This document shows positions 1-64,000 of a stretch of DNA of 64,000 nt, in pieces. This DNA comes from Desulfovibrionales bacterium (GTDB lineage Bacteria > Desulfobacterota > QYQD01), in contig JAQURM010000001.1 of assembly GCA_028715605.1 (NCBI GenBank), positions 426,001-490,000 of the forward strand, in the 5' to 3' direction. The position numbers and the translations under genes were made by a program. The notes under the pieces are model-generated. The model made no database searches. It saw nothing but the letters and a program-made list of their open reading frames with translations, and had not been told where the DNA came from. How positions within the stretch are numbered: position 1 is the stretch's first letter; each line of letters starts with the position of its first letter.

Positions 1-1713
1 GGAGCGCTGGGAGTCATATCTTTGGTTGTAATCCTTAACTATCTGATAACCCGCCTCATCACGCGTCGCATCCGTTACCTATCCGATAAGGTAACCCAGG
101 TAGCCGAAGGAGACGTAGATGTAAATATCGAGGTGAGGGGCGAAGACTCCATAGGAAGGTTGAATAAAAACTTCAATATCATGCTGCTACACCTGCGTGA
201 CAGGATAGAATATGCGAACAGTCTGAAGCGCGGGATCAGCGATCCATTCTTCGTTGTCGATCCAGATCTAACCATAACCTATATGAACGATGCCGCTGCG
301 GCCATAACCGGATACCAGAAAGAGGAAGTAGTAGGCAAGATGAAGTGTTGGGACGTTTTCAAAAGCAATCTCTGCACCGACTGTAGCTTAAAAAAGTGTA
401 TGGCCACCGGCCAGGCTGCGGAAGCGGAAAGGGTGCGGTGCGAAATAACCAACCGCCATGGAAAGATAGTTCCCATAGAGGCCAGCGTTGCCGCCCTTAA
501 AGACGCTGGCGGCAAGATACTGGGGGGCTTCAAGATCTTTCATGATATCACCGCCAGGGTCGAAGCAGAAAAGATTCTCAAAGAAACAGCCGCTAAGGAA
601 GAGGAGCAAAGGCGATATCTGGAAGGACGGGTGGACAATCTGCTCAATGTCCTGGACAAGGCCGCCGGGGGAGATCTCACGGCCAGAGTAGAGTCCATAG
701 GTAAAAAAGACCTCATGGACAGGCTGGCAGACAAGGTCAACGAGATGTTCGAGAAGATTGGCTCGCTCATAAAGCAGACAAAAAGGACTGCGAACATTGT
801 GGCTCAGGGGACAAATCAGATCTCCGCGGGTAATCAGGACCTGTCGCAGCGGACTCAGGAGCAGGCGGCCACTATAGAAGAAGCCGGCGCCACCCTCGAA
901 CAAATGACCGCCAATGTCAGCCAGAACGCTGCCAATACCATGAAGGTCAACCAGTTGGCCCAGGAATCCGTGACCCTGGCGCAGGAAGGAACATCAGTAG
1001 TGAAAGAGACGGTCCATGCCATGACTGAGGTGTGGACCGCCAGCAAAAAAATTGTAGAAATTATGGACCTGGTTAACGAGATCACCTTTCAGACCAATCT
1101 CCTGGCCCTTAATGCCGCGGTGGAGGCCGCCCGGGCCGGTGAACACGGCCGCGGTTTTGCGGTGGTAGCCACGGAAATACGCAATCTTTCCAAGAGAAGC
1201 GGGGAGGCAGCTAAAGATATACAGAATCTCATCCATGACAGTATGGCTAAGATTGAAGAAAGCCATAAGTTAGTCGGTCAAACCGGCAGCAGTCTGGAAA
1301 AGATAACCGGATGCATTACTGCCGTGTCCGAGGCCGTTTCTGAGGTCTCGGCGGCTACTCAGGAACAATCACGCAGTATTGAGCAAGTGAATCAGGCTGT
1401 TACCGATATGGGGGATGTTGTACAGCAAAATGCCGCTCTGGTTGAACAATTAGCAGGCGCTAGTCAAACGCTGGCGGCTAAGGCCGCACTCCTGAAAAAG
1501 TTAACTAAGGAATTTTCTGTGGCCGGGGCAGATGAAGATTCCATAGAGGAAGAGCCGTTGACTCCGGCAACTCTCACCGGGAGAGAAAAAAGGGGGACTA
1601 TGCCCCCGGTAAAAAGGCCTTTACGTCAAGATATGTTGCAAAAGGCCGTGCTTAAGGAGATATCCCCGGAAGAAGCAGATCTCAACATGGAGGAAGGTTT
1701 TGAAGAATTCTAA
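1..1713 (+). CDS. Methyl-accepting chemotaxis protein (5' truncated by window edge)
   Basis: Chemoreceptor that passes ligand or redox signals to CheA/CheW. The frame is open from base 1, so the N-terminus lies outside the window. Visible in order are the end of a membrane segment, a HAMP domain, a PAS domain (about residues 70-180 of the visible part), a coiled linker with a second HAMP-like stretch, and the MA signalling domain with the conserved hairpin tip (EITFQTNLLALNAAVEAARA). The PAS domain carries a cysteine cluster (C-x8-C-x2-C-x4-C), which may bind a metal or sense redox state. The protein ends in GFEEF, matching the aromatic-x-x-aromatic C-terminal pentapeptide that tethers CheR and CheB. 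It is followed 15 bp later by cheW in the same operon. Confidence 0.93.
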   Translation, partial: GALGVISLVVILNYLITRLITRRIRYLSDKVTQVAEGDVDVNIEVRGEDSIGRLNKNFNIMLLHLRDRIEYANSLKRGISDPFFVVDPDLTITYMNDAAAAITGYQKEEVVGKMKCWDVFKSNLCTDCSLKKCMATGQAAEAERVRCEITNRHGKIVPIEASVAALKDAGGKILGGFKIFHDITARVEAEKILKETAAKEEEQRRYLEGRVDNLLNVLDKAAGGDLTARVESIGKKDLMDRLADKVNEMFEKIGSLIKQTKRTANIVAQGTNQISAGNQDLSQRTQEQAATIEEAGATLEQMTANVSQNAANTMKVNQLAQESVTLAQEGTSVVKETVHAMTEVWTASKKIVEIMDLVNEITFQTNLLALNAAVEAARAGEHGRGFAVVATEIRNLSKRSGEAAKDIQNLIHDSMAKIEESHKLVGQTGSSLEKITGCITAVSEAVSEVSAATQEQSRSIEQVNQAVTDMGDVVQQNAALVEQLAGASQTLAAKAALLKKLTKEFSVAGADEDSIEEEPLTPATLTGREKRGTMPPVKRPLRQDMLQKAVLKEISPEEADLNMEEGFEEF

Positions 1714-1728
1714 GGAGCCAAAGTCCAC

Positions 1729-2178
1729 ATGGAAGAACAGTATATAACCTTTTATCTTGATGACGAAGAATACGGGATAGAAATTAATAAGATAAGAGAA
1801 ATCATCGGCTATCGCCGTTTTACCCGGGTACCCGGGGTTAAAGATATTGTAAAGGGGATGGTTAACTTGCGCGGTGTTATATTTCCCATCTTTGACCTGA
1901 GGCTCAAGTTTAATCTGCCACCAAAGGAATACAACAAATTTTCCGTTATATTTGTCCTGGAAATCGCGGGGCGTGTCATGGGCATTATCGTAGATACTAC
2001 CTCAGACGTCATCTCACTCAGCCCGGCAGAAATCTTGCCTACACCCAGGCTTTCTCCTTCCATACGGACGGAATATATAAAAGCCGTGGCCCAACAGGGT
2101 GACCGTTTAATCATCTTACTGGATCTGGAACGAATTCTGGATGAAAAGGAATTGGAAGAACTGGATGCAACCGCTTAA
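1729..2178 (+). CDS. cheW: Chemotaxis coupling protein CheW
   Basis: Adaptor that links chemoreceptors to the CheA kinase at the inner membrane. At 149 residues it is a single CheW-like SH3 domain of normal size. It starts with the family pattern of a beta strand plus YGI-x-I-x2-I-REII and contains the NLRG motif (MVNLRGVIFPIFDLR) and a typical C-terminal LLDLERIL segment. It lies 15 bp after the receptor gene, with a purine-rich site (AAGGAG) upstream, and overlaps the start of cheR. No cheA or cheY is visible here, so those probably lie upstream of the window. Confidence 0.95.
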   Translation: MEEQYITFYLDDEEYGIEINKIREIIGYRRFTRVPGVKDIVKGMVNLRGVIFPIFDLRLKFNLPPKEYNKFSVIFVLEIAGRVMGIIVDTTSDVISLSPAEILPTPRLSPSIRTEYIKAVAQQGDRLIILLDLERILDEKELEELDATA

Positions 2179-3082
2179 GAACGGCCGTGATCTTTCTGAA
2201 GAAAATGACGTGGGCCATGCCACAGGCAGATTCGCACGTCCAGGCGTATCTTCGACTGGGGCAAACTTCAAGCCCCTCCAAAAACTGATAGAAGAAAAAA
2301 CAGGTATCTTTTTGCCTGAACATAAGAAGATGTTATTCACATCCAGATTAAACAGCCGTCTTAAATCCTTAGGGCTGAAATCGATCGCTGCCTATACTCA
2401 ATATCTGCGGCATGCCCCGGATGCTGAGAACGAACTGGCCATGGCCGTTGATTGTTTAACCACTCACACCACGCATTTCTACAGAGAAAAACACCATTTC
2501 GAATTCCTAAATGATGTAGTCTTCCCCCACCTTCTGCAAGAAGGAGAAAAAACCGGTGTCAGAAGATTAGCTGTCTGGTGCGCCGGCTGCTCTACCGGTG
2601 AAGAGGTATATACCGTAGCCATTACTACGAACACGTTCTGGGGGCAGTACCCGTCCTGGAAAATAAAAATTATGGCCACGGATATAAGCCGGGATATTTT
2701 AGAAACGGCTCGCACAGGTATTTACCCGCACAGTATAAAAAAAAACATTCCTACCCTGTATTTGAGGAGTTTTTTTACAGAGATCACCTCGGATGGTCTC
2801 CGCTGCCTTCAGGTTAAGCCGATACTTGAGAATATAATTTCCTTTGAAGAACACAATCTTATGGATGGGATCCCATCTCCATTTCCCTTTGACATCATTT
2901 TTTGCCGCAATGTTCTGATCTACATGGGAAAAGAGGCGAAGAAAGATATCTTAAATACATTTTACAGGGCGCTGAGGGACGATGGTTTTCTCTTTCTGGG
3001 ACATTCCGAGTCCTTGATTGGATTAAATGATAAATTTTATCCTATCGGAAGGACTATATACCAGAAAATTCCCGAAGCATAA
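2165..3082 (+). CDS. cheR: Chemoreceptor glutamate methyltransferase CheR
   Basis: SAM-dependent methyltransferase that methylates glutamates of chemoreceptors for adaptation. The SAM-binding motif WCAGCSTGEE and the FDIIFCRNVLIY segment are both present, preceded by the helical CheR N-domain. I chose ATG 2165 (305 aa) because GGAAG lies 6 nt upstream; an in-frame ATG at 2141 would extend the protein by 8 residues deeper into cheW. The first 35 residues or so are not family-like and resemble the small palindromic repeats seen elsewhere in the window. It overlaps cheW by 14 nt and abuts cheD, so translation is probably coupled. Confidence 0.93.
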   Translation: MQPLKNGRDLSEENDVGHATGRFARPGVSSTGANFKPLQKLIEEKTGIFLPEHKKMLFTSRLNSRLKSLGLKSIAAYTQYLRHAPDAENELAMAVDCLTTHTTHFYREKHHFEFLNDVVFPHLLQEGEKTGVRRLAVWCAGCSTGEEVYTVAITTNTFWGQYPSWKIKIMATDISRDILETARTGIYPHSIKKNIPTLYLRSFFTEITSDGLRCLQVKPILENIISFEEHNLMDGIPSPFPFDIIFCRNVLIYMGKEAKKDILNTFYRALRDDGFLFLGHSESLIGLNDKFYPIGRTIYQKIPEA

Positions 3083-3084
3083 CA

Positions 3085-3675
3085 ATGTATCGTACTTATC
3101 ATCCCAAATTAAATAAAACGGTCATAATTTTGATGCCCGGAGAATATTATGCCACGGCTAATGGAGAAGTAATATCTACGATGGTGGGTTCCTGTATAGC
3201 TACATGCATCTTTGACGAAGAACATAAGATCGGAGGCATGAATCATTTTATGCTCCCCGGTGTAGTCGGGCCCAAAAACCTGCTCCTGACCGAGGCCGGC
3301 CGTTATGGAATGTTCGCTATGGAGTTACTGATCGGCGAGCTGATAAAAATGGGTGGGAACAGAAAAAAATTCAAGGCAAAAATTTTTGGCGGGGGCTATG
3401 TCATAAAATTCAGAAAATCAGATGGAAATGTCCCGCAGGCCAATATTGATTTTGCAAAGAAATTTTTAGAGCTGGAAGGTATTCCACTATTAGCTGAGGA
3501 TGTAGGCGGCGATAACGGCCGAAAAATATTATTTTTTACGCATACCAATAAAGTTCTTGTCAGGCGTATAGGCTCCAGGGAGGCCATTACTCCGGTGCAA
3601 AAGGCGGAAGAACAATATAAGGCCCGGATTTTGAGAAAACGGCTTGATGAATCCGGCTTGACACTTTTTGAGTAG
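3085..3675 (+). CDS. cheD: Chemoreceptor glutamine deamidase CheD
   Basis: Deamidates specific glutamines on chemoreceptors to create methylation sites. The catalytic cysteine lies in GSCIATCIFD and the catalytic histidine in GGMNHFMLPG, both standard for the family, and the conserved F-GG (KIFGGG) follows. It is 196 residues, slightly longer than many CheD proteins because of a C-terminal helical tail. Only 2 nt separate it from the cheR stop and no clear ribosome site is seen, which suggests translational coupling. CheC, its usual partner, is not in the window. Confidence 0.93.
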   Translation: MYRTYHPKLNKTVIILMPGEYYATANGEVISTMVGSCIATCIFDEEHKIGGMNHFMLPGVVGPKNLLLTEAGRYGMFAMELLIGELIKMGGNRKKFKAKIFGGGYVIKFRKSDGNVPQANIDFAKKFLELEGIPLLAEDVGGDNGRKILFFTHTNKVLVRRIGSREAITPVQKAEEQYKARILRKRLDESGLTLFE

Positions 3676-3702
3676 ATAAAGGAAGGCAGTGGGTAGAACT
3701 TT

Positions 3703-4755
3703 ATGAAGAAAATAAAGGTCCTGATAGTTGATGATTCGGCCCTCTTCAGACGTTTTCTTTGTGACCTTCTCGCGCAGGATCAAACGCTTTCTGTAGTCGG
3801 GACTGCTGCCGATGCCCATGAGGCCGGCGATAAAGCCGTCAGCCTGAGGCCTGATGTCCTTACTCTCGATGTAGAAATGCCGGGGATAAGCGGCATCGAT
3901 TTTCTTCGGAAACTTATGCAAACCAATCCCTTGCCGGTGGTAATGGTAAGTTCTTATACTGAAGAAAATGGCCTCCTGACTATCGAGGCCCTAGAGGCCG
4001 GCGCAGTGGACTTTGTTTTAAAACCGGTTAACGGCGGGACCCGGGATAAAGAGAATTTTGCCGGAGAGGTTGTGCAGAAGGTAAAAACAGCCGCCCTGAG
4101 CCGGATAAAAAAAACTACCGGACTGGATCAGATACAAAAAGAAGAGATAGCCTTTCAATACGAAAAACGGCATTTTCTCAGGCAACTGGTGGCCATAGGG
4201 GCCTCAACCGGCGGCACGCGGGCTGTGTATGAGGTATTACGTGTCTTGCCTCCGGATACGCCGGGGATAGCAATCGTTCAGCACATGCCGCTCAAATTTA
4301 CCCGTCTTTTCGCCCAGCGCATGAATGAGTTATGTCCCCTGTCCGTTAAGGAGGCCGAAGATATGGATTATATTCAGCCCGGACATGTCCTCATAGCCCC
4401 AGGCGACAGACATATGAGGATAGAAGGCAACGAATCAGGCCACCGTATCCGACTCTTAGACGGGCCGCCGGTCAACTTTTACAGACCTTCTATCGATATA
4501 TTCTTTCAATCCGTGGCTGAAATCGCCGGGAATAAGGCGGTTGGGGTTATATTAACGGGCATGGGGACCGACGGGGCAAAAGGCCTCTTGGCCATGCGCA
4601 GAAATGGCGCCTATACCATTGCGCAGGATAAAGAGACTTCTTTAATATTCGGCATGCCGGGTGCAGCCATAAAGCTGGGCGCTACCTGTGAGATAGCGCC
4701 GATACATAGGATACCGGAGTCCATATTGGCCGGTTTGTCCACAGGAGCAATCTGA
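3703..4755 (+). CDS. cheB: Chemotaxis protein-glutamate methylesterase CheB
   Basis: Two-domain response regulator that demethylates receptors when phosphorylated. The N-terminal receiver domain carries the phospho-acceptor in LTLDVEMPGISG; the C-terminal methylesterase domain carries the Ser in IGASTGGT, the His in IVQHMP and the Asp in GMGTDGAKG. At 350 residues it is full length. It follows cheD in the same operon, and its TGA stop overlaps the ATG of the next gene by one base. Confidence 0.95.
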   Translation: MKKIKVLIVDDSALFRRFLCDLLAQDQTLSVVGTAADAHEAGDKAVSLRPDVLTLDVEMPGISGIDFLRKLMQTNPLPVVMVSSYTEENGLLTIEALEAGAVDFVLKPVNGGTRDKENFAGEVVQKVKTAALSRIKKTTGLDQIQKEEIAFQYEKRHFLRQLVAIGASTGGTRAVYEVLRVLPPDTPGIAIVQHMPLKFTRLFAQRMNELCPLSVKEAEDMDYIQPGHVLIAPGDRHMRIEGNESGHRIRLLDGPPVNFYRPSIDIFFQSVAEIAGNKAVGVILTGMGTDGAKGLLAMRRNGAYTIAQDKETSLIFGMPGAAIKLGATCEIAPIHRIPESILAGLSTGAI

Positions 4756-5660
4756 TGGCCAGGGTCTTGATTATAGATGATAGCCGCCTGATGGTGGAGT
4801 TTGCAAAGAGCATCCTGGTAAAAACCGGCCACGAGGTATTTACGGCCCCGGACGGACCTTCTGGAATAGAAATAGCCAAGGCGGAAAAGCCCCAGGTGAT
4901 TCTTTTAGATGTAATAATGCCGGGGATAGATGGTTATGAAACCTGCAGCCGGTTAAAGAATAACGAGGACACTAAGGACATGGCCATCGTAATGTTGACA
5001 TCAAAGGCCGAGCCGGCCGATAAGATCAAGGGATTGGCCCTGGGGGCGGTGGATTATGTTACCAAACCTTTTGATGCCGGGGAACTGATCGCACGGGTGA
5101 ATACCCAGGTCAAATTGCAAGAGCTGTACAATGCCCTACAGGAAAGAAATCGTCAACTGGAAGAGATGGCCATCCGCGACGGGTTAACCACCCTTTACAA
5201 TCATCGATATTTTCAGGAACAACTGGCTACGGAATTTGCGAAGTCAATACGTTACGGCGATGCATTGACCTGCATTATCATAGACATTGATCACTTCAAG
5301 CAATTTAATGACACATACGGACATCAGACCGGAGACGCCATCCTTTCCGAGATGGGCAGGCTGTTAAGGCAGTTAACCCGTTCCGGCGATGTGCCGGCAC
5401 GTTACGGCGGCGAAGAATTTGCTGTTTTGCTCCTCAGGTGCGATAGAACTACGGGCCGGTCCTGCGCGGAACGGTTAAGAAAGGCGGTAGAAGATCATGA
5501 ATTCATATTTCAGGACACCACCTTTCAAGTTACGGTTAGCGTAGGCGCGGCCAGTTCTCCAGACGAACGGATATCCCTGGCCAAGGAACTACTGGAAGGG
5601 GCAGACAAGGCCCTGTATGCAGCCAAGAGGGGCGGACGTAACAAGGCCGAGTTTTTCTGA
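4755..5660 (+). CDS. Response regulator with GGDEF diguanylate cyclase domain (PleD-like)
   Basis: Predicted to make cyclic di-GMP when its receiver domain is phosphorylated. The receiver (about 1-120) has the Asp in ILLDVIMPGIDG. The GGDEF domain (about 140-300) has the active-site signature GGEEF, and an RxxD inhibitory site (RSGD) sits exactly five residues before it, so product inhibition is likely. It is the last gene of the chemotaxis operon and overlaps cheB by one base. The context suggests shared phosphorelay input and cross-talk between chemotaxis or surface sensing and c-di-GMP. Confidence 0.92.
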   Translation: MARVLIIDDSRLMVEFAKSILVKTGHEVFTAPDGPSGIEIAKAEKPQVILLDVIMPGIDGYETCSRLKNNEDTKDMAIVMLTSKAEPADKIKGLALGAVDYVTKPFDAGELIARVNTQVKLQELYNALQERNRQLEEMAIRDGLTTLYNHRYFQEQLATEFAKSIRYGDALTCIIIDIDHFKQFNDTYGHQTGDAILSEMGRLLRQLTRSGDVPARYGGEEFAVLLLRCDRTTGRSCAERLRKAVEDHEFIFQDTTFQVTVSVGAASSPDERISLAKELLEGADKALYAAKRGGRNKAEFF

Positions 5661-5772
5661 TTACATCGTCGCGACTTAACACTTCCACTTTTCCGCTTTT
5701 TGTATTACACTAAATAACACATTAAATCCTTTTTCTATATCACAATGGAACTTTCCCAGGGGTGAGGAAGTC

Positions 5773-6258
5773 ATGAATCGTACACCAATTACCAGAGAAG
5801 GTTATGAGCAGCTGCGTCGCGAGTTAGAAAAATTGGAGAAGATCGAAAGACCCTCCGTAGTCAGGGCCATTGAAGAGGCACGCGGCCACGGAGATCTTTC
5901 TGAAAATGCCGAATATACAGCAGCCAAGGAAAGGCAATCTCTCGTCGAGGGCAAGATACGGGATTTGCATTATAAGCTTGCTACCTCAGAGATCGTTGAT
6001 TGTAATAACCTGAATTGTGATCGCGTTGTTTTTGGGGTCGTTGTGGCCTTAACTGACCTGAAATCGGGAGAAACAGTAAAATATCAGTTGGTTGGTCCGC
6101 ATGAATCGGATGCCTCCAGTGGCCGGATCTCGGTCATTGCCCCACTCGGGCGGGCGCTTATTGGGAAAGAACCGGGAGATGAGATTCAGGTAAAGACGCC
6201 CGGGGGACTTCGTAATTTTGAAATTATGGATATTATGCCTGCGTGGCCAGCTTCATAA
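5773..6258 (+). CDS. greA: Transcription elongation factor GreA
   Basis: Rescues backtracked RNA polymerase by stimulating transcript cleavage. The N-terminal coiled coil includes the tip acidic motif in HGDLSENAEY, and the C-terminal FKBP-like domain includes the conserved IGKEPGDE segment. At 161 residues it matches the normal length. A purine-rich site (GGTGAGGAAG) precedes the ATG. The upstream gap (5661-5772) is AT-rich and could hold a weak promoter (TTGTAT at 5700, TTAAAT at 5722, 16 bp apart). Confidence 0.96.
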   Translation: MNRTPITREGYEQLRRELEKLEKIERPSVVRAIEEARGHGDLSENAEYTAAKERQSLVEGKIRDLHYKLATSEIVDCNNLNCDRVVFGVVVALTDLKSGETVKYQLVGPHESDASSGRISVIAPLGRALIGKEPGDEIQVKTPGGLRNFEIMDIMPAWPAS

Positions 6259-6277
6259 TATCTCCGGGAGAGCGACC

Positions 6278-6733
6278 ATGGAAGATTACAAAAAGATACT
6301 GTTTGGGACCGATTTTTCTGAAAATGCGGATATAGCCTTTGAGCACGCTATCAACTTGGCGGGTAAATATAAGGCCCGGTTATATATCGTACACGTGATC
6401 AATATAGCCCCTATGGCCACCTATGAACCTTATATGCCGGTAATCGATTTCTCTGATTTCAGCCGTAATGTCGAGGCCCGGCTACAAAAGGACTATATCC
6501 CGCGCATTCCCCCGTCCATCACTGCCGAGCCAAAAGTCCTTTCCGGTTACCCGGCCGTTGAAATGGCCAATTTTGTGGATCAGGAGGGGGTTGACCTTAT
6601 TGTCGTTGGGGCCCATGGTGAATCCGGCCTGGTCTATACGCTTTTTGGCAGCGTAGCTGACCGGCTTGTACGCAAGGCCCGATGCTCAGTACTTGTGGTC
6701 CGATCGTCTTCTGCTGCCCATAGTCAAGAATAA
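6278..6733 (+). CDS. Universal stress protein, UspA family
   Basis: Small cytoplasmic nucleotide-binding stress protein of 151 residues. The N-terminus KKILFGTDFSENAD and the C-terminal ATP-binding loop VGAHGESGLVYTLFGSVADRLVRKARCSVLVVR match the ATP-binding Usp subgroup (G-x2-G-x9-G-S/T). ATG 6278 is preferred because the Usp fold begins right after it; an in-frame ATG at 6218 would start inside greA. Its 3' end overlaps the convergent MFS gene by 48 bp. Three other Usp genes occur in the window. Confidence 0.93.
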   Translation: MEDYKKILFGTDFSENADIAFEHAINLAGKYKARLYIVHVINIAPMATYEPYMPVIDFSDFSRNVEARLQKDYIPRIPPSITAEPKVLSGYPAVEMANFVDQEGVDLIVVGAHGESGLVYTLFGSVADRLVRKARCSVLVVRSSSAAHSQE

Positions 6734-7918
6734 ATAAAGACCAAGACCAAAAGTAATTAGTTCTGCCAGGATAGCGCCTGTAGATATAGCCCGTTGAACC
6801 CCGATATATTGTGACAGACTCCCTGAAAGCAGACTTCCCACCGGCATCATTCCCAGAAATACAATACTGTAAAGCCCCATAATCCGGCCTCTCCTGTCAT
6901 CAGGGGCATTAAGCTGGACATAGGCGTTGGCAGTGGTGAGAAAGCCCACCATGGTCATGCCCGCCAGAAAAAGCAGGAACAACGCAAGATAATACCGGTT
7001 GCACAGGGAAAAGGCCCAAATAAAGGCCCCAAAGAGGAGGGCGTTACTCCAGAGATAAAGCAACTTGTTTCTTTGCCCGGCTATAGTAGCTATCATGATC
7101 GCTCCGATTAAGGCGCCCAGGCCCATAGCGGAGAAAAGAAAACCCAGCCCCTTAGGACCTACTTTAAGGATGTCACGGGCAAATATAGGTAGCAACACCG
7201 TATAAGGCAGGACAAATACACTGAAGGTGGCCACCAGCAAAAGTAGCATGAGTATCTCTTTCTGCCCGCGGATGTAATATGCCATCTCCTTTATACTACC
7301 CTTCTTTTTAAAACCTACCATATTTGCCTGTTGTAAGTTTTGCATACGTAACAGGCTGACGATTACAGCCAGAAAACTGAGACCATTAATTAGAAAACAT
7401 ATTTCAAGCCCGAGGTAGGCAATGACGAAGCCTGCTATGCCCGGGCCGATAAGTCTGGCCGCATTGAATATAGAAGAATTCAGACCAATGGCATTAGTCA
7501 GGTCCTCCCGGCCGACCAACTCTATAAGGAACGATTGACGGGCGGGGAGATCAAAGGCCATAACCGTACCCATGAAGAAGGCCAATAAGACCACGTGCCA
7601 GGTCTTAATCAGGTTAAGGGTGACCAGGAAGGCTAAGCTGAAGGCGAGACACATCGCTACTGTCTGGGTGGCAAGTACAATACGGCGCTTACTCTTCCGG
7701 TCAGCCACACTTCCACCCCAGAAGGAAAAAAGCATGGTGGGTAAATATCCGAAGGTCCCCACCAGCCCCAGGGCAAAGGCAGAGTTACTGAGCTGCAAGA
7801 CCAGCCATCCCTGAGCCACAGACTGCATCCAACTTCCGATAAGAGAAGTCAATTGTCCAAAAAAGAAAAGACGGAAGTTACGATGCCGCAAGGCCCTGAA
7901 AGTTCTATTTCTCACCAT
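6686..7918 (-). CDS. MFS transporter (EntS/MFS_3-like exporter)
   Basis: Integral membrane secondary transporter of 410 residues with about 12 hydrophobic segments. The N-terminal pattern LRHRNFRLFFFGQLTSLIGSWMQ and the loop GGSVADRKSKRRIV are typical of the MFS_3 group that includes EntS-like and multidrug exporters. The substrate cannot be told from sequence. It is divergently transcribed from aspA and convergent with the upstream stress-protein gene, overlapping its 3' end. Confidence 0.88.
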   Translation of the reverse strand: MVRNRTFRALRHRNFRLFFFGQLTSLIGSWMQSVAQGWLVLQLSNSAFALGLVGTFGYLPTMLFSFWGGSVADRKSKRRIVLATQTVAMCLAFSLAFLVTLNLIKTWHVVLLAFFMGTVMAFDLPARQSFLIELVGREDLTNAIGLNSSIFNAARLIGPGIAGFVIAYLGLEICFLINGLSFLAVIVSLLRMQNLQQANMVGFKKKGSIKEMAYYIRGQKEILMLLLLVATFSVFVLPYTVLLPIFARDILKVGPKGLGFLFSAMGLGALIGAIMIATIAGQRNKLLYLWSNALLFGAFIWAFSLCNRYYLALFLLFLAGMTMVGFLTTANAYVQLNAPDDRRGRIMGLYSIVFLGMMPVGSLLSGSLSQYIGVQRAISTGAILAELITFGLGLYLFLTMGSRRRSDHKY

Positions 7919-7933
7919 TACAAGATGTTACCT

Positions 7934-7962
7934 TTGCATTATTTACCTTTTTACGCTACAAT
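7934..7962 (+). promoter_or_regulatory. Candidate sigma-70 promoter of aspA
   Basis: TTGCAT (7934-7939) and TACAAT (7957-7962) are separated by exactly 17 bp. Transcription would begin near 7969, which argues against the TTG at 7980 as the aspA start codon and supports ATG 8034. Confidence 0.55.
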
Positions 7963-8033
7963 CCACCTCATAAAAGGTATTGTATATTAAACGAAAAGCA
8001 GGTTCTAAGGAACAGTTTTCTCTCCAGCACCTT

Positions 8034-9416
8034 ATGGACAAGAGATACAGAATAGAAAGAGACCCCCTGGGCGAAAAGATGATCCCCGAAGACGCCTATT
8101 ATGGGGTCCAGACCCGGCGCGCGATAGAAAACTTTCCCATAAGCGGGCTAACCATGCATCCTCTCATGGCCGAGGCCACTGTTATGATTAAAGCGGCGGC
8201 GGCCGAGACTAATATGGCGCTGGGCGGGCTTAAGGCGGAAATCGGAGAGGCCGTTATTCAGGCCGCCCGTGAGGTGCTGGAGGGGAAAATTACCGGGCAG
8301 TTCGTGGTTGATGTCTATCAAGCCGGTGCCGGAACGTCCTACAACATGAATATAAATGAGGTCCTGGCTAACAGAGCCCTTGAGATTTTAGGCAAAAAAC
8401 GGGGGGACTATACAGTAGTTCATCCTAACGATCATGTAAATATGGGGCAGTCAACAAACGATGTATTCCCTACGGCCATGAGGTTGGCCGCCTTAAAGGC
8501 AGTGGCGGGCCTCTATCCCGTGGGTATGAATCTGGCACAGGCCCTGAAAGATAAAGGAGAAGAATTTTACCCCATCATCAAGGCCGGACGCACGCACCTT
8601 CAAGATGCCGTTCCCATGCGTTTAGGCCATGAGTTCCGTGCCTATGGCCAGACTGTGGAGGATGACTTTGAGCGGCTGCGCCATGCGGCAAAGGAACTGG
8701 AATATCTGGGCATAGGGGCCACGGCAGTAGGGGCAGGCACAAATACCCTGCCCGGCTATCGGGAGATGGTGATAGAGAAGCTCTCTATCTTAACCCGGTT
8801 TGACTTAAGACCCAAAAAAGACCTGTTTGAAGCGACTCAGAATATGAATGTATTTGCCTCGATCGCCTCTCAATTAAAACTTGTCGCGCTGGATGTTGGC
8901 CGTATTGCCAATGATCTTCGGTTGCTGAGCTCCGGCCCCCGCACCGGCCTGGCCGAGATTACACTACCCGCCGTCCAGCCGGGATCGTCCATAATGGCCG
9001 GTAAAATCAACCCGGTCATAGCAGAGATGATGAATATGGTTTGTTTTCAGGTGATCGGTAATGAGACAACCGTGGCTATGGCCGTCCAGGCCGGCCAATT
9101 GGAACTAAATGTTATGATGCCCGTCATCATTCATAATATATTGACGTCTATCCAGATCCTGCAGAATGCCCTCTCTATTTTTGCCGAACGCTGTGTGCAA
9201 GGAATAACCGCTAATCCTGAGACCTGCCGCCGTTATGCCGAGATGAGCACGGCCCTGGCCACGCTCCTGAATTCATACATAGGCTATGAAAAGGCGGCGG
9301 CTCTGGCCAAAGAGGCCTTTGCCCGGAACATGCCCATAAAAGACCTGGCGAGAGAAAAGGGCATCCTTACTGATGAAGAGATAGAGAAGATTTTTAGATC
9401 GGTGCCGGCTTCGTAA
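8034..9416 (+). CDS. aspA: Aspartate ammonia-lyase (class II fumarase/aspartase family)
   Basis: Lyase that interconverts aspartate with fumarate plus ammonia; class II fumarase is the close alternative. The family signature is present as GSSIMAGKINPV (the usual Pro after Met is Ala), along with LSSGPRTGLAEI, NPNDHVN-like HPNDHVNMGQSTND and the N-terminus DPLGEKMIPEDAYYGVQTRRAIENF. GQLELNVMMPVI and the C-terminal helices look more like aspartase than FumC. From ATG 8034 the protein is 460 residues. A TTG at 7980 would extend it by 18 residues but lies about 11 nt from the predicted transcription start. The last codons fall in a dispersed repeat (GGCTTCGTAAAAAG). Confidence 0.85.
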   Translation: MDKRYRIERDPLGEKMIPEDAYYGVQTRRAIENFPISGLTMHPLMAEATVMIKAAAAETNMALGGLKAEIGEAVIQAAREVLEGKITGQFVVDVYQAGAGTSYNMNINEVLANRALEILGKKRGDYTVVHPNDHVNMGQSTNDVFPTAMRLAALKAVAGLYPVGMNLAQALKDKGEEFYPIIKAGRTHLQDAVPMRLGHEFRAYGQTVEDDFERLRHAAKELEYLGIGATAVGAGTNTLPGYREMVIEKLSILTRFDLRPKKDLFEATQNMNVFASIASQLKLVALDVGRIANDLRLLSSGPRTGLAEITLPAVQPGSSIMAGKINPVIAEMMNMVCFQVIGNETTVAMAVQAGQLELNVMMPVIIHNILTSIQILQNALSIFAERCVQGITANPETCRRYAEMSTALATLLNSYIGYEKAAALAKEAFARNMPIKDLAREKGILTDEEIEKIFRSVPAS

Positions 9417-9669
9417 AAAGTCCATTTGCTGCGTTGTCCGCTGCGGCGGATCACTGCGGCGTAGCTATGGAAATAGTTCACCGTTCACAGTTCACCGTGC
9501 ACCGACAGCAAAGAGCAGACTGGAATATGTCCACGCATTATCGGTGAACGGACAACGGTTAACGGATAACGACATGCATGCCTCATTCCTTCCGCCACGG
9601 CGGACGCGCCTTGTCCGCGGCGGAGAGCTTTTTACTGTGCCGTCCGAACCTTGGCTTTTCACGAGTTTA
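9417..9669. repeat. Intergenic repeat-rich stretch
   Basis: No gene is seen. It holds short imperfect repeats: CACCGTTCAC-type copies (9477-9502), an ACGGTTAACGGATAACG block (9554-9570) that recurs at 35333 and 51834, and small GC palindromes such as the arms CCGC/GCGG around 9449 and 9593. The segment beginning GGCTTCGTAAAAAG at 9406 recurs near 51213. Confidence 0.6.
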
Positions 9670-9990
9670 TCAGGATTTGGGTTTCAATACCAACTGGCTT
9701 CTGACTTCTCTGACGCCTTTTACGCCGCGTGCAATCTGGACGGCACGATCGATTTGATCATTACTATCCACGAAACCACTCAGGATAACCACTCCACGGA
9801 AGGTCTCCACGCTTATGGCAAAGGATCTGAGGACCAGATCTTTTGCCAGCAAGGCCTTAACCTTGGCTGTAATCACCGAATCATCCAGATATTCACCGGT
9901 GCTTTCCCTGGTTGAACTGGCGGCACAACCCAGGGCTGCGGCGAATACGATCAATAAAAATAATGTGGTAATTTTCTTGTGCAGAGACAT
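9670..9990 (-). CDS. BON-domain lipoprotein
   Basis: Predicted periplasmic or outer-membrane lipoprotein of 106 residues. A signal peptide of about 20 residues ends in a lipobox (AALGC), and a single BON domain follows (VITAKVKALLAKD ... VVILSGFVDSNDQIDRAVQIA), as in OsmY and secretin-associated proteins. A strong Shine-Dalgarno (AAGGAGG) lies 8 nt before the ATG. It is monocistronic. A related gene with two BON repeats lies at the right end of the window. Confidence 0.88.
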   Translation of the reverse strand: MSLHKKITTLFLLIVFAAALGCAASSTRESTGEYLDDSVITAKVKALLAKDLVLRSFAISVETFRGVVILSGFVDSNDQIDRAVQIARGVKGVREVRSQLVLKPKS

Positions 9991-10019
9991 TGGAATAACC
10001 CTCCTTAGTCAGAAAAATG

Positions 10020-10098
10020 ACAAAGTTCAAAGTTCAGGGTTCAAGGTTAAAAACGTGAAAGTGGAACCCGGAACCGTGAACCTTGAACCTAGAACTTG
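10020..10098. repeat. GTTCAAGGTTCA-type degenerate short repeats
   Basis: Between the two minus-strand genes lies a run of imperfect short direct and inverted copies of GTTCAA/GGTTCA/GAACCT (for example GTTCAAAGTTCAGGGTTCAAGG around 10026-10047 and its inverted form GAACCTTGAACC near 10077). Similar shorter runs occur at 36491-36515. No coding signal is seen. Confidence 0.55.
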
Positions 10099-12000
10099 TT
10101 ATAAGGGAGAGATAGTAAGCAGCTTATCCCCAACCTGTACGGCCTGCCCCAGTTTAACAAAAACCTGATCGATCTTCCCCTCAACTTGAGATTCTATGGG
10201 ATTTTGCATCTTCATGGCCTCCAGTACAATGACAAGCGCTCCTTTTTTCACTTCCTGACCGGCCTTGACCGGTATCTGGCATACATTGCTGGCAAAAGGC
10301 GCCCGCATATCTCCCACCTTAGCCAGGGAGGCAATCTCTTTCTTACTCAATTTTGCTGCCGTCTCCACCCCGGCCTTTTTTTCTTCCTCGAGCAGGAAGA
10401 CCTCAGAGTGGTGGTCCACAAAGAGGTAGAGGGTCTGTTTACCATTTTCGGAGCGATACGAAGGCCCGATTTCAATCACATGCGACTTGCCTGTATAGTC
10501 CACGAAATCAAGGTGTTCACCCGGGTTAAAACCCTCTTTCCGGAACCAGATTTGTGGAGGAAGGACATAGGCTTGGCCATATTCCTCTTCAAACTTGAGG
10601 AAATCAACGGCGTCATTTGGATGCTGCAAATAAAGTACCATCTCTTCTCTGGTCACCGATCGGCCCAGGCGCTCTACGAGTGTGGCCTCCTCTTTTTCCA
10701 GGTCAATGTCCTCTATTTTGGCCACCCCGCCCTGCTCTTTCAGAATTTTTTCCCAGTCCGGCCCGAAGACCTTCCTGTAAATTTCTTCGGAAGGTCGATA
10801 AAACGGGAATGGTCCATATTTGCCCAGGAGGAGGTTTTTCAGGTCACCGCTGGCGTTCTCATACCGTTCACCCGAGAGCACATTATTGACGGCTGTAGTC
10901 CACAGGATCTGAGAGCCGGGAGTAACACTCCACCAGTTGCCTAACTCAATCTGAACACGCGGCAATTCCTCGCGCAGAATCTTTGGCATGAGATGGAGGA
11001 ATTCCCCCTTGACCGCCTGCTCAAAGCTGCTGCCGGTGGCCCCGCCCGGCAGTTTATGCACCTGTACGGTGGAGTCAAATCCCTTGAACTGGGACTCAAA
11101 ATCCGCATAGGCGCCCCGCTCCGGCCGCAGCGCCTCGGAGGTCTCAATAACGGCGTCGGTGCTTACGCCCTCAGCCCGGATGCCATGGGCCTCCATGGTC
11201 TGGATAACGCTTAAAACCGGCGGCGGGCCATAAAATCCGGTAAAGGCATGATCGGCGGCATCGACGATCTCGGCCCCGGAAAGGATGGCTGCCGCAATAC
11301 GCGGCACGTCGTTGCTGTCTGTATTGTGACCGTGGTAATGGATTAACAGGTCCGGGAACCTCTGTTTAATGGATGCCACCAGTTCACCGATGCGCTTAGG
11401 CGTCCCCAGGCCGCCGTGATTCTTGATGCACAGGATGATGTCCTCGCCGGTAACGTCCAATATCTCCCGCACCTTACCTACATAAAATTCATCTGTGTGT
11501 TCCGGCCCCGTAGAGAAACAAATAGATGGCTCCAGTATCTTCCCGGCCTTTTTGACCTCTTCAAATACCGGAACCATGTTGGGAATATAGTTTAAAAAGT
11601 CGAAGACGCGCCAGACCTCCACATACTTGGCAAATTCCCTTACCGTCAGTCGGATGGCATTCTCCGGATACGGCCGGTATCCGAATAGGTTGACGCCCCG
11701 GCACAGGGTCTGGAATAACGTGTTCGGCATCTCACGCCTGAGGAGTTCCAGTTTAAGAAAGGGGTTCACCTGCTTGCGCAGCATATCCACGTGCACTGAG
11801 GCCCCGCCGGTTATCTCCAGGGAGAAATATCCGGCCGCATCCCGCGGTTTGGCCGCTAATAAGTCTGTATGCAGCAAGATGCGGTTCTTAAAGTCAGATT
11901 GCGATAAGTCGCGGGCTGTATTAGTGATAAAATATCCTTTAGCCTTTTTTAGACGCCTGAGGATATCTTTAGTGTCCATTCCCGGGCGAATGTGTTCCAT
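10099..12000 (-). CDS. pycB: Pyruvate carboxylase-type carboxyltransferase / biotin carrier subunit B
   Basis: Transfers CO2 from carboxybiotin to an acceptor, probably pyruvate to give oxaloacetate. The N-terminal 450 residues are a PYC/OadA-like TIM barrel, and the C-terminal 70 residues are a biotinyl domain with the biotinylation motif EAMKMQN. The barrel is divergent: the usual DTTLRD start reads ITNTARDLSQSD, the common DMAGL reads NHGGLGTP, but the metal-binding H-x-H is kept (IHYHGHNTDSND). It is 633 residues, 29 bp downstream of pycA in one operon. The acceptor is inferred from the neighbouring biotin carboxylase, not proven by motif; oxaloacetate decarboxylase alpha or another acyl carboxylase are alternatives. 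Confidence 0.82.
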   Translation of the reverse strand: MEHIRPGMDTKDILRRLKKAKGYFITNTARDLSQSDFKNRILLHTDLLAAKPRDAAGYFSLEITGGASVHVDMLRKQVNPFLKLELLRREMPNTLFQTLCRGVNLFGYRPYPENAIRLTVREFAKYVEVWRVFDFLNYIPNMVPVFEEVKKAGKILEPSICFSTGPEHTDEFYVGKVREILDVTGEDIILCIKNHGGLGTPKRIGELVASIKQRFPDLLIHYHGHNTDSNDVPRIAAAILSGAEIVDAADHAFTGFYGPPPVLSVIQTMEAHGIRAEGVSTDAVIETSEALRPERGAYADFESQFKGFDSTVQVHKLPGGATGSSFEQAVKGEFLHLMPKILREELPRVQIELGNWWSVTPGSQILWTTAVNNVLSGERYENASGDLKNLLLGKYGPFPFYRPSEEIYRKVFGPDWEKILKEQGGVAKIEDIDLEKEEATLVERLGRSVTREEMVLYLQHPNDAVDFLKFEEEYGQAYVLPPQIWFRKEGFNPGEHLDFVDYTGKSHVIEIGPSYRSENGKQTLYLFVDHHSEVFLLEEEKKAGVETAAKLSKKEIASLAKVGDMRAPFASNVCQIPVKAGQEVKKGALVIVLEAMKMQNPIESQVEGKIDQVFVKLGQAVQVGDKLLTISPL

Positions 12001-12029
12001 CTTATTATCTCTTCCTTCTGTAAAGCGAA

Positions 12030-13469
12030 TTATGCAGCAAAGGGATTGAACCCCTTATGGTGAATAGTAGCGATCAGCCTGGCCAGTTTGGCTACCTCAC
12101 GGTCTTCTTCTTTATATACAAAAAGATCGGGCTTCAGGTCCAGATAACTGGTGTTGAATATACCTTTCTGGAAATCAGGCTCATTAACGATGTTGAGGTA
12201 AAAGGGGATCGTGGTCTTGGGGCCCACGATAGCAAAACCCTTCAAGGCCCGGCGCATGCGCTCCACGGCCTCCTTCCAGGTAAAACCATGCACCGTCAGT
12301 TTGACCAGCAGCGAATCATAGACCTGCGGGATGACATAACCCTGATAGGCAATGCCGTCCAACCTTATGCCGGCCCCCCCCGGAGAATTATAAACCGTTA
12401 TAGTCTTGCCGCCTTCCGGCAAGAAATTATTTTTAGGATCCTCGGCGTTGATACGCATCTCGATGGCATGGCCCCGGATGTGGACATCTTCCTGGGAGAA
12501 TTTGAGCTTTTTCCCGGCTGCAATGTCAATTTGGGCCCGGACAATGTCCATACCGGTGACCATTTCCGTGACCGTGTGTTCGACCTGCAGGCGGGTATTC
12601 ATCTCCAAAAAGTAGAAATGCCCGGCCTCGTCCACCAGAAACTCCACGGTGCCGGCGTTCACATAATTGGCTTCTTGCGCCACCTTGATGGCCGCAGTAC
12701 AGATATTATCCAGAAGGGTCTGGTCAGTAATGAGGGCCGGCGCTATCTCCACCAATTTCTGGTTGCGCCGCTGGATAGAACAATCCCGCGTGCCCATGTG
12801 AATAATATGGCCGAAACTATCGGCCAGTACCTGAACCTCGATATGTTTCGGATTTATTACACCTTTTTCCAGATAGAGGCGGGCGTCATTAAATGCGGCC
12901 TTGGCCTCGGCCCGGGCCAGCGGCATCTGATCTATCAGCTCTTTGGGGTTATTTACCTTACGAATCCCCCGGCCGCCGCCACCCGCCGTGGCCTTAAGCA
13001 TCAACGGAAAACCGTGTTCCTGGGCAAAGGCCAGGGCCCTTTCCTCCCCTTCCTGTCCATAGGGAAGGTTTTCACTGCCCGGGATGACCGGAACACCGGC
13101 GCTTTCGGCGATGGTCCGGGCGATGACCTTGTTGCCTAGGGCATGAATAACCTTTGCGGGCGGACCGATGAAAATAAGTCCGGCATCCTCACAGGCCTTT
13201 GGAAAATCAGGGTTTTCCGCCAAAAAACCATAACCGGGATGGATGCCGTCGGCCCCGGCCTTACGGGCGGCCCAGATCATTTTATCAATGTTCAGGTAGT
13301 CCTTGCGCGGTCCCTCGCCGATCCAGATAGCCTCATCAGCCGCGCGTATATGGCGCGCCTCTTTATCCGGAGTTTCATAGACTCCGACCGCTGTTAACCC
13401 CTGCTCCTGCACCGCACGCAGAATCCGTAGCGCGATCTCCCCGCGATTAGCAATAAGAATCTTTTTCAC
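12030..13469 (-). CDS. pycA: Biotin carboxylase subunit (pyruvate carboxylase subunit A / AccC-like)
   Basis: ATP-dependent carboxylation of the biotin carrier. At 479 residues it has the full biotin carboxylase layout: KILIANRGEIALRI, the ATP-grasp glycine loop (GGGGRGIRKV), GTRDCSIQRRNQK, EMNTRLQVEH and INAEDP. The start is GTG 13469, since the conserved N-terminus begins with the next codon. It is followed by pycB, so both halves of a two-subunit carboxylase are co-transcribed. It could in principle also serve acetyl-CoA carboxylase, but the adjacent carboxyltransferase fits pyruvate carboxylase better. Confidence 0.9.
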   Translation of the reverse strand: MKKILIANRGEIALRILRAVQEQGLTAVGVYETPDKEARHIRAADEAIWIGEGPRKDYLNIDKMIWAARKAGADGIHPGYGFLAENPDFPKACEDAGLIFIGPPAKVIHALGNKVIARTIAESAGVPVIPGSENLPYGQEGEERALAFAQEHGFPLMLKATAGGGGRGIRKVNNPKELIDQMPLARAEAKAAFNDARLYLEKGVINPKHIEVQVLADSFGHIIHMGTRDCSIQRRNQKLVEIAPALITDQTLLDNICTAAIKVAQEANYVNAGTVEFLVDEAGHFYFLEMNTRLQVEHTVTEMVTGMDIVRAQIDIAAGKKLKFSQEDVHIRGHAIEMRINAEDPKNNFLPEGGKTITVYNSPGGAGIRLDGIAYQGYVIPQVYDSLLVKLTVHGFTWKEAVERMRRALKGFAIVGPKTTIPFYLNIVNEPDFQKGIFNTSYLDLKPDLFVYKEEDREVAKLARLIATIHHKGFNPFAA

Positions 13470-13509
13470 TTAACCCGCTCACCTTCCTCATATTTTTGCA
13501 TAAAAAATC

Positions 13510-13537
13510 CTTATATCACACTTTTCCTAGGAATCAA
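13510..13537 (-). promoter_or_regulatory. Candidate promoter of pycA-pycB
   Basis: On the minus strand TTGATT (13537-13532) and TATAAG (13515-13510) are 16 bp apart, and TGA directly before the -10 makes an extended -10 element. It lies about 40 bp upstream of the pycA GTG start. Confidence 0.5.
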
Positions 13538-13768
13538 ACAGAAAAAAATGCCTTTCCAGTAAGTGTCCCAGCATGGAATAATTACAATTAATTACAAATA
13601 GATATGATATGCTATCACATGAGAATGCCACATAAAGTTATACCGATGCCCCATTCTATATTGGCAAAAAACAACAAAAATTATTATTATTTAAAGATAA
13701 TTCGCTTATAATGGCATATATATTTCATATTTTTGGAGATTATCGTTAATAATTCATTAAAATCAAAA
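13538..13768. other. AT-rich intergenic DNA upstream of groES
   Basis: About 230 bp without a credible coding frame, much more AT-rich than its surroundings (runs such as ATTATTATTATTT near 13681). It separates the divergent pycA and groES promoters. No further repeat or RNA gene is recognised. Confidence 0.5.
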
Positions 13769-13796
13769 TTGCATTTTTAGAGGCATCTGCTAATTA
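13769..13796 (+). promoter_or_regulatory. Candidate groESL promoter
   Basis: TTGCAT (13769-13774) and TAATTA (13791-13796) are spaced 16 bp apart. The -10 touches the CIRCE operator, so a repressor bound there would block polymerase. Confidence 0.5.
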
Positions 13797-13823
13797 TTAG
13801 CACTCGCTTGAGGTGAGTGCTAA
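13797..13823 (+). promoter_or_regulatory. CIRCE operator (HrcA-binding site)
   Basis: A perfect 9-9-9 inverted repeat, TTAGCACTC - 9 nt - GAGTGCTAA, identical to the CIRCE consensus. It indicates heat-inducible control of groES-groEL by the HrcA repressor, whose gene is not in this window. A 136-nt leader separates it from the groES start. Confidence 0.96.
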
Positions 13824-13959
13824 TAAAAGGGGCCATAGTCATATTCGGCCCTGCACAAGGAGGTGATAGGGCGCACTCAGACTTTATTGACTTTGCTAAA
13901 TTATTAGAGAACTTCTATCTTAAACAAATAAAATAGGAGAGAGAAGGGAGACAGAAGAT

Positions 13960-15935
<1,976 letters not shown>

Positions 15936-15954
15936 GATACGGAACCCGGTATCG

Positions 15955-16002
15955 AAAAGCAAAAACCCCGGCCACCTGGAGATGACCGGGGTTTTTGCTT
16001 TT
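15955..16002 (+). terminator. Rho-independent terminator of groESL
   Basis: Perfect 17-bp arms (15955-15971 and 15986-16002) around a 14-nt loop, with the GC core CCCCGG/CCGGGG and A/T flanks that place U residues on the 3' side. Confidence 0.92.
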
Positions 16003-16079
16003 CTTAAAGGGGAAGATGTGTTAAAAATACAGAATGAAGAAGCAAGCAGGCTGACTGAAATTTATTTTTGAGGTCCTGT

Positions 16080-16352
16080 ATGGATATAAGACTCTTCACC
16101 AGCACATTTATTGCCATCTTTCTCGCTGAATTAGGTGATAAGACTCAACTGGCGACCTTTTCACTGGCTGCTTCCAGTGAGAAGCGCTGGGCTATTTTCC
16201 TGGGGGCTTCCCTGGCCCTTATTGCATCCACTTTAATAGGGGTAACGGTCGGCGGGTTTATTATGAACATTGTTCCGCCGGAGTACATCCGAATAGGCGC
16301 GGGCCTCCTGTTTATTTTATTAGGCATAGCTATGATCATGGGAAAAATTTAA
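16080..16352 (+). CDS. Half-size Gdt1/TMEM165-family membrane protein (UPF0016)
   Basis: Small membrane protein of 90 residues with three hydrophobic segments and a single AELGDKTQLA motif, the hallmark of the Gdt1/TMEM165/MneA cation (Mn2+ or Ca2+) transporter family. Full-size members carry two such motifs; this is a one-motif form, which would need to dimerise or pair with a second half-size protein. ATG 16080 is chosen because the motif-bearing helix begins shortly after it. The gene is separated from ahbB by only 2 nt, so it is probably co-transcribed with the heme genes. Confidence 0.82.
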   Translation: MDIRLFTSTFIAIFLAELGDKTQLATFSLAASSEKRWAIFLGASLALIASTLIGVTVGGFIMNIVPPEYIRIGAGLLFILLGIAMIMGKI

Positions 16353-16354
16353 CT

Positions 16355-16858
16355 GTGGACACAGTCCCCAAAAGAGCAGTCCTTACTTCTAAAGAAAAAA
16401 TGGTAATCCAGGTCCTGCAGGATGGAATTCCTCCGGCAGAGAGACCCTTTCAGATACTGGCTGAAAGGGCTGGCCTGCCTGAAGAAGAATTTTTGGCATG
16501 TGTGAAAAACCTTTGCAACGAAGGGTGCATACGCCGCTTTGGCGCTACACTGCAACACCAGATCTCCGGATATGCCGCCAACGCCATGATCGCCTGGCAT
16601 GTAGAAGAAGAGAAGATAGAAAAGGCAGGCCGGATCATGGCCTCCTTTAAGAATGTAACCCACTGCTATCAACGCCGGACAATCCCCGGGTGGCCCTATA
16701 ACATTTATACTATGGTGCACGGCCGAACCGACGCCGAATGTCATGCTGTGGCCCGGGAAATAGCAAAAAAGACCGGCATAACCGATTATCAGGTACTCTT
16801 CAGTGAAAAAGAATTAAAAAGATCTAATATCAGGTACTTCAGGGAGGAGCAGGTGTGA
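16355..16858 (+). CDS. ahbB: Siroheme decarboxylase subunit AhbB
   Basis: One subunit of the AhbAB enzyme that decarboxylates siroheme to 12,18-didecarboxysiroheme in the alternative heme pathway. It has an AsnC/Lrp-like winged helix and a RAM-like domain, with RRFGATLQHQISGY and the AhbB-type sequence VTHCYQRRTIPGWPYNIYTMVHG. The start is GTG 16355, since the first helix (LTSKEKMVIQVL) would be broken by the next ATG. It overlaps hemL by four bases. Its partner AhbA is encoded about 19 kb away at 35414. Confidence 0.9.
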   Translation: MDTVPKRAVLTSKEKMVIQVLQDGIPPAERPFQILAERAGLPEEEFLACVKNLCNEGCIRRFGATLQHQISGYAANAMIAWHVEEEKIEKAGRIMASFKNVTHCYQRRTIPGWPYNIYTMVHGRTDAECHAVAREIAKKTGITDYQVLFSEKELKRSNIRYFREEQV

Positions 16859-18138
16859 AAAGAGAGCGTTCCCAGGCCTACTTCGCGAAGGCAAAGGATG
16901 TTATCCCCGGTGGCGTAAACAGTCCGGTTCGCGCCTGCCGTTCCGTCGGATGCGATCCTCTTTTTGTGGCCAGGGCCGCTGGCTCTAAAATATACGACGT
17001 CGATGGCAATGTCTTCATCGACTGTGTCGGTTCCTGGGGGCCAATGATCCTGGGCCATGCCCACCCTGAAGTCACCGCCGCCTTAAGAAAGGCGCTCGAA
17101 AACGGGACCAGCTTTGGCGCCCCAACGCCCCTCGAAGTTGAACTGGCTGAATTACTCATAGAGGCCGTTCCCTCACTGGAAATGGTTCGACTGACCAGTT
17201 CCGGCACTGAAGCCACCATGAGCGCCATCCGTTTAGCCAGGGCTTATACCAGGCGTAAGAAGATCATTAAATGCGATGGTTGTTATCATGGGCATGGAGA
17301 CGCATTTCTCGTCAAGGCCGGCTCCGGTGTCGCCACTCTGGGCATACCGGGCAGCCCGGGCGTGCCGGAAGAGATTGCCGGCCATACTATATCCATTCCA
17401 TATAACGATGCCGATGCCCTGGCCAAGGTTCTGGAAAAGGAAGGCGGGCAGGTGGCCTGTTTTATTATCGAGCCTGTACCCGGTAACATGGGCGTGGTTC
17501 TGCCCCGCGAGGGATATTTAAGAACGGTAAGGGAACTCACAGAAAAACACGGCGTCCTGCTTATTTTCGATGAGGTGATCAGTGGATTCCGAATGTCTTT
17601 GGGTGGCGCACAGTCCTGCTATGGTATTTCCCCGGATTTAACCTGTCTGGGCAAGATTATCGGGGGCGGGCTGCCCGTGGGGGCCTACGGTGGTCGTAAA
17701 GACATCATGTTACGGATTGCCCCGGAGGGAGATGTCTATCAGGCCGGGACCCTCTCCGGCAATCCTCTGGCTGTAACTGCCGGCATAGCTACATTAAAAA
17801 TACTTTCCCAAAAAGGCGTTTATGAAGATCTGGAGGGAAAAGGCGCATACCTGGAGAAAAATATCAATGGGCTTATCCGGCGCTATTCCATCCCGGCCCG
17901 GGTCAACCGTGCAGGCTCCCTCATGACCATATTTTTTACAAAAGATGATGTATTTGACTTTAAGTCTGCACTGGCCAGCGATACCAATTGCTTTGCCAGG
18001 TTCTATCGGGGCATGCTGGAAAAGGGTGTCTATCTGCCCCCCTCACAGTTTGAGGCCATATTCATCTCGCTCGCGCATACAAAGGAAGATCTTGATAGAA
18101 TGTTGGATGCCGCGGAGGAATACTTTAAGGTTTTATGA
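16855..18138 (+). CDS. hemL: Glutamate-1-semialdehyde 2,1-aminomutase HemL
   Basis: PLP enzyme that makes 5-aminolevulinate from glutamate-1-semialdehyde in the C5 tetrapyrrole route. It is 427 residues, with the N-terminal PGGVNSPVRA motif, the PLP-binding SGTEATMSAIRLAR and the catalytic lysine in LGKIIGGGLPVGAYGG. The start is GTG 16855, overlapping the ahbB stop, which indicates translational coupling of an early and a late heme-synthesis step. HemA is not in the window. Confidence 0.96.
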   Translation: MKRERSQAYFAKAKDVIPGGVNSPVRACRSVGCDPLFVARAAGSKIYDVDGNVFIDCVGSWGPMILGHAHPEVTAALRKALENGTSFGAPTPLEVELAELLIEAVPSLEMVRLTSSGTEATMSAIRLARAYTRRKKIIKCDGCYHGHGDAFLVKAGSGVATLGIPGSPGVPEEIAGHTISIPYNDADALAKVLEKEGGQVACFIIEPVPGNMGVVLPREGYLRTVRELTEKHGVLLIFDEVISGFRMSLGGAQSCYGISPDLTCLGKIIGGGLPVGAYGGRKDIMLRIAPEGDVYQAGTLSGNPLAVTAGIATLKILSQKGVYEDLEGKGAYLEKNINGLIRRYSIPARVNRAGSLMTIFFTKDDVFDFKSALASDTNCFARFYRGMLEKGVYLPPSQFEAIFISLAHTKEDLDRMLDAAEEYFKVL

Positions 18139-18156
18139 ATCGCTATTCAAAAAAAT

Positions 18157-18233
18157 GTTGACTTTACCGGGGCGCTATGATACCAAGTAACTTGTTTTTG
18201 CCTTGTTATTTGAAATAGTCCCCGGCAGTCAAC
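18157..18233. other. Long interrupted inverted repeat between hemL and atpZ
   Basis: Left arm GTTGACT-TTA-CCGGGG (18157-18172) is complementary to the right arm CCCCGG-C-AGTCAAC (18220-18233), giving 13 pairs around a 47-nt loop. It could be a leader hairpin of the atp genes or an inefficient terminator of hemL; there is no U-tract after it. Confidence 0.5.
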
Positions 18234-18248
18234 TGTGCAGGCTGTCCA

Positions 18249-18473
18249 ATGAAGGAAGACGTAAAGAGGCTTTTTAGGCTGATTGGAGACGTTAGCACTA
18301 TCGGCATAGCCGTAGCCGCTTCCGTATTCGTCGGTTTTTTTATAGGCTACGCATTGGATGAGTATGTGTTCGGCGGACGCACGAAACCATGGCTAACCAT
18401 TATTTTTCTTATTTTAGGAGTCATAGCCGGGTTTCGGAATCTGGTGCAGTTGGCCAGGCGGAAGGATCTATAA
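18249..18473 (+). CDS. atpZ: AtpZ/AtpI-type F0 assembly or ion-transport protein
   Basis: Small membrane protein of 74 residues with two hydrophobic segments. The pattern GDVSTIGIAVAASVFVGFFIGYALDEYVF...PWLTIIFLILGVIAGFRNL is typical of the ATPase_gene1 (AtpZ) family found at the head of F0 operons. It opens the atpZ-atpI-atpB-atpE cluster. AtpZ/AtpI have been linked to Mg2+/Ca2+ uptake or c-ring assembly in other bacteria; that role is inferred here. Confidence 0.85.
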   Translation: MKEDVKRLFRLIGDVSTIGIAVAASVFVGFFIGYALDEYVFGGRTKPWLTIIFLILGVIAGFRNLVQLARRKDL

Positions 18474-18478
18474 CGACC

Positions 18479-18880
18479 ATGTCAGATTTTTGGCGTTCGA
18501 CACAATTAATAAAAAAAGTACAGGTTCCCAGTCTGATATTGTGTCTAATTCTAACTATTTTCGGGGTCATCTTTGTCTCGATAGATTTCGCCTTGGGTAT
18601 ACTGGTCGGGGGAATAATAGCCGGTTTTAATTTTTACTGGCTTCAGACGGCGCTCCGGAAGATATTTGATCAACAGGTCGTTTTTGGCCATAAGGCTATT
18701 TACTACGTCAAGTACTATCTGCGCCTGATCATTATCGGGGGCGTCCTTTATGAACTGATAATGAATAAGATGGTACATCCTTTAGGGCTGATTACCGGAC
18801 TTTCGGTAGTTGTTATTAATATTATGGTAATTGCTTTCACAGAATTGTGGAAGATCATCAGGACAAAGGAGGCAACTTAA
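18479..18880 (+). CDS. atpI: ATP synthase subunit I
   Basis: Membrane protein of 133 residues with four hydrophobic stretches, matching the ATP synthase I family (AtpI), which helps assemble the c ring. ATG 18479 lies five bases after the atpZ stop; an earlier in-frame ATG at 18389 sits inside atpZ and would add a non-hydrophobic 30-residue tail, so it is rejected. An AAGGAGG site near its 3' end serves atpB. Confidence 0.85.
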   Translation: MSDFWRSTQLIKKVQVPSLILCLILTIFGVIFVSIDFALGILVGGIIAGFNFYWLQTALRKIFDQQVVFGHKAIYYVKYYLRLIIIGGVLYELIMNKMVHPLGLITGLSVVVINIMVIAFTELWKIIRTKEAT

Positions 18881-18883
18881 TCC

Positions 18884-19597
18884 ATGGAACATCCAATTCT
18901 GTTTATCAACCTATTACTGGAGCTGTTTCATCTGCCGGTACATGGTGGGCATGGCCTATTGCCCAAGATAATCGCGCCACATGTAACGAATGCTTGGTTC
19001 GTCATGCTCATACTGATCCTCTCTGCCAAGCTCTTTGTTGGTAAAATCCAAATGATCCCCGGCAAGGGGCAAAATTTTTTTGAGGCTGTAATTTCCGGCA
19101 TAGAAGGCTTTGCGGCTGAGAATATGGGTGAAGAAGGGGCAAAGCTAATGCTTCCTATGATTGCTACATTGGGAATTTACATCTTTATAGCTAATCTTAT
19201 AGGGCTGTTCCCCGGATTTATGTCCCCAACCGCCAATGTAAATACGACCCTATCACTGGCCATTACTGTGTTCATAACCACTCATATTTTAGGGGTCAAA
19301 TTCCACGGGGTAAAGTATGTCAAACATTTTATGGGTCCGGTTAGCTGGCTGGCACCTCTTATGCTTCCTATAGAGCTTATAGGACACTTTGCACGCATTC
19401 TGTCGCTGTCCATACGACTCTTTGGCAATATCATGGCTAAGGAAGTCTTGCTCGGGCTACTCTTCCTGCTGGCAGGCGCATTTTTGGGGCCGTTGCCAAT
19501 AATGGCCTTGGGTGTATTTGTCTGCTTCGTGCAGGCCTTTGTTTTTGTGCTCTTGTCTATACTCTATTTTACAGGGGCCATGGAACACGCTCATTAA
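18884..19597 (+). CDS. atpB: F0F1 ATP synthase subunit a
   Basis: Stator membrane subunit forming the ion half-channels. It is 237 residues with five to six membrane helices and the essential arginine in LSLSIRLFGNIMAKEV. An AAGGAGG site lies 9 nt before the ATG. The F1 genes and atpF do not follow, so F0 and F1 are on separate operons, as in many Desulfobacterota. Confidence 0.96.
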   Translation: MEHPILFINLLLELFHLPVHGGHGLLPKIIAPHVTNAWFVMLILILSAKLFVGKIQMIPGKGQNFFEAVISGIEGFAAENMGEEGAKLMLPMIATLGIYIFIANLIGLFPGFMSPTANVNTTLSLAITVFITTHILGVKFHGVKYVKHFMGPVSWLAPLMLPIELIGHFARILSLSIRLFGNIMAKEVLLGLLFLLAGAFLGPLPIMALGVFVCFVQAFVFVLLSILYFTGAMEHAH

Positions 19598-19660
19598 AAT
19601 GATAACCTTTTGGAAGAAGGCAGTATATAAACTCTTAAATAGAAAGGGGGGATATTAGAG

Positions 19661-20029
19661 ATGAAAAAGGCGCTATTGGTATCTTTACTCGTGATTCTTA
19701 CCATGGGCGTGGCTTCTGTTGCTTTTGGTCAGGAGACGGCTGACGCCAAGACGGCGGGGTTAGACTTCTTCATTTGGACGGTCATAGCCTCGGGTAGTTG
19801 TATCGCCGTTGCCGCTTTTGGTGGCGCTCTTGGACAAAGTGCGGCCATTAAGGCAGCCTGTGAGGGCATAGCCCGCAACCCGGAAGCCTCCGGCAAGATC
19901 ACGGTTACCATGATCATCGGTTTGGCATTGATCGAGTCCTTGGTTATCTATGCCTTGGTTATTTGTTTGATCATGCTCTTTGCCAACCCGGCGACCAGCA
20001 AGGTATTGGCCTTAATGGGTCTGGCTTAA
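19661..20029 (+). CDS. atpE: F0F1 ATP synthase subunit c with signal-like N-terminus
   Basis: Rotor-ring proteolipid. At 122 residues it is longer than the usual 75-90 because of an N-terminal signal-like segment (about 1-23, ending VAFGQ). The hairpin loop ARNPEA is present. Gln59 in helix 1 and Glu92-Ser93 with Tyr97 in helix 2 match the ligand set Gln32, Glu65, Ser66, Tyr70 of the Na+-binding Ilyobacter c subunit, with the same 33-residue Gln-Glu spacing; the following Thr67 is Leu here. Some apparently H+-coupled deltaproteobacterial c subunits share this, so the coupling ion is not settled. Confidence 0.95.
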
Positions 20030-20045
20030 GAAGGTTTTTTTTTAA

Positions 20046-20083
20046 AAAAACCGGGGTTGTATTCTTTTACAGCCCCGGTTTTT
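20046..20083 (+). terminator. Rho-independent terminator after atpE
   Basis: Arms 20046-20060 and 20069-20083 pair over 15 bp (one G-U) with the core CCGGGG/CCCCGG, an 8-nt loop and a T-rich 3' side. It ends the atpZIBE transcript. Confidence 0.9.
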
Positions 20084-20121
20084 GTTTCTAGTAAAATAAC
20101 GCCCCGGAGTTACCTCCGCGC

Positions 20122-20754
20122 ATGAAATATATAAAGATTCCGCCTGCCACCATTTACAGGTTGTCCAGGTACAGCCGAAAATTAAGCCTATTGTCAAGAG
20201 AGGGGCTGGAGGTCGTATCATCAGAGAAACTGGCCGCCGAGTGCGGTGTTAACTCGGCTCAGTTGCGTAAAGATCTGGCATACTTCGGTGAATTTGGTGT
20301 AAGAGGGGTAGGTTATTATACAGGGCATTTATTACAGCATATAAGAAACATCCTGGGTCTGGAAAAAGAATGGCGGCTTGGCCTTTTTGGCGTGGGAAAT
20401 CTAGGTCAGGCATTGCTACACTATCCAAATTTTATTAACCAGGGATACCGGTTCGTTGCCGCCTTTGACGTCGATTCCGGTAAGATAGGGCAGACCTTAG
20501 GGTCTGGATTAGAGATATCGGATATGAAAGATATTACCGAAGTCGTGAGTCGAGAACCTTTCGAGATCGGCGTCATAACTACACCGGCCGGCCGGGCGCA
20601 ACAAGTCGTTGAACTGGCTATTGAGGCCGGGGTAAAAGGGATTTTAAACTTTGCCCCCGTTATCCTCCGGGTACCTGGAGATGTTGTCGTTGAATATGTT
20701 GATTTTACTTTAAGATTAGACTCACTATCTTATTATCTATCTAACAGGGGCTAA
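20122..20754 (+). CDS. rex: Redox-sensing transcriptional repressor Rex
   Basis: NADH/NAD+-responsive repressor of fermentative and respiratory genes. It is 210 residues: an N-terminal winged helix ([19 protein letters not shown] ... [17 protein letters not shown]) and a Rossmann domain with [10 protein letters not shown] and the family's AFDVD segment. It stands alone after the atpE terminator; its last 18 bp overlap the convergent uvrA gene. I found no convincing Rex operator in the window by eye. Confidence 0.96.
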
Positions 20755-23562
20755 CACCTTTCGTAAAAACTGACCGGTATATGACCGCTTCAGGCGGGAA
20801 ATCTCTTCCGGAGTGCCGGAGCCTACCACCCGGCCGCCTTCGTCACCGCCTTCCGGTCCCAGATCAATGATATAATCAGCCGTCTTGATCACGTCCATAT
20901 TGTGCTCAATAATAACCACCGTATTACCCGCTTCGACCAGTCTATTAAGCACCTCAAGCAGCTTGTGTACGTCTGCCGGATGTAATCCGGTTGTAGGTTC
21001 GTCCAGGATATAGAGGGTCCGTCCGGTGCTACGCCCGGATAATTCCCTGGCCAACTTGACCCGCTGGGCCTCACCACCGGAAAGTGTGGTTGCTGACTGC
21101 CCAAGGTGAACATAGCCCAGGCCAACTTCACGCAGCACCTTCAACCTGGCCTTTATAGCCGGTATATTCTGAAAAAACAGATAGGCTTCGTCCACGGTCA
21201 TGTCCAGGACATCGGCTATGGTTTTGTCTTTATATCTTATCTCCAGGGTCTCCCGGTTATAACGCTTACCGCGGCAGTTCTCACAGGTCACATACACATC
21301 AGGCAAAAAATGCATCTCTATTTTAATCAGGCCGTCGCCGTCACAGGCCTCACAGCGGCCGCCCTTAACGTTAAAACTGAACCTCCCGGCCTTGTAGCCC
21401 CGTGCCCTGGCCTCTGGTGTACGGGCAAAAAGCTCACGTATCGGCGCGAAAAGTCCGGTATAAGTAGCCGGATTGGACCGCGGAGTACGCCCGATAGGGC
21501 TTTGATCCAGGTCGATAACCTTGTCTATAAACTGTAATCCGTCAATCTTTTCTACAAGTCCCGCTCTTTCCTTTGAATGATATAACCTCTGTGCCAGCGC
21601 CTTGTACAAGGTATCGATAACCAGGGTGGACTTTCCTGAGCCGGATACGCCGGTGACGCACACCATCTGCCCCAAAGGAATTTTTACCGTAATATTTTTC
21701 AAGTTATTTTGAGAAGCCCCTACTGCCGTAATATACCCATGCGCCAAGGTGCGCCTCCCGGCCGGTATGGGAATGGCCAGTCTGCCGGATAAATACTGCC
21801 CGGTAAGGGATGCCCCGGCATGTAGCAGTTCTGCCGGCGTCCCGGCAAAAATCACTTCGCCGCCATGCTGGCCTGCGCCCGGCCCCATGTCGATAACATA
21901 GTCGGCAGAGCAAATTGTTTCAGGATCGTGTTCAACCACCAGCACCGTATTGCCCGTATCCCGCAGTCTTTTCAATGTAGCCAGAAGCCGGGCATGATCG
22001 CGCTGATGCAGGCCGATACTCGGCTCGTCCAGTACGTAAAGGACTCCCACCATCTGCGAACCGATTTGTGTGGCCAGACGGATGCGCTGGCCTTCGCCGC
22101 CGGACAAAGTAGCCGATGTCCGGTTTAGGGTCAGGTAATCCAGCCCTACCTCTTTAAGAAAAGACAGGCGACTGTTTATCTCCCTTAATATGCGCCTGGC
22201 AATCCCGAATTCCTTTTCCGTAAGCGGCAGACGTTCAACTACCTGTATAGCCGTTTTAATGTCCAGATTCACTATCTGATCTATTGCCCAGGGACCAACC
22301 CGTACCGAAAGGGCCTCTTTCCGGAGCCTGGCTCCCTTACAAACCGGACAGGGTTGTTTGTTCATGTATTGTTCAATTTCCTCCCGGGCTGACCGGGAGA
22401 GCGTTTCACGGTAACGACGTTCAAGCTGCGGAATTATACCTTCGAATGGTTGTCTATAGAAGTGACGGCGTTCGTCTTTATCATAAGAGAATGATATCTC
22501 CTCCCCATTAGAGCCGTAAAGCAAGATTTTTTTGGCCTGATCGGGAAGGGCCTTGAAAGGGGTGTGGATGTCAAAGTGATAATGTCCGGACACCGATTCC
22601 AGTATTTGTATAAAATGAACGCCGTGCCGGTGCGACCAAGGGGCGATGGCGCCTTCACGGAGCGACAGATTGGGGTTGGGAATAATCAAATCGGGATCGA
22701 AAAATTGACGGACGCCCAGTCCGTCACAGGCCGGACAGGCCCCGCGGGGATTGTTAAAAGAAAAAAGCTGCGGGGTCAATTCCGGCAGACTGATCTCACA
22801 ATAGATGCAGGCCTGTTTCTGGCTAAAAAATATTTCCGCCTCTTCGTTTACCTGCACCAGGGCTATACCTTCAGATAGTTTAGTGGCAAGGTCGAGAGAA
22901 TCGGCCAGCCTTCTCTCGAGGCCCGGCCGGACAACAATACGGTCAATCACTGCCTCAATAGTATGACGCTTGTGCTTATCAAGGATTGGAATCTCTTCTA
23001 AACTCAAAATCCGGCCGTCGACCCTGGCCCGGACAAAGCCCTCTTTCCTTAGCCGCTGCCAGACGTTTTGATGCTCTCCCTTTTTCTGCACTACTATCGG
23101 GGCCATGATTATTATCCGGCTTCCTTCTCTTAGCCGCATAATGGAATCAACCATTTGATCAATGGTCTGAGTCTGGATCTCGCGGCCGCACTGATAACAA
23201 AAGGGCCGGCCAATGCGGGCAAAAAGGAGCCGCAAATAGTCATAAATTTCCGTTACTGTGCCTACTGTGGAACGAGGGTTTTTGCTGACTGTCTTTTGCT
23301 CGATGGCAATAGCCGGAGAAAGGCCCTCAATGGATTCGACATCCGGTTTATCCATCTGCTCCAGAAATTGCCGGGCATAAGCCGACAGGGATTCCACATA
23401 ACGACGTTGCCCTTCGGCGTAGATGGTATCAAAGGCCAGGGTGGACTTGCCGGAACCGCTTAGGCCCGTTATAACGGTGAGCTTATCGCGGGGGATGGTA
23501 ACATCTATGTTCTTGAGATTATGTTGCTTGGCGCCCCGCACCACTATGTATTCAGCAGCCAT
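20737..23562 (-). CDS. uvrA: Excinuclease ABC subunit A
   Basis: Damage-recognition ATPase of nucleotide excision repair. It is 941 residues with two ABC modules, each with Walker A GxSGSGKST (GLSGSGKST near residue 32, GVSGSGKST near 640), signature motifs [12 protein letters not shown] and [12 protein letters not shown], and zinc-binding cysteine pairs (CEACDGDG ... CENCRGKR). It follows pdxA directly (the two genes abut), so they are probably co-transcribed. Confidence 0.97.
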
Positions 23563-24603
23563 TTATCCTTCGACTCTATTTGCTTTTCGGTGAGTAGCCA
23601 TCCGGGCGGCTAACCTGAGCGCGGCCAGAAGGCTGGATGGATCGGCCTTTCCGCTGCCCGCCAGGTCATAAGCCGTTCCGTGATCTACAGAAGTGCGAAT
23701 AATGGGCAACCCTAAGGTTATGTTTACCCCATCCTTGAAATGTAATAGTTTTAAAGGGATAAGGGCCTGATCATGATACATGGCGATGACCGCAGCGAAC
23801 TCTCCCCGGCTGGCCCTATAAAATACAGTGTCAGCCGGAAACGGCCCGGCGGCATCTATCCCCAACCCCTTAGCGGCATCAATAGCAGGGGCGATTATTC
23901 TGACCTCCTCATCCCCAAAGAGACCTCCTTCTCCGGCATGCGGATTCAAGGCCGCAACGGCAAGCCGGGGTTGTTCCAGACCAAAATACCGGCGCAATGC
24001 CGAATCCGTAACTATCAGGTTTTCCAGGATTTTTTCCCGGGTCAACCGGGTTGCCACGTCCCGGAGGGGCAGATGGATGGTTACCGGCACTACTTTTAGC
24101 CTGTCGCCCGCCAGCATCATGGCGTACTCTTTCTCACCTGTTTTTTCTGCCAGGAGCTCCGTATGGCCCGGGTACTCATACCCCGCCATGTGCATGGCCT
24201 CTTTATTAATGGGGGCGGTGGTTATAGCCTGGACGAGGCCGGAGAGGGCCAGTTCAATAGCCCGCAGGATATAATTAACCATAGCGGCGCCCGTCCGGGC
24301 AGTCGGCCGGCCATAAACACATTGTGCGGAATTCAGCTCAGAAACTGGAAGAAGAAAGATTTTTTCAGGTCGATCGCCCTGTCGAAAGGAGCGCCCGATT
24401 TGCTCAATATCGGCCTCCTTTATTATGCTTATTTCTAAAGAGAGGCCTGTAGTCTTAACCGCCCGTTCCATGATAGCCTGATCTCCCATCACAACAGGCC
24501 GGCAATAGGTATATACCTCATGTAAGGCGAGAGAACGGGCGATAATTTCCGGACCGATCCCCACCGGACAACCCATAGTCAAGGCAATAACGGGTAGCGT
24601 CAG
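23563..24603 (-). CDS. pdxA: 4-hydroxythreonine-4-phosphate dehydrogenase PdxA (CUG start)
   Basis: NAD-dependent enzyme of the DXP-dependent pyridoxal phosphate route. The family N-terminus (PVIALTMG ... GIGPEII) is complete only if translation starts at CTG 24603, which has AAGGAG 8 nt upstream; an in-frame stop lies 12-15 nt before it, and the TTG at 24582 or ATG at 24576 would remove the first strand. With CTG the protein is 346 residues. The common TMGDPAGIGPE motif reads [11 protein letters not shown] (Asp to Cys). Metal-binding histidines are recognisable in [21 protein letters not shown] and [11 protein letters not shown]. Confidence 0.9.
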
Positions 24604-24759
24604 CTTCTTAACTCCTTAATGGTTTTTAAAATATCAATTTAAAAAATCAGATGCTTAATGTCAATGTCCGTTTCTCTCCCGTCAACCCCTATACCCAAAT
24701 CCACCGTCTAATTTGGCTATCAAGATTAAAGTCAGCAGGTTCAGGGTATAAAGCATAAG

Positions 24760-24788
24760 TTGACAAGTGTTCACCTTTATTCTAACGT
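24760..24788 (+). promoter_or_regulatory. Possible hpt promoter
   Basis: A consensus TTGACA at 24760-24765 is followed after 17 bp by a poor -10 (TAACGT, 24783-24788). It lies 37 bp before the hpt start. The -35 is good, the -10 weak. Confidence 0.35.
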
Positions 24789-24824
24789 GAGCATCTGAAT
24801 TTTGTCTATAAACAGGGAGATCCT

Positions 24825-25346
24825 ATGTATAAAACGCAGCTCGTGTTTACCCGGGATGTAATCCAGAAGAGGATCAAAGAGTTAGGGAAAGAAATCTCCA
24901 GGGACTACGCCGGCCGTGAACTGGTATTAATCGGTGTATTAAACGGCGCTTTTGTTTTTATGGCTGACTTGATGCGTTCCCTGGATATCCCGGTTCAGAT
25001 TGACTTTGTACGTTTGGCCAGCTATGGCCCCAAAACAGAATCCACCGGCGAGGTCAGGTTCACCAAAGATATCGAGCTGCCTATTACCGATAAACATGTC
25101 CTGGTGGTGGAAGACATTATAGATACCGGTCATACGCTGAGTTATTTTAACGACATAATAGCCCTTCATAAACCGCGTTCTATCAAGGTTTGCGCCCTCA
25201 TAAGTAAGACCGGGCGACGAAAAACGCCCATTGTTATAGATTATGTGGGTTTTGAGCTGGAAAGAGGTTTCCTGGTAGGCTATGGCCTGGATTACAACGA
25301 GAATTATCGTCACCTGCCGGATATTTGTTCCATTACTATGACTTAG
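24825..25346 (+). CDS. hpt: Hypoxanthine phosphoribosyltransferase
   Basis: Purine salvage enzyme that converts hypoxanthine (and often guanine) plus PRPP to the nucleotide. It is 173 residues, with the PRPP-binding motif VLVVEDIIDTGHTL and the type I PRTase core (VLNGAFVFMADLMR, DFVRLASYG). A GGGAG site precedes the ATG. It appears monocistronic. Confidence 0.94.
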   Translation: MYKTQLVFTRDVIQKRIKELGKEISRDYAGRELVLIGVLNGAFVFMADLMRSLDIPVQIDFVRLASYGPKTESTGEVRFTKDIELPITDKHVLVVEDIIDTGHTLSYFNDIIALHKPRSIKVCALISKTGRRKTPIVIDYVGFELERGFLVGYGLDYNENYRHLPDICSITMT

Positions 25347-25372
25347 TGCGCATACGCTTTTACTTACCGGCA

Positions 25373-25543
25373 ATGGAAACCGCCGTCCCTTCGCTTCACG
25401 GCTTGCGCAGTGACCCCTTTGGGACTCGCAGGTGGGGAGCTTACCCCTTCCAGCCACTAAAGGGCTGGCTTTCCCCTTCCTGCTCGTCCTCGAAGGGTGC
25501 CCCACTGCTCCAGTAAGTTTCGCTCAGGAATGGCGGTTTCCAT
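25373..25543. mobile_element. MITE-like element with 12-bp terminal inverted repeats
   Basis: A 171-bp non-coding block bounded by perfect inverted repeats ATGGAAACCGCC (25373-25384) and GGCGGTTTCCAT (25532-25543). The interior is GC-rich with further self-complementary parts (for example CAGCC at 25453 with GGCTGG at 25468). No target-site duplication is obvious and no transposase is nearby, so it would be a non-autonomous element or a structured RNA/DNA repeat. No second copy was seen in this window. Confidence 0.5.
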
Positions 25544-25636
25544 AAAATAGGGGAAATTCTAGATGAAAAGCTATTGCAATTCACTATGCTATTAGTTAAA
25601 TTTTCCAAAAACACACCTGATTCTGGCTCATAACTT

Positions 25637-26206
25637 ATGAGAAAAACAATTCATCATAACTGGTGTCGCCTTCTTGTTATTTTTGTGGCCCTATCTGTGT
25701 TTCTTACGCCATCTCTGGAGGCCAAGGATATAAAGTTAACCGATGTCATTGTAAACAACTCAAGCAATGAACTGCTGGCCTTTTTTAACGTTCGAAACTG
25801 CTTCGATAGCGACACCAGGAAGGCCCTTATGAACGGCCTTACGATAAGACTTACCTTGAATATCCGTCTTTACCAGGTCTATCATCTCTGGCCGGACTCT
25901 CTCCTGGCCTCGCTGGATATGGAGCACAGTATTCGCTATGATGCGCTGAAAGAGGAGTTCTTTGTTGATTTAGATGGTAAGAAGCTTAGATTTAGGGAAG
26001 CGGCCAAGGCCCAGCAAGCGGTAAGCGAAATAACCGGGATACCGGTTATTGCCTTAAAGAAACTCACCCCAAACACTCTCTATCAGCTCCAGATAAAGGC
26101 CATCCTTGAGAAAGAGCCTACTTCCTCTGCATTTCATTATGTAATCTCTTTGTTTTCTTTTTGGGATTCGGAGACAGATAATTATAGCGTAGAGTTTAAA
26201 TACTAA
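25637..26206 (+). CDS. DUF4390 family exported protein
   Basis: Protein of 189 residues with an N-terminal signal peptide (hydrophobic core VIFVALSVFL, cleavage near LEA-KD), so it is likely periplasmic. The rest is beta-rich and matches the DUF4390 family that commonly sits directly before NtrY-type kinases in Desulfobacterota and related bacteria. Only 4 bp separate it from ntrY. Its biochemical role is unknown; position suggests a periplasmic accessory of the kinase. Confidence 0.8.
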   Translation: MRKTIHHNWCRLLVIFVALSVFLTPSLEAKDIKLTDVIVNNSSNELLAFFNVRNCFDSDTRKALMNGLTIRLTLNIRLYQVYHLWPDSLLASLDMEHSIRYDALKEEFFVDLDGKKLRFREAAKAQQAVSEITGIPVIALKKLTPNTLYQLQIKAILEKEPTSSAFHYVISLFSFWDSETDNYSVEFKY

Positions 26207-26210
26207 AATA

Positions 26211-28442
26211 ATGACCGAAACACCGGATATTCAGAGCAAGGAAAGGAAAAGACAGAAACGGGAAAGACTTATTATTCTGATTACGCTGGTCTTGATTATC
26301 GGGCTGGCCTTTCTGGGTATCAAGGTTTTACATCTTTCTCCGTCCAAGGTTTTGGGCGGGAATATCCTCCTTTTTGCCGTCATAAATATCAACCTTATCC
26401 TCATTCTTCTTCTCATTTTTTTGGTTCTAAGGAGTGTGGTCAAGCTTATCTTTGAACGGCGTCACAACATACTGGGGTCCAAGCTGCGCACCAGGCTGGT
26501 TGTGGCTTTTGTCCTGTTTGCCCTGCTGCCGACCACCTTTCTCTTTTTTATTTCATTGCAGTTCATAAATACGAGCATTGATTATTGGTTTAATGTACGC
26601 GTAGAAAAGTCTCTCGAGGACTCCTTAGAAGTAGGACGTACATTTTATAAACAGGTCGAGGAAAATGTAATTACCCATGCCGACCGGATGAGCAGAGAAA
26701 TCACCCGGTCCGGGTTGATGTCTGAAGCGGCCCGGGGCGAGCTCACCCGTTATCTGCGGGCCAGGCCGGAAGAGTTTCACCTTGATACTGTGGAGGTTAT
26801 TCTCCCTTCGTATGAAGAATTAGCCGGTTACCGGCGGCCGGGTGTAGGAATGTTTGAACTGGCACAAATTTCCTCAAAAACATTGAGACGCTGTCTCAAT
26901 GGCGAAAGGGGGATTGTCGATACCTTTACCTCCGCTGATGGTGATTTAGTGAGGGGATTTGACCCTATTTTTTCATCTGCCGATGGGAATGATGTTATCG
27001 GTATCCTGGCCGTCGGTATTTTTGTCCCGGCCGGCCTTACCGACAAGATGAAGAATATAGCCGGGGGTATTGAAAACTATAAGCAGTTAAAGCTCCTTAA
27101 AAATCCGATCAAGATCAGCTTAATTATTATTCTTTTGATCATCAGTCTGATTATCGTTTTTTCCGCGACCTGGTTTGGCTTTTACCTGGCCAGAGGCATT
27201 ACCGTCCCTATTCAGCATTTAGCCGAAGGGACGCGTCGCATTGCCGGAGGCGATCTTGATTTTACTATTGACGTCCGGTCAGAAGATGAGGTCGGAACCC
27301 TGGTGGAGTCGTTTAACAAGATGACCGCTGACCTCAAGAGAAGTCACTCCGAGTTGGAAAGGGCCGGCGAAGAACTCCAAAAGAGTTATCTGGAGTTGGA
27401 ACAAAGGCGGCGCTACACGGAAATAATCCTGAGGAATGTGGCGGCCGGTGTCGTTTCCATTGATAATGACGGCCGCATCAGCACCATGAATAAATTTGCC
27501 GAGGAATTGTTCGGGTTACGCCACGGAGACGTTGTCGGCAAGACCTATCACGAATTGGCTACGCCGGGGCAATTAGCTATAATTAATGCCCTGGTGGAGG
27601 AAGCCCGGCGGGCCAAGAAAGGTTCCGTACAAAAGTCGGTTCGAATTACGGCCGGCAACAGGGGACTTTCCCTCCTCATTAACGCCACGGTTTTGAAAGA
27701 TGACGTCGGGAATAATATCGGCATGGTAATTGTTTTTGATGACCTGACGCAATTAGAAAAGGTCCAACGGATGGCGGCCTGGCGTGAAGTGGCCAGGCGC
27801 ATAGCGCATGAAGTAAAGAACCCTTTGACCCCGATACAATTATCGGCCCAGAGATTGCGTAAGAGATATATTGAGAAGTTGGCCGATGACAGTAAGGTGC
27901 TCGATGACTGTACCCGGACCATCATTAACCAGGTAGAGGAATTGAAACAATTGGTCAATGAATTTTCGCTTTTTGCCCGCTTGCCGGCGACAAATCCAGC
28001 CCTGAATAATTTAGAAGGCGTTGTTGAGGAAAGCATAACCCTATATCGGGATAGTCATAAGGATATCGACTTTGTCACCAGGGTGCATCAACCTATTCCC
28101 CAATTTTACTTTGACCGCGAGCAGATCAAACGGGTCATGATCAATCTCTTTGATAATGCGCTTGCCGCTATGGAGGGTCATGGTAAAATTGAGACAGAGC
28201 TTTTTTATGACAGTTCTAATCCGCCTATGGTAAGGATTGAAGTCAGTGATACCGGTAAGGGTATCGCCCCAGGAGACAGAGAGAGGCTATTTGAACCTTA
28301 TTTTTCAACTAAGAAAGGTGGAACGGGTCTGGGATTGAGTATTGTAAGCACTATTATCTCGGATCATAATGGTTATATAAGGGTGCAGGACAATGAACCC
28401 AATGGGGCCAAGTTTGTTATTGAACTGCCCTTGCAGGTATGA
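26211..28442 (+). CDS. ntrY: NtrY-like sensor histidine kinase
   Basis: Membrane kinase of 743 residues. Three to four N-terminal membrane segments are followed by an extracytoplasmic region, a further membrane helix (about 300-325), HAMP (about 325-380), PAS (about 400-510), the phospho-acceptor region EVARRIAHEVKNPLTPIQLSAQRL and an HATPase domain with DTGKGI and GTGLGLSIV. This is the NtrY architecture. It forms an operon with DUF4390 and the NtrX-like regulator. The input signal, nitrogen status or envelope/redox cues, cannot be told from sequence. Confidence 0.92.
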   Translation: MTETPDIQSKERKRQKRERLIILITLVLIIGLAFLGIKVLHLSPSKVLGGNILLFAVININLILILLLIFLVLRSVVKLIFERRHNILGSKLRTRLVVAFVLFALLPTTFLFFISLQFINTSIDYWFNVRVEKSLEDSLEVGRTFYKQVEENVITHADRMSREITRSGLMSEAARGELTRYLRARPEEFHLDTVEVILPSYEELAGYRRPGVGMFELAQISSKTLRRCLNGERGIVDTFTSADGDLVRGFDPIFSSADGNDVIGILAVGIFVPAGLTDKMKNIAGGIENYKQLKLLKNPIKISLIIILLIISLIIVFSATWFGFYLARGITVPIQHLAEGTRRIAGGDLDFTIDVRSEDEVGTLVESFNKMTADLKRSHSELERAGEELQKSYLELEQRRRYTEIILRNVAAGVVSIDNDGRISTMNKFAEELFGLRHGDVVGKTYHELATPGQLAIINALVEEARRAKKGSVQKSVRITAGNRGLSLLINATVLKDDVGNNIGMVIVFDDLTQLEKVQRMAAWREVARRIAHEVKNPLTPIQLSAQRLRKRYIEKLADDSKVLDDCTRTIINQVEELKQLVNEFSLFARLPATNPALNNLEGVVEESITLYRDSHKDIDFVTRVHQPIPQFYFDREQIKRVMINLFDNALAAMEGHGKIETELFYDSSNPPMVRIEVSDTGKGIAPGDRERLFEPYFSTKKGGTGLGLSIVSTIISDHNGYIRVQDNEPNGAKFVIELPLQV

Positions 28443-28463
28443 AAGGACGTATGGGTTCGGGAT

Positions 28464-29840
28464 ATGGCCAAACGCATATTGATAGTTGATGATGAAGTAA
28501 GCATCCTGGACTCCCTGGGCGGGATACTGGAGGACGAGGGATTTGAGCCTGTCCGGGCACAAAATGGCGAGGATGCCCTGGGCCGGTTAAGCGAGGCAGC
28601 GCCGGATTTAGTGCTTTTAGACGTGTGGATGCCTCCGGGCATAGATGGGCTGGAAGTGCTCAGAAGGATCAAACTCGATTATCCATTTCTCCCCGTAGTG
28701 ATAATGTCCGGCCATGGCACGGTGGAGACGGCAGTCAAGGCGACCAAGCTGGGGGCGCATGATTTTATTGAAAAACCGCTTTCCCTGGAAAAAGTCGTTC
28801 TAACTATAAATAATACGCTTGATTTCAGCCGGTTAGAAGAGGAAAACCTTCTTTTACGCCAGCGGGTAGGGCGTAAACCAGAACTCACCGGGCAAAGCGA
28901 GGCGATGCTGGAGTTAAAGAGACAGATTGTCCTGGTGGCGCCTACTTCGGCCTGGGTATTGATAAAGGGGGAAAACGGGGTAGGCAAGGAGTTGGTATCT
29001 CATGCCATACACAGGCAGAGCAAGCGAGCGTCCCGGCCTCTGATCGAGGTAAACTGCGCAGCCATCCCTGAAGAACTTATTGAAAGCGAGCTGTTCGGGC
29101 ATGAAAAGGGCTCCTTTACAGGCGCTACCAACATGAGGCGCGGCAAGTTTGACCTGGCCAACGAAGGCACACTCTTCCTGGATGAGATCGGCGATATGAG
29201 TCTTAAGACCCAGGCCAAGATACTGCGCATCCTGCAGGAGCAAAAATTCGAACGGGTAGGCGGGACAAAGACCATAAATGTTGATGTGCGGGTCATCGCC
29301 GCATCTAACAAGAACCTTGAGGAAGAGATTAAAAAAGGGAATTTTCGTGAGGATCTTTACCACCGATTAAATGTAGTGCCGATCGAAGTCCCTCCGCTAA
29401 GGGAGCGGTTGAGCGATATCCCCCTTTTAGTTAAGGAGTTTTTGTCTGAATTCGCTTCGGATGGCGGGTTAAAGCGCAAAGAAATAAGCGATGGCGCCCT
29501 GCAATTGCTCGCTGCCTATCATTGGCCCGGAAATGTCAGGGAGTTGAGAAATGTTGTGGAAAGATTGGTGATTATGTCTCCGGGCGCACTTATTACAGAG
29601 AAGGACATCCCTTCTTCGATACGGGGGGCTAAAGCGGTAGAAAAGAAGACAGGCGATATGTTTGCGTTCGGGACGTTTAAGGATGCCAAGGCCCATTTTG
29701 AGCGCGAGTTTATATTGCATAAACTGGCTGAAAATGACGGCAATATCTCCCAGACGGCTGAAAAGATAGGTCTGGAGAGAAGCCACCTCCACCGCAAGAT
29801 GAAGGCCTTAGGCATGGACAGTGTAAAGTCCGGGCAATAG
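28464..29840 (+). CDS. ntrX: NtrX-like sigma-54-dependent response regulator
   Basis: 458 residues: receiver domain (phospho-Asp in LVLLDVWMPPGIDG), sigma-54 AAA+ domain with a Walker A variant (GENGVGKE), the sigma-54 contact loop, Walker B (GTLFLDEIGDM), and a Fis-type helix-turn-helix (ISQTAEKIGLERSHLHRKM). The contact loop reads GSFTGA instead of the common GAFTGA. A one-residue longer receiver loop (MPPGIDG) is typical of NtrX. It is the cognate regulator of the upstream NtrY. Confidence 0.93.
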   Translation: MAKRILIVDDEVSILDSLGGILEDEGFEPVRAQNGEDALGRLSEAAPDLVLLDVWMPPGIDGLEVLRRIKLDYPFLPVVIMSGHGTVETAVKATKLGAHDFIEKPLSLEKVVLTINNTLDFSRLEEENLLLRQRVGRKPELTGQSEAMLELKRQIVLVAPTSAWVLIKGENGVGKELVSHAIHRQSKRASRPLIEVNCAAIPEELIESELFGHEKGSFTGATNMRRGKFDLANEGTLFLDEIGDMSLKTQAKILRILQEQKFERVGGTKTINVDVRVIAASNKNLEEEIKKGNFREDLYHRLNVVPIEVPPLRERLSDIPLLVKEFLSEFASDGGLKRKEISDGALQLLAAYHWPGNVRELRNVVERLVIMSPGALITEKDIPSSIRGAKAVEKKTGDMFAFGTFKDAKAHFEREFILHKLAENDGNISQTAEKIGLERSHLHRKMKALGMDSVKSGQ

Positions 29841-29918
29841 AAATAATTTGAAATATGGGCAGTTAGTGACTATATTGATAAACATAAGAGATTTTGTATA
29901 AGACCTGGTAATTTTAAG

Positions 29919-31691
29919 ATGGGAAACGACAAAGAATATAATAATGTTCCTGACCAGAAGGAATTAGAAAAGGAGCTGGCGGAGTATCTGTCCAAGAAAT
30001 ATGGGGATAAGGTGCGTATCCTCTCGCCGGTCGTCCTTCCCAAACCGGGCTCGTCTGAATCCGGGGGCAATAAGACTTTAAGGGGTAGGGATATTATCCT
30101 GAATTTTAATATCAAACCCAAAGAGCTTGAGGCCTACCTGGATGAGTATATAATCAAACAGGAGGAGGCCAAGGCTATCCTGGCTACCAAGGTCTGCACC
30201 CACTTCAACCGTATTAAGTATGCGCTGGAGCATAAGAGAGATACGGAGGTGGGGCAGATCAAAAATAACATCATTATGATCGGGCCTACCGGTGTAGGTA
30301 AGACCTATATGATAAAGCTGATCGCCGGGAAGCTCGGCGTGCCTTTTGTTAAGGGCGATGCCACCAAGTTCAGCGAGACCGGTTACGTGGGCGGTGATGT
30401 GGAGGATCTGGTTCGTGACCTTGTGCAGGAGGCGGGCGGGGATATGGAACTGGCCCGGTATGGCATCATTTATATCGATGAGATAGATAAGATTGCCTCC
30501 AGCACCCACCATTTAGGCCCGGATGTCTCACGCACCGGCGTTCAGCGCGCCCTTCTAAAGCCGATGGAAGAAACAGACATAGATCTCCGGGTTCCCCACG
30601 ATCCTATCGCCCAGCTTGAGGCCATAGAGCGTTACCGGAAGACCGGCAAACGGGAAAAAAGGACGGTTAACACCAGAAATATCCTTTTCATAGTGAGCGG
30701 CGCCTTTAACGATCTGGCGGATATTATCAAGAAGCGCCTGACTGATCAGGGAATCGGTTTCGGTGCGCCTGTTACTTCCAAGAGTGACAGGATCGATTAT
30801 TTATGTCATGTTAAGGCGGAAGACCTTATTGCATACGGGTTTGAGTCAGAGTTTGTAGGCCGGTTGCCTGTAGTAGCGGTTTTTGAGGGCTTATCCGTGG
30901 AGGACCTGTATAATATCCTCAAAAATTCTAACTGCCCGGTAACAAAAGGTAAAAAGCACGACTTTAAGGCCTATGGGATAGACATAACATTTGAAGATGA
31001 GGCATTACATATTCTGGCTGAGAAGGCCTATACAGAGAAGACGGGGGCGCGGGGATTGTCCAGAGTTGTAGAGCAGGTCCTTTTAGGATTTGAAAAAACC
31101 CTGCCTTCAACCTCGATTCGTTCCCTGGTTGTCACTCCGGAGATGGTCGAGAACCCGGTCGCGGCGCTGGATCGTTTGCTGGTCGGCCCGGATGATCCGG
31201 TCTATATTGAACGTTATCGTCGGGCCCGGGAGAGAGAATTAAATATTATAAAATCAACCATAGTGAAAGGTCAAAAAGAAATCTTTGACAACCGTGGGCT
31301 GTCTGTCACCCCGTTCAGGCTACGGTATCTGGCCGAGTTATGTTTGACCAAGGATATCGATATACAGGCCTCTGTGGAAGAGCTTCTATTTATCACTGAG
31401 GAAATAAAAGATTATGAAGCCACTTTTCTGGACAAATATGGTATAAAGATCATCTTTGAAGATGAGGCTATCGACCAGATAATCGGACAGGCCTGGCAGG
31501 AAGGCAGCACGGCTTATGTCATTTGCAACACCTTAACCGAATCATATAAGTATGCCTTGAGAATAATTCAGGATAGGACCGGGCAAAACGTTTTTCATCT
31601 TCCTACCGAGGCGGTGTCCACCCCGGAAGGATTTATCAGCCATCTGATCAAAGAGTCCCTTGATAATTCTTTTGGTAATTCCCCAAAATAG
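29919..31691 (+). CDS. ClpX-like AAA+ unfoldase lacking the zinc domain, with a C-terminal extension
   Basis: Likely ATP-driven protein unfoldase, 590 residues against about 420 for ClpX. The N-terminal zinc-binding domain is absent; instead there is a 65-residue charged start. The AAA+ core shows the LDEYIIKQEEAK entry helix, Walker A GPTGVGKT (122-129), pore loop GYVG (155-158), Walker B IIYIDEID (183-190), and a GIGFGA loop at about 278-283 in the position of the ClpP-docking IGF loop of ClpX. A ClpX C-domain (TGARGLSRVVEQVL) follows, then about 180 unassigned residues. A longer insert precedes sensor 1 (about 222-250). It is a standalone gene after ntrX; partner and substrate are unknown. 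Confidence 0.8.
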   Translation: MGNDKEYNNVPDQKELEKELAEYLSKKYGDKVRILSPVVLPKPGSSESGGNKTLRGRDIILNFNIKPKELEAYLDEYIIKQEEAKAILATKVCTHFNRIKYALEHKRDTEVGQIKNNIIMIGPTGVGKTYMIKLIAGKLGVPFVKGDATKFSETGYVGGDVEDLVRDLVQEAGGDMELARYGIIYIDEIDKIASSTHHLGPDVSRTGVQRALLKPMEETDIDLRVPHDPIAQLEAIERYRKTGKREKRTVNTRNILFIVSGAFNDLADIIKKRLTDQGIGFGAPVTSKSDRIDYLCHVKAEDLIAYGFESEFVGRLPVVAVFEGLSVEDLYNILKNSNCPVTKGKKHDFKAYGIDITFEDEALHILAEKAYTEKTGARGLSRVVEQVLLGFEKTLPSTSIRSLVVTPEMVENPVAALDRLLVGPDDPVYIERYRRARERELNIIKSTIVKGQKEIFDNRGLSVTPFRLRYLAELCLTKDIDIQASVEELLFITEEIKDYEATFLDKYGIKIIFEDEAIDQIIGQAWQEGSTAYVICNTLTESYKYALRIIQDRTGQNVFHLPTEAVSTPEGFISHLIKESLDNSFGNSPK

Positions 31692-31737
31692 GGCAAAAAT
31701 ACAGGAGACAGAAGCCAGAATACAGGAGTCAGAACAC

Positions 31738-31840
31738 TATTACTCCGGCAATTAAATATATAAATTTGCCCAATCCCCCCATCCCCCCTTTTCCAAAGGG
31801 GGGTGAGGGGGGATTTAAGTTTTTAATTGCCGGAGTAATA
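31738..31840. repeat. Nested palindrome: 19-bp inverted repeat enclosing the poly-C/poly-G repeat
   Basis: A perfect 19-bp inverted repeat (31738-31756 and 31822-31840, core ACTCCGGCAATTAAA) encloses an inner palindrome (31772-31815) built of CCCCCC and GGGGGG blocks with AATCC/GGATT ends and a TTCCAAA centre. The inner unit belongs to a family with further copies at 46895, 55864 and 59740. No coding is seen. Confidence 0.8.
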
Positions 31841-31886
31841 ATAGCCGAAAGCTAATTTTTTTAAAACAAAGGAGCATTCAAAAAAT

Positions 31887-33080
31887 ATGATCGGTATATC
31901 TAAACTTTATTGCGGTACGGTGGAGCCGTCTGACGCCTTGCGCTATGGCAGACACTCCGGGAAGCTGCCTTCGCACCTTCTCCAGTTTTCGGCAGACAAA
32001 AAGCCGGTGGTGGTCTGGAATGCCACCCGGCGTTGTAACTTAAAGTGTGTGCATTGTTATGCCCAGGCGGACAGTGTGGGCGCACCGGATGAACTCTCCA
32101 CGGCCGAAGGGAAAAAACTGATCGATGATCTAAGCCAGTTCGGCAGCCCGGTTCTTCTTTTCTCAGGCGGCGAGCCTTTTACGCGTCCGGATCTGCCTGA
32201 GCTTGCGGCTTACGCCGTGGAAAAAGGGATGCGGTCCGTAGTTTCTACAAATGGTACGCTTATCAGCAAAGACATGGCCAAGGTATTGAAGAAGATCGGC
32301 CTCTCTTATGTGGGTATAAGTCTTGATGGTATGGAAGAAGTCAATGACCATTTTCGTGGGGTTAAGGGGGCCTTTGCCGGGGCCATGAGGGGTATCAGAA
32401 ATTGTCAGGAAGCTGGTATTAAGGTGGGGTTAAGGTTTACCATAAATAAGCTTAATGCCGCCGAGATACCGGCTATTTTTGACCTGTTGGAACGGGAAGA
32501 AGTCCCGCGGATCTGTTTTTATCATCTGGTTTATGCGGGCCGGGGCAGTAAGCTGGTCGAAGAAGACCTCGCTCACGAAGAGACCCGGCGGGTAGTGGAT
32601 ATTATCATCGATCGTACCGCCGACTTGCACCGTCGCGGTAAGCCCAAAGAGGTGCTGACGGTGGACAATCATGCCGACGGGCCTTATGTCTATCTGCGTA
32701 TGGTAAAGGAGAATTCACCCCGGGCTGCCGAGGTCCTGGAATTACTTGAAATGAACGAGGGGAATAACTCCGGCCGGGGTATCGGCTGTGTAAGCTGGGA
32801 CGGGAGCGTCCATGCGGATCAATTCTGGAGGCATTACTCATTTGGCAATGTCCGCCAACGTCCGTTTAGCGAGATATGGACGGACTTATCCAATCCGCTT
32901 ATGGCGGCCCTTAAGAATAAGAAGGCCCATGTCAATGGCCGCTGCGCCCGGTGTAAGTGGCTGGATATCTGCGCCGGGAATTTCCGGGTAAGGGCTGAGG
33001 CTGTCACCGGGGATATCTGGGCGCCGGACCCGGCCTGTTATCTGACGGATAAAGAGATCGGGATTGCCGAGGAGGTCTAG
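31887..33080 (+). CDS. ahbC: 12,18-didecarboxysiroheme deacetylase AhbC (radical SAM)
   Basis: Radical SAM enzyme that removes the acetate side chains of 12,18-didecarboxysiroheme to give Fe-coproporphyrin III. It is 397 residues. The N-terminus ([21 protein letters not shown]) is characteristic of AhbC; the radical SAM motif is [10 protein letters not shown], the glycine-rich SAM site is FSGGEPF, and a SPASM-like C-terminus carries [13 protein letters not shown] and a final Cys in PDPAC for a second cluster. An AAAGGAG site precedes the ATG. It is first in the ahbC-hemB-ahbD operon, 2 nt before hemB. Confidence 0.93.
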
Positions 33081-33082
33081 AG

Positions 33083-34057
33083 ATGCTGTTTCCGGATTAT
33101 CGCCCGCGCCGTATGCGCCAGAATGAAAATTTCCGCGCCCTGATTCGCGAGACACACCTTGCGCCGGATCAGCTTGTCTATCCCCTTTTCGTCGTGCCGG
33201 GGAAAAAGGTCAGAAAAGAGATTCCTTCCATGCCCGGTTGTTTCCAACTTTCCCCGGATCAGTTGAAGGCTGAAATAAAAGAGATAAAGGACGCCGGGAT
33301 CAGGTCTGTTCTCCTTTTCGGCATCCCGGAAAAAAAGGACGAGATAGCCTCCCAGGCCTATGCCAAAGACGGCATTGTGCAAAGGGCGATAGCCGAGATA
33401 AAGGCATCTGATAAGGACCTTCTGGTTATTACGGATGTCTGCCTCTGTGAATACACGAGTCACGGTCACTGCGGATTTGTCTCCGGGGGTAAGATTGAAA
33501 ACGATGCGACCCTGGAGATACTGGGCAGGGTAGCCCTTTCCCATGCCCGGGCCGGTGCGGACATGGTTGCCCCTTCGGATATGATGGACGGACGGGTGGC
33601 TGAGATCCGTGAGGCCCTGGATGAAGCCGGTTTTGAACACATACCCATTATGTCTTATGCGGTCAAGTACGCCTCCAGTTTTTACGGGCCTTTCCGCGAG
33701 GCGGCGGAGTGCGCCCCCCAGTTCGGCGACCGGCGTTCCTATCAGATGGACCCGGCCAACAGCCGCGAGGCCCTGCGCGAGGCCACCCTGGATATGGAGG
33801 AAGGGGCTGACATCCTTATGGTTAAACCGGCCCTGCCTTATCTGGATATCATCTCTCATTTGCGGGAGGAATTTGACCATCCTATCGCCGCTTATCACGT
33901 CAGCGGCGAGTATGCCATGGTAAAGGCGGCGGCCAAGATGGGCTGGCTGGATGAGGAGCGGGTCATGATGGAATGTCTTCTGAGTATCCGGAGGGCCGGA
34001 GCCGATATTATCATCACTTATTACGCCAAGGAAGCAGCGAGGTTGCTGACCAGATGA
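33083..34057 (+). CDS. hemB: Delta-aminolevulinic acid dehydratase (porphobilinogen synthase) HemB
   Basis: Condenses two 5-aminolevulinates to porphobilinogen. It is 324 residues, with active-site lysines in [14 protein letters not shown] and [12 protein letters not shown]. The metal site [14 protein letters not shown] has three cysteines, so it is the zinc-dependent type. It lies between ahbC and ahbD, overlapping ahbD by four bases, an early pathway step embedded in a late-step operon. Confidence 0.97.
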
Positions 34058-35184
34058 AACCGAACCATCCCCATGCACATCCCCACCACTCTCAAGGCCA
34101 TACATCCGGGCAGGATGTGCCGCCCCTTCGTCTTGTAGCCTGGGAATTGACCAGAAATTGCAACCTCTCCTGTGTCCACTGCCGGGCCGCAGCCACTCGC
34201 GGGCCGTATGACAATGAATTGACAACCGAAGAATGCAAGGGGATTATCGATGATATCGCCGCCCATGCCCAGCCGGTTATGATTATGACCGGTGGTGAGC
34301 CTCTCCTGCGCGAGGATATCTTTGAACTGGCGAGCTATGGTACAGACAAAGGCCTGCGTATGGTGATGGCCACTAACGGCACCCTCATCACCCCGGAAGT
34401 GGCCGGGAAAATGGTAGATGCGGGGATAAAAAGGATCAGTATAAGCATTGACGGGGCGACGGCTGAAAGTCATGATAAATTTCGTCAGGTCGAAGGGGCC
34501 CTTAAGGGGGCGCTTCAGGGGATTGAAGAGGCCAAAAAAGCAGGTCTGGAATTCCAGGTCAACACCACTATTACCGGGATCAACCTCAAGGAACTGCCGG
34601 CTATACAGGAACTCACCGTATCACTTGGGGCGGTAGCTCACCATATCTTTCTCCTGGTACCTACCGGCCGTGGTAAGGACCTGGCTGCTCAGGCCCTTTC
34701 TGCCGCTGAATACGAAGAGACCTTAAATTGGTTCTATGACCAGAAGGATAAAGTTCCTCTGCATCTCAAGGCCACTTGTGCCCCGCACTATTATCGCATC
34801 CTTAGGCAGCGGGCCAAAGCGGAAGGAAAAGAGGTTACCTTCCAGTCCCACGGGCTGGATGCCGTGACCCGCGGATGTCTGGGGGGCGTCGGCTTCTGCT
34901 TTGTCTCACACCGGGGAGATGTCCAACCCTGCGGTTATTTAGAGATAAACTGCGGATCGGTGCGCGAGATGCCCCTTTCCCGCATCTGGCGGGATTCCCC
35001 GGTTTTTCTCAACCTGCGTAATCCGAAAATGTACAAAGGCAAGTGCGGTGTCTGCGAGTATCATCGTTTCTGCGGCGGGTGCCGGGCGCGAGCCCATGAG
35101 ATGTCCGGTGATTATCTGGCTGAAGAACCCCTTTGTACATATCAACCCTTAAAAATGCGGGCGCCGGCGAAGGAAAGTCATTAG
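34054..35184 (+). CDS. ahbD: Heme synthase AhbD (radical SAM, Fe-coproporphyrin III decarboxylase)
   Basis: Radical SAM enzyme predicted to convert Fe-coproporphyrin III to protoheme by two oxidative decarboxylations. It is 376 residues. An N-terminal His-rich tail ([12 protein letters not shown]) precedes the radical SAM motif [17 protein letters not shown], and a SPASM region with GDVQPCGY and [20 protein letters not shown] 34054 overlaps the hemB stop (ATGA); an earlier ATG at 33973 lies inside hemB. The His-rich tail could bind metal. Confidence 0.92.
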
Positions 35185-35216
35185 ATTTCGACTATCAGTC
35201 ATCATCAACTAACCAG

Positions 35217-35398
35217 TTCCCATCCGAAAACTCCGGTTTTCCGGATGGAGCAGTCAGCGCTCAGCTATAAGCATGAAGCCGGTTCACCGTTCACTGTTGA
35301 CCGTTTTTCCGAAAGAAAATGTCGGACAACGGTTAACGGATAACGGATAACAAACATGCTGACGGCTGAAAGCTGATCGCTGTAAGCGTGAATTCGGA
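35217..35398. repeat. Composite dispersed repeat, copy A1
   Basis: An approximately 180-bp block built of CATCCGAAAACTCCGGTTTTCCGGATGG (hairpin-like), GTCAGCGCTCAGC, CACCGTTCACTGTTGACCG, ACAACGGTTAACGGATAAC and GCTGACGGCTGAAAGCTGA. A stretch of about 125 bp is closely matched at 51765-51898, and the outer parts recur at 56521-56660. The two ends are roughly complementary, so it can fold as a long imperfect hairpin. No gene is seen. Confidence 0.75.
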
Positions 35399-35413
35399 AT
35401 AGGATTTAACAAA

Positions 35414-35857
35414 ATGGATGCTACAGACCGGGCCATTTTAAACGAGATACAATCCCATTTTCCGATTGAATCCCGCCCCTATGCGACTATAGGAGAGCGG
35501 CTCCAACTCACGGAAACAGAAGTTTTAGACCGGATTAGGCGTTTGCAGGATAGGGGCATCATACGCCGTCTGGGGGCAAATTTTGATTCCCGCCGTCTGG
35601 GTTACATGACGACCCTTTGCGCCGCAAAGGTTCCTCCGGAAAGACTGGATGAGTTCATAGGGGTTGTAAATTCTTATTCTGGGGTAACCCATAACTATCT
35701 GCGAAAGCACGACTTCAATGTCTGGTTTACCTTTATCGCCGGGTCGGAAGAGGCCATCGAGAGGCAACTGCAGGAGATAACCGAAAAGACCGGCGTGAAG
35801 GTCTATAATTTTCCCGCCATACGCTTATTCAAAATCAAGGCTGAGTTTAAGGTCTAA
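35414..35857 (+). CDS. ahbA: Siroheme decarboxylase subunit AhbA
   Basis: Partner subunit of AhbB in siroheme decarboxylation. It is 147 residues with an AsnC/Lrp winged helix (DATDRAILNEIQSHFP ... RRLGANFDSRRLGYM) and the AhbA-type sequence VTHNYLRKHDFNVWFTF in the ligand-binding half. It follows ahbC-hemB-ahbD after a 229-bp repeat-filled gap, so it may have its own promoter. AhbB is encoded near hemL about 19 kb upstream. Confidence 0.9.
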   Translation: MDATDRAILNEIQSHFPIESRPYATIGERLQLTETEVLDRIRRLQDRGIIRRLGANFDSRRLGYMTTLCAAKVPPERLDEFIGVVNSYSGVTHNYLRKHDFNVWFTFIAGSEEAIERQLQEITEKTGVKVYNFPAIRLFKIKAEFKV

Positions 35858-35932
35858 AATTATTATCAACCTAGGGTTGAATCCGAGAACCGTTGAGGTG
35901 ACAATGTCCCATCTGCTCGGAGAGGAGAGATT

Positions 35933-36487
35933 ATGAAGAGGATTGCCAAATTGCTCTTTGAGGCCGGGATGCTGAAAAAGACGCCGCGTACCGGCTTCCG
36001 TTTTCTGGGTTCCGGGCAGGAATCAGTGGCGGATCATTCCTACCGGGTCATTCTCATCGGATATGTGCTGGCCGGGATTTCACCGGGTGTCGATCGATCT
36101 AAGGTAATGGAGTTATGTCTCTTCCACGATCTGGTTGAGGCCCGCACCGGGGACCTGAATTATGTTTACAAGGACTATGTCACGGTGGACTCAGTCAAGG
36201 CGGTCGCTGCCCTGACCAAGGACCTCGATTTTGGGGAGGACATCGCCGGATTAATAACAGAGTTTAAATCCGGCCATACCGAAGAGGCGAAATTAGCCCG
36301 GGACGCCGATCAGTTAGACCTCATCCTTGAGCTCAAAGAGCAGCATGATCTTGGGAATAAGTTTGCCCGGGAGTGGCTTGCACACGTAGTCAAACGGATC
36401 ACCACACCGGCCGGCCAGGAGCTTGCCGGGGAGATATTGGAGACCGATTTCTGCTCCTGGTGGTTTGATAAGTACCGGGGGAGATAA
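35933..36487 (+). CDS. HD-domain phosphohydrolase (YfbR/5'-deoxynucleotidase-like)
   Basis: Cytoplasmic metal-dependent phosphohydrolase of 184 residues. The HD-superfamily ligands are seen as His in VADHSYRV, His-Asp in FHDLVEA and Asp in DADQLD. This arrangement fits the HD_3 group that includes YfbR nucleotidases. A GGAGAGGAGAG site precedes the ATG. The substrate is inferred only from family resemblance. Confidence 0.82.
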   Translation: MKRIAKLLFEAGMLKKTPRTGFRFLGSGQESVADHSYRVILIGYVLAGISPGVDRSKVMELCLFHDLVEARTGDLNYVYKDYVTVDSVKAVAALTKDLDFGEDIAGLITEFKSGHTEEAKLARDADQLDLILELKEQHDLGNKFAREWLAHVVKRITTPAGQELAGEILETDFCSWWFDKYRGR

Positions 36488-36543
36488 AAGAAGTTCAAAG
36501 TTGAAAGTTCAAAGTTTTTGTTACAGTTTAGGAGGTAGTATCC

Positions 36544-37794
36544 ATTAGCACACCCTCATGCAATAAGTGCGGGACGTGCATGAGTGTCTGTCCCGTTTAC
36601 CAGGTAACGGGGCTGGAGGCCTATTCCCCACGGGGCAAATTAAGCCTTATTGAGGCCAACCGGGAAGGCAGGTTACCGTTTTCCGACCGCTTTGAAGAAT
36701 TGCTCTCGTACTGTCTCCTTTGCGGGGCCTGTACAACTGTCTGTCCCGCCGGGGTAAATGCGGATGCCTCCATACAGAAAGCGCGGGCAAGGTTGGTCGA
36801 AGAGAAGGGGCTTCCCGTGGGGAAGCGATACTTTTTCCATTACCTTCTGGATTCTGAATATCTTTTGCCTTTTATATTAAAAGGCGGTTCCCTGATCCAG
36901 GGCCTCCTTTGCAAAAGAATCCCGGAAGATAGCGGCCTTCATTGTCGATTTCCGATCCCTCTGTTGGCCGGAAGGTCATGGCTGCCGCCATTGGCGCCGA
37001 CCTTTTTTCTGGATAATGACCTGCCCCAGGAAACAAGCGCCCCGGCTAAGGCGGCTTACTTTACCGGGTGCATCACAAATTATCTCTTTCCTGACGTAGG
37101 GAAGGCTGTCCTGAATATTTTTGACTTTCTCGGAGAGCCTGTATGGGCGCCCAAGAAGCAGAAATGCTGTGGGTTCCCGGCCTTTTGTGCCGGGGATGAA
37201 GAGACGGCGCGTTCCCTGGCCAGGGCCAATATATCTGCATTTATGGATGGACGGTTCGATTACATCGTTACGACCTGTGCCTCCTGCAGCTCCCATCTAA
37301 GATTTAATTACCCCAGGCTTCTGGCTGATGACCCGGTTTTTGCAGAAAAAGCGGCGGAGTTTTCAGCAAAAGTGATGGATATATCGGTCTTTTTGTTCCA
37401 TAACAAGGGCTTTTCCCGGCAGTTATCGGACCTCACGCCGAAAACCAGCAGCCTGAAGGTGACGTATCATGATCCCTGCCATTTTCGGTTTAGAGAAAAG
37501 ATATTCGAGGAGCCGCGTATGCTCATCAAGTCGCTGCCCGGAGTCGATTTTCGCGAACCGGCAGGCGGAGCTGCGTGTTGTGGGCACGGCGGGTTGTTTA
37601 ATATAACTCATTATGACCTATCCCAGGTGATTCTTGATAAAAGGATGGCTGTGTTAAGAGACACGGGAGCAGATACCTTAGTCACCAGTTGTATGGGCTG
37701 CCTGCTACAGTGGCGGGAAGGCTTGTTCAGGCATGGGCTTAATGCGCAGGCCATGCATCTGGTGGAGTTATTCGATATGTTTTTATCAAAATGA
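36544..37794 (+). CDS. Two-CCG-domain iron-sulfur protein (GlcF/LutA/HdrD-like), apparent AUU start
   Basis: Redox subunit of the glycolate-oxidase iron-sulfur/heterodisulfide-reductase type. It has two [4Fe-4S] motifs (CNKCGTCMSVCP and CLLCGACTTVCP) and two CCG domains (KCCGFPAFC ... TTCASC, and ACCGHGG ... TSCMGC). The first ATG (36580) would remove three of the four cysteines of the first cluster. Upstream in frame there is a stop at 36529 and only one near-cognate codon, ATT 36544, which has AGGAGG (36530-36535) exactly 8 nt before it. From ATT the protein is 416 residues. No flavin subunit gene is adjacent; its partner is unknown. Confidence 0.85.
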   Translation: MSTPSCNKCGTCMSVCPVYQVTGLEAYSPRGKLSLIEANREGRLPFSDRFEELLSYCLLCGACTTVCPAGVNADASIQKARARLVEEKGLPVGKRYFFHYLLDSEYLLPFILKGGSLIQGLLCKRIPEDSGLHCRFPIPLLAGRSWLPPLAPTFFLDNDLPQETSAPAKAAYFTGCITNYLFPDVGKAVLNIFDFLGEPVWAPKKQKCCGFPAFCAGDEETARSLARANISAFMDGRFDYIVTTCASCSSHLRFNYPRLLADDPVFAEKAAEFSAKVMDISVFLFHNKGFSRQLSDLTPKTSSLKVTYHDPCHFRFREKIFEEPRMLIKSLPGVDFREPAGGAACCGHGGLFNITHYDLSQVILDKRMAVLRDTGADTLVTSCMGCLLQWREGLFRHGLNAQAMHLVELFDMFLSK

Positions 37795-37823
37795 GCCGCC
37801 TATTTCGGGGATAGACATTTTCC

Positions 37824-37852
37824 TTGACATGCAATCTCTATTTTGTTACACA
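37824..37852 (+). promoter_or_regulatory. Possible promoter of the tetraheme cytochrome gene
   Basis: A consensus TTGACA (37824-37829) is followed after 17 bp by TACACA (37847-37852), a weak -10. It lies about 100 bp before the cytochrome start. Confidence 0.35.
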
Positions 37853-37951
37853 CAAGCTGAACTGTGATTCAGTAGGTGACTGTGAAGAATAATTATAGGG
37901 CTCTGTAGTTAATCTTTTGGCAATAAGTTATTGTTAGTCAGGAGGAAAGAG

Positions 37952-38332
37952 ATGAAAAACAGGGGCATTCTGCTGATGATAGTCATGGCTGTTTTTATAA
38001 TAGCTACCTGTGCTTACGCCCAGGAGGAAATGCTGAAACTGGAGCATAAGGCCTTTGAAAAACGACAGAGGCCGGGCGTAACATTCCCGCATGCCCAACA
38101 CTTTGCTACCATTGAGTGTACGGCGTGCCATCATTTTTATGTAAATGGACAGAACGTCTGGGATGAATCGCGGGAGACGAATTGTGCGGCCTGCCACGGC
38201 TTGGAGGCCGAAGGTAAGAAAATGGGCCTTATGAAGGCGTTTCACGAAAACTGCGTAGGTTGCCACCGGGAGACCAAACCGGCAGCAGGCAAGTTACTCC
38301 CGGTGATGTGTGGCGAATGTCACAAAAAATAA
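37952..38332 (+). CDS. Tetraheme class III cytochrome c (cytochrome c3 family)
   Basis: Periplasmic electron carrier of 126 residues: a signal peptide (about 1-24, ending ATCAYA) and four CxxCH heme sites (CTACH, CAACH, CVGCH, CGECH). Early histidines (HKAF, FPHAQHF) are available as distal ligands, the pattern of class III cytochromes. ATG 37952 follows AGGAGG with good spacing; an upstream TTG at 37931 is not needed. It is monocistronic with its own terminator. Confidence 0.92.
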   Translation: MKNRGILLMIVMAVFIIATCAYAQEEMLKLEHKAFEKRQRPGVTFPHAQHFATIECTACHHFYVNGQNVWDESRETNCAACHGLEAEGKKMGLMKAFHENCVGCHRETKPAAGKLLPVMCGECHKK

Positions 38333-38353
38333 ATATGCAGATGTAATTTTTTT

Positions 38354-38381
38354 AAACGGGAAGTTTATAAACTTCCCGTTT
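38354..38381 (+). terminator. Terminator of the cytochrome c3 gene
   Basis: Arms 38354-38366 and 38369-38381 are a perfect 13-bp inverted repeat (AAACGGGAAGTTT) around a minimal loop, followed by T residues. Confidence 0.85.
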
Positions 38382-38429
38382 TTCTTTTGCGGACCGTATT
38401 AGTAATGACGGCTTGGTAAGAAGTCAATT

Positions 38430-38562
38430 TCTCACGCAAAGGCGTAAAGACCGCGAAGGAAAAATGAAAATCTGGAAATCAGAAATCAGTAATAAAAGAT
38501 TTCTTCATGAGTTTATGAGTTCCAAATTTTATTCTTTTTGCGTCCTTGGCGGCTTTGCGTGA
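38430..38562. repeat. Imperfect inverted repeat of the CTCACGCAAAGGCG type
   Basis: The left arm (38430-38463, CTCACGCAAAGGCGTAAAGACC...) is imperfectly complementary to the right arm (38533-38562, ending CGGCTTTGCGTGAT). The 70 bp between them are AT-rich. Together with flanking DNA this fills the 320-bp gap before rnfC; no gene is seen. Confidence 0.6.
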
Positions 38563-38586
38563 TATTTTGGTGTTGCTTTTTTTATC

Positions 38587-38615
38587 TTGACAAAGAGTAT
38601 GTTTAGGTATATCCA
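38587..38615 (+). promoter_or_regulatory. Candidate rnf operon promoter
   Basis: A perfect TTGACA (38587-38592) is followed by TATATC (38608-38613, 15-bp spacing) or TATCCA (38610-38615, 17-bp spacing). It lies about 40-60 bp before rnfC. Confidence 0.45.
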
Positions 38616-38651
38616 ATCCCGTAATTTGCTGGAAGGAGAGAGTGAACCAAT

Positions 38652-39947
38652 ATGAGCCCAGGTAGCTTTTCTGGCGGTATTTGCTTGTCTATTTCAGACG
38701 CAAACGCAAACAAACCCTTCGAACGTATCATCCCCTCCGGTGTTGTGACTATCCCTCTCAGGCAGGATCTCGGCGGAATTTGCAATGCCAAGGTCAAAAA
38801 GGGTGATGAGGTCAAGGTCGGACAGGTAATCGGTGAAAGCGCAGGTCCGGAAGGCGCCTCTATCCATGCCACGGTTTCCGGTAAAGTAGCCGACGTAATA
38901 AAGGCCTATCCCCATTTTTCAGGGGGATTCGTCCCGGCTGTGCTCATAGAATCCGATGGCAAGGATGAGTGGGTGGGACTGGAGGGCAGCGCGGATCCAA
39001 TGGCCGCCATACAACAGGCGGGAATTGTTGATTTTGATATAAAACCGGTCCCGCTTGTGACTAAGCTCAACGAGGCAAAGTCTCGCCGGGCTAACGCCTT
39101 TATTGTGAATGCCATGGACATAGAGCCGGTACTCTCGAGCCGGTCACGTCTGTTGTCTGAAAGGGTTCAGGAAGTGGCCTGCGGGATAGACACTATAAAA
39201 AACATAATCGGCGCGGCATCGGTGTATGTTGCCGTCGATAAAGGTGCGTCTCAGGCTATGTCCGCTGTCGGTTCCGCCTGCGGTGGCGCGGCTACCGTAG
39301 TGGGGTTGAACCCTAAGTACCCCCAGGCTGTTGACCTCTTACTGGTAAAGTCGATCCTGGGGAAGGAGGTGCCCTGTACAGAGGCCTATTGTGTGGCCGA
39401 TATAGGGGCCCTGGTTCTGAGCGTCGAGACGGTGGCGGCGGTGGGCCGGGCTATGGCGGACAAAAAGCCGGTGGTGGACAGGTTTATAACCATTACCGGC
39501 GCCAATGGGACCGGCGCCAAAAATGTCCAGGTAAGGATAGGCACGCCGATTAAGGAAGTTCTGGGGCACTGTGGAATTTCCGTGGAAGGGATGGGCAAGG
39601 TTATAGCCGGCGGCCCCATGATGGGCACGGCCATCGCCAATACCGAGACGCCGGTGACCAAAGAGTTGCTCGGTATTTTCGTACAAAATGAAAAAGACAT
39701 CACAAAATCTGAAGCGGCCGTCTGTATAAAATGTGGTTTTTGTGTGGACGTTTGTCCAATGCAACTCATGCCCTTCCTCATCTCGGGCTTGTCTGAATCG
39801 GCCAACTACACTATGGCCCAGGGATATGAGATTTTTACCTGTATAGAGTGTGGTTGCTGTGCCTATGTGTGTCCGGTGAGGATACCCATGGTGCAATGGA
39901 TAAAATTCGGCAAGGCACAAATTCTAGCGCAAAGGAGTAGCGAATGA
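38652..39947 (+). CDS. rnfC: Rnf complex subunit RnfC
   Basis: Peripheral subunit that oxidises NADH and carries FMN and two [4Fe-4S] clusters in the ferredoxin:NAD+ oxidoreductase. It is 431 residues, with an N-terminal biotinyl-like fold (KKGDEVKVGQVIG ... IHATVSGKV), a NuoF-like middle and C-terminal clusters CIKCGFCVDVCP and CIECGCCAYVCP. A GGAAGGAGAG site precedes the ATG. It is the first gene of the operon and overlaps rnfD by four bases. Confidence 0.96.
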   Translation: MSPGSFSGGICLSISDANANKPFERIIPSGVVTIPLRQDLGGICNAKVKKGDEVKVGQVIGESAGPEGASIHATVSGKVADVIKAYPHFSGGFVPAVLIESDGKDEWVGLEGSADPMAAIQQAGIVDFDIKPVPLVTKLNEAKSRRANAFIVNAMDIEPVLSSRSRLLSERVQEVACGIDTIKNIIGAASVYVAVDKGASQAMSAVGSACGGAATVVGLNPKYPQAVDLLLVKSILGKEVPCTEAYCVADIGALVLSVETVAAVGRAMADKKPVVDRFITITGANGTGAKNVQVRIGTPIKEVLGHCGISVEGMGKVIAGGPMMGTAIANTETPVTKELLGIFVQNEKDITKSEAAVCIKCGFCVDVCPMQLMPFLISGLSESANYTMAQGYEIFTCIECGCCAYVCPVRIPMVQWIKFGKAQILAQRSSE

Positions 39948-40912
39948 AAGCCCCGGAACTTGTTGTATCCGCAACGCCGCATATCCATAGCGGCAATTCC
40001 GTTCAAAAGATGATGCTTAATATAATTATCGCCCTGCTCCCGGCTGTAGCTATCGGTATTTATTTTTATGGCATGGGTGCCTTAGTGGTAGCGGCCGTTT
40101 CCGTAGTTTCGGCAGTGGCCTGGGAGGCTATCCTGCAGAAAATATTAGGGCGGCAACTCGCCCTTGGTAATCTTACTGCAGTGGCAAGCGGTCTGGTTTT
40201 CGCTGCAATCCTCCCACCCACACTCCCCTGGTGGATGATAACCATTGCCACGCTCATCATGATACTCCTTGGCAAGGAGATTTACGGGGGGTTGGGAAAC
40301 AACCCATTCAATGGAGTATTGGTAGCCTATGTGGCCTTAAAAATATCTTACCCGGAGGCCATGATCACCTGGACGCCGCCGGCCGGTGATATCATGACCG
40401 AGCTGCCCCCCCTCCAGGTCTTAAGGGATGAAGGGGTCGGGGTTATCTGGGAATACTTTACTTTGAAAGACCTCCTCATGGGCAAGGTTGCCGGTACCGT
40501 AGGTGAAGGGTGCAAGATTGCGTTACTGATAGGCGGCCTGTTCCTTCTTTTAAGGCGGAATTTTTCCTGGCACATCCCGGCTGGTTTCCTGACGGGTATC
40601 GTCGTCTTATCAGGTATTTTGTGGATGGCCAATGCCGAAAAGTACGCCAGCCCGCTTTTCCATCTCCTGACCGGTGGTAGTCTCCTGGCGGCCTTTTTCC
40701 TGGCTACCGATTCGACTACCTCGCCGGTTACACCGGGCGGTAAACTTCTGTCTGGATTGTTAGCCGGTATGCTTGCGGTGGTTATCAGGGCATGGGCTCA
40801 GTGGGAGGATGGGGCCTATTTCGCTGTTTTTATGGCCGGTACGTTAACCCCGCTCTTAGATAAGATCAGACCAAGAGTTTACGGGAGGGTAAAAGCCAGT
40901 GCAACTTCGTGA
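39944..40912 (+). CDS. rnfD: Rnf complex subunit RnfD
   Basis: Membrane subunit of 322 residues with about nine to ten hydrophobic helices. The site for covalent FMN attachment is recognisable as ATDSTTSPVTP, and the conserved GGLGNNPFNGVLVAY segment is present. FMN attachment requires ApbE, which is encoded at 47052. It overlaps rnfC by four and rnfG by 14 bases. Confidence 0.96.
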   Translation: MKAPELVVSATPHIHSGNSVQKMMLNIIIALLPAVAIGIYFYGMGALVVAAVSVVSAVAWEAILQKILGRQLALGNLTAVASGLVFAAILPPTLPWWMITIATLIMILLGKEIYGGLGNNPFNGVLVAYVALKISYPEAMITWTPPAGDIMTELPPLQVLRDEGVGVIWEYFTLKDLLMGKVAGTVGEGCKIALLIGGLFLLLRRNFSWHIPAGFLTGIVVLSGILWMANAEKYASPLFHLLTGGSLLAAFFLATDSTTSPVTPGGKLLSGLLAGMLAVVIRAWAQWEDGAYFAVFMAGTLTPLLDKIRPRVYGRVKASATS

Positions 40913-41495
40913 AATTATCAAGATGATCGTGGTGTTGACGCTTGTGGCGGCTGTCTGCGGCGGCGGACTGTCTTTAGTAAAGATGGCCACGGCTGAGCAA
41001 ATTGCCTACCAAAAGATTAAGAATATCAAGGAACCGGCGCTGAAGAAGGTGCTGACCGGTTATGATAATGATCCCGTCACAGACCGGAAGGACATCGTGA
41101 CCGGCAAAGACAAAAAAGGGAAAGATATTATAACCACGTTTTTCTTTGCCAAGAGCGGAGGAAAAGTTATCTCTGTGGCGTTCGAGACTTCTGCCGGTGG
41201 ATTTCACGGAGATGTCGGTGTTATGGTGGCGGTAAACCCTGCTACCGACAAACTGGACGGCTGTGCCATTACCACTCAGACCGAGACACCGGGTGTCGGC
41301 AGCAGGGTAGCGGATGACCCGTCCTTCTGTGCCCAGTTCAAAGGCAAGTCTGTATCGGAAAATTTCGGACTTACTTCAGCCGGCGGTGTGGTACAGGGCC
41401 TGAGCGGGGCCACGGTGTCATCGACCGGTGTTAGTAATGCGATGAAGGCCGGTATAGAAGTGTATAAAAAATACAAGTCCCAGTTGGGTGTATAA
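40899..41495 (+). CDS. rnfG: Rnf complex subunit RnfG
   Basis: Flavoprotein subunit of 198 residues with one N-terminal membrane helix and a periplasmic FMN-binding domain. The covalent FMN site is SGATVSS, Thr172. The start is GTG 40899, inside the 3' end of rnfD, so translation is coupled. Another ApbE substrate. Confidence 0.95.
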   Translation: MQLREIIKMIVVLTLVAAVCGGGLSLVKMATAEQIAYQKIKNIKEPALKKVLTGYDNDPVTDRKDIVTGKDKKGKDIITTFFFAKSGGKVISVAFETSAGGFHGDVGVMVAVNPATDKLDGCAITTQTETPGVGSRVADDPSFCAQFKGKSVSENFGLTSAGGVVQGLSGATVSSTGVSNAMKAGIEVYKKYKSQLGV

Positions 41496-41515
41496 TCTAT
41501 AAGGAGGGTTCATAG

Positions 41516-42124
41516 ATGGCGTCGCGTTACGTATCGGAATTTACCAAAGGCCTCTGGAAGGAGATACCGCCATTTCGTTTTGTTCTGGGTCTCTGCTCTA
41601 CAATGGCCGTGACCACGGATGTGGCCAATGGTGTGGGCTTGGGGGCCGGGGTCATTTTTGTGACCACCATGGGGAATGTCTTTATCTCCATGCTGCGGAA
41701 GATTATCCCGGATAAGGTGAGGATAGCAGTATTTATTGCTATTATTGCCAGTGCGGTCATCATAGTGGAACTGGTAATGCAGGCCTATTTCTATCCGCTT
41801 TTCCTGGTGCTCGGTATCTGGATACCTCTTATAGTAGTTAACTGAATACCCCTTGGACGGGCGGAGGCCTTCGCCCGCAAAGAGTCGGTCGGACTCTCTT
41901 TAGTTGATGGGCTGGGAATGGGGTTGGGGTTTACTATATCACTGACTGTAGTATCAACTATCCGTGAGATACTGGGTAAGGGTTCATGGTTCGGTATTCC
42001 GCTGATGCCCGAGGGTTATCCGGGCATGCCATACCTTCTCAAGCCGCCGGGCGCTTTTGCCCTCCTGGGAATCCTGCTCGGGATCATGAACTTTATATCC
42101 CTGAAGATGGAAGCCAAGAAGTAA
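41516..42124 (+). CDS. rnfE: Rnf complex subunit RnfE with in-frame UGA at the [2Fe-2S] ligand (candidate selenoprotein)
   Basis: Membrane subunit that with RnfA holds a [2Fe-2S] cluster in the membrane. The gene is interrupted only by TGA 41843-41845 at codon 110; the frame then continues unbroken to 42124 (202 residues with read-through) with clear RnfE sequence on both sides: IPLIVVN, UGA, then IPLGRAEAFARK and LVDGLGMGLGFT. Homologues have Cys at this place (VVNC). Cys27 is the other ligand; the 83-residue spacing 27-110 equals that of Cys29-Cys112 in Vibrio NqrD. The spaced hairpin at 41858 fits a SECIS. Alternatives: a Cys-codon point mutation or a sequencing error. ATG 41918 could in theory restart translation but would give only the C-terminal 68 residues. 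Confidence 0.8.
41858..41877 (+). promoter_or_regulatory. Candidate bacterial SECIS element in rnfE
   Basis: A hairpin with arms CGGGCGG (41858-41864) and TCGCCCG (41871-41877), six Watson-Crick pairs plus one G-U, closes an AGGCCT loop (41865-41870). There are 19 nt between the UGA and the loop, within the 16-37 nt window used for bacterial SECIS, and a G is in the first two loop bases. The loop resembles AGGUCU of E. coli fdhF, which lies 17 nt after its UGA. The loop U of fdhF is C here. Confidence 0.5.
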
Positions 42125-42145
42125 TCTGAAAGGAGAGGTCGCATT

Positions 42146-42724
42146 ATGGAACAAAGCTGGTTCATGTTTATACTTTCAGCTATCATTATAAATAACATCC
42201 TCTTGATAAGGTTCCTGGGTAACTGTCCGTTTCTGGGGGTTACCACGGCCATGGACAGCGCCATCGGCATGTCGGCCGCCTGTATATTCGTCAACGTCCT
42301 GTCCGGGGTTCTCTGCTGGATATTTCAGAAGGCGGTGCTGGATACCCTGGGTCTGGAATATCTCCAGACCCTGGCCTTTATCCTGATCATCGCCGGGTTG
42401 GTCCAGTTTGTAGAGATGGTCCTTCAGAAGATGTCGCCTGGGCTATATCGTGCCCTGGGTATCTACCTGCCGCTTATTACTACCAACTGCATGATTTTTG
42501 GTGTGGCCGTGCTGAATATCCAGGAAGACTACGATTTTATGCATACAGTGGTGTATTCCATTGCTACGGCGGTGGGTTTCAGCGTGGCCATGGTGATCAT
42601 GGCCGGCATCAGGGAACGGATGCGGATCGCACATATACCGAAGCTGTTGGACGGGGTGCCGCTTGGCCTGATTACGGCCGGGATGATAGGCCTTTCCTTT
42701 TTCGGACTGGCCGGCGTAGGTTGA
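42146..42724 (+). CDS. rnfA: Rnf complex subunit RnfA
   Basis: Membrane subunit of 192 residues with six helices. The two cluster-ligand cysteines are intact: Cys27 in FLGNCPFLG and Cys115 in TTNCMIFG. Together with RnfE Cys27 and residue 110 they would complete the intramembrane [2Fe-2S] site. An AAGGAGAGG site precedes the ATG. Confidence 0.96.
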   Translation: MEQSWFMFILSAIIINNILLIRFLGNCPFLGVTTAMDSAIGMSAACIFVNVLSGVLCWIFQKAVLDTLGLEYLQTLAFILIIAGLVQFVEMVLQKMSPGLYRALGIYLPLITTNCMIFGVAVLNIQEDYDFMHTVVYSIATAVGFSVAMVIMAGIRERMRIAHIPKLLDGVPLGLITAGMIGLSFFGLAGVG

Positions 42725-42772
42725 TGGATTTACGTTTACCAGGAACAAAATGAAATAAGAGGGTGGTATGTT

Positions 42773-43579
42773 ATGGGACCGACAATTACGGCAATCGTAG
42801 CTATGGGGGCACTGGGATTGGGGCTGAGTGTAGTGCTGGGGGTGGCCGCCAAGGTCTTTTACATCTACGTTGACCCCCGGATAGGGGCAGTTACGGATGT
42901 CCTGCCCGGCGCTAATTGTGGCGGCTGCGGTTATGCGGGATGCAGCGACTGTGCGGCGGCTATTGTGGAAGGCAAGGCGCCGGTTAATGCCTGTAAGGCT
43001 GGCGGCGCCGGTACGGCCGCGGCCGTGGCCCAAGTGTTAGGTGTTTCAGCGGCGGTTGGAGAGCGCGAGGTCGCCAGGATCTTCTGTAAAGGTGACAGTG
43101 CCAAGGCCGAACGAAAGTTCAAATACATGGGTATTAATGACTGCCGGGCGGCCATGCTGGTCTCCAGTGGTGATAAATCTTGTAGCTACGGATGCCTGGG
43201 GCTGGGCACATGCGTAGCCAATTGTCCGTTTGGGGCGCTCAGCATGGGGGAAGACGGCCTGCCCAAAGTAGATGATGAGAAATGTACGGCCTGCGGGACG
43301 TGTGTCAAGGTGTGTCCGCGGCATATCCCTAAGGTGGTTCCGGTATCGCAGAAAGCGGCTAGTCTGTGCTCTTCGCATGATGTCGGCAAGCTGGTCAAGG
43401 AGATCTGCGATGCCGGCTGTCTGGGCTGCGGCCTGTGCAAGAAGGCGTGTCCGGAAAAGGCGATTGAGATCGTGAAATTCCTTTCCGTAGTGGATGCCAA
43501 AAAATGCACCGGATGCGGGGCATGCTTTGAGAAGTGCCCGACCGGTATTATTCAAAGCTTAGTTTTCACCGTAGTATGA
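42773..43579 (+). CDS. rnfB: Rnf complex subunit RnfB
   Basis: Entry point for ferredoxin electrons. It is 268 residues: an N-terminal membrane anchor, an Fe-S domain (NCGGCGYAGCSDC) and ferredoxin-type clusters (CLGLGTCVANCPFG, CTACGTCVKVCP, CLGCGLCKKACP, CTGCGACFEKCP). It is the last rnf gene in the order C-D-G-E-A-B, with a stress-protein gene 11 bp later. Confidence 0.95.
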   Translation: MGPTITAIVAMGALGLGLSVVLGVAAKVFYIYVDPRIGAVTDVLPGANCGGCGYAGCSDCAAAIVEGKAPVNACKAGGAGTAAAVAQVLGVSAAVGEREVARIFCKGDSAKAERKFKYMGINDCRAAMLVSSGDKSCSYGCLGLGTCVANCPFGALSMGEDGLPKVDDEKCTACGTCVKVCPRHIPKVVPVSQKAASLCSSHDVGKLVKEICDAGCLGCGLCKKACPEKAIEIVKFLSVVDAKKCTGCGACFEKCPTGIIQSLVFTVV

Positions 43580-43590
43580 GGAGGCGTTGA

Positions 43591-44067
43591 ATGTCTCAGA
43601 AGATATTGATAGCCATGGATGAGTCGGAATATTCCATGAAGGCGGTGCGGTATGTGGCTGATACCGTGAATCCAAAGGCCGTGGAGATAACCCTTTTTAG
43701 CGTGTTGCCGGAGGCGCCTGGCACCGGCCTGGAAAAGGAGCCATCGCTGATTCCCCTTTTTCAGAGCCGGTTAACCGAGTTAAAGGGTCTTACGGAAGAG
43801 AAGCGCAAGATAATGGAATCCGCTACGGCTTCAGCCAGGAAGATTCTGGAGGGAGCAGGGATACCGGACAACAAAATAGGCGTCAAGATCCAGGTAAAGA
43901 AGGTTGGTATAGCCCGGGACATCATGTTTGAGGCCCAGGAAGGAAAGTATAGCGCCATTGTCGTTGGGCGACGAGGTGTTTCTGCCATAAAGGAATTTAT
44001 GTTCGGCAGCATTTCGAACAAGGTGGTAAGTTTCGCACGAAACTGCACGGTCTGGGTTGTGGATTAA
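43591..44067 (+). CDS. Universal stress protein, UspA family
   Basis: 158 residues with the N-terminal KILIAMDESEYSMKAVRYVAD and the C-terminal nucleotide loop VVGRRGVSAIKEFMFGSISNKVV, an ATP-binding Usp pattern. It lies 11 bp after rnfB with an AGGAGG site and 2 bp before the RseC gene, so it is likely part of the rnf transcript. Its role with Rnf is unknown. Confidence 0.92.
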   Translation: MSQKILIAMDESEYSMKAVRYVADTVNPKAVEITLFSVLPEAPGTGLEKEPSLIPLFQSRLTELKGLTEEKRKIMESATASARKILEGAGIPDNKIGVKIQVKKVGIARDIMFEAQEGKYSAIVVGRRGVSAIKEFMFGSISNKVVSFARNCTVWVVD

Positions 44068-44069
44068 AA

Positions 44070-44504
44070 ATGTCTCGTATTCGCGAAGAAGAAGGCGAAG
44101 TAATCGCCGTTGAAGGCAAGCAGGCCAAGGTCAGGATCAAGTGCAGTCCGGCCTGTGACAGTTGCTCAAGCCACAAGACGTGCGGGCTGCTTGGTGAAGG
44201 CGAGATGGTGCTTACGGCATTAAATAGCGTAGGGGCCTCCAAGGGTGAGAGGGTGCGCGTCTCACTCAAGGTAGAAGGGGAAGTAAAGGCGTCTTTTATT
44301 TTATATCTTGTTCCCCTGGTTGGTCTGATAGCCGGGGCGCTGATAGGTTATTACACGCAGTTTTTGGGCGATAAGGATATTTCAGGGGCCGTTTTTAGTC
44401 TTTTGTTCGTGGCGCTTACCTTCATCGGCATAAAATATTATGCCCACTTCAAATATAGCGGAGATCAGTCCTACAATCCAATAATTACAAAGGTAGTGGC
44501 TTAG
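44070..44504 (+). CDS. RseC/MucC-family protein (SoxR-reducing system-type)
   Basis: Membrane protein of 144 residues. A cytoplasmic beta-rich N-terminus has the cysteine cluster CSPACDSCSSHKTC, followed by two membrane helices (about 73-93 and 105-122). This fits the RseC family; E. coli rseC product works with the Rnf-like Rsx complex to reduce SoxR. Location just after rnf suggests assembly or redox coupling with Rnf. Confidence 0.85.
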   Translation: MSRIREEEGEVIAVEGKQAKVRIKCSPACDSCSSHKTCGLLGEGEMVLTALNSVGASKGERVRVSLKVEGEVKASFILYLVPLVGLIAGALIGYYTQFLGDKDISGAVFSLLFVALTFIGIKYYAHFKYSGDQSYNPIITKVVA

Positions 44505-44553
44505 TAGCTGGAAAGCCATAAGATTCTGGAGAGGATACTGGAGGGGAATACTT

Positions 44554-45999
44554 ATGACTCGAGGAAAGTTGTCGTCGCTTTTTCTGCTGATATGTCTAAC
44601 CGTGTTTCCATCGGTTGCGCTGGCCTCTGAGGCCGGGCACGGACATGGAGGGATTAATTTAGGAGAGGTGCTGCCTCTTTATAGCGCCATACCCTTTGCG
44701 GGAATGCTCCTTTCCATTGCCCTTATGCCGCTTTTCCTGCCCAAGTTCTGGCATCATCACTTCGGCAAGGTCTCCGCTTTCTGGGCGGTGCTGGTGGCTA
44801 TTCCAATGGTTATCGCCTATACGGGTACGGCCGTGTATGAATTTATGCATGTGATAGTGGCGGATTATGTGCCCTTTATCATCCTGCTCTGGGCGCTGTT
44901 TACCGTCTCAGGTGGTATCCTCCTCAAAGGTTCGCTAAGGGGCACGCCGGTAGTAAATACGGTCATGCTCATCATAGGCACGGCGTTGGCCTCGTGGATG
45001 GGCACTACGGGAGCGGCCATGCTTATGATCCGGCCATTCCTTCGGGCCAACAGCTATAGGAAGAACCGGAGCTTTATGGTGGTTTTCTTTATCTTCCTGG
45101 TGGCCAATATAGGCGGGGCCTTAACCCCGCTTGGCGACCCGCCGCTCTTCCTCGGATTTCTGCACGGGGTGCCCTTTACCTGGACATTTAATATACTACC
45201 CCAGATGCTGGCGGTTGCGGCCATAGTCCTCTGCATATACTTTGTGGTCGATACCTACATGTATAAGAAGGAAGGGATAACCGCGCCGGTGGATGAGGGC
45301 GTCAAAGAGCCTCTTGGACTGGACGGGTCCCTGAATTTCCTTTTCTTGGCCGGTATCATTGGGGCAGTACTGATGAGCGGCCTGGTGGACTGGGGTTCCA
45401 TTAATATGTTCGGCATACACCGTTCGGTGGCTGACCTGGCCCGTGACGGTATCCTGATCCTCATGGGCGTACTTTCCCTGGTGACTACCTCCAAGAAGGT
45501 CAGGGAGGATAATGACTTCACCTGGGCGCCGATACTGGAGGTGGCCTATCTATTTGCCGGCATATTCATCAGCATGGTTCCCTGCCTGCTCATCCTGAAG
45601 GCGGGAACCAAGGGCGCTTTAGCTTTTCTTATCGAGGCGGTGAAGGAACCGGCGCATTATTTCTGGGCCTCGGGCATCCTCTCCAGCTTTCTGGACAATG
45701 CCCCGACCTATTTGACCTTCTTCAGCACGGCGCTGGGGAGTTACTATCCGGGTATGCCGGAGGCACAGGCAGTGCCGAAGCTCATTGCAGAGAACGCTAT
45801 ATATCTCAAGGCCATTTCCTGCGGTTCGGTCTTTATGGGGGCCAACACCTATATCGGCAACGCCCCGAACTTTATGGTAAGATCTATTGCTGAGGAGGCG
45901 GGTACACCCATGCCGAGCTTCTTCGGATATATGGTCAAGTATTCTATCCCGGTGCTTTGTACGACCTTTGTGGCTATAACCTTTATCTTCTTCATGTAA
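44554..45999 (+). CDS. Sodium:proton antiporter-like carrier (NhaD/CitMHS superfamily)
   Basis: Membrane carrier of 481 residues with a signal-like N-terminus and about 12 helices. The two family hallmarks are repeated helix breaks: GGALTPLGDPPLFLGFLHG and SFLDNAPTYLTF. These place it in the ion-transporter superfamily of NhaD and putative citrate carriers. Na+/H+ exchange is inferred from family and from its position beside rnf; an organic-acid substrate is possible. Confidence 0.82.
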   Translation: MTRGKLSSLFLLICLTVFPSVALASEAGHGHGGINLGEVLPLYSAIPFAGMLLSIALMPLFLPKFWHHHFGKVSAFWAVLVAIPMVIAYTGTAVYEFMHVIVADYVPFIILLWALFTVSGGILLKGSLRGTPVVNTVMLIIGTALASWMGTTGAAMLMIRPFLRANSYRKNRSFMVVFFIFLVANIGGALTPLGDPPLFLGFLHGVPFTWTFNILPQMLAVAAIVLCIYFVVDTYMYKKEGITAPVDEGVKEPLGLDGSLNFLFLAGIIGAVLMSGLVDWGSINMFGIHRSVADLARDGILILMGVLSLVTTSKKVREDNDFTWAPILEVAYLFAGIFISMVPCLLILKAGTKGALAFLIEAVKEPAHYFWASGILSSFLDNAPTYLTFFSTALGSYYPGMPEAQAVPKLIAENAIYLKAISCGSVFMGANTYIGNAPNFMVRSIAEEAGTPMPSFFGYMVKYSIPVLCTTFVAITFIFFM

Positions 46000-46010
46000 G
46001 GGAGGGGTGT

Positions 46011-46895
46011 ATGAAAAAGGTTCTGTTTGCGACTAAATTCAGGGAATTGGCCTTTGACGCCCTGGAGTCTCTTCTGGATTTGAAGGCGGCCGGGCTTAAG
46101 GAGGTAATCCTTACCTACATAATCCCACGTGAGGAAGTGGCCTTTGTGCCTTACGGGGGCTACATGAAGGATGAGGAGGAGCGCCTCAGGGAGCAGGCCC
46201 GGATCCGGTTTGAAGACTGGCAGGAGGCCCTTTCCAAGGCGGATGTGGATAGTAAAATCCGCATCGAGGTCGGTGAGCCGGTTCCAAAGCTAGTCAGAAT
46301 TGCTGAAAAAGAGAAGGTCAACCTGATTGTAGCCGGACGGAAAAAGCGGACGGCCCTGGAAAAAGTCTATGTGGGTTCACATACCCTGGATTTATTGCGC
46401 CGGAGTACGGCCATCCCGGTCCTTATAAGCAAGTATATGGTCTATTGTGATATGGAGGGGCAATGTGTAAGGCGTGTTAATGAACACCCCTTCCAGAGGC
46501 CCTTGTTTGCTACCGACTGGTCGAAGCCTTCACAGAATGCTCTTGAATTTATTACAACTCTGAAGGGCGCCATGGATAAGGTGGATGTGGCCCACATCAT
46601 TGGGGTTAAGATATCCAAGAGCCTCGATAAAAGTGAGCTGAACCGTATAGAAAAGGAGAGTAAGGTAAGGCTGGACAAATACTGCGCGACACTGAAGAAG
46701 GCGGGTATCAAGGCCGAACCCCATCTGACCGCCGGGCGTACTGCCAGCGAGATTATACGACTTTCCCGGGGATTAAACTCCACCATGATTGTACTGGGGA
46801 CGACAGGAAAAGATCGCGTTAAGGAGTTTTTTGTCGGTAGCGTCTCTCACCGCATAGCCGAGGCATCTGAGCTTCCGACGCTGTTGGTGCCGTAA
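46011..46895 (+). CDS. Tandem-domain universal stress protein
   Basis: 294 residues containing two Usp domains (about 1-145 and 160-294). The first loop VAGRKKRTALEKVYVGSHT and the second VLGTTGKDRVKEFFVGSVSHRIAE carry the G-x2-x9-G-S/H nucleotide pattern. ATG 46011 follows GGAGGGG directly after the carrier gene, suggesting co-transcription. Confidence 0.92.
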   Translation: MKKVLFATKFRELAFDALESLLDLKAAGLKEVILTYIIPREEVAFVPYGGYMKDEEERLREQARIRFEDWQEALSKADVDSKIRIEVGEPVPKLVRIAEKEKVNLIVAGRKKRTALEKVYVGSHTLDLLRRSTAIPVLISKYMVYCDMEGQCVRRVNEHPFQRPLFATDWSKPSQNALEFITTLKGAMDKVDVAHIIGVKISKSLDKSELNRIEKESKVRLDKYCATLKKAGIKAEPHLTAGRTASEIIRLSRGLNSTMIVLGTTGKDRVKEFFVGSVSHRIAEASELPTLLVP

Positions 46896-46971
46896 AATCC
46901 CCCCTGGCCCCCCTTTTCCAAAGGGGGGATGAATATTACCCTTCTTTAACGGGAAGGCGAGGGGAGATTTT
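46895..46971. repeat. Poly-C/poly-G palindromic repeat, copy 2 (expanded)
   Basis: AAATCCCCCCTGGCCCCCC (from 46895), TTTTCCAAA, GGGGGG, then about 25 bp of other sequence and a degenerate right end (GGCGAGGGGAGATTTT). It begins at the last base of the stress-protein stop codon. Confidence 0.8.
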
Positions 46972-46987
46972 AGTGAGATTAGCAATA

Positions 46988-47024
46988 AAAAACGCCAGCT
47001 CATTCTACATGACCTGGCGTTTTT
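46988..47024. terminator. Bidirectional terminator between usp and apbE
   Basis: Perfect 11-bp arms AAAAACGCCAG (46988-46998) and CTGGCGTTTTT (47014-47024) with a 15-nt loop, in a convergent intergenic region; T-tracts exist on both strands. Confidence 0.85.
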
Positions 47025-47051
47025 GTTTTTGATATATCGATAAGTTATTTT

Positions 47052-48104
47052 TTAGGCCGTCTTCCAACCCTTAGAAGCGAATTTCTTATTCCCGCTGGTT
47101 ATTATTACCATAGCCTCCACATTCGGCAATGCCTCTACAAGTCGCATGCCTTTTTCTATGCCTTCAACAAAGACGGTGGTAGAAAGCGCATCGGCCTCCA
47201 TGACCGTGGGAGCGGTGATGCTTACACTGGCCAGATCCCTGGGAGACCGGCCGGTATGCGTATCAATAATGTGGTGGTAGAGCTTTTCCCGGTCAAAGTA
47301 AACCTCATAGTTACCGGACGTGGCCACCGCGCCATTGTTTAATGCTATTGTTTGAAGATATGGTTTTTGCTTCCTGGGATCGGTAATGCCGATTTTCCAG
47401 GACTTATTCGGGCCGTTCCCGCCGATAGCCCGGATATCCCCACCGGCGTTGATCAGTGCATACTGTACGCCCATTTTTTTCAAGGCGTTGGCGGCTTCGT
47501 CAACGATGTAACCTTTAGCTATGCCATCAAGGGTGATGCCCATGCCGTCTTTCAGAAAGCGGATACCTTGTTTATTGAACTGTATCTTATCGGCATCAAC
47601 CAGGGCCAATTTTTCTTGGACTTTTTCTGATGACGGCGCATGGCCGGTCCTGGCAAACGTTTCTTTATAGAGGTCAACAAGGGGTTGGACTGTTATGTCA
47701 AAAGAACCCTGACTCAGGAAATGAAAGTAGGAGGCCTTGCTCATAACCTGTGCTAATTCCGGGCAGATATCCCTAAGCTGCCCCTTATGGTTTAACCGGG
47801 ATACCGGGGTGCTGTTAGAGTAGCGGTCAAATACCTTGACCAGTTTCTCCATCCGTGCAAAGCCCTTTTCCACGGCCTCAAGGGCCTTGTCCTGAGATGG
47901 ATGCAGCACGGTTATATTGACAAAAGTGCCCATAAGGGGAATGGTCCTGCTGACTTGATTAAGACCGTTAGAAAGTTTGGCCTCGGATGATGTTGGGAAA
48001 ACATTGGGAACGGCCATACCGAGACCGAGCATGCCTATAATCTTAAGACAGTCTCTCCGGCTGGTTAAAGCCTGTGATCCATTTTTAATGCCAGTCTTAT
48101 CCAT
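47052..48104 (-). CDS. apbE: FAD:protein FMN transferase ApbE
   Basis: Attaches FMN covalently to threonines of flavoproteins such as RnfD and RnfG. It is 350 residues. The N-terminus has a twin-arginine export signal (SRRDCLKIIGMLGLG), so the enzyme is periplasmic. ApbE core motifs include ITLDGIAKGYIVDEAA, LINAGGDIRAIG, and HHIIDTHTGRSP. It is convergent with the rnf-linked genes and probably matures Rnf. Confidence 0.95.
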   Translation of the reverse strand: MDKTGIKNGSQALTSRRDCLKIIGMLGLGMAVPNVFPTSSEAKLSNGLNQVSRTIPLMGTFVNITVLHPSQDKALEAVEKGFARMEKLVKVFDRYSNSTPVSRLNHKGQLRDICPELAQVMSKASYFHFLSQGSFDITVQPLVDLYKETFARTGHAPSSEKVQEKLALVDADKIQFNKQGIRFLKDGMGITLDGIAKGYIVDEAANALKKMGVQYALINAGGDIRAIGGNGPNKSWKIGITDPRKQKPYLQTIALNNGAVATSGNYEVYFDREKLYHHIIDTHTGRSPRDLASVSITAPTVMEADALSTTVFVEGIEKGMRLVEALPNVEAMVIITSGNKKFASKGWKTA

Positions 48105-48226
48105 TCTAACCTCTCCTTTCCGAATCTCCGTTAAACATTCTCACCAATGAGGTCCTTACAAAAGTCATTAATTGCGTCTGTAGCTGCAAACTTTAGCTTG
48201 CGCAGTTTACCAGTCAATACTTGATT

Positions 48227-48255
48227 TTCATAGACCATAACCATTCATTAGTCAA
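48227..48255 (-). promoter_or_regulatory. Candidate apbE promoter
   Basis: On the minus strand TTGACT (48255-48250) and TATGAA (48232-48227) are 17 bp apart. The remaining part of the 323-bp gap 48105-48427 is AT-rich, with a TATAAT at 48370-48375 on the plus strand that may serve the cytochrome gene; nothing else is recognised. Confidence 0.45.
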
Positions 48256-48427
48256 GGGTTTTCTGTGGCGTAATGGATAATTATTAATAGAGCAAAATGC
48301 CCGGTATTACAGCCCCGATTTGTGGATGGTTCATTGTGGGCTTGACTGGGGAGGGAAATACATTTAATGTATAATTTATAAATATTGCAACCGGTTATAA
48401 AAACAAATAACGGGGGGTTAGGGGATA

Positions 48428-48871
48428 ATGAAAATATTTATTATGATAATCGCCTCTTTCTTATTTTTTACTTACGGCATGGGCTTGTTGTTTACCTTAC
48501 AAACAGCGCAGGCGGCAAAGGGCAAGGCTACCTATGTGGGGATGGCAAGGTGTAAAGAGTGTCATCCTAAAGAGGTAGAGACATACTTAACGTGGAAGTA
48601 CTCCAAGAATTTTCGAATTATCCAGATGAGAAAGAAAGACCGTGATCCGAATTGCCTTCGCTGCCATACTACAGGTTTTGGACAGCCGGGTGGTTTTTGC
48701 AGTGTGGAAAAAACACCGGATATGGCAAACAAACAGTGTGAATCCTGCCATGGCCCGGCCAGCCTGCATCTTAAGGCCCCAACGAAAGAGGAACATCAGA
48801 GGACTTTGACCATTCCTAAAAATCTCTGCACTACCTGTCATAGCGGACATAGACATCCAGGGTGGTACTGA
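48428..48871 (+). CDS. Tetraheme cytochrome c (cytochrome c554-like)
   Basis: Exported c-type cytochrome of 147 residues with a signal peptide (ending QTAQA-AK) and four CxxCH sites (CKECH, CLRCH, CESCH, CTTCH). The order YVGMARCKECHPKEVETYLTW ... CESCHGPASLHL is like the cytochrome c-554 family domain. It is distinct from the class III cytochrome at 37952. A GGGGGG-rich region precedes the ATG. It sits before a heme-sensing kinase gene, possibly functionally linked. Confidence 0.88.
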   Translation: MKIFIMIIASFLFFTYGMGLLFTLQTAQAAKGKATYVGMARCKECHPKEVETYLTWKYSKNFRIIQMRKKDRDPNCLRCHTTGFGQPGGFCSVEKTPDMANKQCESCHGPASLHLKAPTKEEHQRTLTIPKNLCTTCHSGHRHPGWY

Positions 48872-48992
48872 TTTATAGGCAATGTCACCGGGCATCAGTC
48901 ATTAGTCATTGGTCAACTGTAGAGGATTGGCCGCTTTTAACGGTGGGAGATGACCGTTGACAAATGACGTTCACTACAGAAAGAAGGTCTGA

Positions 48993-50672
48993 ATGGTGCA
49001 TCTCAAAGAAAAACTAAGGGCTTTCCTCCTCTTGAGCAGTCTTCGGCTCAAGGTTATGCTGGGTATAGGGCTGATCTTGCTTGTAGGCATGGGCACCTTT
49101 ACATACATAGATGTCATATCGCACCGTAAGGATTTCCTGGACGAAGAGGAGAGGAAGGCCGCAGAAACAAGCGATACCGTCATGAAGAGTGTTGAATATC
49201 CGATGCTCGACGGCGAGATGGAGCAGGTTCAGAGCATATTAGAGCGTCTGCGCATATTACGGGATATTGACGTTGTGCATCTGTGTGATACCAAAGGTGT
49301 TATACGCTATAGTGGTGTGGCAAAAGGTAACATAGGGAGGGTGACGGAATCCCGTATTACTCTGGAGGCCTTACGCACCGGTAAGCTGACCAAGGGGCTG
49401 GAGGTGCGGCGGGTAGAACATCCGGCGGAGGCGGAGAAAATCCTCCGCTATGCCCTGCCCATACATAACGAAAGGGCATGCTTTAAATGCCATGGAGAAG
49501 AGCCAGGGATCTTGGGGGTTTTGACGGTTGGTTATAAATGGACTCGTATTGAAGAAATGGTCGCTGGCCATCTGCGTCGCGACCTCTTTTATTTTATTAT
49601 CTCTATTACCCTCATAGGCTTTTTTTTAAATAAGTGGCTCACAAAATCCATTACCCGGCCGATATCCGTGCTCACGGCGTGGACCGACGAGGTCAGTCGC
49701 GGCAACCTGGACGTTAAGCTTGATTTAGGCAAGAAGGTAAGGTGCTGGGAAATGGAAAATTGTGATAAGAAAGAATGCCCTGCCTATGGGCGCACCGATG
49801 TGATGTGCTGGTTTATTGACGGCACCCTCTGTAAGGGCCAGCCTATGGGGAAGTTTCCGGACAAGCTTGATGAGTGCCGTGAATGTCAAGTCTATAAGGA
49901 GCACGTGGGGGATGAGATAGTTCAGTTGGGTGATTCTTTTTGCCACATGGTCTCGGAATTAAAGAGATCCAGGGAAGCATTAAGCCGCGCGTACGAAAGG
50001 AACCTGCAGGCGGAAAGGTTAGCCACTATCGGCAAGGGCGCGGCCCATATTGCGCATGAGATCAAGAATCCCCTTATGCTCATCGGCGGTTTTTCCAAAC
50101 AGGTCTTTGAGTCCCTGGGGCACGAAGACCCGAACAGAAAAAAATTGCAGATCGTAACCGACGAGATAAGGCGGCTGGAGAGCTTGCTTGTCGATGTATC
50201 AGATTTTGCGAGAATGGCCCAGCCCCAGAAGAGCATACAGAATATTAATGACGTGGCGTTGGATGTCTATAACTTGATGTCCGGAGAACTTCAAAAACAG
50301 GGGATAGAATTCACCAAATCATTTCGGCCTGATATTCCGTCCAGTTCTTTTGATCCCCGGCAACTTAAGCAGATCCTTATCAATCTGGCCAAGAATGCGG
50401 TCGAGGCCATGCCCCATGGCGGCAGGCTGGACATTGCCACGGATTTGGAAGGTCAGATGATCAAGATCGCGGTTACAGATACCGGTAAGGGAATTCCCGG
50501 TGAAAATCTCCAGGATATATTTAACCCGTTTTTTACCACAAAACCCAAAGGGACAGGGCTGGGGCTGGCTATTTCGCGGAAGATAATCGAGGACCACGGT
50601 GGGTCTGTCGAAATAAAGAGTAAGGTAGGAGAAGGCACCACCTGCATCGTTAACTTGCCGATTACATCCTAA
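48993..50672 (+). CDS. Sensor histidine kinase with c-type heme site and two-CW cysteine-rich insert
   Basis: 559 residues. A membrane helix (about 20-38) precedes a periplasmic sensor domain with one heme-binding motif CFKCH (163-167), as in DUF3365/Tll0287-like domains. After the second helix (about 198-215) a HAMP region (about 218-245) runs into an insert with seven cysteines (251, 257, 262, 272, 280, 295, 298) of the two-CW type (CWEMENC ... MCWF). Kinase core: IAHEIKNPLMLIGGF, and DTGKGI with GTGLGLAIS. This suggests dual heme and metal/Fe-S redox input. No partner regulator is adjacent. Confidence 0.88.
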   Translation: MVHLKEKLRAFLLLSSLRLKVMLGIGLILLVGMGTFTYIDVISHRKDFLDEEERKAAETSDTVMKSVEYPMLDGEMEQVQSILERLRILRDIDVVHLCDTKGVIRYSGVAKGNIGRVTESRITLEALRTGKLTKGLEVRRVEHPAEAEKILRYALPIHNERACFKCHGEEPGILGVLTVGYKWTRIEEMVAGHLRRDLFYFIISITLIGFFLNKWLTKSITRPISVLTAWTDEVSRGNLDVKLDLGKKVRCWEMENCDKKECPAYGRTDVMCWFIDGTLCKGQPMGKFPDKLDECRECQVYKEHVGDEIVQLGDSFCHMVSELKRSREALSRAYERNLQAERLATIGKGAAHIAHEIKNPLMLIGGFSKQVFESLGHEDPNRKKLQIVTDEIRRLESLLVDVSDFARMAQPQKSIQNINDVALDVYNLMSGELQKQGIEFTKSFRPDIPSSSFDPRQLKQILINLAKNAVEAMPHGGRLDIATDLEGQMIKIAVTDTGKGIPGENLQDIFNPFFTTKPKGTGLGLAISRKIIEDHGGSVEIKSKVGEGTTCIVNLPITS

Positions 50673-50763
50673 GAGCGGGGTTTTACCTTGACAGGGGAAA
50701 TGGCAATTGATAGCATAAATTATAAGGTAGTTGTCTTAACATCCCAGTGTCATGGAGGCGGCT

Positions 50764-51213
50764 ATGAAAGAAATTAAGAAGATTTTGTGTCCGGTTGATT
50801 TTTCAGAGAGTTCAAAAAAAATCATTCCTTATGCCGTTACCTTTGCTGCGAAGTTTAGCGCCAAACTATATCTTGTTTATGTGGTCAGGGAATTGCGGCA
50901 TTTTTCCGGCTTCTACATCCCACATGCCTCTATAGCTAACTTTGAAGCAGAGGTGTCCAAGGGCGCCGAGAAGAACATGCAGAATTTTGTGGAAGAACAC
51001 CTGGAAGGTTTAAAAAATTTTGAAGCCCGTGTCCTGATTGGGGACGTCGGTGAGGAGATAAATAAATTAGTCACGGCCGAAGGGATTGATCTAATAGTTA
51101 TGGGCACCCACGGACGGAAGGGGCTGGACAAGGCCATCTTTGGAAGCGTGGCCGAACAGGTTGTAAAATCCGCTCCCTGTCCGGTTATGACCGTAAATCC
51201 ATATAAAGTTTGA
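50764..51213 (+). CDS. Universal stress protein, UspA family
   Basis: 149 residues with KKILCPVDFSESSKKIIPYAV and the ATP loop VMGTHGRKGLDKAIFGSVAEQVVKSAPCPVMTV. ATG 50764 follows GGAGG by 5 nt; the in-frame ATG at 50752 overlaps that ribosome site and is rejected. It lies 91 bp after the kinase gene. Confidence 0.93.
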   Translation: MKEIKKILCPVDFSESSKKIIPYAVTFAAKFSAKLYLVYVVRELRHFSGFYIPHASIANFEAEVSKGAEKNMQNFVEEHLEGLKNFEARVLIGDVGEEINKLVTAEGIDLIVMGTHGRKGLDKAIFGSVAEQVVKSAPCPVMTVNPYKV

Positions 51214-51330
51214 CGGCTTCGTAAAAAAGCCTTTGCACCGCTGAGCACGTAGAGTCCGCAGAGAAAAGCTGTAAACTATTCGATATGTTATCTCAGCGTT
51301 CTCTGCGATCTCTGCGGTAAAATTTTACTT
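51212..51330. repeat. CTCTGCG/CGCAGAG-type imperfect inverted repeat
   Basis: The left part (CACCGCTGAGCACGTAGAG, CCGCAGAGAAAAG; 51237-51265) is roughly complementary to the right part (CTCAGCGTTCTCTGCGATC ... GCGGTAAAATTTT; 51293-51328). The left edge GGCTTCGTAAAAA also occurs at the 3' end of aspA (9406), and a related GCAAAGCACGCAGAGAAAA unit is at 63329. No gene is seen. Confidence 0.6.
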
Positions 51331-51351
51331 TTTCAGCTTCTGCTCTTTGCA

Positions 51352-51699
51352 TCAGATCTTCATGTCTCTGATAAATTTATTTATTCGTTCCTTGTCGTGG
51401 TTATTTAAACTTTCAAATTCTATTCCCATCCCTGCCCGGGGATGCCCGGCGCCTTTTTCCGGGGGACTGGTTGTGGACCAGACGACCACTCCATGCGTCT
51501 CGATGGGCTTATGGTCACCGGGTAGATAAAATTTTATCTCAACCACTGTCCCTATAGGGGCCGGCCTGTCGGTTTCGATAAAGATGCCCCCTTCATTCAG
51601 GTTTTGGCTGAGGCTGGTAAAAATATCCATTGGGGTTGAGTAATAGATCTCAAGCCTGACCGCCTTCCTGGAGACTTGCCTTCTTTCTTTTTTGTTCAT
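51352..51699 (-). CDS. PilZ-domain c-di-GMP-binding protein
   Basis: Single PilZ domain of 115 residues. An RxxxR motif (RKAVR, near residue 11) and NLNEGGIFIET match the c-di-GMP binding pattern RxxxR...(D/N)xSxxG, with Ser replaced by Asn. It resembles the short TIGR02266-type PilZ proteins of deltaproteobacteria. A possible receiver of c-di-GMP made by the REC-GGDEF protein at 4755. Confidence 0.87.
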   Translation of the reverse strand: MNKKERRQVSRKAVRLEIYYSTPMDIFTSLSQNLNEGGIFIETDRPAPIGTVVEIKFYLPGDHKPIETHGVVVWSTTSPPEKGAGHPRAGMGIEFESLNNHDKERINKFIRDMKI

Positions 51700-51764
51700 T
51701 TAACTTTATGCCCTCTTTCTGTAGCCAATGTCATTGGTCAATGGTCACTTGTCACTGGCAATAG

Positions 51765-51898
51765 CGATCAGCTATCGGCATGAAGCCGATCCACCGTTCA
51801 CTGTTGACCGTTTACCGAAAGAAGATGTCGGACAACGGTTAACGGATAACAATCATGCTGACGGCTGAAAGCTGATTGCTGAAAGCGTGAATCTGGAA
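51765..51898. repeat. Composite dispersed repeat, copy A2
   Basis: Close match to about 125 bp of the block at 35256-35398: GCATGAAGCCG, CACCGTTCACTGTTGACCGT, GATGTCGGACAACGGTTAAC, then CATGCTGACGGCTGAAAGC and GAAAGCGTGAAT. It fills most of the 328-bp gap before recN, together with ATTGGTCA-type short repeats at 51731-51752. No gene is seen. Confidence 0.75.
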
Positions 51899-52027
51899 AC
51901 GGTATTCCCGGATGCATATAACTATCTTATCGGGAATTAACCCCCTTTTCCAAAATTTAGTCAGAGAGAGGATTGCAATCTTGAATGAAATATGTATGAT
52001 GGGGTAAAACTAAAGTGCCTTTCATCT

Positions 52028-53707
52028 ATGTTGCTTGAACTTACCATCCAGGATTTTGCCCTGATCGCTAACCTTAAGATTTCGTTTGGCCCGGGCCTGA
52101 ACATCCTCTCCGGCGAAACCGGCGCAGGCAAGTCTATTATCATCCAGGCCATCCAGCTTGTCCTGGGTGGACGGGGAGGCCCACACCTGGTGCGCACCGG
52201 TAAGGAGGAGGCCAGGATAGAGGCTTATTTTGAGTATCCGGAAGACAGCCGGGTGGCTCAGAAGCTAACAGACATGGGCATAGACAGAGATGATGCCCTG
52301 ATTATCCGGCGGACTGTTTCCCGTACCGGCAAGGGCCGGGTTTTTATTAACGGAACGGCCGCTACCCTGCAGATGGCAACACAGCTTGCCACTGAACTGA
52401 TTTCCATCGCCGGGCAGCATGAGTATCAAATCCTCTTGCGTCCCCAAAATCATCTGTTTCTTTTGGATGCCTTCGGGGGGCTGACATATCTTCGCCTGGG
52501 GGTACAGAAGGATTATCGAAAGTGGCAGGAACTTCATGAACAGCGCCGGCAACTGATTGAACAGCAAAACGCTGCGGCTGCGCGTAAAGACCTTTTAGCC
52601 TTTCAGCTGCAAGAGATAAGAAAGGCGAATTTAAGGATTGGCGAAGAGGAGGAACTTATTCAGGAGAAGTCTTTGTTGGCTTCGGCGGAAAAACTGCGCG
52701 AGTGGGCCCAGCGCGCCTATGATTTGCTGTATGCCTCATCCGGTGCGGTTACAGAAAAGCTCAGCGAGTCCAGGACACTGGGTCAGTCGCTGGCCGGGAT
52801 CGATGGCTCCCTGGCTCCGCTTGTGGAGTCCCTGGACGCTGCCTTTTTTCAGGTAGAGGATATAGCCTTACGGTTGAGAGATTATCTGCAGAAGATTGAC
52901 AGCGACCCGGGGAGACTGGAGACCCTTGAAGATAGATTACAGGAATTGTCCCGGCTTAAGAAGAAATACGACGGAGACATTCAGAAAATCCTGGCCCTGA
53001 GCGCTGAAATGGAACAGGAACTGGCCGGCTTAGAAGGAAGGCAAGAGGAACTCGCCGGTCTTGAGGCATCCGCAGCCAGGGCCGAAGAAGAGGTCATCCG
53101 GCGGGCGCTGGATTTGTCGGCCAAGCGTAAGGCCGCGGCTTCACAATTGGCAGAGGCGGTCTGCCGGGAGTTGGAATCGCTCCACATGCCCCGTACCAGG
53201 GTTATGGTTGATTTCAGTCCGCTTAAGAAAGAGGTAAGGGATATACTTTCAGAAAATGGTATCGATGAAGTTCAATTTCTCATTGCCCCGAATATCGGCG
53301 AAGATTTAAAACCACTGGCGCAGATTGCCTCCGGAGGAGAGCTTTCCCGTATCACGCTGGCCCTGAAGAGCGTCCTTACAGAAAGGGATGGGGTGGAAAC
53401 TACCATTTTTGACGAGGTTGACGCCGGTATAGGCGGGGCCGTGGCCGAGGTCCTGGGGCGCAAGCTGGGGGATCTGGCCGGACGCCATCAGGTTATCTGT
53501 ATTACTCATCTGCCACAGATTGCCTGTTTTGCAGACAGGCACTACCGGGTAGATAAGGTGCACAAGGGGAACCGCAGCGAGACCATAGTCAAAGAACTCT
53601 CAGGGGAGGAGCGCGTGGAAGAGGTTGCGCGGATGTTGGGGGGTGTAGAGATTTCCGAAAAGACCAGGGCGCATGCCCGGGAAATGATAGAGCGGCGAAG
53701 GAGATAG
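52028..53707 (+). CDS. recN: DNA repair protein RecN
   Basis: SMC-like ATPase in double-strand break repair. From ATG 52028 it is 559 residues, with the typical start LLELTIQDFALIANL, Walker A SGETGAGKS, a central coiled coil (about 150-370), the ABC signature ASGGELSRITLALK and Walker B TTIFDEVDAGIGG. An earlier ATG at 51992 lacks conservation. The next gene follows after 5 bp. Confidence 0.96.
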   Translation: MLLELTIQDFALIANLKISFGPGLNILSGETGAGKSIIIQAIQLVLGGRGGPHLVRTGKEEARIEAYFEYPEDSRVAQKLTDMGIDRDDALIIRRTVSRTGKGRVFINGTAATLQMATQLATELISIAGQHEYQILLRPQNHLFLLDAFGGLTYLRLGVQKDYRKWQELHEQRRQLIEQQNAAAARKDLLAFQLQEIRKANLRIGEEEELIQEKSLLASAEKLREWAQRAYDLLYASSGAVTEKLSESRTLGQSLAGIDGSLAPLVESLDAAFFQVEDIALRLRDYLQKIDSDPGRLETLEDRLQELSRLKKKYDGDIQKILALSAEMEQELAGLEGRQEELAGLEASAARAEEEVIRRALDLSAKRKAAASQLAEAVCRELESLHMPRTRVMVDFSPLKKEVRDILSENGIDEVQFLIAPNIGEDLKPLAQIASGGELSRITLALKSVLTERDGVETTIFDEVDAGIGGAVAEVLGRKLGDLAGRHQVICITHLPQIACFADRHYRVDKVHKGNRSETIVKELSGEERVEEVARMLGGVEISEKTRAHAREMIERRRR

Positions 53708-53712
53708 GGTTT

Positions 53713-54705
53713 TTGACCAAGGTAAAGGCCCTGGCCCTCTTTTCCGGTGGCCTGGATAGCATATTGGCCTGTAAGTTAATGGAACAGCAGGGGATAGAGG
53801 TCGAGGCCTTACATTTTGTCTCTCCTTTCTTTGGCCGCAGGAAGGATCGGGAGTCATATCCTGAAGAGGTCTGGAGACGGTATGGAGTAAGGCTTTCTGT
53901 AATAGATGTCGGAGGAAGTTTTATAGAGGTCTTAAGAAATCCACCTCACGGCTATGGACGCTGTTTTAACCCTTGTGTGGACTGTAAGATCCTGCTGCTG
54001 ACAAGGGCCAGGAGGGAACTGGCTTCGCGAGGGGCCTCGTTTCTGGTGAGCGGTGAGGTCCTGGGGCAGCGGCCCATGTCCCAACGCCGGGATACACTCC
54101 GCATAGTAGAAAGGGATGCCTCGGTTACGGGCCTGCTCTTGCGTCCGCTTAGCGCATTAAAGCTTCTGCCTACCAGTGTGGAAGAAGAGGGATTGGTGGA
54201 TCGCACCAGGCTTCTGGGCATAAGCGGCCGGGGGCGCAAAGAACAGATGGCCCTGGCCCGTGAGCTGGGCATCCATGACTACCCTGCACCGGCCGGCGGG
54301 TGTGTACTCACTGACCCGGCTTTATCCCGGCGGATTAAGAATCTTTTTGGGGCCATGCCGGTGATTACGGAAAACGCCTGCCTTCTCATGCAAGTCGGAC
54401 GACATTTTCTTCTCCCCGGGAAGGGTTGGCTGGTTGTGGGTAGAAACGAGGCCGAGAATAAAGAAATTAAAGGCCTTTTTCAACCGGGTGATCTGTTAAT
54501 GAATATAACCGGTGGAGCAGGGCCGACCGGTCTGGTACGCGGGGCCGCTCCCTGTTCCGACAGGTCTCTGGCCGCCGGTATTGTGGCTGGTTATAGCCGG
54601 TTAAGGGGAGAACCAGAGGTGCAGATTTCAATCTGCGGGGATGGGTGCGAAACGATAAAGGCCGTGCCTGCGCCATCTGATGCGCTACGTTTATACCGGC
54701 TATAG
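53713..54705 (+). CDS. PP-loop ATPase, tRNA thiolation-like (MnmA/ThiI-related)
   Basis: 330 residues. The PP-loop SGGLDSILACKL near the N-terminus marks an ATP-pyrophosphatase that adenylates a tRNA base or similar; GRCFNPCVDCK and PAGGCVLTDPALSRR give conserved cysteines, as in the ThiI/MnmA-related family common in Desulfobacterota. Start TTG 53713 is used: AAGGAG lies 9 nt before it and no ATG is available ahead of the PP-loop. It is coupled to recN. The exact substrate is not known. Confidence 0.78.
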   Translation: MTKVKALALFSGGLDSILACKLMEQQGIEVEALHFVSPFFGRRKDRESYPEEVWRRYGVRLSVIDVGGSFIEVLRNPPHGYGRCFNPCVDCKILLLTRARRELASRGASFLVSGEVLGQRPMSQRRDTLRIVERDASVTGLLLRPLSALKLLPTSVEEEGLVDRTRLLGISGRGRKEQMALARELGIHDYPAPAGGCVLTDPALSRRIKNLFGAMPVITENACLLMQVGRHFLLPGKGWLVVGRNEAENKEIKGLFQPGDLLMNITGGAGPTGLVRGAAPCSDRSLAAGIVAGYSRLRGEPEVQISICGDGCETIKAVPAPSDALRLYRL

Positions 54706-56475
54706 GGGCATGTCCTCCAAGAAAGAGAGGTTTTGCCTGATCTCCGCAGGGATGACGGCAATTTTGTAATAAGCGCCCTCTTTTTTAGTCCGGCCGACGA
54801 AGAGGAGGCCATGCGACCGCAGGAGACCCAGGGGGGAGGTTGGTTTTCTTTTATCCCAGAAGTATCCATCGGTTTCTTCACTACCAAAGAGGTCGGTCAG
54901 TTTGTCATAAGGGTAAATCCCGCCATGGGTGTAAATAACCTTTAAGGCCTTTACTGCGGGCATAGATAGTGCGGCCAACCTTTCCACAATTCTGTTTAAG
55001 ATTTTGAGGCTGGAGAGATTCTCCGCAATAATCTTAATATTCTTTCTTTTTGTGGTTTCCTGCGGGAGATCAAGATGTTTCTGAATGGCGGTTACCCACA
55101 GGGCCGGTATATTATTCAGCGCGGTGGTAAGCGAGGTGTGCGGGCTAACGGGTTTTTGCTCAATATTTTCACACCAGACTTTCTCAATTTCCCAGGTGAC
55201 GGTATCAACCACATCTGTGGTAATGACCTGGCGGTGATCCCAGTTAGGGTCACCGATTAGCCCTTCAACTGTTTTCCTGCGCAGGTTGCCGGATAAGGTC
55301 TCTGTCTGTAGAATTTGCGTCATTTCTTCTATCTGTTCCAGTGTCCTGGTTAAAGCGGTTAGCTCTGTTTTTGTCCTTTTACCCTGCTCCAGGAAGTAAA
55401 CAAGCCCTTGCAGCATGACATTTACTTCAGCCAGCCTTTGAGCCAGGGTGGTTGAGGTATTCCCCCCCGCCTTCTTAATAGCCATGATAAAACGCAGGTT
55501 GTTGTCGATCACGGTCATTATTTTTTCTTTTAGCTTTTGCCTTGTAATATGATCTTCCTGGAGCAGAGGGTGCCCGTTGAATCCCAGGATATCTATAAGA
55601 CGATTGAAATCATAGAGACCTATCGACGACTTTTTAAAGGTAGCCAGGAGAGCAGCCAATCTATCCCGTTCTTTTTTGCGTTTGCTGCGGGCGCACTGGA
55701 GGGGCGTCAGCCCGTCCAGTGCCGGGATTCTTTCATGAACCCAGTGCACCTCAAAGTAGCTTTTAAAGAATTCAGGCGGCAGATGGGGAGATAGGTGATC
55801 GGGGAAGAGGGTATCTTTGCCAGCGGCTTTGCCTTTGAGAACAGAGGCCGGACTTTCACCAGAAAATCCCCCTGTATCCCCCTTTTCCAAAGGGGGAATT
55901 GATGAGACCCCGTCTTTCCCCAAAAGGGGACTTAACGGATTCCCCCCTTTATTAAAGGGGGGTGAGGGGGGATTAGTTTCATTGTTCTTTGTCTGCCGCA
56001 GGCGGATGGGTGTTTCATAGGTGGTTATCCGGTAGCGTAGATTTGGCCCGGCAACTGTTGATAGAATTTTTTGTCCCATAACGACGTGTGTTTTGGTTAC
56101 ACATTCCAGAATAAGTCTTTTGCGGCCCAGGGTTATAATCCCTAATAAGGGTTGACCGTCATCGCTTATCAGATGTGTCCTGTCCGGCCCTGCCTGCCGG
56201 CGGGCTATGCCACAGGTCGTGGCATAGGTCATGCCACAGTCAGATTCGCCGAGGCGAACAGGTTCGAAATCCGCCGGAGGCGGACATCCTCGACCTGGGC
56301 GAACCGGGTTGTGTATCCAAAGGATATTGGTTGCCCCATCCTCTTTTTTTTCTAATACCTTGAAATCAGGCCGGGCCTTTAACGCCTCGAGGAAATTTTC
56401 CGAATCCAGGACGTCGAAGATAACCTTACAGATGAGAATTGGGTCCCGATCCCTGTCGGTAGCCGTAAGCGGCAT
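54700..56475 (-). CDS. Hypothetical protein with two repeat-derived in-frame insertions
   Basis: 591 residues of uncertain function. Recognisable pieces are a region HWVHERIPALDGLTPLQCARS (about 242-264), similar to the IPALDGKTP motif seen in SEC-C-associated proteins, a helical middle, and a C-terminal winged-helix-like part (LGLLRSHGLLFVGR). Residues about 167-206 (SPPFNKGG ... IPPLEKGDTGGF) are encoded by the poly-C/poly-G palindromic repeat at 55864-55975. Residues about 54-99 come from a second cluster of small hairpins (56187-56300). Both keep the frame open. The 3' end overlaps the convergent PP-loop gene by 6 bp. It may be functional or decaying. Confidence 0.65.
   Translation of the reverse strand: MPLTATDRDRDPILICKVIFDVLDSENFLEALKARPDFKVLEKKEDGATNILWIHNPVRPGRGCPPPADFEPVRLGESDCGMTYATTCGIARRQAGPDRTHLISDDGQPLLGIITLGRKRLILECVTKTHVVMGQKILSTVAGPNLRYRITTYETPIRLRQTKNNETNPPSPPFNKGGNPLSPLLGKDGVSSIPPLEKGDTGGFSGESPASVLKGKAAGKDTLFPDHLSPHLPPEFFKSYFEVHWVHERIPALDGLTPLQCARSKRKKERDRLAALLATFKKSSIGLYDFNRLIDILGFNGHPLLQEDHITRQKLKEKIMTVIDNNLRFIMAIKKAGGNTSTTLAQRLAEVNVMLQGLVYFLEQGKRTKTELTALTRTLEQIEEMTQILQTETLSGNLRRKTVEGLIGDPNWDHRQVITTDVVDTVTWEIEKVWCENIEQKPVSPHTSLTTALNNIPALWVTAIQKHLDLPQETTKRKNIKIIAENLSSLKILNRIVERLAALSMPAVKALKVIYTHGGIYPYDKLTDLFGSEETDGYFWDKRKPTSPLGLLRSHGLLFVGRTKKEGAYYKIAVIPAEIRQNLSFLEDMPL
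55864..55975. repeat. Poly-C/poly-G palindromic repeat, copy 3 (tandem, inside a gene)
   Basis: Two or three repeat units in a row: AAATCCCCCTGTATCCCCC ... CCAAAGGGGG (55864-55896), a middle CTTTCCCCAAAAGGGG unit, and CCCCCCTTTATTAAAGGGGGG with GTGAGGGGGGATTA (55942-55975). It lies wholly within the minus-strand hypothetical gene and adds about 40 codons without a stop. Confidence 0.85.
56187..56300. repeat. Cluster of small GC palindromes inside the same gene
   Basis: Successive short hairpins: CTATGCCAC/GTGGCATAG (56205-56213/56219-56227), TTCGCC/GGCGAA near 56245-56258, and TCCGCC/GGCGGA (56270-56275/56279-56284). Related GCAGATTCGCCGTGGCGAA is found at 63299-63317 and a decayed form near 2217-2250 in cheR. 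Confidence 0.6.
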
Positions 56476-56520
56476 TGTGTACTCTTGCCTTTCGCAGATT
56501 AATATTTTAAATTAGGTTAG

Positions 56521-56660
56521 TTTCCATCCGAACCCCCCGGTTTTCTGGATGGAGCGGTCAGCAGTCAGCTATCAGCGTTCAGCTTAAGATGTTGTTTGTC
56601 TTATTTTTTGCTGACGGCTGAAAGCTGATCGCTGAGAGCTTTCATTCGGAAACGGCAGTT
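56521..56660. repeat. Composite dispersed repeat, copy A3
   Basis: Shares the outer parts of the 35217-35398 block: CCATCCGAACCCCCCGGTTTTC-like hairpin, GGATGGAGCGGTCAGC, GTCAGCTATCAGCG on the left and GCTGACGGCTGAAAGCTGATCGCTG on the right, with a different centre. It occupies the 314-bp gap before the hybrid kinase; no gene is seen there. Confidence 0.7.
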
Positions 56661-56789
56661 TCCGGATGAGCACTATGTTAACTTATGCCAGATATGGGCA
56701 CATGGCAAGCATATTTTGTAAGAGGTTTTTAATCTGCTTGTGGCCGGGGTAATCATCTGTCATAATAAGACAAAAGACGGGCTGGATTG

Positions 56790-59720
56790 ATGGGCATCAA
56801 GACGTTACCGTATTCTCCCCTTCGCCGGAAACTACTTTTCTGGTTTCTTCTCCTCTCCGTTATTCCCCTTATTATTGTCGGGGCGATGGCCTATTTTAGC
56901 GCCCGGAGCGCCCTGCAAAAAGAGATCGGCGAACAGTTGCAGGCTACGGCGCGCAATACCATCCAGAGCATCGATCACATAATCTTTGAGCGCATGGTGG
57001 ACGTCAGGACACTGGCGCCGTCGCCTACCATCACGTTTGCACTTGAGAATAATAAAAAAGAAGAATTAACCCGTTTTCTGAACCAGCAGACGCTGGATCA
57101 CCGGCTTTATGATTTCTTTCTTGTTTTCGATAAACAAGGCCGCCTTCTGGCCACAAATACCATAGACAGGCTTGGCCGCCCTATCCCCTCCCGGACGCTT
57201 TCTACGATACAAGGGCATAATTTTAGAGAAGAAGCCTGGTTTAAAAGGGCGCCCGTGCAGGGCCTGGTGGTCGGAGATTGGGACATCTCGCCTATCGGGG
57301 ATGCCATTTATGGCGATGGCGGATATGGTTTAAATATAGCTACCCCTGTTATTTCTACATCTCAGTCCTATAGCCTGGCCGGGCTAACCCGCAAGCTTCT
57401 TTCCAGACCCATACCAGGGGCCGGACAACCCAGGATCATCGGTTTCTTGCTGGCCCGCCTTTCGTGGCAGCCGTTTCAACGGGTGATGGAGAATGTGCAT
57501 AGGAATTTTTTACAATCAGGAATGGGTTCCAATTGCGTTTTCCTGACAACGGCTGACGGCGACAGAGTAATTGGTGACGCCGAAATAAAACTGGTAGGCA
57601 AAAGCCTGAAACGCGATGGCATCAGCATTGATTCGGGCAAGAGTTTGACTGATACCTACGGGCTTTTACGCTATTCCAGGGGCGGCCTGGCTAAAACCGC
57701 AGCTTATGCCGGCTCGGCAGGGTTTGAGGATTTTAAGGGACTCGGGTGGAAATTATTCGTCGAAGCTAATGAAAAAGAGATATTTGGCCGGATCCGTACA
57801 CTTAGATATTGGTTTGCGGGCATTATGCTTCTGGTTGGCGGGGTCATTGTGTTTACTACAATTAGGGTGGGCCGGAGCATTGCCAGGCCCATTCTGACTA
57901 TAACTAAGGCCTCTAAAGCGATTGCAGAAGGGCAATTTGGAGAGCGGGTCAGCGTCCCGTCGCGAGACGAGATCGGGGAGTTGGCGGAAAATTTTAATCA
58001 GATGGCCCGCAGCCTCGGTGAGTTTAAAAGGCAGGCGGAGGAATATCATCAGAGCCTTGAAAACCGTGTAGAAGAGAGGACGCGCGAACTGGAAAAGTCA
58101 GAGGAGCGCTACCGAACCCTTTATGATTTTTCTCTTAACTTGGGATCCATACTTGATTTCCAGGATGTCCTGGGTGTTATCTTAGACCGCATTTGCCGTT
58201 TCATAAAGGCACAGGCCGGTTTCATTGTTTCAGTCGGCCCCGAAGGTCAGACAAATATCGTGGCCAGGACTTCAACGCTGGATGAAAAAGTCGAGGGATT
58301 AAAAGAGAGGGTTTTGTCTGCCCCTGCCTTGCAGGCAGCCTTTAAAGACGGGGGAACGGTTATTTATCCCAAGGGGCTGTCTGAGATGGACATGTATGTT
58401 ACCGGCAAGAAGATTCATTCTCTTATCGCGGTGCCTCTTGTTTGTAAAAGTAAGGTTATGGGAATGCTCTGTATCTTCAATAAAGAAGGAGAAGAGGATT
58501 TTACAGCGGATGACAAGGCATTTTTAGATGGTCTGGCCTCGCCCCTGGCCATATCTCTTGAGAATACCAGGTTATACGAGGAGTTGCACCGGGCCTTTGA
58601 GGAGCTTAAGTCCACACAGGATCAGTTGGTGGTATCAGAGAAATTTAAGGCCCTGGGACAGATGGCTTCGGGCATAGCACATGATTTTAATAACGTTATC
58701 ATGTCTATTTTAGGCAACGCCCAGATATTGTTATTACAAATCGACGAACCCGATCTACGGGAAAGGCTCAAGGCCATAGAAAAGGGGGCCAGGGCGGCCT
58801 CGGATACAATTAAACGATTGCAGGAATTTACACGTATTCGCAAGGACGAAGACTTTGTCCCTATCAATATTAATGAGCTTATCCAGGATGTGGTCCAGCT
58901 TACCCGTCCCAACTGGAAAGAAAAGCCGCTGATGGAAGGTATAAATATCGATCTGGAGACGGAATTGGGTAAGATAGGGCCTGTAATGGGCAATCCTTCG
59001 GCGCTTAAGGACGTCTTTACCAATCTCATTTTCAATGCGGTGGATGCTATGACCACCGGCGGGAAGATAACAATCAGAACCGGCATACATAATGATCAGG
59101 TAGAGATTCGCTTTGCAGATACCGGCTGCGGCCTGTCCGCGGAGGTTAAGGAGAAGATATTCGATCCCTTTTTTACCACCAAGGGGAAGAAAGGTATGGG
59201 CCTGGGTCTGAGCGTTTCTTACGGCACCATCACCAGGCATGGCGGAGAGATAGAAGTAGAAAGCGAAGAAGGCCGGGGGACAGAATTTGTTCTCCATTTC
59301 CCCATAGCCAAGTTAAAAGGACAAGCAACGGCCGATGTCTCCGCTGATTTTTCTATGAAACAGGCAGATATCCTGATTGTGGATGACGATGAGGAGATTT
59401 TGACAGTGTTGGATAAACTCCTGGGCCGCGTTGGCCACCGGGTAGTTACGGCCACAAATGGCGAATCAGGCATAGAGCTTTTTCAGAAAAGCCGGTTTGA
59501 CCTGCTTATGACCGATCTGGGTATGCCCGGCATGTCCGGACGGGTTTTAACCAGAAAGATAAAGGACCTGCGGCCTGATATACCAACTATAATGATTACC
59601 GGCTGGGGAGCACAGTTTGATACCGAGACCCTAAAGGACGACGGGGTGGACTTTCTCGTAACCAAACCCTTTGATTATGAGAAGATAATGCGGGTAATAC
59701 AGGACGCCCTGGCCGGTTAG
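56790..59720 (+). CDS. Hybrid sensor histidine kinase (Cache-HAMP-GAF-HisKA-HATPase-REC)
   Basis: 976 residues from ATG 56790 (a TTG lies just before it). Order: membrane helix (about 14-34), extracytoplasmic Cache domain (about 35-340), second helix (about 344-365), HAMP (about 366-420), coiled linker, GAF (about 450-600), HisKA (LGQMASGIAHDFNNVIMSILGNAQ), HATPase (DTGCGL ... GMGLGLSV) and a C-terminal receiver with Asp in LLMTDLGMPGMSG. The HDFNN kinase box is typical of hybrid kinases in deltaproteobacteria. It stands alone, so its output partner is unknown. Confidence 0.92.
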   Translation: MGIKTLPYSPLRRKLLFWFLLLSVIPLIIVGAMAYFSARSALQKEIGEQLQATARNTIQSIDHIIFERMVDVRTLAPSPTITFALENNKKEELTRFLNQQTLDHRLYDFFLVFDKQGRLLATNTIDRLGRPIPSRTLSTIQGHNFREEAWFKRAPVQGLVVGDWDISPIGDAIYGDGGYGLNIATPVISTSQSYSLAGLTRKLLSRPIPGAGQPRIIGFLLARLSWQPFQRVMENVHRNFLQSGMGSNCVFLTTADGDRVIGDAEIKLVGKSLKRDGISIDSGKSLTDTYGLLRYSRGGLAKTAAYAGSAGFEDFKGLGWKLFVEANEKEIFGRIRTLRYWFAGIMLLVGGVIVFTTIRVGRSIARPILTITKASKAIAEGQFGERVSVPSRDEIGELAENFNQMARSLGEFKRQAEEYHQSLENRVEERTRELEKSEERYRTLYDFSLNLGSILDFQDVLGVILDRICRFIKAQAGFIVSVGPEGQTNIVARTSTLDEKVEGLKERVLSAPALQAAFKDGGTVIYPKGLSEMDMYVTGKKIHSLIAVPLVCKSKVMGMLCIFNKEGEEDFTADDKAFLDGLASPLAISLENTRLYEELHRAFEELKSTQDQLVVSEKFKALGQMASGIAHDFNNVIMSILGNAQILLLQIDEPDLRERLKAIEKGARAASDTIKRLQEFTRIRKDEDFVPININELIQDVVQLTRPNWKEKPLMEGINIDLETELGKIGPVMGNPSALKDVFTNLIFNAVDAMTTGGKITIRTGIHNDQVEIRFADTGCGLSAEVKEKIFDPFFTTKGKKGMGLGLSVSYGTITRHGGEIEVESEEGRGTEFVLHFPIAKLKGQATADVSADFSMKQADILIVDDDEEILTVLDKLLGRVGHRVVTATNGESGIELFQKSRFDLLMTDLGMPGMSGRVLTRKIKDLRPDIPTIMITGWGAQFDTETLKDDGVDFLVTKPFDYEKIMRVIQDALAG

Positions 59721-59739
59721 TGCTCCTCCGAAAACTTTC

Positions 59740-59819
59740 AAATCCCCCCCACCCCCCTTTGCTAAAGGGGGGAAATATTGAAATCCCCCTTTGGGAAAGG
59801 GGGATGCAGGGGGATTTTT
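59740..59819. repeat. Poly-C/poly-G palindromic repeat, copy 4 (two units)
   Basis: Unit one: AAATCCCCCCCACCCCCC, TTTGCTAAA, GGGGGGAAA (59740-59774). Unit two: AAATCCCCCTTTGGGAAAGGGGGATG with AGGGGGATTTTTG (59780-59819). It fills the convergent gap between the hybrid kinase and the beta-CASP gene and could act as a bidirectional terminator. Confidence 0.8.
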
Positions 59820-59832
59820 GGATGAGAATCAA

Positions 59833-61434
59833 CTAATTCGAGGTCATCTTGATAAGTTCCTGGAGCTCTTCATTTAATCCCTTCAGTCTGGCGCTGATTG
59901 TCTCCTCTTCTTCCAACCGGCCTTCACCCTTACTGTAGAGTTTGTTTTTTAGTTTGCGTATCTCCATCTCGATACGATTCAGATCGGGCATTACCTGTAA
60001 CGCCTCAGTCTTGACGGTTTCAGCCTGTGCGGCTACAGGTGAAAGCTCTACGGTTTCCAGCCATTTTGGAGCCCTGGCCTCCAGCCAGAAGGTGCGCTCG
60101 ATAGCCTTCACAAATTCCAGGCTGACGTCCTCTTCGCCGTGGACGACAAAGACCTTCAGGCGGGGATTGCTGAAGTTCCCAAGCCATTCCAGGAGTTCCC
60201 TTTGATCCGCATGGGCTGAAAAACCGCCCAAAGTGTGGATGTTGGCCTTTATGGCGATCTCTTCTCCGAAAAGTTTGATCTTTTGTGCCCCGTCGATGAT
60301 CTGCCGCCCTGGTGTCCCCTGGGCCTGATAGCCGACGAAAACGATGTGAGCGCCAGGATGCCACAGGTTGTTTCGCAAGTGGTGTTTGATTCGGCCGGCG
60401 TCACACATGCCGCTGGCGGCGATGATAATGGCCGGTCCCTCACTCTGATTTATGCCCCGGGACTCTTCGGTCGTGCGCGTAAAAGAGAGGGTGGGCAAGG
60501 CCAGCGGATGATCTCCTCTTCCCAGAAGGACATGGGTTTGGTCATTCAGGAACTCCGTATTATTGCGGAAGACCTCGGTAGCGGAGATGGCCAGTGGGCT
60601 GTCTATGTAAATGGGTATTTCGGGCAGCAGCCCTTCGTGGTAAAAGCGGCTCAGGATGTAAATCAGTTCCTGGGTGCGTTCCACGGCAAAGGCCGGAATA
60701 ATGACCTTCTCATGATTCTTTACGGCTTCCTGGATGGCATGCAAAAGTTCACGATGTGTCTTTTCCTTGCTCTTGTGCAGACGGTCGCCGTAGGTGGATT
60801 CCATGAAAAGGAAATCTGCTTCCTGGATGGCGGTCGGGTCGGAGACAAGCATTTGCTCTTTCTGGCCTATGTCACCGGAGAAGACCACCTTCATGGCCGG
60901 CGACGCGCTGTGATCCCAGATTTCAATGAAGGCTGAGCCCAGAATATGTCCGGCGTCCAGAAATCGGGCGCTAAGTTGCGGGGTAAGCTGGATGAGTTCA
61001 CCGTAATCTATCGGTTTAAACAGGCGCATACTGGCTTCGGCATCTCTCACAGTATAGAGTGGGGCAGGGGGCAGCCCTTTTTTCCCTCTTCTTTTGTTGC
61101 GCTTGTGTTCCCACTCTGCCTCTGTCTCCTGAATATGGGCGCTGTCCCGCAACATAATTTTGCAAAGTTCATTCGTGGCCCTGGTAGTGATAATCTGGCC
61201 TTTGAACCCTTCTCTCACCAGTTTTGGCACCAGACCGCTATGGTCGATGTGCGCATGGGTAAGGAGGAGGTGGTCGATATCTCCCGGCGGATAATGAAAT
61301 GCGCGGTTCCTCTTCTGTATCTCCTGGCTGCCCTGGAACATGCCGCAATCTATGAGGATGTGGATACCATTACTCTCCAGGAGGAATGATGAACCGGTAA
61401 CGGTGCGTGCCGCACCCAGGCAGGTTACTTTCAT
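59833..61434 (-). CDS. MBL-fold beta-CASP ribonuclease-like protein
   Basis: Metallo-beta-lactamase-fold hydrolase of 533 residues with the metal motif HAHIDHSG (near residue 60), further ligands in FMESTYGDR and HTLGGFSAHADQ, and the beta-CASP insert typical of RNA-processing CPSF-like enzymes (IASGMCDAGRIKHHL). A helical C-terminal tail (about 480-533) is extra. Likely acts on RNA; whether exo- or endonuclease is not clear. Start ATG 61434 gives the canonical MKVTCLGAARTVTGSS. Confidence 0.9.
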   Translation of the reverse strand: MKVTCLGAARTVTGSSFLLESNGIHILIDCGMFQGSQEIQKRNRAFHYPPGDIDHLLLTHAHIDHSGLVPKLVREGFKGQIITTRATNELCKIMLRDSAHIQETEAEWEHKRNKRRGKKGLPPAPLYTVRDAEASMRLFKPIDYGELIQLTPQLSARFLDAGHILGSAFIEIWDHSASPAMKVVFSGDIGQKEQMLVSDPTAIQEADFLFMESTYGDRLHKSKEKTHRELLHAIQEAVKNHEKVIIPAFAVERTQELIYILSRFYHEGLLPEIPIYIDSPLAISATEVFRNNTEFLNDQTHVLLGRGDHPLALPTLSFTRTTEESRGINQSEGPAIIIAASGMCDAGRIKHHLRNNLWHPGAHIVFVGYQAQGTPGRQIIDGAQKIKLFGEEIAIKANIHTLGGFSAHADQRELLEWLGNFSNPRLKVFVVHGEEDVSLEFVKAIERTFWLEARAPKWLETVELSPVAAQAETVKTEALQVMPDLNRIEMEIRKLKNKLYSKGEGRLEEEETISARLKGLNEELQELIKMTSN

Positions 61435-61562
61435 GGGGATGTCCTTTTCGCGTGAGCCGTTGCTCTTTATTACTATTTTTTATGGATGGTTTTCAAGAGA
61501 ATAGTGAATTGGCATTAGATAAAGCTCTTGCCTTTTCAACCACCTTAAGGCAGGTTATTATT

Positions 61563-62735
61563 ATGAACCGCTGGCTGTCTTTTTTGATCTTCTTCTCGGT
61601 ATTCTCATTGATTTACGGCGGCGTTCATTTTTATCTCTACAGACGCATTCGGTCCCATACGAATTTTCCGCGTGCTTTTTATAAGGTATTAGCCGTATTT
61701 TTCGGTATCATGGTGATCTCTCCGGTAGTGTGCCGGATGTTTGTCTGGGAAAGGTTTTTTGTCTTCGGTTATGTGCTGACCCATATCTCTTCTCTTTGGA
61801 TAGGCTTTATTTTTTATTTCTTCCTGGTAAGTCTAATCTTTGATTTTGGAGGGTTGGCTTATGGTCTTTTGAGGCGGGTATGGGCCGGGAGTGGGAGTGT
61901 TGGTTTGCCCGGGAATTATAAGGTTTTTATTATGACCGTGATTATTCCCCTGGTTATATGCGTCTATGCATATTACGAGGCCCTTAACGTCCGGGTGACG
62001 AATGTCCATATCCATACTGCGAAGCTGCCGGAAGGGATAAAAGATCTGGTCATTGCCCAGATTTCAGATGCCCATCTGGGAGTCATTATCGGTGAGGTTA
62101 GGCTTAAAAAGATAACCGGGTTGCTTCGCAAGATTAATCCGGACATGATTGTTTCAACCGGCGATCTGGTAGATCAGGGGGTAGATAATATAGACCATTT
62201 GGCGGGCGAGCTTAGGTCTTTGACCCCGCCCCTGGGTAAATATGCGGTAATGGGTAACCATGAGTTTTACGCCGGGGTGGGAAAGTCTTCTGAATTTATA
62301 AAAAAGTCCGGATTTAGGTTATTGAGAGGAGAGCGCATTAATGTAGAGGGAATAATTAACATAGTCGGTATCGACGACCCGGCCGGCAGGCCTTTTGGGG
62401 GCAAGGGAGAAACCGGGGCGGCGTCATTGGTGGCCCGGTGCGATCCGGGGTTATTCACACTTTTTCTCTTTCACCGTCCGCCTGATTCGGAAGATTACGT
62501 AACTAATTTGCCCATAGACCTCCAACTATCCGGCCACACGCATGGCGGGCAGCTTTATCCATTTGGCTTTGTCACAAGGATTTTCTTTCCGCTCAAGACC
62601 GGACTTTATGTGCTAAACGGCCGGAGGCTCTACGTTAGTCGTGGAGTCGGCACCTGGGGTCCGCCTCTTAGGTTCCTGACCCCACCGGAGATCGTGGTGG
62701 TTAGATTGATCCGGGATCCTTTTCACCAAAAATAA
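61563..62735 (+). CDS. Membrane-anchored metallophosphoesterase (YaeI/YkuE-like)
   Basis: 390 residues from ATG 61563. Four N-terminal membrane helices (to about residue 145) precede a calcineurin-like phosphoesterase domain with the motifs ISDAHLG, GDLVDQG, MGNHEFYAG and SGHTHGGQ. In-frame starts at 61407 or 61482 would overlap the divergent beta-CASP gene or add a non-conserved tail. Relatives act on UDP-diacylglucosamine or are uncharacterised; the substrate here is unknown. Its end overlaps the convergent AMMECR1 gene by 35 bp. Confidence 0.87.
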   Translation: MNRWLSFLIFFSVFSLIYGGVHFYLYRRIRSHTNFPRAFYKVLAVFFGIMVISPVVCRMFVWERFFVFGYVLTHISSLWIGFIFYFFLVSLIFDFGGLAYGLLRRVWAGSGSVGLPGNYKVFIMTVIIPLVICVYAYYEALNVRVTNVHIHTAKLPEGIKDLVIAQISDAHLGVIIGEVRLKKITGLLRKINPDMIVSTGDLVDQGVDNIDHLAGELRSLTPPLGKYAVMGNHEFYAGVGKSSEFIKKSGFRLLRGERINVEGIINIVGIDDPAGRPFGGKGETGAASLVARCDPGLFTLFLFHRPPDSEDYVTNLPIDLQLSGHTHGGQLYPFGFVTRIFFPLKTGLYVLNGRRLYVSRGVGTWGPPLRFLTPPEIVVVRLIRDPFHQK

Positions 62736-63267
62736 GGGCAGTGAATACGTATATCTCGGCCCCGCTGCGCCAGCAATCCCCATCCAGACCGGCCTTGTAA
62801 CAGGTATGTTCGAGGAAGGTAATTTTATCCCACTTCTGTTCGGTAGCCACCTGGGGGAGTAAAACACCGCGATTAAACCCTCTGATAATATAGAGTCCAT
62901 GCTTTCCTACTTCTATTTGGTCGATATTATCGATCTTTCTTAGAGGCGATAGCACCGATATCTCGATGTCGATACCAGGGAGTTCGTCGGCCGTAAGCGG
63001 CGCAAACCGCGGATCCTTAACGGCAGCAGAATAGGCCATTTCACGCACTGTTTGATGAAGTGGTTGAGCGGAAGAAAATATGCCGATACAACCCCGAAGG
63101 CGCCCCTGTTTATGGAGGGTGACAAATGCCCCGTGAGGGGCATGGAGCTCCCCGCCGGCGGGCGGGGCTGTCTTTTCTCCGGCGCCCATCAGGTTTTTTG
63201 TGATCTCTTCCCTCGCTACCTGGAGGAGAATCCTCTTTTCTTCCGGGGTCAGGCTGAACTCTTTCAT
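62701..63267 (-). CDS. AMMECR1-domain protein (AmmeMemoRadiSam system protein A type)
   Basis: 188 residues forming an AMMECR1 domain, with the family motif LRGCIGIF near residue 75 and DPRFAPLTADELPGIDIEISVLSP. In many anaerobes it is encoded with Memo and radical SAM genes; here it is alone. ATG 63267 is chosen because the upstream 28 codons of the open frame come from a repeat (63299-63345). Confidence 0.88.
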   Translation of the reverse strand: MKEFSLTPEEKRILLQVAREEITKNLMGAGEKTAPPAGGELHAPHGAFVTLHKQGRLRGCIGIFSSAQPLHQTVREMAYSAAVKDPRFAPLTADELPGIDIEISVLSPLRKIDNIDQIEVGKHGLYIIRGFNRGVLLPQVATEQKWDKITFLEHTCYKAGLDGDCWRSGAEIYVFTALIFGEKDPGSI

Positions 63268-63289
63268 TCCCAAAATACCTTCACCGCTC

Positions 63290-63345
63290 GTGCCAAAGGC
63301 AGATTCGCCGTGGCGAAAAAGGCGCAAAGCACGCAGAGAAAAAAT
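63290..63345. repeat. Short dispersed repeat upstream of AMMECR1
   Basis: Contains GGCAGATTCGCCGTGGCGAA (63298-63317), a small hairpin, fused to GGCGCAAAGCACGCAGAGAAAA, a unit similar to those at 38430 and 51240. The rest of the gap up to 63469 is AT-rich and featureless. Confidence 0.55.
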
Positions 63346-63469
63346 TTTCAAAGTTTAGAGAGGCTCTTATTATACATCAATCAGGATAAAATTGGGCTCT
63401 TTTTTGTAGTTGCCACACCACGATAATTTTATTAAAGTCATTTTGGTTTCTGCGAGGCTGGATTTAGCC

Positions 63470-64000
63470 ATGCGCCACTTTTTGCTGATTATTTTAACAT
63501 GTATAATTTTTAGCACATCGGGCTGTATGACTACGGCCTATCGGTTGGCAACAGACGAACGAACGGTTTGTTGTTGTGTCGATGATACGGTCATTGCAAC
63601 CAGGATACGCAAGAGCTTCATCAATGACCCTATACTAAGTGTCTTTGACATCAAGGTCATGGTTCACAAGGGGCATGTGGTCTTAGCCGGAATTATTAAA
63701 CCCGGCCCCCAGGTTAAACGCGCTGTTTTTCTGGCGCGGAGAGCGCCTGGGGTGCGTGAGGTGAAAACTTATTTTTTGTCCGGACGTAAACCGGGGCATT
63801 CCCTTAATGGCTTTATTGACGATTGCCTGATTACGAGCCGGATCAATACGAAGCTTATCGGTGATCCTAATCTCCGGGTTTTTCAGATAGATGTGTATAC
63901 GGTTTGCGGGCATGTGGTTATGGCGGGGATAGTAAACAGCAAAGAACGCGCCGGTCTGGCTATAAAATATGCTTATGGAGTCTCGGGGGTGCGCAAAGTC
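63470..64000 (+). CDS. Lipoprotein with two BON domains (3' truncated by window edge)
   Basis: The frame opens at ATG 63470 and stays open to the window end (177 codons). A signal peptide (LLIILTCIIFSTS) ends in a lipobox (SGC, Cys19). Two BON-like repeats follow: DDTVIATRIRKSFINDP ... VVLAGIIKP (about 39-110) and DDCLITSRINTKLIGDP ... VVMAGIVNS (about 115-177). It parallels the single-BON lipoprotein at 9670. Probably binds envelope surfaces or phospholipid. Confidence 0.87.
   Translation, partial: MRHFLLIILTCIIFSTSGCMTTAYRLATDERTVCCCVDDTVIATRIRKSFINDPILSVFDIKVMVHKGHVVLAGIIKPGPQVKRAVFLARRAPGVREVKTYFLSGRKPGHSLNGFIDDCLITSRINTKLIGDPNLRVFQIDVYTVCGHVVMAGIVNSKERAGLAIKYAYGVSGVRKV

Follow-up and report, generated by a model that had tools for sequence, protein, structure and literature searches.

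The locus

The window is the whole 64,000-nucleotide stretch of DNA analysed here. On its + strand, a gene for a 416-amino-acid iron-sulfur protein (36544-37794) lies between an upstream HD-domain gene (35933-36487; Pfam HD_3, 102 bits) and a downstream gene for a TmcA-like class III cytochrome (37952-38332; 109.7 bits, the cut-off being 114). Both neighbours, and the order of the three genes, are retained in five of five genomes of the genus: the window's own and the four (G001-G004) in which a homologue search over 59 genomes located full-length same-genus homologues, with 95, 95, 88 and 81% protein identity to the window's protein. A class-wide genome search yielded only these five genomes, all of one genus. 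RnfC lies beyond the cytochrome in four of the five. On the G002 contig (L095) the match to the window ends at 38328 and resumes at 43591, the two points being ~11.9 kb apart in G002, with other DNA in place of the Rnf genes (window 38329-43590); a search for rnfE in that genome, which is 81% complete, gave no match.

The iron-sulfur protein has two CxxCxxCxxxCP ferredoxin motifs (at residues 6 and 57) and two complete CCG motifs (176-248 and 312-386, spaced C-x31-CC-x35-CxxC and C-x32-CC-x36-CxxC), with Pfam matches to CCG (121 bits) and Fer4_8 (56 bits); two CCG and ferredoxin motifs being present, it belongs where the preliminary description had placed it, among the two-CCG iron-sulfur proteins. 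Its best NCBIfam match is to the C-terminal 400 positions (305-705) of LdhH, and it falls below the cut-offs of the NCBIfam families listed (LdhH, 286 bits against 800; GlcF, 168.5 against 333; GlpC, 162.7 against 278; TmcB, 25 against 735). Among proteins of solved structure, its best matches are HdrB chains, with E values from 3.4e-16. The product is best explained as an HdrB/GlcF/LdhH-like subunit of the electron-transfer or disulfide-reductase type, with two ferredoxin and two CCG motifs.

The start region

An in-frame TAG (36529-36531, +) closes the frame upstream in the window; the four relatives have CAG at the same place. Between this stop codon and the first ATG (36580-36582, +) the frame contains no ATG, GTG or TTG. 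The translated frame, ISTPSCNKCGTCMSVCP, carries the first CxxCxxCxxxCP motif, within which that ATG lies: three of the four cysteines precede it, and a protein started there would lose three of its four ligand cysteines. What the frame does contain, after the codons GAG GTA GTA TCC that follow the TAG, is an ATT (36544-36546, +), which is separated by 8 nt from a perfect AGGAGG (36530-36535). The latter is part of a Shine-Dalgarno (SD) sequence, AGGAGGT (36530-36536, +), that is identical in five of five genomes, with a calculated leader/anti-SD duplex energy of -11.6 kcal/mol in the window and of -11.6 to -11.9 kcal/mol across the five. The stop codon, the AGGAGG, the ATT and the place of the ATG within the motif, from which an AUU start had originally been proposed, were all reproduced.

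The proposal itself is strongly supported by comparison with the relatives. All four read AGGAGGTAG-N-ATCC-ATT-AGC at the start region, so that SD, 8-nt spacing and ATT are the same in all five genomes of the genus. G003 resembles the window further in having no in-frame ATG, GTG or TTG between its upstream stop codon and the ATT. The distance from the last sense codon of the HD gene to the ATT is 60 nt in the window, 32 nt in G001, G002 and G004 and 295 nt in G003, whose leader is mostly different DNA and yet matches that of G001 at all but one of the last 20 nt before the ATT. Short direct repeats of the AAAGTTCAAAGTT type occupy window positions 36488-36528, the stretch that separates the HD gene from the SD; they are absent there in G001, G002 and G004, and G003 has similar repeats together with further DNA.

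The window comes from a draft assembly of 25 contigs, and the preliminary description had allowed for an error, with ATG, GTG or TTG as the true codon, or an indel that links the frame to an earlier start. When the relatives were examined on both counts, ATT was found in all four, and no joining of the window's frame to an earlier start emerged. The agreement of five genomes in SD, spacing and ATT argues strongly against a miscalled base: the four other species assemblies include three that match differently named public MAGs (Yes70-07, PowLak16_MAG11 and SpSt-1152), and each frame is unbroken over all 416 codons. An error is thus very unlikely, and the AUU looks like a kept feature of the sequence.

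In 25 of 25 more distant homologues (L010-L034, at most 47% identity) an in-frame standard codon precedes the first cysteine, which makes the AUU a trait of this lineage; all 25 also retain the four cysteines of the first motif. The count of 25 leaves out L002 and L003 (partial matches elsewhere in the window's own genome, G000), L035-L037 (second copies in three relatives), L038-L041 (each also with an upstream standard codon, the cysteine motif of L041 being irregular) and L004, L005 and L042, for which there is no row. One of the counted homologues, L015 (G057:C15:30698-31927; 38% identical), has a single in-frame TGA.

Other starts and the onset of coding constraint

In G001, G002 and G004 the frame is open upstream of the ATT and contains standard codons within the HD gene, the nearest being TTG in G001 and G004 and ATG in G002. 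In these three of the five genomes, such codons could serve as the start of a gene overlapping the HD gene. The nearest codons differ among the three, however, the TAG blocks this route in the window, and G003 has no standard codon to offer. Codon change speaks to the same point. In the five genomes, the 10 codons ahead of the ATT have seven variable columns, with no synonymous and seven non-synonymous changes, whereas the 11 codons past it have six variable columns, five changing synonymously and one non-synonymously (Fisher p 0.0047, a value to be read with the small number of genomes in mind and one that ignores their relatedness). By this measure, coding constraint sets in at the ATT, and a start farther upstream is very improbable.

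The same synonymous change ahead of ATG 36580 argues against a start there, with the preceding codons as untranslated leader. Within the window's frame no standard start precedes that ATG, and all five genomes retain it, but its SD is weak (-4.8 kcal/mol), and beginning at it would cost the protein three of the cysteines of a [4Fe-4S] site that every one of the 25 distant homologues retains. We judge it not to be the start; its use is extremely improbable. The gene is, in our judgement, very probably translated from AUU 36544.

The ATT column is itself invariant over the five genomes. The gene has 11 other isoleucine columns that are invariant in residue, of which five vary synonymously and six show no synonymous change, so the unchanged ATT, taken alone, is weak evidence. 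For the iron-sulfur gene as a whole, 272 changes are synonymous and 170 non-synonymous (61.5% synonymous). A window-wide scan for conserved frames that extend upstream of their first standard codon gave 61 open frames, among which overlapping and antisense ones were frequent; the relatives are too similar for such a scan to discriminate, and nothing was drawn from it. A codon-change version kept 38 frames at a filter of at least 62% synonymous change. Since that filter excluded the iron-sulfur gene itself, the codon-change analysis was restricted to the gene alone.

A survey of the 2.56-Mb genome for rare starts covered AGGAGG patterns and infC. The string AGGAGG-N8-ATT occurs at 26 sites, against 20 for a reversed-pattern control, and by itself is therefore near chance. 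All 26 sites were inspected, and only that of the iron-sulfur gene opens a long frame devoid of an upstream standard start; the remaining 25 are internal to longer frames, belong to short ones or adjoin a standard start (at L110, for example, 316 codons, standard starts among them, separate the stop codon from the ATT, and at L113 a GTG immediately precedes it). Spacings of 6-9 nt give 106 sites against 94 for the control; among the 30 of these 106 that were inspected, the iron-sulfur gene is the only frame of at least 200 codons that lacks an upstream standard codon. At L057 (G000:C1:551835-551850), AGGAGG-N7-ATT directly follows a stop codon and heads a 125-codon frame with no standard codon before codon 73.

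Probable initiation at AUU and a proposed role of IF3

The SD of the AUU gene is strong, not exceptional: six of 19 other, hand-picked starts in the window have a stronger one. An RNA switch at the start, common to all five genomes, was considered and rejected, the AUU being predicted to be 95% unpaired in the window as opposed to 8-9% in the four relatives; pairing that differs in this way leaves no RNA structure common to all.

We envisage that the strong and well-spaced SD would recruit the 30S subunit to AUU 36544, where the initiator tRNA would pair imperfectly with the codon. Because of that imperfect pairing, initiation should be inefficient and subject to restraint by IF3, which rejects codons other than AUG, GUG and UUG. 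The preliminary description had suggested that the AUU may hold expression low or render it sensitive to IF3. By analogy with sigR and infC (PMC5472188), we consider it somewhat probable that IF3 restrains the AUU start. Low output from the AUU would be expected in view of what was measured for cvfC1 and ccpN of Staphylococcus aureus (PMC13009471).

The infC genes of these bacteria bear on the plausibility of IF3 discrimination. infC is present in 19 of 20 genomes searched, and in the four genomes of the genus that have a match (G002 gave none) it reads TAA GGG GAG GTG GAT AGT ATA GAG; its head there is GGGGAGGTGGATAGT-ATA (L074 at G000:C6:13931-14434, L073, L075 and L076). The infC of the genus thus probably starts at AUA, with an in-frame GTG located within the SD as the rival. 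Of eight other infC loci (L077-L084), six were read: L077, L078 and L080 have no standard codon in at least their first 13 codons, and L079, L082 and L083 contain a GTG. If the AUA start is correct, an IF3-sensitive start probably exists in the genus apart from that of the iron-sulfur gene, and IF3 discrimination in these bacteria is plausible.

What, then, is the AUU for? It may be real and nevertheless a relic of an ancestral change, tolerated by virtue of the strong SD and empty of regulatory meaning. A single ancestral fixation would yield precisely the five-of-five pattern, and this explanation, which is compatible with translation from the AUU, has a respectable chance, if somewhat short of even, of being right. 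Against it, weak starts often revert to AUG in other prokaryotes (202 of 5,080 GUG starts in PMC5622118), so that a retained AUU hints at selection; the point is not decisive. Selection is the bolder reading: the electron-transfer protein beside Rnf would be a bystander of the IF3 loop, its level tracking the state of the translation machinery. We regard this as possible but on balance doubtful. Were the AUU selected and linked to IF3, an energy-metabolism gene would be under such control throughout an uncultured class.

Genes that start at AUU are known but rare. Across 36 groups of prokaryotes, a switch to AUU was recorded for only one of 61,358 ancestral AUG and one of 5,080 ancestral GUG starts (PMC5622118). 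With its AUU retained in all five genomes found for the class, this metabolic gene offers a clean setting in which to ask whether rare starts persist by selection or by tolerance. There is also a practical consequence. Gene starts are predicted from ATG, GTG and TTG codons (PMC5472188), so the iron-sulfur protein would probably be annotated from ATG 36580, shorn of its first iron-sulfur site.

A TGA codon in rnfE

Four kb past the end of the iron-sulfur gene, rnfE (41516-42124, +) has an in-frame TGA (41843-41845) at the cysteine of IPLIVVNC. Among 20 rnfE loci read, TGA occurs in three (the window, G001 and G003) and a cysteine codon in the other 17, one of which, with TGT, is that of the congener G004. 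Translated through the TGA, the frame exceeds the RsxE cut-off (236 bits against 184) and falls short of that for TIGR01948 rnfE (207 bits against 213). A search of the window's genome, G001 and G003 found SelB above its cut-off and tRNA-Sec above its gathering score. The evidence for a SECIS element after the TGA is mixed, as judged from predicted folds: an 8-bp hairpin has z -1.97 over 28 nt and z -0.65 over 48 nt, and over 48 nt the fold energies of the TGA forms (-16.7, -16.7 and -22.7) fall partly within the range for the cysteine forms (-6.8 to -19.2). In RnfE chains of solved structure the residue at this position is a cysteine, which we take to bind the intramembrane [2Fe-2S] cluster. 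RnfE may contain a selenocysteine here, which would perhaps serve as a ligand of the iron-sulfur cluster in the membrane. Among the literature matches listed, which give no proof of absence, no description of one was found: passages of PMC4287179 name RnfE and selenocysteine separately, not together, and a protein labelled an RnfC selenoprotein is in fact PrdC (PMC3091704).

Comparison with known systems

The window's protein shares ferredoxin motifs and/or CCG domains with the C-terminal part of LdhH, GlcF, GlpC, HdrB and TmcB. A further resemblance is that the cytochrome adjoining it is TmcA-like. It differs in scoring below the NCBIfam cut-offs of LdhH, GlcF, GlpC and TmcB and in being a free-standing protein of 416 amino acids.

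The pcnB gene of Escherichia coli also starts at AUU; it resembles the present gene in lying outside infC, but its protein and lineage are unrelated. Streptomyces sigR starts at GTC and is repressed by IF3 (PMC5472188). There, the limiting of output by a rare start through IF3 is an experimental finding, whereas here it is a proposal, and the gene is one for an iron-sulfur protein starting at AUU, not for a sigma factor. Further parallels are S. aureus cvfC1 (AUU) and ccpN (AUA), which give ~10% of the output of AUG in poor medium; cvfC1 is conserved among Staphylococci and ccpN is found also in Bacillus subtilis (PMC13009471). Conserved AUU or AUA codons, a strong SD and a location outside infC are common to these genes and ours. 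Theirs have extended SD pairing, encode a small protein and a regulator, and have had their output measured; ours is known as sequence. Another is infC itself, which starts at AUU, AUA or AUC and autoregulates IF3 (PMC5472188 and PMC13009471). A non-canonical AUH codon is common to infC and the AUU gene, and the infC of the genus studied here likewise has a good SD, but where infC autoregulates IF3, the AUU gene encodes an electron-transfer protein, so that any effect of IF3 on it would fall on a bystander.
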